Shown here piece by piece: positions 1 through 12,026 of a stretch of 12,026 nt of DNA. The stretch comes from Anaerolineaceae bacterium. Its GTDB lineage: Bacteria; Chloroflexota; Anaerolineae; Anaerolineales; Anaerolineaceae. The first letter of the stretch is position 1. Every line of letters begins with the position of its first letter. Both the position numbers and the translations under genes were made by a program. Location: contig PMIV01000214.1 of NCBI GenBank assembly GCA_003158355.1, forward strand, positions 7,689 through 19,714, in the 5' to 3' direction. Under the pieces are notes generated by a model. It was not told the origin of the DNA. It did no database searches and saw nothing but the letters and a program-made list of their open reading frames with translations.

Positions 1-1619
1 TCAAATGGATAATGCCATTGCGCATACGGCATGGACCCGGAATCGAACCAAACATCGATCAATTCGGGCACACGGTGCATCTTGCCGCCGCATTCTTCAC
101 ATTTGAAAGTGATCGCGTCCACGTAGGGCCGGTGCAGGTCAGAATCGGTGTAATCTTTGCCGGCTTTTGCTGAGAGTTCCTTTACCGAACCGACACAAGT
201 CTGGGTATGGCAATCTTCACATTCCCAGACGGGTAACGGAGTTCCCCAGTAACGTTCGCGGCCAAGCGCCCAATCGATGTTATTGGCCAGCCAGTTGCCA
301 AAGCGGCCATTCTTGATGTGATCGGGATACCAGTTGATCTGATCGTTCAAAGCCACCAGGCGATCTTTGAACTTGCTGGTGCGAATATACCAGGTCGGAC
401 GAGCGTAGTACAACAAGGGGGTACCGCAGCGCCAGCAGAATGGATAAGTATGTACATGCGGTTCCATGCGGAACAACAACCCGCGTTCCTGCAAATCTTT
501 GGTAATGAGGGGGTCAGCGTCTTTTACAAATATGCCTGCCCAGGGTTTCACATCCGAGATAAAGGTACCGTCTTCAGCCACCGTGGTAAGAATCGGCAGG
601 TCATTTTCGAGTGAAACAGCCATATCATCTTCACCAAATGCCGGAGCGATATGAACCAGGCCGGAACCGTCTTCGGTGGTGACAAAATTCCCTAAGATCA
701 CAAAGTGAGCTGATTTTTCGAGTGGCATAAAGGTGTACAAAGGAGAATATTTCTTTCCCTTAAGTTGTTTGCCTTTATAGTGCTCGAGCACAGTGACCGG
801 TTCCTCGCCAAAAACCTTATGTACCAGGGATTCGGCCAGGATGAGTTTCTCGGTACCGCCTTCTGCTAATGCGTGTTCGATTTTTACATAGTCAACTTCA
901 GCTCCCACAGCCACGGCCACGTTTGCCGGCAGCGTCCAGGGAGTAGTTGTCCACACCAACAGCGATGTTCCCGGTTCTTCTATCAGCGGCATGCGCACGA
1001 ACACGGAGGGATCGCTGACTTCGCGGTATCCGAGGGCTACTTCATGATCGGATAAAGGAGTGCCGCAGCGAGGGCAATACGGCACGACTTTGTATCCCTG
1101 ATAGAGCAAGTCTTTATCCCAGAAATTTTTGAGGATCGACCAGACTGACTCAATATATTCATTTTTATAAGTAATATAAGCTGTATCCAGATCCACCCAA
1201 TAGGCGATCCGGTCAGTCAGCTTTTCCCATTCCTGAATATAGGTAAAAGCGGATTCTTTGCACAACTTGTTGAATGCTTCAATGCCGTACTCTTCGATCT
1301 GCTGCTTATTCTTGAAACCCAGCTTCTTTTCAACTTCGATCTCTACCGGCAAACCGTGAGTATCCCAACCGCCGCGGCGGCTGACGTGATATCCGCGCAT
1401 CGTTTTATAGCGCGGGAAGATATCCTTGAACGCTCTGGCCAATACATGATGCACACCGGGTTTACCGTTGGCAGTAGGAGGGCCTTCAAAGAAAACATAT
1501 TCCGGTCCACCTTCGCGTTTTTTCATGCTTTGGTGAAAAATATCTTTTTGTTTCCAGAAACGTAAAACCTCTTCTTCGCTCAGTGTAACGTTGAGTCTGG
1601 GAGTAACTGGCTTAAACAT
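1..1619 (-). CDS. ileS: Isoleucyl-tRNA synthetase, N-terminal half (3' end outside window)
   Basis: Charges tRNA-Ile with isoleucine in the cytoplasm. The 539 visible codons cover about half of a usual IleRS (roughly 1,000-1,080 residues), so the KMSKS loop and anticodon-binding domain lie beyond the window. The start is the ATG at 1617-1619 with AGGAGG four bases upstream. Visible landmarks: catalytic-fold segment PPTANGKPGVHHVLAR (residues 47-62), WDTHGLPVE (85-93), the CP1 editing domain with WTTTPWTLP (223-231) and the HIAPAFGEDD motif from H323, then the VWFDSGS segment close to the window edge. The class I signature, normally H-x-G-H, is G55-V56-H57-H58 here. Editing residues look intact. 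The gene has its own promoter and a T-box leader, so it should be induced by uncharged tRNA-Ile. The overall style (EGPPTANGKPG, GWDTHGLPVE) resembles the eukaryote-like IleRS2 branch, which is an inference from memory of the family. Confidence 0.97.
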   Translation of the reverse strand, partial: MFKPVTPRLNVTLSEEEVLRFWKQKDIFHQSMKKREGGPEYVFFEGPPTANGKPGVHHVLARAFKDIFPRYKTMRGYHVSRRGGWDTHGLPVEIEVEKKLGFKNKQQIEEYGIEAFNKLCKESAFTYIQEWEKLTDRIAYWVDLDTAYITYKNEYIESVWSILKNFWDKDLLYQGYKVVPYCPRCGTPLSDHEVALGYREVSDPSVFVRMPLIEEPGTSLLVWTTTPWTLPANVAVAVGAEVDYVKIEHALAEGGTEKLILAESLVHKVFGEEPVTVLEHYKGKQLKGKKYSPLYTFMPLEKSAHFVILGNFVTTEDGSGLVHIAPAFGEDDMAVSLENDLPILTTVAEDGTFISDVKPWAGIFVKDADPLITKDLQERGLLFRMEPHVHTYPFCWRCGTPLLYYARPTWYIRTSKFKDRLVALNDQINWYPDHIKNGRFGNWLANNIDWALGRERYWGTPLPVWECEDCHTQTCVGSVKELSAKAGKDYTDSDLHRPYVDAITFKCEECGGKMHRVPELIDVWFDSGSMPYAQWHYPF

Positions 1620-1636
1620 GCTGCCTCCTGTTAAAT

Positions 1637-1662
1637 AAAAAATCGCCCATGATCAGGGGCGA
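1637..1662 (-). terminator. T-box attenuator terminator upstream of ileS
   Basis: A perfect 6-bp stem (TCGCCC at 1657-1662 on the minus strand, GGGCGA at 1643-1648) with an 8-base loop is followed by six T residues (1637-1642). It sits just before the ileS ribosome-binding site and shares bases with the antiterminator, which marks the leader as transcription-terminating rather than translation-blocking. Confidence 0.9.
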
Positions 1663-1897
1663 GATAAAATCCCGTGGTACCACCCTGCTTCCCATAAATA
1701 GGACGCTTGGTCAGGTTCATTTTTATAAACCTGTTTCAGAATAACGGTAGAAATTCCGGCTTTCTTACTGGCTCATTTGAGTGTTCGGATCGCAGCTCCA
1801 GAAGGATTTTCAACGTCAGGTCCTTACCCGGCTTTCACCCGCCCCGGATTCGCTGAAAGGTTCCATTACGTTTACTCTTTTCTATCTACGCTTGTAG
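1637..1897 (-). promoter_or_regulatory. T-box leader controlling ileS
   Basis: The untranslated leader of ileS has the parts of a tRNA-sensing T-box. The core box AGGGTGGTACCACG lies at 1673-1686; its TGGT should pair with a tRNA 3' end ACCA, which fits tRNA-Ile with A73. Upstream is an apical-type GGTGAAAGCC element, then GAAAATC with ATC (1805-1807) as the candidate isoleucine specifier codon, and a TGGAGCTGC segment. A perfect 6-bp hairpin (CAGGTT/AACCTG, 1712-1733) fits stem III. The AGGG of the T-box can pair with the CCCT at 1655-1660, which overlaps the terminator arm, so antiterminator and terminator exclude one another. The 5' limit is estimated from the promoter and the specifier position is inferred without folding. 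Confidence 0.93.
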
Positions 1898-1903
1898 TGC
1901 GAT

Positions 1904-1932
1904 ATTATCTCACAATCTTTTTAATAAAGCAA
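1904..1932 (-). promoter_or_regulatory. Candidate sigma70-type promoter for the ileS T-box leader
   Basis: On the minus strand TTGCTT (1927-1932) and GATAAT (1904-1909) are separated by exactly 17 bases, placing the start of transcription near 1897. It begins only a few bases beyond the stop codon of the phosphorylase gene. The -10 matches the consensus at 5 of 6 positions; the -35 is weak. Confidence 0.55.
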
Positions 1933-1945
1933 ACCAAAAATAATT

Positions 1946-3250
1946 TTATTGGATCACTCCGTAGAACAATGGCAAAGGATCTACCTTCTCGTCGCTCCAA
2001 AGATGAGCACCTAACAGGCGTTTCCGCGCATCTGCCAACTTCTTTTCATCATTGGCATGAATGGTGAACAGCGCTTGTCCCTTTTGTACCTGATCCCCAA
2101 CTTTGTGATGAATGATGATTCCTACAGCCGGGTCGATTGAATCGGTCTTCTTCATTCTGCCTGCGCCCAATTCCACCGAAGTCTCGCCCACTGTTTGCGC
2201 ATTGATCTCTTTCAGATATCCGCTGCGCGGAGCCGGAACGGTTTCGATCAAGCGAGCCTGAGCAAATTTTTCAGGATCATCAACATAGGCTGCATCACCA
2301 CCCTGGTTGACAACCAACTGGTGGAATTTTTCCCAGGAACGGCCGCTTTGCAATGTGTCGATAACCAATTTTTTGGCGTCATCCAGAGTGGCTGCTTTTT
2401 CACCCACTACCAGCATATGGCAGGCTACCTCAATACAGTGAGCGGTAAAATCCTTTGGCCCCTGTCCGTGCAGGGTGGCGATGGCTTCTTTCACTTCCAA
2501 TGCATTCCCCACTGCGTTGCCCAACGGTTGATTCATATCCGAAAGCAGTGCAACCACCTTGCGCCCGCTAAGTTTACCGATGGAAACCATCAAGCGGGAT
2601 AGCTGTCTGGCATCCTCCAGATTTTTCATAAAAGCTCCCAGACCAACTTTCACATCCAGTACAATCGCCCGGGCTCCACCGGCAATTTTTTTGCTCATCA
2701 CCGACGAGGCGATCAATGGGATAGATGGCACTGTGCCTGATACATCACGCAAAGCATAGAGCTTTCCATCCGCGGGCGCCAGGTCGGCAGTTTGCCCGGC
2801 CAGAACCAAGCCGGTTGTCTTGAGCAGCCGAATAAATTCATCTTCGCTGATATTGGTTCGAAATCCGGGAATGGATTCCATTTTATCCAGGGTTCCACCG
2901 CTAAAACCCAGCCCCCGTCCAGACATTTTTGCTACCGGTAATCCACAGGCAGCCACAGTTGGTTCTACCACTAACGTTGTTTTATCGCCAACGCCGCCTG
3001 TCGAATGTTTATCTACTTCTATTGGGATAACGTTCGAGAGATCGATCATTTGACCGGAATGTGCCATCGCTAAAGTGAGATCGGTTGTTTCCTGATCGGT
3101 CATGCCATTCAACAATACAGCCATTGCCCAGGCTGCCATTTGGTAATCGGGGATCTCATTTTTTGTGATCCCCTGAATAAAATAATTGATCTCTTCCTGA
3201 GAAAGTACCTTCTTATCACGTTTCTTAATAATAATATCTACCGGATTCAT
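1946..3250 (-). CDS. pdp: Pyrimidine-nucleoside (thymidine) phosphorylase
   Basis: Cleaves thymidine or uridine with phosphate to base plus (deoxy)ribose-1-phosphate in the cytoplasm, for nucleoside salvage. Its 434 residues match the family (433-440). Order: alpha-helical Glycos_trans_3N (about 1-65), the phosphate/nucleoside-binding Glycos_transf_3 domain (about 75-300) and PYNP_C (about 345-420). KHSTGGVGDK at 81-90 holds H82, equivalent to the catalytic H85 of E. coli DeoA; R168, S183 and K187 match R171, S186 and K190. The family signature at 110-125 (SGRGLGFSGGTLDKME) has Phe-Ser where His-Thr is common. GGAGG lies four bases before the ATG. The gene stands alone between the jag terminator and the ileS promoter. 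The sequence around DYQMAAWAM resembles the broad-specificity PyNP branch (pdp) more than DeoA, but substrate range cannot be read from sequence. Confidence 0.95.
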   Translation of the reverse strand: MNPVDIIIKKRDKKVLSQEEINYFIQGITKNEIPDYQMAAWAMAVLLNGMTDQETTDLTLAMAHSGQMIDLSNVIPIEVDKHSTGGVGDKTTLVVEPTVAACGLPVAKMSGRGLGFSGGTLDKMESIPGFRTNISEDEFIRLLKTTGLVLAGQTADLAPADGKLYALRDVSGTVPSIPLIASSVMSKKIAGGARAIVLDVKVGLGAFMKNLEDARQLSRLMVSIGKLSGRKVVALLSDMNQPLGNAVGNALEVKEAIATLHGQGPKDFTAHCIEVACHMLVVGEKAATLDDAKKLVIDTLQSGRSWEKFHQLVVNQGGDAAYVDDPEKFAQARLIETVPAPRSGYLKEINAQTVGETSVELGAGRMKKTDSIDPAVGIIIHHKVGDQVQKGQALFTIHANDEKKLADARKRLLGAHLWSDEKVDPLPLFYGVIQ

Positions 3251-3315
3251 TCTTCCTCCAATTTGTCAGACAACCACTAATTTTACTATAAGCAAAACAA
3301 AAAAACGGCTCGAGA

Positions 3316-3360
3316 ATTAAGAAAAAGAATTTCCCAATTTATTAGAAACCGGGAAATTCT
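3316..3360 (-). terminator. Intrinsic terminator after jag
   Basis: A perfect 10-bp inverted repeat (AGAATTTCCC at 3326-3335 and GGGAAATTCT at 3351-3360) with a 15-base loop is followed on the minus strand by TTTTCTTAA. It lies about 30 bases past the jag stop and should end the rpmH-to-jag operon. A second small perfect hairpin (TTTAGG-ttag-CCTAAA, 3371-3386) sits between the stop codon and this terminator; it lacks its own T-tract on the minus strand. Confidence 0.88.
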
Positions 3361-3391
3361 CAAATTACAGTTTAGGTTAGCCTAAAACAAA

Positions 3392-4189
3392 TTATTTTTT
3401 TGGAACAATCGTCACTTTTCGGAACGGCTCATCACCGGTGCTTTCAGTGGTCACCTGAGTATTGTTTCTCAACTCGAGATGAATTACTCTGCGTTCATTT
3501 GCCGGCATGGGTTCTAGGGTCTGGGTTTTACCCGTCTCAACTGCCTGTTGAGCCATTCTCCGCCCCAATTGACGAAGTTGACGTTCGCGGCGTGCCCGAT
3601 AACCCTGTACATCGATCATCATTGGCACCCAACGATTTAATTCTTTGCTCACCACTAAGCTGGTGATATATTGAAGCGCATTCAGTGTTTCAGAGCGGCG
3701 ACCCAATAAAATACTTAAGTCATCTCCCTGAATATCCACCAATACCAACCGTTCATCATTTTCATCCACGGGTTCAATATACTTGGTCGTGATAGTGGCT
3801 TTGACATGCATACGCTCGAGTAATTCAAAAACAACATCTTGAGTGACCTTTATGGATTTTTGTTCGTCCTCAGATAAATCCTTTTCGGCCACTTCCTGAA
3901 AATGAATCGTTTCCTTCTCATTTTCAATTGCCGGTTCCTTGGTCGCGAGTTCCTTGGTCGCAGGTACCTTGTCTTCAGGTTCCTTTTTTCCAGAATCGTC
4001 AACAAGATCTTTGATCGAAAGTCTCACTCTGGATTGGCGACCGCCGATCCCCAACAAACCCCGGCTTCCATTATCCAGAACTTCAACTACGATTGCTTCA
4101 AGCGGAAGGCCTAATTGTTCTAATCCACGACTTACAGCCTCTTCAACGCTAGGTGCGATGATCTCAAGTGTTGTTTTTTCCTGATTCAT
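3392..4189 (-). CDS. jag: RNA-binding protein KhpB/Jag (Jag_N-KH-R3H)
   Basis: A cytoplasmic RNA-binding protein of the KhpB/Jag (SpoIIIJ-associated) family, which in other bacteria partners KhpA and affects cell division and wall synthesis. The 265 residues contain Jag_N (about 5-56, with the GSRGLLGIGG segment at 41-50), an acidic/lysine-rich low-complexity linker (about 62-105), a KH domain (about 115-185; the G-R-R-S loop at 163-166 replaces the usual GxxG) and an R3H domain (about 198-262, NERRVIH at 231-237). GAGG lies seven bases before the ATG in a 15-base gap after yidC, the usual gene order. It is the last gene before a strong terminator. The linker is encoded partly by a 15-bp tandem repeat. 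Confidence 0.95.
   Translation of the reverse strand: MNQEKTTLEIIAPSVEEAVSRGLEQLGLPLEAIVVEVLDNGSRGLLGIGGRQSRVRLSIKDLVDDSGKKEPEDKVPATKELATKEPAIENEKETIHFQEVAEKDLSEDEQKSIKVTQDVVFELLERMHVKATITTKYIEPVDENDERLVLVDIQGDDLSILLGRRSETLNALQYITSLVVSKELNRWVPMMIDVQGYRARRERQLRQLGRRMAQQAVETGKTQTLEPMPANERRVIHLELRNNTQVTTESTGDEPFRKVTIVPKK
3933..3992. repeat. 15-bp imperfect tandem repeat in the jag linker
   Basis: About four head-to-tail 15-bp units begin at 3933, 3948, 3963 and 3978, each built on GGTTCCTTGGTCGC-like sequence; the first two are nearly identical and the last two are diverged. Because 15 is a multiple of three the repeat stays in frame and encodes ATKEL/ATKEP-like pentapeptides in the Jag linker. 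Confidence 0.8.
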
Positions 4190-4204
4190 GGTTTAGCCTC
4201 AGTT

Positions 4205-5002
4205 TTATTTTTTTCCAGATTGTTTAATGGCAGGGGCTTTTTTCCCAGGGAGTAAATTCCCCCAATAAACTTTTCCAGTAATGGCATACTGGAAGATCTG
4301 AATTAAATTAGTAACGACAAAATATAATGCCAGACCGGAAGAGAGCGTCCACGCCAGCCATCCCATAAGGAGCGGCATGTAAATATTCATCATATTCGTC
4401 ATCATTGCGCTTTGATCGTTGCCTCCACCCGCTTGCGCTGGAGGAGTAATGATCTTGGTGGAGATATAAGTAGTGATGACCACAACAATAGCCAGGACGG
4501 GAATACCAAAGCCCAGCCCGGGGATGATCAAACGTTCCGGCTGGCCCATATCCATCCAGAGGAATGAGGTATTTAGAGGTAGAAGGGCACTCGCCTTCAA
4601 AAAGCCGGGGTACAAATGGCGCACTAAATTCAACAAATCCATTGGTGCTGATGCAACTGTTTGAATTAGTGCCTGATACAATCCAATGATAATTGGAAAC
4701 TGAATCAGTGTTGGTAAACAAGAAGCAAATGGGCTTACCCCTAGTTCTTTATAGAGACTCATTTGCTCTTGAGCGAGGCGTTCTTTATCATTTTTGTATT
4801 TCTCTTGTATTTCCAAATACTTTTTATTCTTCTGCAATTCTTGCATGGCTTGTGAAGACTTGATCTGTTTTGCAGTCAGTGGATATAAAAGTAATCGAGT
4901 GAGTGTAGTAAAAATGATGATCGCGACGGCTAAATTCCCAACCAGGGAATAAATCCATAACAACAAATTAATGAAAGGTGTGATGATCAGAGAATCCCAC
5001 AT
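4205..5002 (-). CDS. yidC: YidC/Oxa1-family membrane protein insertase
   Basis: Inserts and folds membrane proteins in the cytoplasmic membrane, alone or with SecYEG. The 265-residue protein is of the short type without the large periplasmic domain of proteobacterial YidC. Visible parts: TM1 (about 5-42) ending in TRLLLYPLTAKQ with the conserved hydrophilic-groove Arg at 36; a charged cytoplasmic hairpin (about 44-88); the SCLPTLIQFPI segment (94-104) leading TM2; TM4 around 157-182; TM5 around 204-240; and a lysine-rich tail (PGKKAPAIKQSGKK). There is no lipobox or obvious cleaved signal. I chose the second ATG (5002) because AAGGA at 5011-5015 is eight bases away; the ATG at 5008, giving two more residues, is only two bases from it. 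The Shine-Dalgarno overlaps the stop codon of the preceding beta-propeller gene, so the two are likely coupled. Confidence 0.95.
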   Translation of the reverse strand: MWDSLIITPFINLLLWIYSLVGNLAVAIIIFTTLTRLLLYPLTAKQIKSSQAMQELQKNKKYLEIQEKYKNDKERLAQEQMSLYKELGVSPFASCLPTLIQFPIIIGLYQALIQTVASAPMDLLNLVRHLYPGFLKASALLPLNTSFLWMDMGQPERLIIPGLGFGIPVLAIVVVITTYISTKIITPPAQAGGGNDQSAMMTNMMNIYMPLLMGWLAWTLSSGLALYFVVTNLIQIFQYAITGKVYWGNLLPGKKAPAIKQSGKK

Positions 5003-5013
5003 GGTCATTATCC

Positions 5014-6075
5014 TTATTTGCTTACTGTGTAACCCCAGATCTCATTCCCATTGGCGTCATAAGCAAATAACGGTTTATCGCCCTTGGTGGTGAGAACATA
5101 GAGGTGATCGTTGCTGAAAATAAGATTGGAATACAGTTTTCCGGTTAAAGATCGGGTCCAGGAGCGTTCCCCATTTTTACCGAGGACAATGATTTCCCCT
5201 TTTTCATCGCCAAAGACAATATTTGAGTTCATCACCGCGCCATTACCCAAAACCGGTGATTGAACGTCGATTGATTGAATAACGCTGCCATCTGAAACTT
5301 TTAGCATATTAATGATGCCAGAATCATCCCCGACATAGAGACGATCTTCGAGCACAACTGGCGCAGACCAGATGTTGCCTTTTAGAGTTGACTTCCACTT
5401 GATAGAACCATCAGTCGAATTCAGCGCCAGGAATGTTTTATCCAGAGTACCAACAAAAAGGGTACTGTTGTCCGCTGATAAGACACTACGTCCAATGAGC
5501 GGTCCGCCCAGATCGACTTTCCATTTTAATTTACCGTCAGACAGATTCAAAGCATACAAGGAATGATCAAGCGACGGAGCGTAGACTGTTGTACCATCGC
5601 TTACTGGAGTCGCCCAAAAAGCGTGGCTTCCCTTGAAAGACCAGATCAACTTGCCATTCGAATTCAGAGCATAAATATTTGCGTCAGCATTCTGTGCAAT
5701 GATCATGTCATTGATCACCAGAGGGGCATCAATATAACGGCCTTTTGCACCGGTAAACTGCCAATGTTCTTTTCCATCTTCGACGCCAATACTTACCAAT
5801 AATCCAGAATAATCACCGACGATAATTTGATCACCGGCGATCGCTGGCGCAGCATAAAAAAGCCGAGAAGACGCTGGCTTTTCAGGATAAGTCCAAATTA
5901 CATTTCCTGTATCTGCTTTTGCTGCCACCACTGTTGTGCCGTTAGCAAAATAAACGGCAGTATCACTGGCAGTAATTCCTTCCCAACTGTTGGTCGCAGT
6001 TGCGCTGGTGCATGAAGTCAATAAAATCCCCAGCAGAAGGATGAAGAGCACTACATAAAAACGTTTGATTTTCAT
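5014..6075 (-). CDS. PQQ-type beta-propeller lipoprotein (BamB-like repeats)
   Basis: A predicted 353-residue lipoprotein facing the outside of the cytoplasmic membrane. The start MKIKRFYVV is chosen because it gives a compact signal peptide (KIKR, then a hydrophobic stretch 8-19) with lipobox L-T-S-C and lipidated C22; AAGGG lies ten bases upstream. An in-frame ATG at 6111 would add 12 residues but has no ribosome-binding site and would bury the signal. The mature part is a chain of about seven PQQ/BamB-type repeats, recognisable by blade endings such as TGNVIWTY, DGKEHWQF, NGKLIWSF, DGKLKWKV, DGSIKWKS and NGNEIWGY. Beta-propellers of this type are mostly protein-binding scaffolds; no enzymatic residues are evident. 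It lies between yidD and yidC, 11 bases from the YidC start, which suggests (inference only) a role next to membrane or secreted protein assembly. Confidence 0.88.
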   Translation of the reverse strand: MKIKRFYVVLFILLLGILLTSCTSATATNSWEGITASDTAVYFANGTTVVAAKADTGNVIWTYPEKPASSRLFYAAPAIAGDQIIVGDYSGLLVSIGVEDGKEHWQFTGAKGRYIDAPLVINDMIIAQNADANIYALNSNGKLIWSFKGSHAFWATPVSDGTTVYAPSLDHSLYALNLSDGKLKWKVDLGGPLIGRSVLSADNSTLFVGTLDKTFLALNSTDGSIKWKSTLKGNIWSAPVVLEDRLYVGDDSGIINMLKVSDGSVIQSIDVQSPVLGNGAVMNSNIVFGDEKGEIIVLGKNGERSWTRSLTGKLYSNLIFSNDHLYVLTTKGDKPLFAYDANGNEIWGYTVSK

Positions 6076-6130
6076 TGTTCTATTACCCTTTGTTTGTGGG
6101 ATGATGCCCATTATATCTTGAATCTGAATA

Positions 6131-6424
6131 TCAAGGGACGGGATCGAAACCGCCAGGATTGAAAGGGTTGCATCTAAGCACCCGCCAGACCGTCATTCCA
6201 GTACCCTTAATTAAACCATATTTATAGATCGCTTGATACCCGTAATGTGAACAAGAAGGATAGAATCGGCAAGTATCCGGGGGAAGTGCTGGCGAAATAA
6301 CGAGTTGATATAACCTGATCAAGCTCAGGAAAATAAATCTCGGAATATTCCAAACTGAAAAAGGTAAATCACGTAACCGTGGTTCTTGAACATGTACTTG
6401 TTGATCTTCTTCACATACAGTCAT
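6131..6424 (-). CDS. yidD: Membrane protein insertion efficiency factor YidD
   Basis: A small membrane-associated protein that assists YidC-dependent insertion. The 97 residues carry the family pattern: [30 protein letters not shown] (about 37-66), YGLIKG, then [14 protein letters not shown] at the C-terminus, with the conserved cysteines of the CRFxPSCS motif and the RCxP element. The N-terminus is about 30 residues longer than in many short homologues and is polar before [18 protein letters not shown], which could be the membrane-binding amphipathic helix. The ATG lies one base after the rnpA stop codon without a clear Shine-Dalgarno, so translation is probably coupled to rnpA. A later non-ATG start cannot be excluded. 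Confidence 0.95.
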
Positions 6425-6425
6425 T

Positions 6426-6761
6426 TTAATCCAATAATCCTGCCCGAATAAGCTGTTTTTGAACAGCCATTTTTATTTCCTGAAAGTTTGCTTCGTTGAT
6501 CGACGCTCTTCCAATGATAACAAGATCGGATGAAGTTTTTATCATTGGCAAATATTCGCCTAGAATAACCCGAAGTCTTCTTCTTGCTTTGTTACGTTTG
6601 ACCGCATTTCCGATCGATTTCCCGGTAATGATACCAGCTCTCGAATTCTCAGCCAAACCTTGCATACATATAATGACCACAAGCGGGTGGGCATAAGATC
6701 TTCCTGAAAGCCTCACCCGCTTAAAATCATTTGTACTGGTAATCCAAAACTTGCGATTCAA
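6426..6761 (-). CDS. rnpA: Ribonuclease P protein component
   Basis: Protein subunit of RNase P, which matures tRNA 5' ends together with the catalytic RNA. The 111 residues show the family RNA-binding signature at about 47-64, [18 protein letters not shown] (consensus G-x-x-x-GNAVKRN-x-x-RRLR), and the NDFKRVR segment near the N-terminus. The start is a TTG at 6759-6761 with GGGAAGG seven bases upstream; the codon just before it is a TAG stop, and no ATG occurs near the N-terminus, so the TTG is well supported. It follows rpmH in the canonical order, with a 65-base gap that holds nothing I can name. Confidence 0.95.
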
Positions 6762-6826
6762 CTATTTACCTTCCCAACAATCACCACAGAAATGGTATTC
6801 GCGCGATGATTAAAAGGTCCAGTGAT

Positions 6827-6997
6827 TTACCAGCGAATTCTTTTTACGTGGTTGTTCATTGTAACCGTCAACTTGCGGCGGCCTTTTGCGCGACGTCGTT
6901 TCAAAACTTCGCGTCCATCCTGAGTCTCCATGCGTGAGCGAAACCCATGTACACGAAGACGTCGATGAATTCTCGGTTGGTAGGTCCGTTTGGTCAT
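6827..6997 (-). CDS. rpmH: 50S ribosomal protein L34
   Basis: A small basic protein of the large ribosomal subunit. The 56-residue product starts MTKRTYQP and continues [28 protein letters not shown], the unmistakable L34 core. The ATG at 6995-6997 is preceded by GAGAGG seven bases away; the upstream in-frame ATG at 7012 would add MRGIR, encoded by the Shine-Dalgarno itself, and is rejected. Typical L34 is about 44-47 residues; here an extra tail, [11 protein letters not shown], follows the usual RKLTV ending. It is the first gene of the rpmH-rnpA-yidD-propeller-yidC-jag operon. Confidence 0.95.
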
Positions 6998-7043
6998 TCT
7001 GATTCCTCTCAAAAACAGTCATTAATATACGCAACAGCGTTAA

Positions 7044-7072
7044 ATTATACCGCAACGCTCCGCGTTGGTCAA
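7044..7072 (-). promoter_or_regulatory. Sigma70-type promoter of the rpmH operon
   Basis: On the minus strand TTGACC (7067-7072) and a perfect TATAAT (7044-7049) are separated by exactly 17 bases. Transcription should start near 7037, about 40 bases before the rpmH ATG. The -35 box lies only nine bases past the stop codon of the upstream trkA gene, and no terminator with a T-tract separates them, so some read-through from trkA is possible. Confidence 0.85.
7053..7067. promoter_or_regulatory. Perfect dyad in the rpmH promoter spacer
   Basis: CAACGC-tcc-GCGTTG is a perfect 6-3-6 inverted repeat located between the -35 and -10 boxes and touching the -35. Its position would let a bound dimeric regulator block RNA polymerase. 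It could also be chance or a hairpin at the end of the trkA transcript. No regulator is known to me for it. Confidence 0.4.
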
Positions 7073-7080
7073 AGGATTTT

Positions 7081-7755
7081 CTATTTCTTTGACAACTTAG
7101 CGAACAAATCAGATAGCGACTTTGCACCATCCTCATCGGTTACGGCCAAAACTTCATCGTTCTCTTCAAAAAAGGTACTGCCCCGGGGAACCACAATTTC
7201 TCCTTTACGAATGATTGCGGCAATCACACAGTTTTCGGGGAATTTCAAATCTTTGATCGCAGCATCCAACGCCTTGGCTCCGGCCGGAATTTTTTCTTCG
7301 ACCAGGGAATAACGTCCTTTTCTTAATTGCAGCAATGTCATCATGTCCCCTAATGACATCTCTTCTTCAATTAACTTAGCGAGCAATTCTGCCTGATTCA
7401 CTGCTACATCCACATGGAATGTATCGTTGAACAGCCAGGCATTTCGTGGATTGTTCACCCGTGCAATGGTACGGTTTACCTTGTATTTTTCTCGCGTGAA
7501 ATAACATAACGCCAGATTCACTTCATCGGAAGTTGTGGTAGCCGCAAATACATTGGCATCAGAAATTCCGACCTCTTCCAATACCACTGGATTTAATGGA
7601 TTACCCGAAAATATGACTTCGGTGGGCAATTCTTTATGAATTCGTGCTAATACATCTTTTTTGTCTTCGACTATATGGACTTGATGACCTTCATCCAGTA
7701 AATAACGCGCCAGTTGAGCGCCTGTTCTTCCACCGCCAGCGATAACTACAAACAT
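7081..7755 (-). CDS. TrkA/KtrA-type potassium channel regulatory subunit (downstream copy)
   Basis: A cytoplasmic regulator of a TrkH/KtrB-type potassium transporter; such subunits form rings that bind NAD(H) or adenine nucleotides and gate the pore. The 224 residues hold an RCK_N Rossmann domain (about 1-120) with the nucleotide loop G7-G8-G9-R10-T11-G12 and the acidic strand-2 residues E30-D31, and an RCK_C domain (about 140-220, with IRKGEIVVPRGSTFFEENDEVLAV). The ATG follows the upstream trkA stop by one base, and its AGGAGG lies inside the end of that gene, so translation is coupled. No pore subunit is seen in the window. Confidence 0.93.
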   Translation of the reverse strand: MFVVIAGGGRTGAQLARYLLDEGHQVHIVEDKKDVLARIHKELPTEVIFSGNPLNPVVLEEVGISDANVFAATTTSDEVNLALCYFTREKYKVNRTIARVNNPRNAWLFNDTFHVDVAVNQAELLAKLIEEEMSLGDMMTLLQLRKGRYSLVEEKIPAGAKALDAAIKDLKFPENCVIAAIIRKGEIVVPRGSTFFEENDEVLAVTDEDGAKSLSDLFAKLSKK

Positions 7756-7756
7756 T

Positions 7757-8419
7757 TCAGGCCTCCTTTGCGCTGTTTTTCAGTACTTTGCGGGTCTCTT
7801 CAATACCTTCAAAAGTGGCCGCTACACTTAAAAGATCTCCATTTTGAAGCTCAGTGGTAGTGTTTGCCAGGAATGCCTTCCCGGCACGTGTGACTGCGAT
7901 AGGTCTGCATTCGTCACATGGGATTAATTCTCCAACCTTCTTGCCATTCCAATATTCGGGGATCGAAAGCTCATAAACTTCTACTTCCCCATTCCCCGCG
8001 GAGAAAACCGTACGGGCTTCTGAATGGTACATTAACTCTTCAATTCGTTGAGAGCCCCAGCTCGTGGAACTGACCACCTGAATTCCAAAGGTTTCAAAAA
8101 GATCGCGCACATGGGGGTCATAATTTCGTGCAACGATGTTCGAGACATTAAATTCTGTTTTGGCAACATGGCTCACAATCATGTTGAGAGCATCATTATT
8201 TGTTACCGCTGCAACCACATCACAATGCTCGATCCCCGCACGGACCAATACATCTTGATTTATAGCATCGCCTTCGTGTACTCTGCCTTCAAAATCTGCA
8301 GGCAAATTATTAAAGGAAGCAGGCACATTATCGATAATAGAAACGTCATGTCCCCTTTTGAATAACCGATAACCCAACTCGGCACCAATCCTGCCACAAC
8401 CCACGATAATAGCTATCAT
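7757..8419 (-). CDS. TrkA/KtrA-type potassium channel regulatory subunit (upstream copy)
   Basis: The second single-unit TrkA protein, 220 residues, begins MIAIIVGCGRIGAELG: the Rossmann loop G7-C8-G9-R10-I11-G12 and the ribose-binding D30 mark an RCK_N domain (about 1-120), followed by RCK_C (about 135-215, with ECRPIAVTRAGKAFLANTTTEL). The start at 8419 is preceded by GGAGGAGG five bases away; an in-frame start 63 bases upstream would add residues encoded by the leader and is rejected. Together with the next gene it equals the two-repeat TrkA of E. coli split into two polypeptides, so a hetero-oligomeric ring is plausible (inference). A candidate extended -10 promoter lies about 60 bases upstream. 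Confidence 0.93.
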   Translation of the reverse strand: MIAIIVGCGRIGAELGYRLFKRGHDVSIIDNVPASFNNLPADFEGRVHEGDAINQDVLVRAGIEHCDVVAAVTNNDALNMIVSHVAKTEFNVSNIVARNYDPHVRDLFETFGIQVVSSTSWGSQRIEELMYHSEARTVFSAGNGEVEVYELSIPEYWNGKKVGELIPCDECRPIAVTRAGKAFLANTTTELQNGDLLSVAATFEGIEETRKVLKNSAKEA

Positions 8420-8480
8420 AAAATCCTCCTCCTTTTTCAATTTCCCTGATACGGAACTGCCAAGGTAACGATATCCTTGC

Positions 8481-8489
8481 ACTATAACA
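8481..8489 (-). promoter_or_regulatory. Candidate extended -10 promoter for the trkA pair
   Basis: The minus strand reads TGTTATAGT: a 5-of-6 match to TATAAT directly preceded by TGn, the extended -10 form. No good -35 hexamer is found at the normal distance, which is tolerated by extended -10 promoters. It would give a leader of about 55 bases. Confidence 0.45.
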
Positions 8490-8800
8490 ATAACCGCCTC
8501 GAAGTGTCTGCCGCCATAGTATCAAATGCAGAGGTACATCGCTATTTTGGCACAAAATGGGGAACCACTATGTTTCTCACTTTGTTATGTTGTTTTTAAG
8601 CATCGATAGCACCAATATAAGGGAAGACCGAGGAGGCTTTTTTATCTTCAATCGTCATTTTGCCATCCACATAGTCATTTCCAATCTATTTAACACAAGG
8701 GAAAGAGTATAAGCCTTTTCAAATTTACAGTCAATCATTCGATTAAATTCTTAAAAGCAAGTAGTAATAATTATAGTTTGATTTCGCATGTCAATCAGTT
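8490..8800. other. AT-rich intergenic region between the alpha-glucosidase and the trkA pair
   Basis: About 310 bases (380 counting the trkA leader) with no intact gene on either strand. It is more AT-rich than the genes around it. Besides the possible decayed fragment, I see no clear intrinsic terminator for the alpha-glucosidase gene: the best candidate, TGATT/AATCA just past its stop, is short and lacks a T-run. Confidence 0.6.
8596..8718 (-). pseudogene. Possible decayed coding fragment, function unknown
   Basis: In one minus-strand frame the translation reads KGLYSFPCVK, a TAG stop (8686-8688), then IGNDYVDGKMTIEDKKASSV followed by FPYIGAIDA and a TAA stop (8596-8598). The protein-like composition of the segment after the TAG contrasts with the stop-rich surroundings; a single TGG-to-TAG change would join the two parts. 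There is no convincing ribosome-binding site and a TGA precedes the stretch. I do not recognise a family. It may equally be chance. Confidence 0.22.
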
Positions 8801-10513
8801 TTACTGCCTCTCCTTACCCAATATCACACATCCAAATGGACTCACTGTTGATTCTCCAGCATTTAACGTCCATTGATGGGGCATTCCTTCAAATAACAAC
8901 TTATGCGCATCCATAGGGAGAACTTCCGTGTTGATCTTCTGGAGTTCGTCACTAAAGTTGAGCAAGATGACCAACGTTTCTTCTTTCCATGTTCTGCTGA
9001 AAATAACGATATCTTTCGGGAATCCGGCTAATTGCTCGAAATCGCCAAATTTTAAAGCTGCAGATCCTTTCCGAAACGACAAAAGACTTTGATAGTATTT
9101 CCATAGGGAGTTCGGAGTTTTAATTTCATCCTCAACGTTTACCCCGCGTTGATAATCGGGGTTGATTGGCAGCCAGGGAGTTACATCGTATGGGCAGAAT
9201 CCGGCGTTCGCTGAACCGGACCATTGCATTGGGGTTCGGCATTTATCCCGCCCTTTTTCTGCGCCGATCTGAACCGCCTCTTTTTCACTCAGCCCCTGTA
9301 ACTCTTTGATAATTCTGGAATACTCCAGGCTGAGCGGATCACGAAATTGATCGATATCTGCCAATAAATAATCTGACATGCCAATTTCTTCGCCGTTGTA
9401 TAAAAATGGCGTCCCCTTGATCGTCAGCAGCAAGGTCAGGTTCAATCGCGCCATTAGTGAATTATGCTTGCCATCTCCAAAATGGTTATACACCCTGGGG
9501 GAATCATGATTGCCCAGTGTATTGCACGGCCAGGCTGTAGGCGGGAGCTGCGCCAGGCGCTCCGCCTGGTTGGCTTTGATATGACTGGCAGTCAACTGCG
9601 GTACTTTCATAAGAGGAAAATTGAAGATCAAATTCAATTCGTCCTTTCCGTTGCCATAAAAAGAGAGGTCGTCCGTTTCACCAACCAACACGCGATGATC
9701 ATATTCATCGACCACCCTGCGTAATTCGCGCATCAGATCATGAACTTCCGGCATGTCATGCTGGTATCGGAACATCTTCTCCAGGGCTTGTGAATAATTA
9801 GCCTGTTCCTCAAAACTCTTGATGGACAACTCAAGGCGAATCAATTCTTCGCTGGTGCGATTTTCTGAATAGTTAAAATAATGTTCATCTTCGAAAATTG
9901 TTCCCACCGCGTCCAAACGGAAACCATCCACTCCCATATCCAGCCAGAAACGGACGGCATTGAACATGGCCTCTTTTACTTTTGGATTGTTCCAATTCAG
10001 GTCCGGCTGCTCCTTGAAAAAGAAATGGTAATAATATTCCCCGGTTTTCGCGTCCAATTCCCAGGCGCTGCCGCCAAAAGTTGAATACCAGTTGGTAGGG
10101 GGCTGGCCATTTTTTCCTTTTTTCCATACATACCAGTCCCGTTTTGGATTATCAAGGCTAGACCGGGATTCAATAAACCAGGGATGTTGGTCAGAAGTAT
10201 GGTTCAAGACCAGATCCAGAATCAAGTGCATTCCGCGGGCATGAAGTCCATTTAAAAATTGCTTAAATTGCTGCAAATCACCATATTCTGGCGCCACATT
10301 TTCATAATTAGAGATGTCGTAACCGCAATCGATAAAAGGCGATGGATAATGTGGAGACAACCAAATGGCATCCACCCCAAGATTCTGCAAATAATCTAAT
10401 TTCTCGATCATCCCGGCAAAATCACCCATACCGTCGCCGTTACCGTCTGCGAAAGAACGAGGGTATATTTGATAGAAAACCGCGCTTTGCCACCACTCAA
10501 ATTCAGTAACCAT
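8801..10513 (-). CDS. GH13 alpha-glucosidase / oligo-1,6-glucosidase family
   Basis: Hydrolyses terminal alpha-glucosidic bonds in maltose-, isomaltose- or trehalose-type oligosaccharides; no signal peptide, so probably cytoplasmic. The 570 residues fit the family. Visible GH13 landmarks: calcium-site-like DGNGDGMGD (23-31), region I DLVLNHTS (100-107), region V QPDLNW (169-174), region II GFRLDAV with nucleophile D201, region III VGETDD with acid/base E279, and region IV LGNHDSPR with D337; GVNVEDE and an all-beta C-terminal domain follow. QPDLN marks the oligo-1,6-glucosidase subfamily. The residue after the nucleophile is Ala rather than the Val common in 1,6-specific members, which hints at 1,4 activity without proving it. 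GGGAG lies five bases before the ATG, in a 20-base gap after mtaB, so the two are likely cotranscribed. No sugar transporter or regulator is adjacent. Confidence 0.94.
   Translation of the reverse strand: MVTEFEWWQSAVFYQIYPRSFADGNGDGMGDFAGMIEKLDYLQNLGVDAIWLSPHYPSPFIDCGYDISNYENVAPEYGDLQQFKQFLNGLHARGMHLILDLVLNHTSDQHPWFIESRSSLDNPKRDWYVWKKGKNGQPPTNWYSTFGGSAWELDAKTGEYYYHFFFKEQPDLNWNNPKVKEAMFNAVRFWLDMGVDGFRLDAVGTIFEDEHYFNYSENRTSEELIRLELSIKSFEEQANYSQALEKMFRYQHDMPEVHDLMRELRRVVDEYDHRVLVGETDDLSFYGNGKDELNLIFNFPLMKVPQLTASHIKANQAERLAQLPPTAWPCNTLGNHDSPRVYNHFGDGKHNSLMARLNLTLLLTIKGTPFLYNGEEIGMSDYLLADIDQFRDPLSLEYSRIIKELQGLSEKEAVQIGAEKGRDKCRTPMQWSGSANAGFCPYDVTPWLPINPDYQRGVNVEDEIKTPNSLWKYYQSLLSFRKGSAALKFGDFEQLAGFPKDIVIFSRTWKEETLVILLNFSDELQKINTEVLPMDAHKLLFEGMPHQWTLNAGESTVSPFGCVILGKERQ
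9553..9569. repeat. Perfect intragenic inverted repeat in the alpha-glucosidase gene
   Basis: CCAGGCG-ctc-CGCCTGG is a 7-bp perfect GC-rich stem with a three-base loop, inside the coding sequence for NQAERLA (about residues 315-321). It would form a stable hairpin in mRNA. No copy elsewhere in this window was noticed. Confidence 0.7.
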
Positions 10514-10533
10514 GTTCGCTCCCAGCGAGTAAA

Positions 10534-11811
10534 TTACTCAAGAATCTCTCCCTCCAGAGAATCTCCATTGATTTTCTTCAATTGAACGCAGCTCATCGTA
10601 TTCCAAAGATCCCGCTCACTCCAGGAACTGACAGGCAGGTAATTATCCGTCCACCCATGCACCCGCCAACCCTTCGCATCAAGGAAGCTGACAGATTCCC
10701 AAAGCACGGTCATATTTCTGTCGAGAAATTTTTGCCGGTAGACCGATTCACTTTCAGCCAAAATCGCCCGCATCACCTGGCTTCGCTCTCGAGCTTCTTT
10801 TCCATTGATCTTATTCGGCAGTTTGGCTGCTGCTGTACCCTCACGCGCAGAATACTTGAATACGTGCCCGCTGGCAAACTGCATTTCCCGCACAAAAGCC
10901 GTATTCTCTTCGAATTCCCCTGTCGTTTCCCCCGGGAAACCCACAATGATATCCGTGGTGATGGCCGCTTCGGGGATTTTCGTGCGGATCATGGTCACCA
11001 GGTCTGCAAATTTTGTCGGGGTGATCTGCCGTCCCATTCTTTGTAAGGTAGCCTTTGACCCCGATTGCAGGGGAAGGTGAAAATGTTTACACAGGCGGGG
11101 ATTCTCCCAAAGGTCGAAAAAAAGCTCATCCAGATCCCAGGGTTCGATCGATGAGAGGCGAATTCGCCCAATTTTTGTTTCATTTAGCAAGAAGCTGATC
11201 AAATCCGTGAGACATTCGCCGTTTGAAAGGTCCGATCCCCACGAACCCAACTGCACTCCGCTTAACACAATTTCTTTCGCTCCCCCTTTTTCTGCTGAGA
11301 GCACTTCATTTAATACAACTTCTTTTTGCACACTGATTGAACGTCCGCGCGCCAGACGGGTAACACAAAATGTACAGTAATTATTGCAGCCGTCCTGAAC
11401 CTTGATAAACGCTCTGGTGCGCCGATGAACGCCCGGTAAGGGCTTTCTCTCCAAAGGTTCCAGCTCAAATGGATCGGGGTGTTCTCCTAAAATACGAGCA
11501 GCCAACTGCTCTTTATCCATGTTAACAATCACGCTGCTTACCCCGCTCAATTTTTTTGCATCTTCGGGAGCAAGGGTCGCCCAACACCCGGTGACCACAA
11601 TATTGGGAACGCCGGCATGGTTGGCCTGGCGAATTTTTTGCCGTGAATCCGATGCCGCCGCCGCAGTTACCGCGCAGGTATTCACCACCACCAAATCTGC
11701 CTGAACCAGGCTGTCAACGATCTGATGCCCGGCAGCGCGGAAATCCAAAGCCATTTTTTCAATTTCTGCTTGATTTAAGCGACAGCCAACGCTATCAAAA
11801 TACACTTTCAT
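10534..11811 (-). CDS. mtaB: tRNA (N6-threonylcarbamoyladenosine(37)-C2) methylthiotransferase MtaB
   Basis: A radical-SAM enzyme with two 4Fe-4S clusters that converts t6A37 to ms2t6A37 in ANN-decoding tRNAs. The 425 residues show the N-terminal UPF0004 domain with cluster ligands C10, C46 (NTCAV) and C76 (TGCWA), the radical-SAM motif DGCNNYCTFC with C142, C146 and C149, the SSIEPWDL and HLPLQSGS segments, DIIVGFPGET, and a C-terminal TRAM-like part (about 365-425). VGCRLNQAE at the N-terminus points to MtaB rather than MiaB or RimO. The ATG lies two bases past the stop of the preceding gene with no clear Shine-Dalgarno, so translation is probably by coupling. The alpha-glucosidase follows closely. 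Confidence 0.94.
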   Translation of the reverse strand: MKVYFDSVGCRLNQAEIEKMALDFRAAGHQIVDSLVQADLVVVNTCAVTAAAASDSRQKIRQANHAGVPNIVVTGCWATLAPEDAKKLSGVSSVIVNMDKEQLAARILGEHPDPFELEPLERKPLPGVHRRTRAFIKVQDGCNNYCTFCVTRLARGRSISVQKEVVLNEVLSAEKGGAKEIVLSGVQLGSWGSDLSNGECLTDLISFLLNETKIGRIRLSSIEPWDLDELFFDLWENPRLCKHFHLPLQSGSKATLQRMGRQITPTKFADLVTMIRTKIPEAAITTDIIVGFPGETTGEFEENTAFVREMQFASGHVFKYSAREGTAAAKLPNKINGKEARERSQVMRAILAESESVYRQKFLDRNMTVLWESVSFLDAKGWRVHGWTDNYLPVSSWSERDLWNTMSCVQLKKINGDSLEGEILE

Positions 11812-11813
11812 AA

Positions 11814-12026
11814 TTAAGGTTGGGAGACCTTCAAATTATCAAAAAAAACTTCCACACCGGGAGTGGTGTAGGACCCTGCGATCAGTCCCACTTGCCCTTC
11901 GGTTAAACTGCTGTCTTCTACCTCGGTTAACAACTGATCATTGACGGATAATTTGAGCAGGTCGCCCTGGCAAACTGCCTGAATATGGTTGACAACTCCG
12001 CCCTGCCGGATCACTTCACTATACTT
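11814..12026 (-). CDS. C-terminal end of a LamG/DUF1080-like jelly-roll protein (5' end outside window)
   Basis: The frame is open to the window edge; 70 codons are visible and end with TAA at 11814-11816. The pattern NHIQAVCQGDLLKLSVNDQL, then EVEDSSLTEGQVGLIAGSY and VEVFFDNLKVSQP is typical of the last strands of concanavalin-like (LamG / 3-keto-disaccharide hydrolase DUF1080) domains, which often form the C-terminus of secreted or lipid-anchored proteins in Chloroflexota. A GTG within the frame at 12012-12014 is not needed as a start because coding-like sequence continues upstream. Function and N-terminal domains cannot be judged. It abuts mtaB and is probably cotranscribed with it. Confidence 0.75.
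   Translation of the reverse strand, partial: KYSEVIRQGGVVNHIQAVCQGDLLKLSVNDQLLTEVEDSSLTEGQVGLIAGSYTTPGVEVFFDNLKVSQP

Follow-up and report, generated by a model that had tools for sequence, protein, structure and literature searches.

A swapped GXHH signature in the isoleucyl-tRNA synthetase of a probable Anaerolineaceae bacterium, and a divergent synthetase type in the same family

Results

The ileS locus

The window, by which we mean the whole stretch of 12,026 nucleotides analysed here, begins inside an ileS gene on the minus strand, and this gene is preceded by a likely ribosome-binding site, an intrinsic terminator and a T-box leader, with a gene for pyrimidine-nucleoside phosphorylase (pdp) upstream of the leader (Table 1). 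The encoded protein reads ...EGPPTANGKP-GVHH-VLARAFKD..., where the motif corresponds to ATGATGCACACC on the plus strand and to GGT GTG CAT CAT on the minus strand. From its N-terminal 539 residues only, the open reading frame scores 655.5 bits against the NCBIfam ileS model TIGR00392, above the curated cut-off of 621.4, which identifies the product as an isoleucyl-tRNA synthetase (IleRS). The GVHH of the window IleRS aligns exactly on the class I signature (HVGH in Thermus thermophilus IleRS, GVHH in chain 8c8w). The first-pass annotation had placed GVHH at residues 55-58, directly after PPTANGKP, and had read it as a HIGH motif with positions one and three exchanged; frame, translation and alignment bear out these points.

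Table 1. Position of the features at the window locus and at loci with the divergent ileS type
Feature	Location	Strand	Basis or remark
ileS, type-2 isoleucyl-tRNA synthetase, N-terminal 539 codons	Window 3..1619	-	Open at window left edge
GVHH, swapped class I signature, IleRS residues 55-58	Window 1446..1457	-	Translation and alignment
AGGAGG ahead of ATG at 1617-1619, likely ribosome-binding site	Window 1624..1629	-	Sequence
Hairpin UCGCCC/GGGCGA with U run, intrinsic terminator	Window 1637..1662	-	Fold and sequence
T-box leader RF00230	Window 1652..1897	-	98.5 bits, gathering score 93
T-box specifier codon AUC (Ile)	Window 1805..1807	-	cmscan alignment and sequence
pdp, pyrimidine-nucleoside phosphorylase, upstream of T-box	Window 1946..3250	-	Same order in relative L007
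Divergent ileS	L137 1039-4482	-	GXHH and MHKS
Divergent ileS	L138 1381-4839	-	GXHH and MHKS
Divergent ileS	L128 886-4344	+	GXHH and MHKS
Divergent ileS	L142, L153-L162		GXHH and MHKS
T-box before divergent ileS	L137 4530-4809
T-box before divergent ileS	L138 4884-5165
T-box before divergent ileS	L142 2231-2510
T-box and divergent ileS region	L128 611-7578 (G050)

In the assembly, two consecutive N bases fall within ileS immediately before window base 1 (positions 3188-3189 of L005), about 1.4 kb from GVHH, and leave the motif untouched. The downstream piece of the gene reads ...LDANGQKMSKSKGN... and has an intact KMSKS. Relatives have extra codons between HYPF and DQTRGWF at the place of the N bases, which as far as can be told are an assembly gap and no biological break.

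The leader in front of ileS qualifies as an Ile T-box by its covariance score, by the AUC specifier, which was placed by what we take to be the rule for specifier location, and by the terminator before the start codon. The terminator hairpin has a folding energy of dG -10.4 with a z-score of -3.67 (0 of 200 shuffles as good), and the antiterminator stretch 1654-1690, folded alone, is no more stable than its shuffled versions, 57 of 200 of which fold as well. The order pdp - T-box - ileS - lspA - rluD is common to the window locus and relative L007, lspA and rluD downstream of ileS being named from sequence. That ileS has a T-box of its own and sits among ordinary genes, not on a resistance element, as had been proposed at first pass, agrees with the leader score, the terminator and this recurring gene order. 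A T-box at gathering score was found at 13 of 20 related loci tested, 12 of which have the standard ileS and one the divergent type (see below), and the count for places is 12 of 19 since L007 and L099 are one contig. The other seven loci have none at gathering score; a weaker T-box is present in L128, which is one of these seven, and in L138. Further along the window, a reading frame for a BamB-like, PQQ-repeat lipoprotein-like protein (5014-6111, minus strand) lies between yidC and a yidD-like gene, the latter named in the same way, and is also found in L007.

Assignment to type 2

The IleRS of the window scores higher against solved chains of IleRS2 (677.6 bits for T. thermophilus, 618.7-631.2 for Priestia megaterium) than against those of IleRS1 (256.0 for Staphylococcus aureus, 243.7-251.9 for P. 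megaterium and 173.2 for 8wnf/8wni), with eukaryotic cytoplasmic chains in between (482.5-505.2). The fold can be regarded as settled because the sequence matches solved IleRS2 chains. A quick tree of 91 rows was made from 86 rows, kept out of 147 from the loci and the window by thinning on locus number, together with four PDB sequences and one ValRS; it is rooted on the single, very long ValRS branch, and long branches were flagged by the program. In this tree the IleRS1 branch (E. coli, P. megaterium and chain 8wnf) has an SH-aLRT support of 99, the other 87 IleRS rows form one group, IleRS2, with a support of 96, and the window IleRS lies inside a Chloroflexota clade of 28 rows with a support of 100.

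The residue markers point in the same direction. Tyr-59 (E. coli numbering) and NKIL are described as markers of type 1, and HYPFE as a marker of type 2 (PMC4861432). The window protein has GPPT, RAFK at the position of the type-1 NKIL, and HYPF at the window edge, where the final E is not visible because the N gap hides the next residue. Among 55 standard N-termini of the family, GPPT is found in 53 and GPPS in two, where type 1 has GPPY; NKIL is found in none, and HYPFE in 43, the other 12 being cases where it is absent or off the end, so that some of these may truly lack it. Type 2, as suggested at first pass, is thus supported by tree, markers and chain scores alike, and the motif at the class I signature places the enzyme among the G/AXHH IleRS2.

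Conservation of the motif in the family and phylum

The nearest named relatives of the window are metagenome-assembled genomes (MAGs) of Anaerolineaceae, phylum Chloroflexota, with identities of 82% and 78%. When TIGR00392 was run at E 1e-100 over a family sample of 61 genomes and over 14 control genomes, ileS was found in 59 of the 61, two giving no match at all, and the model matched in all 14 controls. The C-terminal ileS fragments G037:C180, which is the only match of G037, and G046:C292 stand outside the count of N-termini. The 55 standard N-termini read GVHH (50), GIHH (4) or GSHH (1), and three further family genomes (G006, G007 and G035) yielded the divergent type only, also with GVHH, which gives GXHH in 58 of 58 readable family genomes. 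No type-1 ileS was seen among the N-termini read from these 58 genomes; the E. coli control is a bearer of type 1, since the tree places E. coli in IleRS1. The window gene is ordinary for its group, because every family relative read has GXHH.

These counts also bear on the reading that the gene truly encodes HVGH and that GVHH comes from faulty sequencing or assembly. The assembly gap in the same gene could be taken in its favour. An error would however need several separate base changes, and the 55 standard family genes without exception carry G[V/I/S]HH, as do (in the form GXHH) 63 of the best 80 of at least 577 related loci, the remainder of the 80 having HXGH (15), HVAH (1) and GVHM (1). 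The error at 1446-1457, checked as a possible flaw in the first-pass claim, was not found, and we regard this explanation as vanishingly improbable; it was rejected on the ground that the family sequences carry the same motif.

Across the phylum, an IleRS match at E 1e-40 was obtained in at least 290 of 301 genomes, a figure that concerns presence and identity only. The GVHM case is an IleRS-like protein in L062 (5971-8865, plus strand), from a MAG titled 'bacterium', in which the fourth histidine is lost as well. In the HVAH case, L069 of a Bacillota MAG, the third-position glycine is replaced by alanine. KMSKS is kept in 68 of 85 loci read, and mild variants (KMSKT, KMSKH, KMAKS and KMSKR) occur in standard GXHH IleRS of Anaerolineae, at L006, L008, L010, L011, L086, L087, L102, L116, L119, L121, L124, L127, L129 and L131, some of which are the same contig.

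A housekeeping gene or an acquired copy

The window gene is the only strong ileS match in its own genome, whose assembly (84% complete, 292 contigs) could lack a second ileS that the organism has. The other matches in the genome, among them C28 and C212, are 23-28% identical, and C28 is presumably ValRS-like, judged by its PPPNVTG motif. An acquired resistance copy of the MupA/MupB kind, standing beside an undetected housekeeping type-1 ileS, would be compatible with this incomplete assembly and with the match of the window protein to the MupA and MupB models, at 587.8 and 599.5 bits. These scores, from a partial protein, are however far under the models' cut-off of 1900, and the near full-length standard gene of L128 reaches only 885.2 and 855.7 bits, respectively. 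The Ile T-box, the gene order in common with L007, the presence of the same gene type with GXHH in 55 of 61 family genomes sampled and the lack of a type-1 gene among the family N-termini read also speak against an acquired copy, which we consider very unlikely and have rejected on these grounds. Our results are in line with the proposal of the first-pass annotation that this is the primary chromosomal ileS, and the search for a second copy that it called for found none.

A divergent IleRS with both signatures altered

Some Chloroflexota have a divergent IleRS of about 1050-1180 residues, with ITANNPMGVHH around the first signature and MHKSxGN replacing KMSKSxGN (Table 1). The combination of G/AXHH and MHKS was found in all 120 of the best 120 database relatives of this protein; the strict pattern is present in 118 of them, and the other two differ only beside the pattern. 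A DNA pattern for ITANNPMGXHH, which finds the divergent clade only, occurred in 111 of 301 phylum genomes sampled, and in 67 of the 216 good ones. In the tree, the divergent rows form a clade of 10 (support 100), whose sister group is made up of the remaining 77 IleRS2 rows.

Thirteen Chloroflexota genomes were chosen, mostly for contiguity and in two cases since both types seemed to be present. In 11 of the 13, nothing but the divergent gene scores above the TIGR00392 cut-off, and these include G083, which is one contig, and G217, which is two; each of the 11, G006 among them, has GVHH and MHKS. The remaining two, G212 and G265, also hold the standard type, with GIHH and KMSKS.

All four divergent copies in the family of the window sit behind a T-box, with 94.4 bits in G007, 94.0 in G035 and, below gathering, 85.9 in G006 and 73.7 in G050. 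The T-box of G007 has AUC at the specifier position, and lspA, again named from sequence, is the second gene downstream of ileS there and the next gene in L007. No standard ileS was found in G007 and G006. The divergent ileS looks like it displaced the standard gene at one locus, and three states can be seen: the standard gene alone in 54 of 58 family genomes read; the divergent and the standard gene in tandem behind one T-box in G050 (L128); and the divergent gene alone behind a T-box in G007, G006 and G035.

Discussion

The data argue strongly that the window gene is an ordinary housekeeping type-2 IleRS with a natural GXHH signature, from a probable member of Anaerolineaceae (Chloroflexota). 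The GXHH swap, its share among IleRS2 and its link to mupirocin have already been published, in 2023 (PMC10485003). In that work by Brkic et al., 379 IleRS were compared and type 2 comprised 86 sequences with G/AXHH and 77 with HXGH, none of the G/AXHH sequences of the set being of type 1; G/AXHH, present in 86 of 163 IleRS2, was linked to mupirocin hyper-resistance. For the IleRS2 of Deinococcus radiodurans (ALHH) the mupirocin Ki is 6.6 mM, which is lowered 823-fold by HVGH, and introduction of GVHH raised the Ki from 0.20 to 35 micromolar in T. thermophilus IleRS2 and from 1.08 to 460 micromolar in P. megaterium IleRS2, with kcat and KM altered by up to about 10-fold (PMC10485003). The first-pass description of GxHH as a natural, known type-2 form with high mupirocin resistance agrees with these published enzymes.

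The window IleRS shares type 2, the residue swap and the housekeeping role with the G/AXHH enzymes of Brkic et al. 2023, such as those of Streptomyces griseus and D. radiodurans, and differs from that set in coming from Chloroflexota and in being known from sequence; the window gene lies under an Ile T-box. Its best-scoring solved structures are T. thermophilus IleRS2 (1ILE) and P. megaterium IleRS2 (8C8U, 8C8V, 8C8W and 8C9D), whose natural motif is HVGH (PMC10485003, Table 1), whereas the window has GVHH; chain 8c8w reads GVHH, as expected of the motif-exchange mutant in that paper.

By analogy with the published enzymes, the type-2 active site would move the signature motif away from the adenosine, and with the motif so shifted a third-position histidine could fit and catalysis survive. 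The same histidine, which is said to clash with mupirocin (PMC10485003), would weaken the binding of the drug, and the IleRS of the window is accordingly predicted by us to be strongly mupirocin-resistant. As to control of the gene, a build-up of uncharged tRNA-Ile would lead the T-box to suppress the terminator, and ileS would be transcribed. Dehalococcoides is a lineage of Chloroflexota other than Anaerolineaceae. For its ileS, an Ile T-box was described in 2008 (PMC2494555), and that case has phylum (Chloroflexi), regulator and an Ile tRNA ligase in common with the window, where the T-box is found in the other lineage, Anaerolineaceae.

It is possible, although we think it somewhat improbable, that something other than mupirocin lay behind the swap, for instance a different inhibitor of IleRS or drift that the type-2 site tolerates, with resistance as a by-product. 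Nothing here ties the window bacterium to mupirocin producers, and the presence of the motif in all family members read would fit an old, inherited trait as well as selection acting today; against this stands the size of the effect of motif exchange in the published enzymes, about 175 to 823-fold on the mupirocin Ki (PMC10485003, Table 1 and text). Such an origin and the housekeeping GXHH IleRS2 explanation are not mutually exclusive.

A minor, early-branching IleRS2 clade that has GXHH and few sequences of Planctomycetota and Chloroflexi has been described (PMC10485003), and may be the same as the divergent MHKS clade. In the main text of that paper 'mhks' has 0 occurrences, and no account of the MHKS change turned up in a search of open-licence PMC papers. 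We tentatively suggest, at a little short of even chances, that at the T-box-ileS locus of Anaerolineaceae a deeper IleRS lineage with both signatures rebuilt, GXHH for the first and MHKS for KMSKS, has taken the place of the standard GXHH IleRS2, and that the process has been caught in the three states described above.

Overall, the housekeeping IleRS of the sampled Chloroflexota family normally carries a motif that has been linked to hyper-resistance, with no acquisition, and GXHH alone is therefore no ground for naming a gene a resistance gene. An IleRS with both signatures altered, which is the sole IleRS found in some genomes, would test the need for the HIGH/KMSKS rule, and the displacement series, if true, would make it possible to study why both signatures are abandoned in an essential synthetase.
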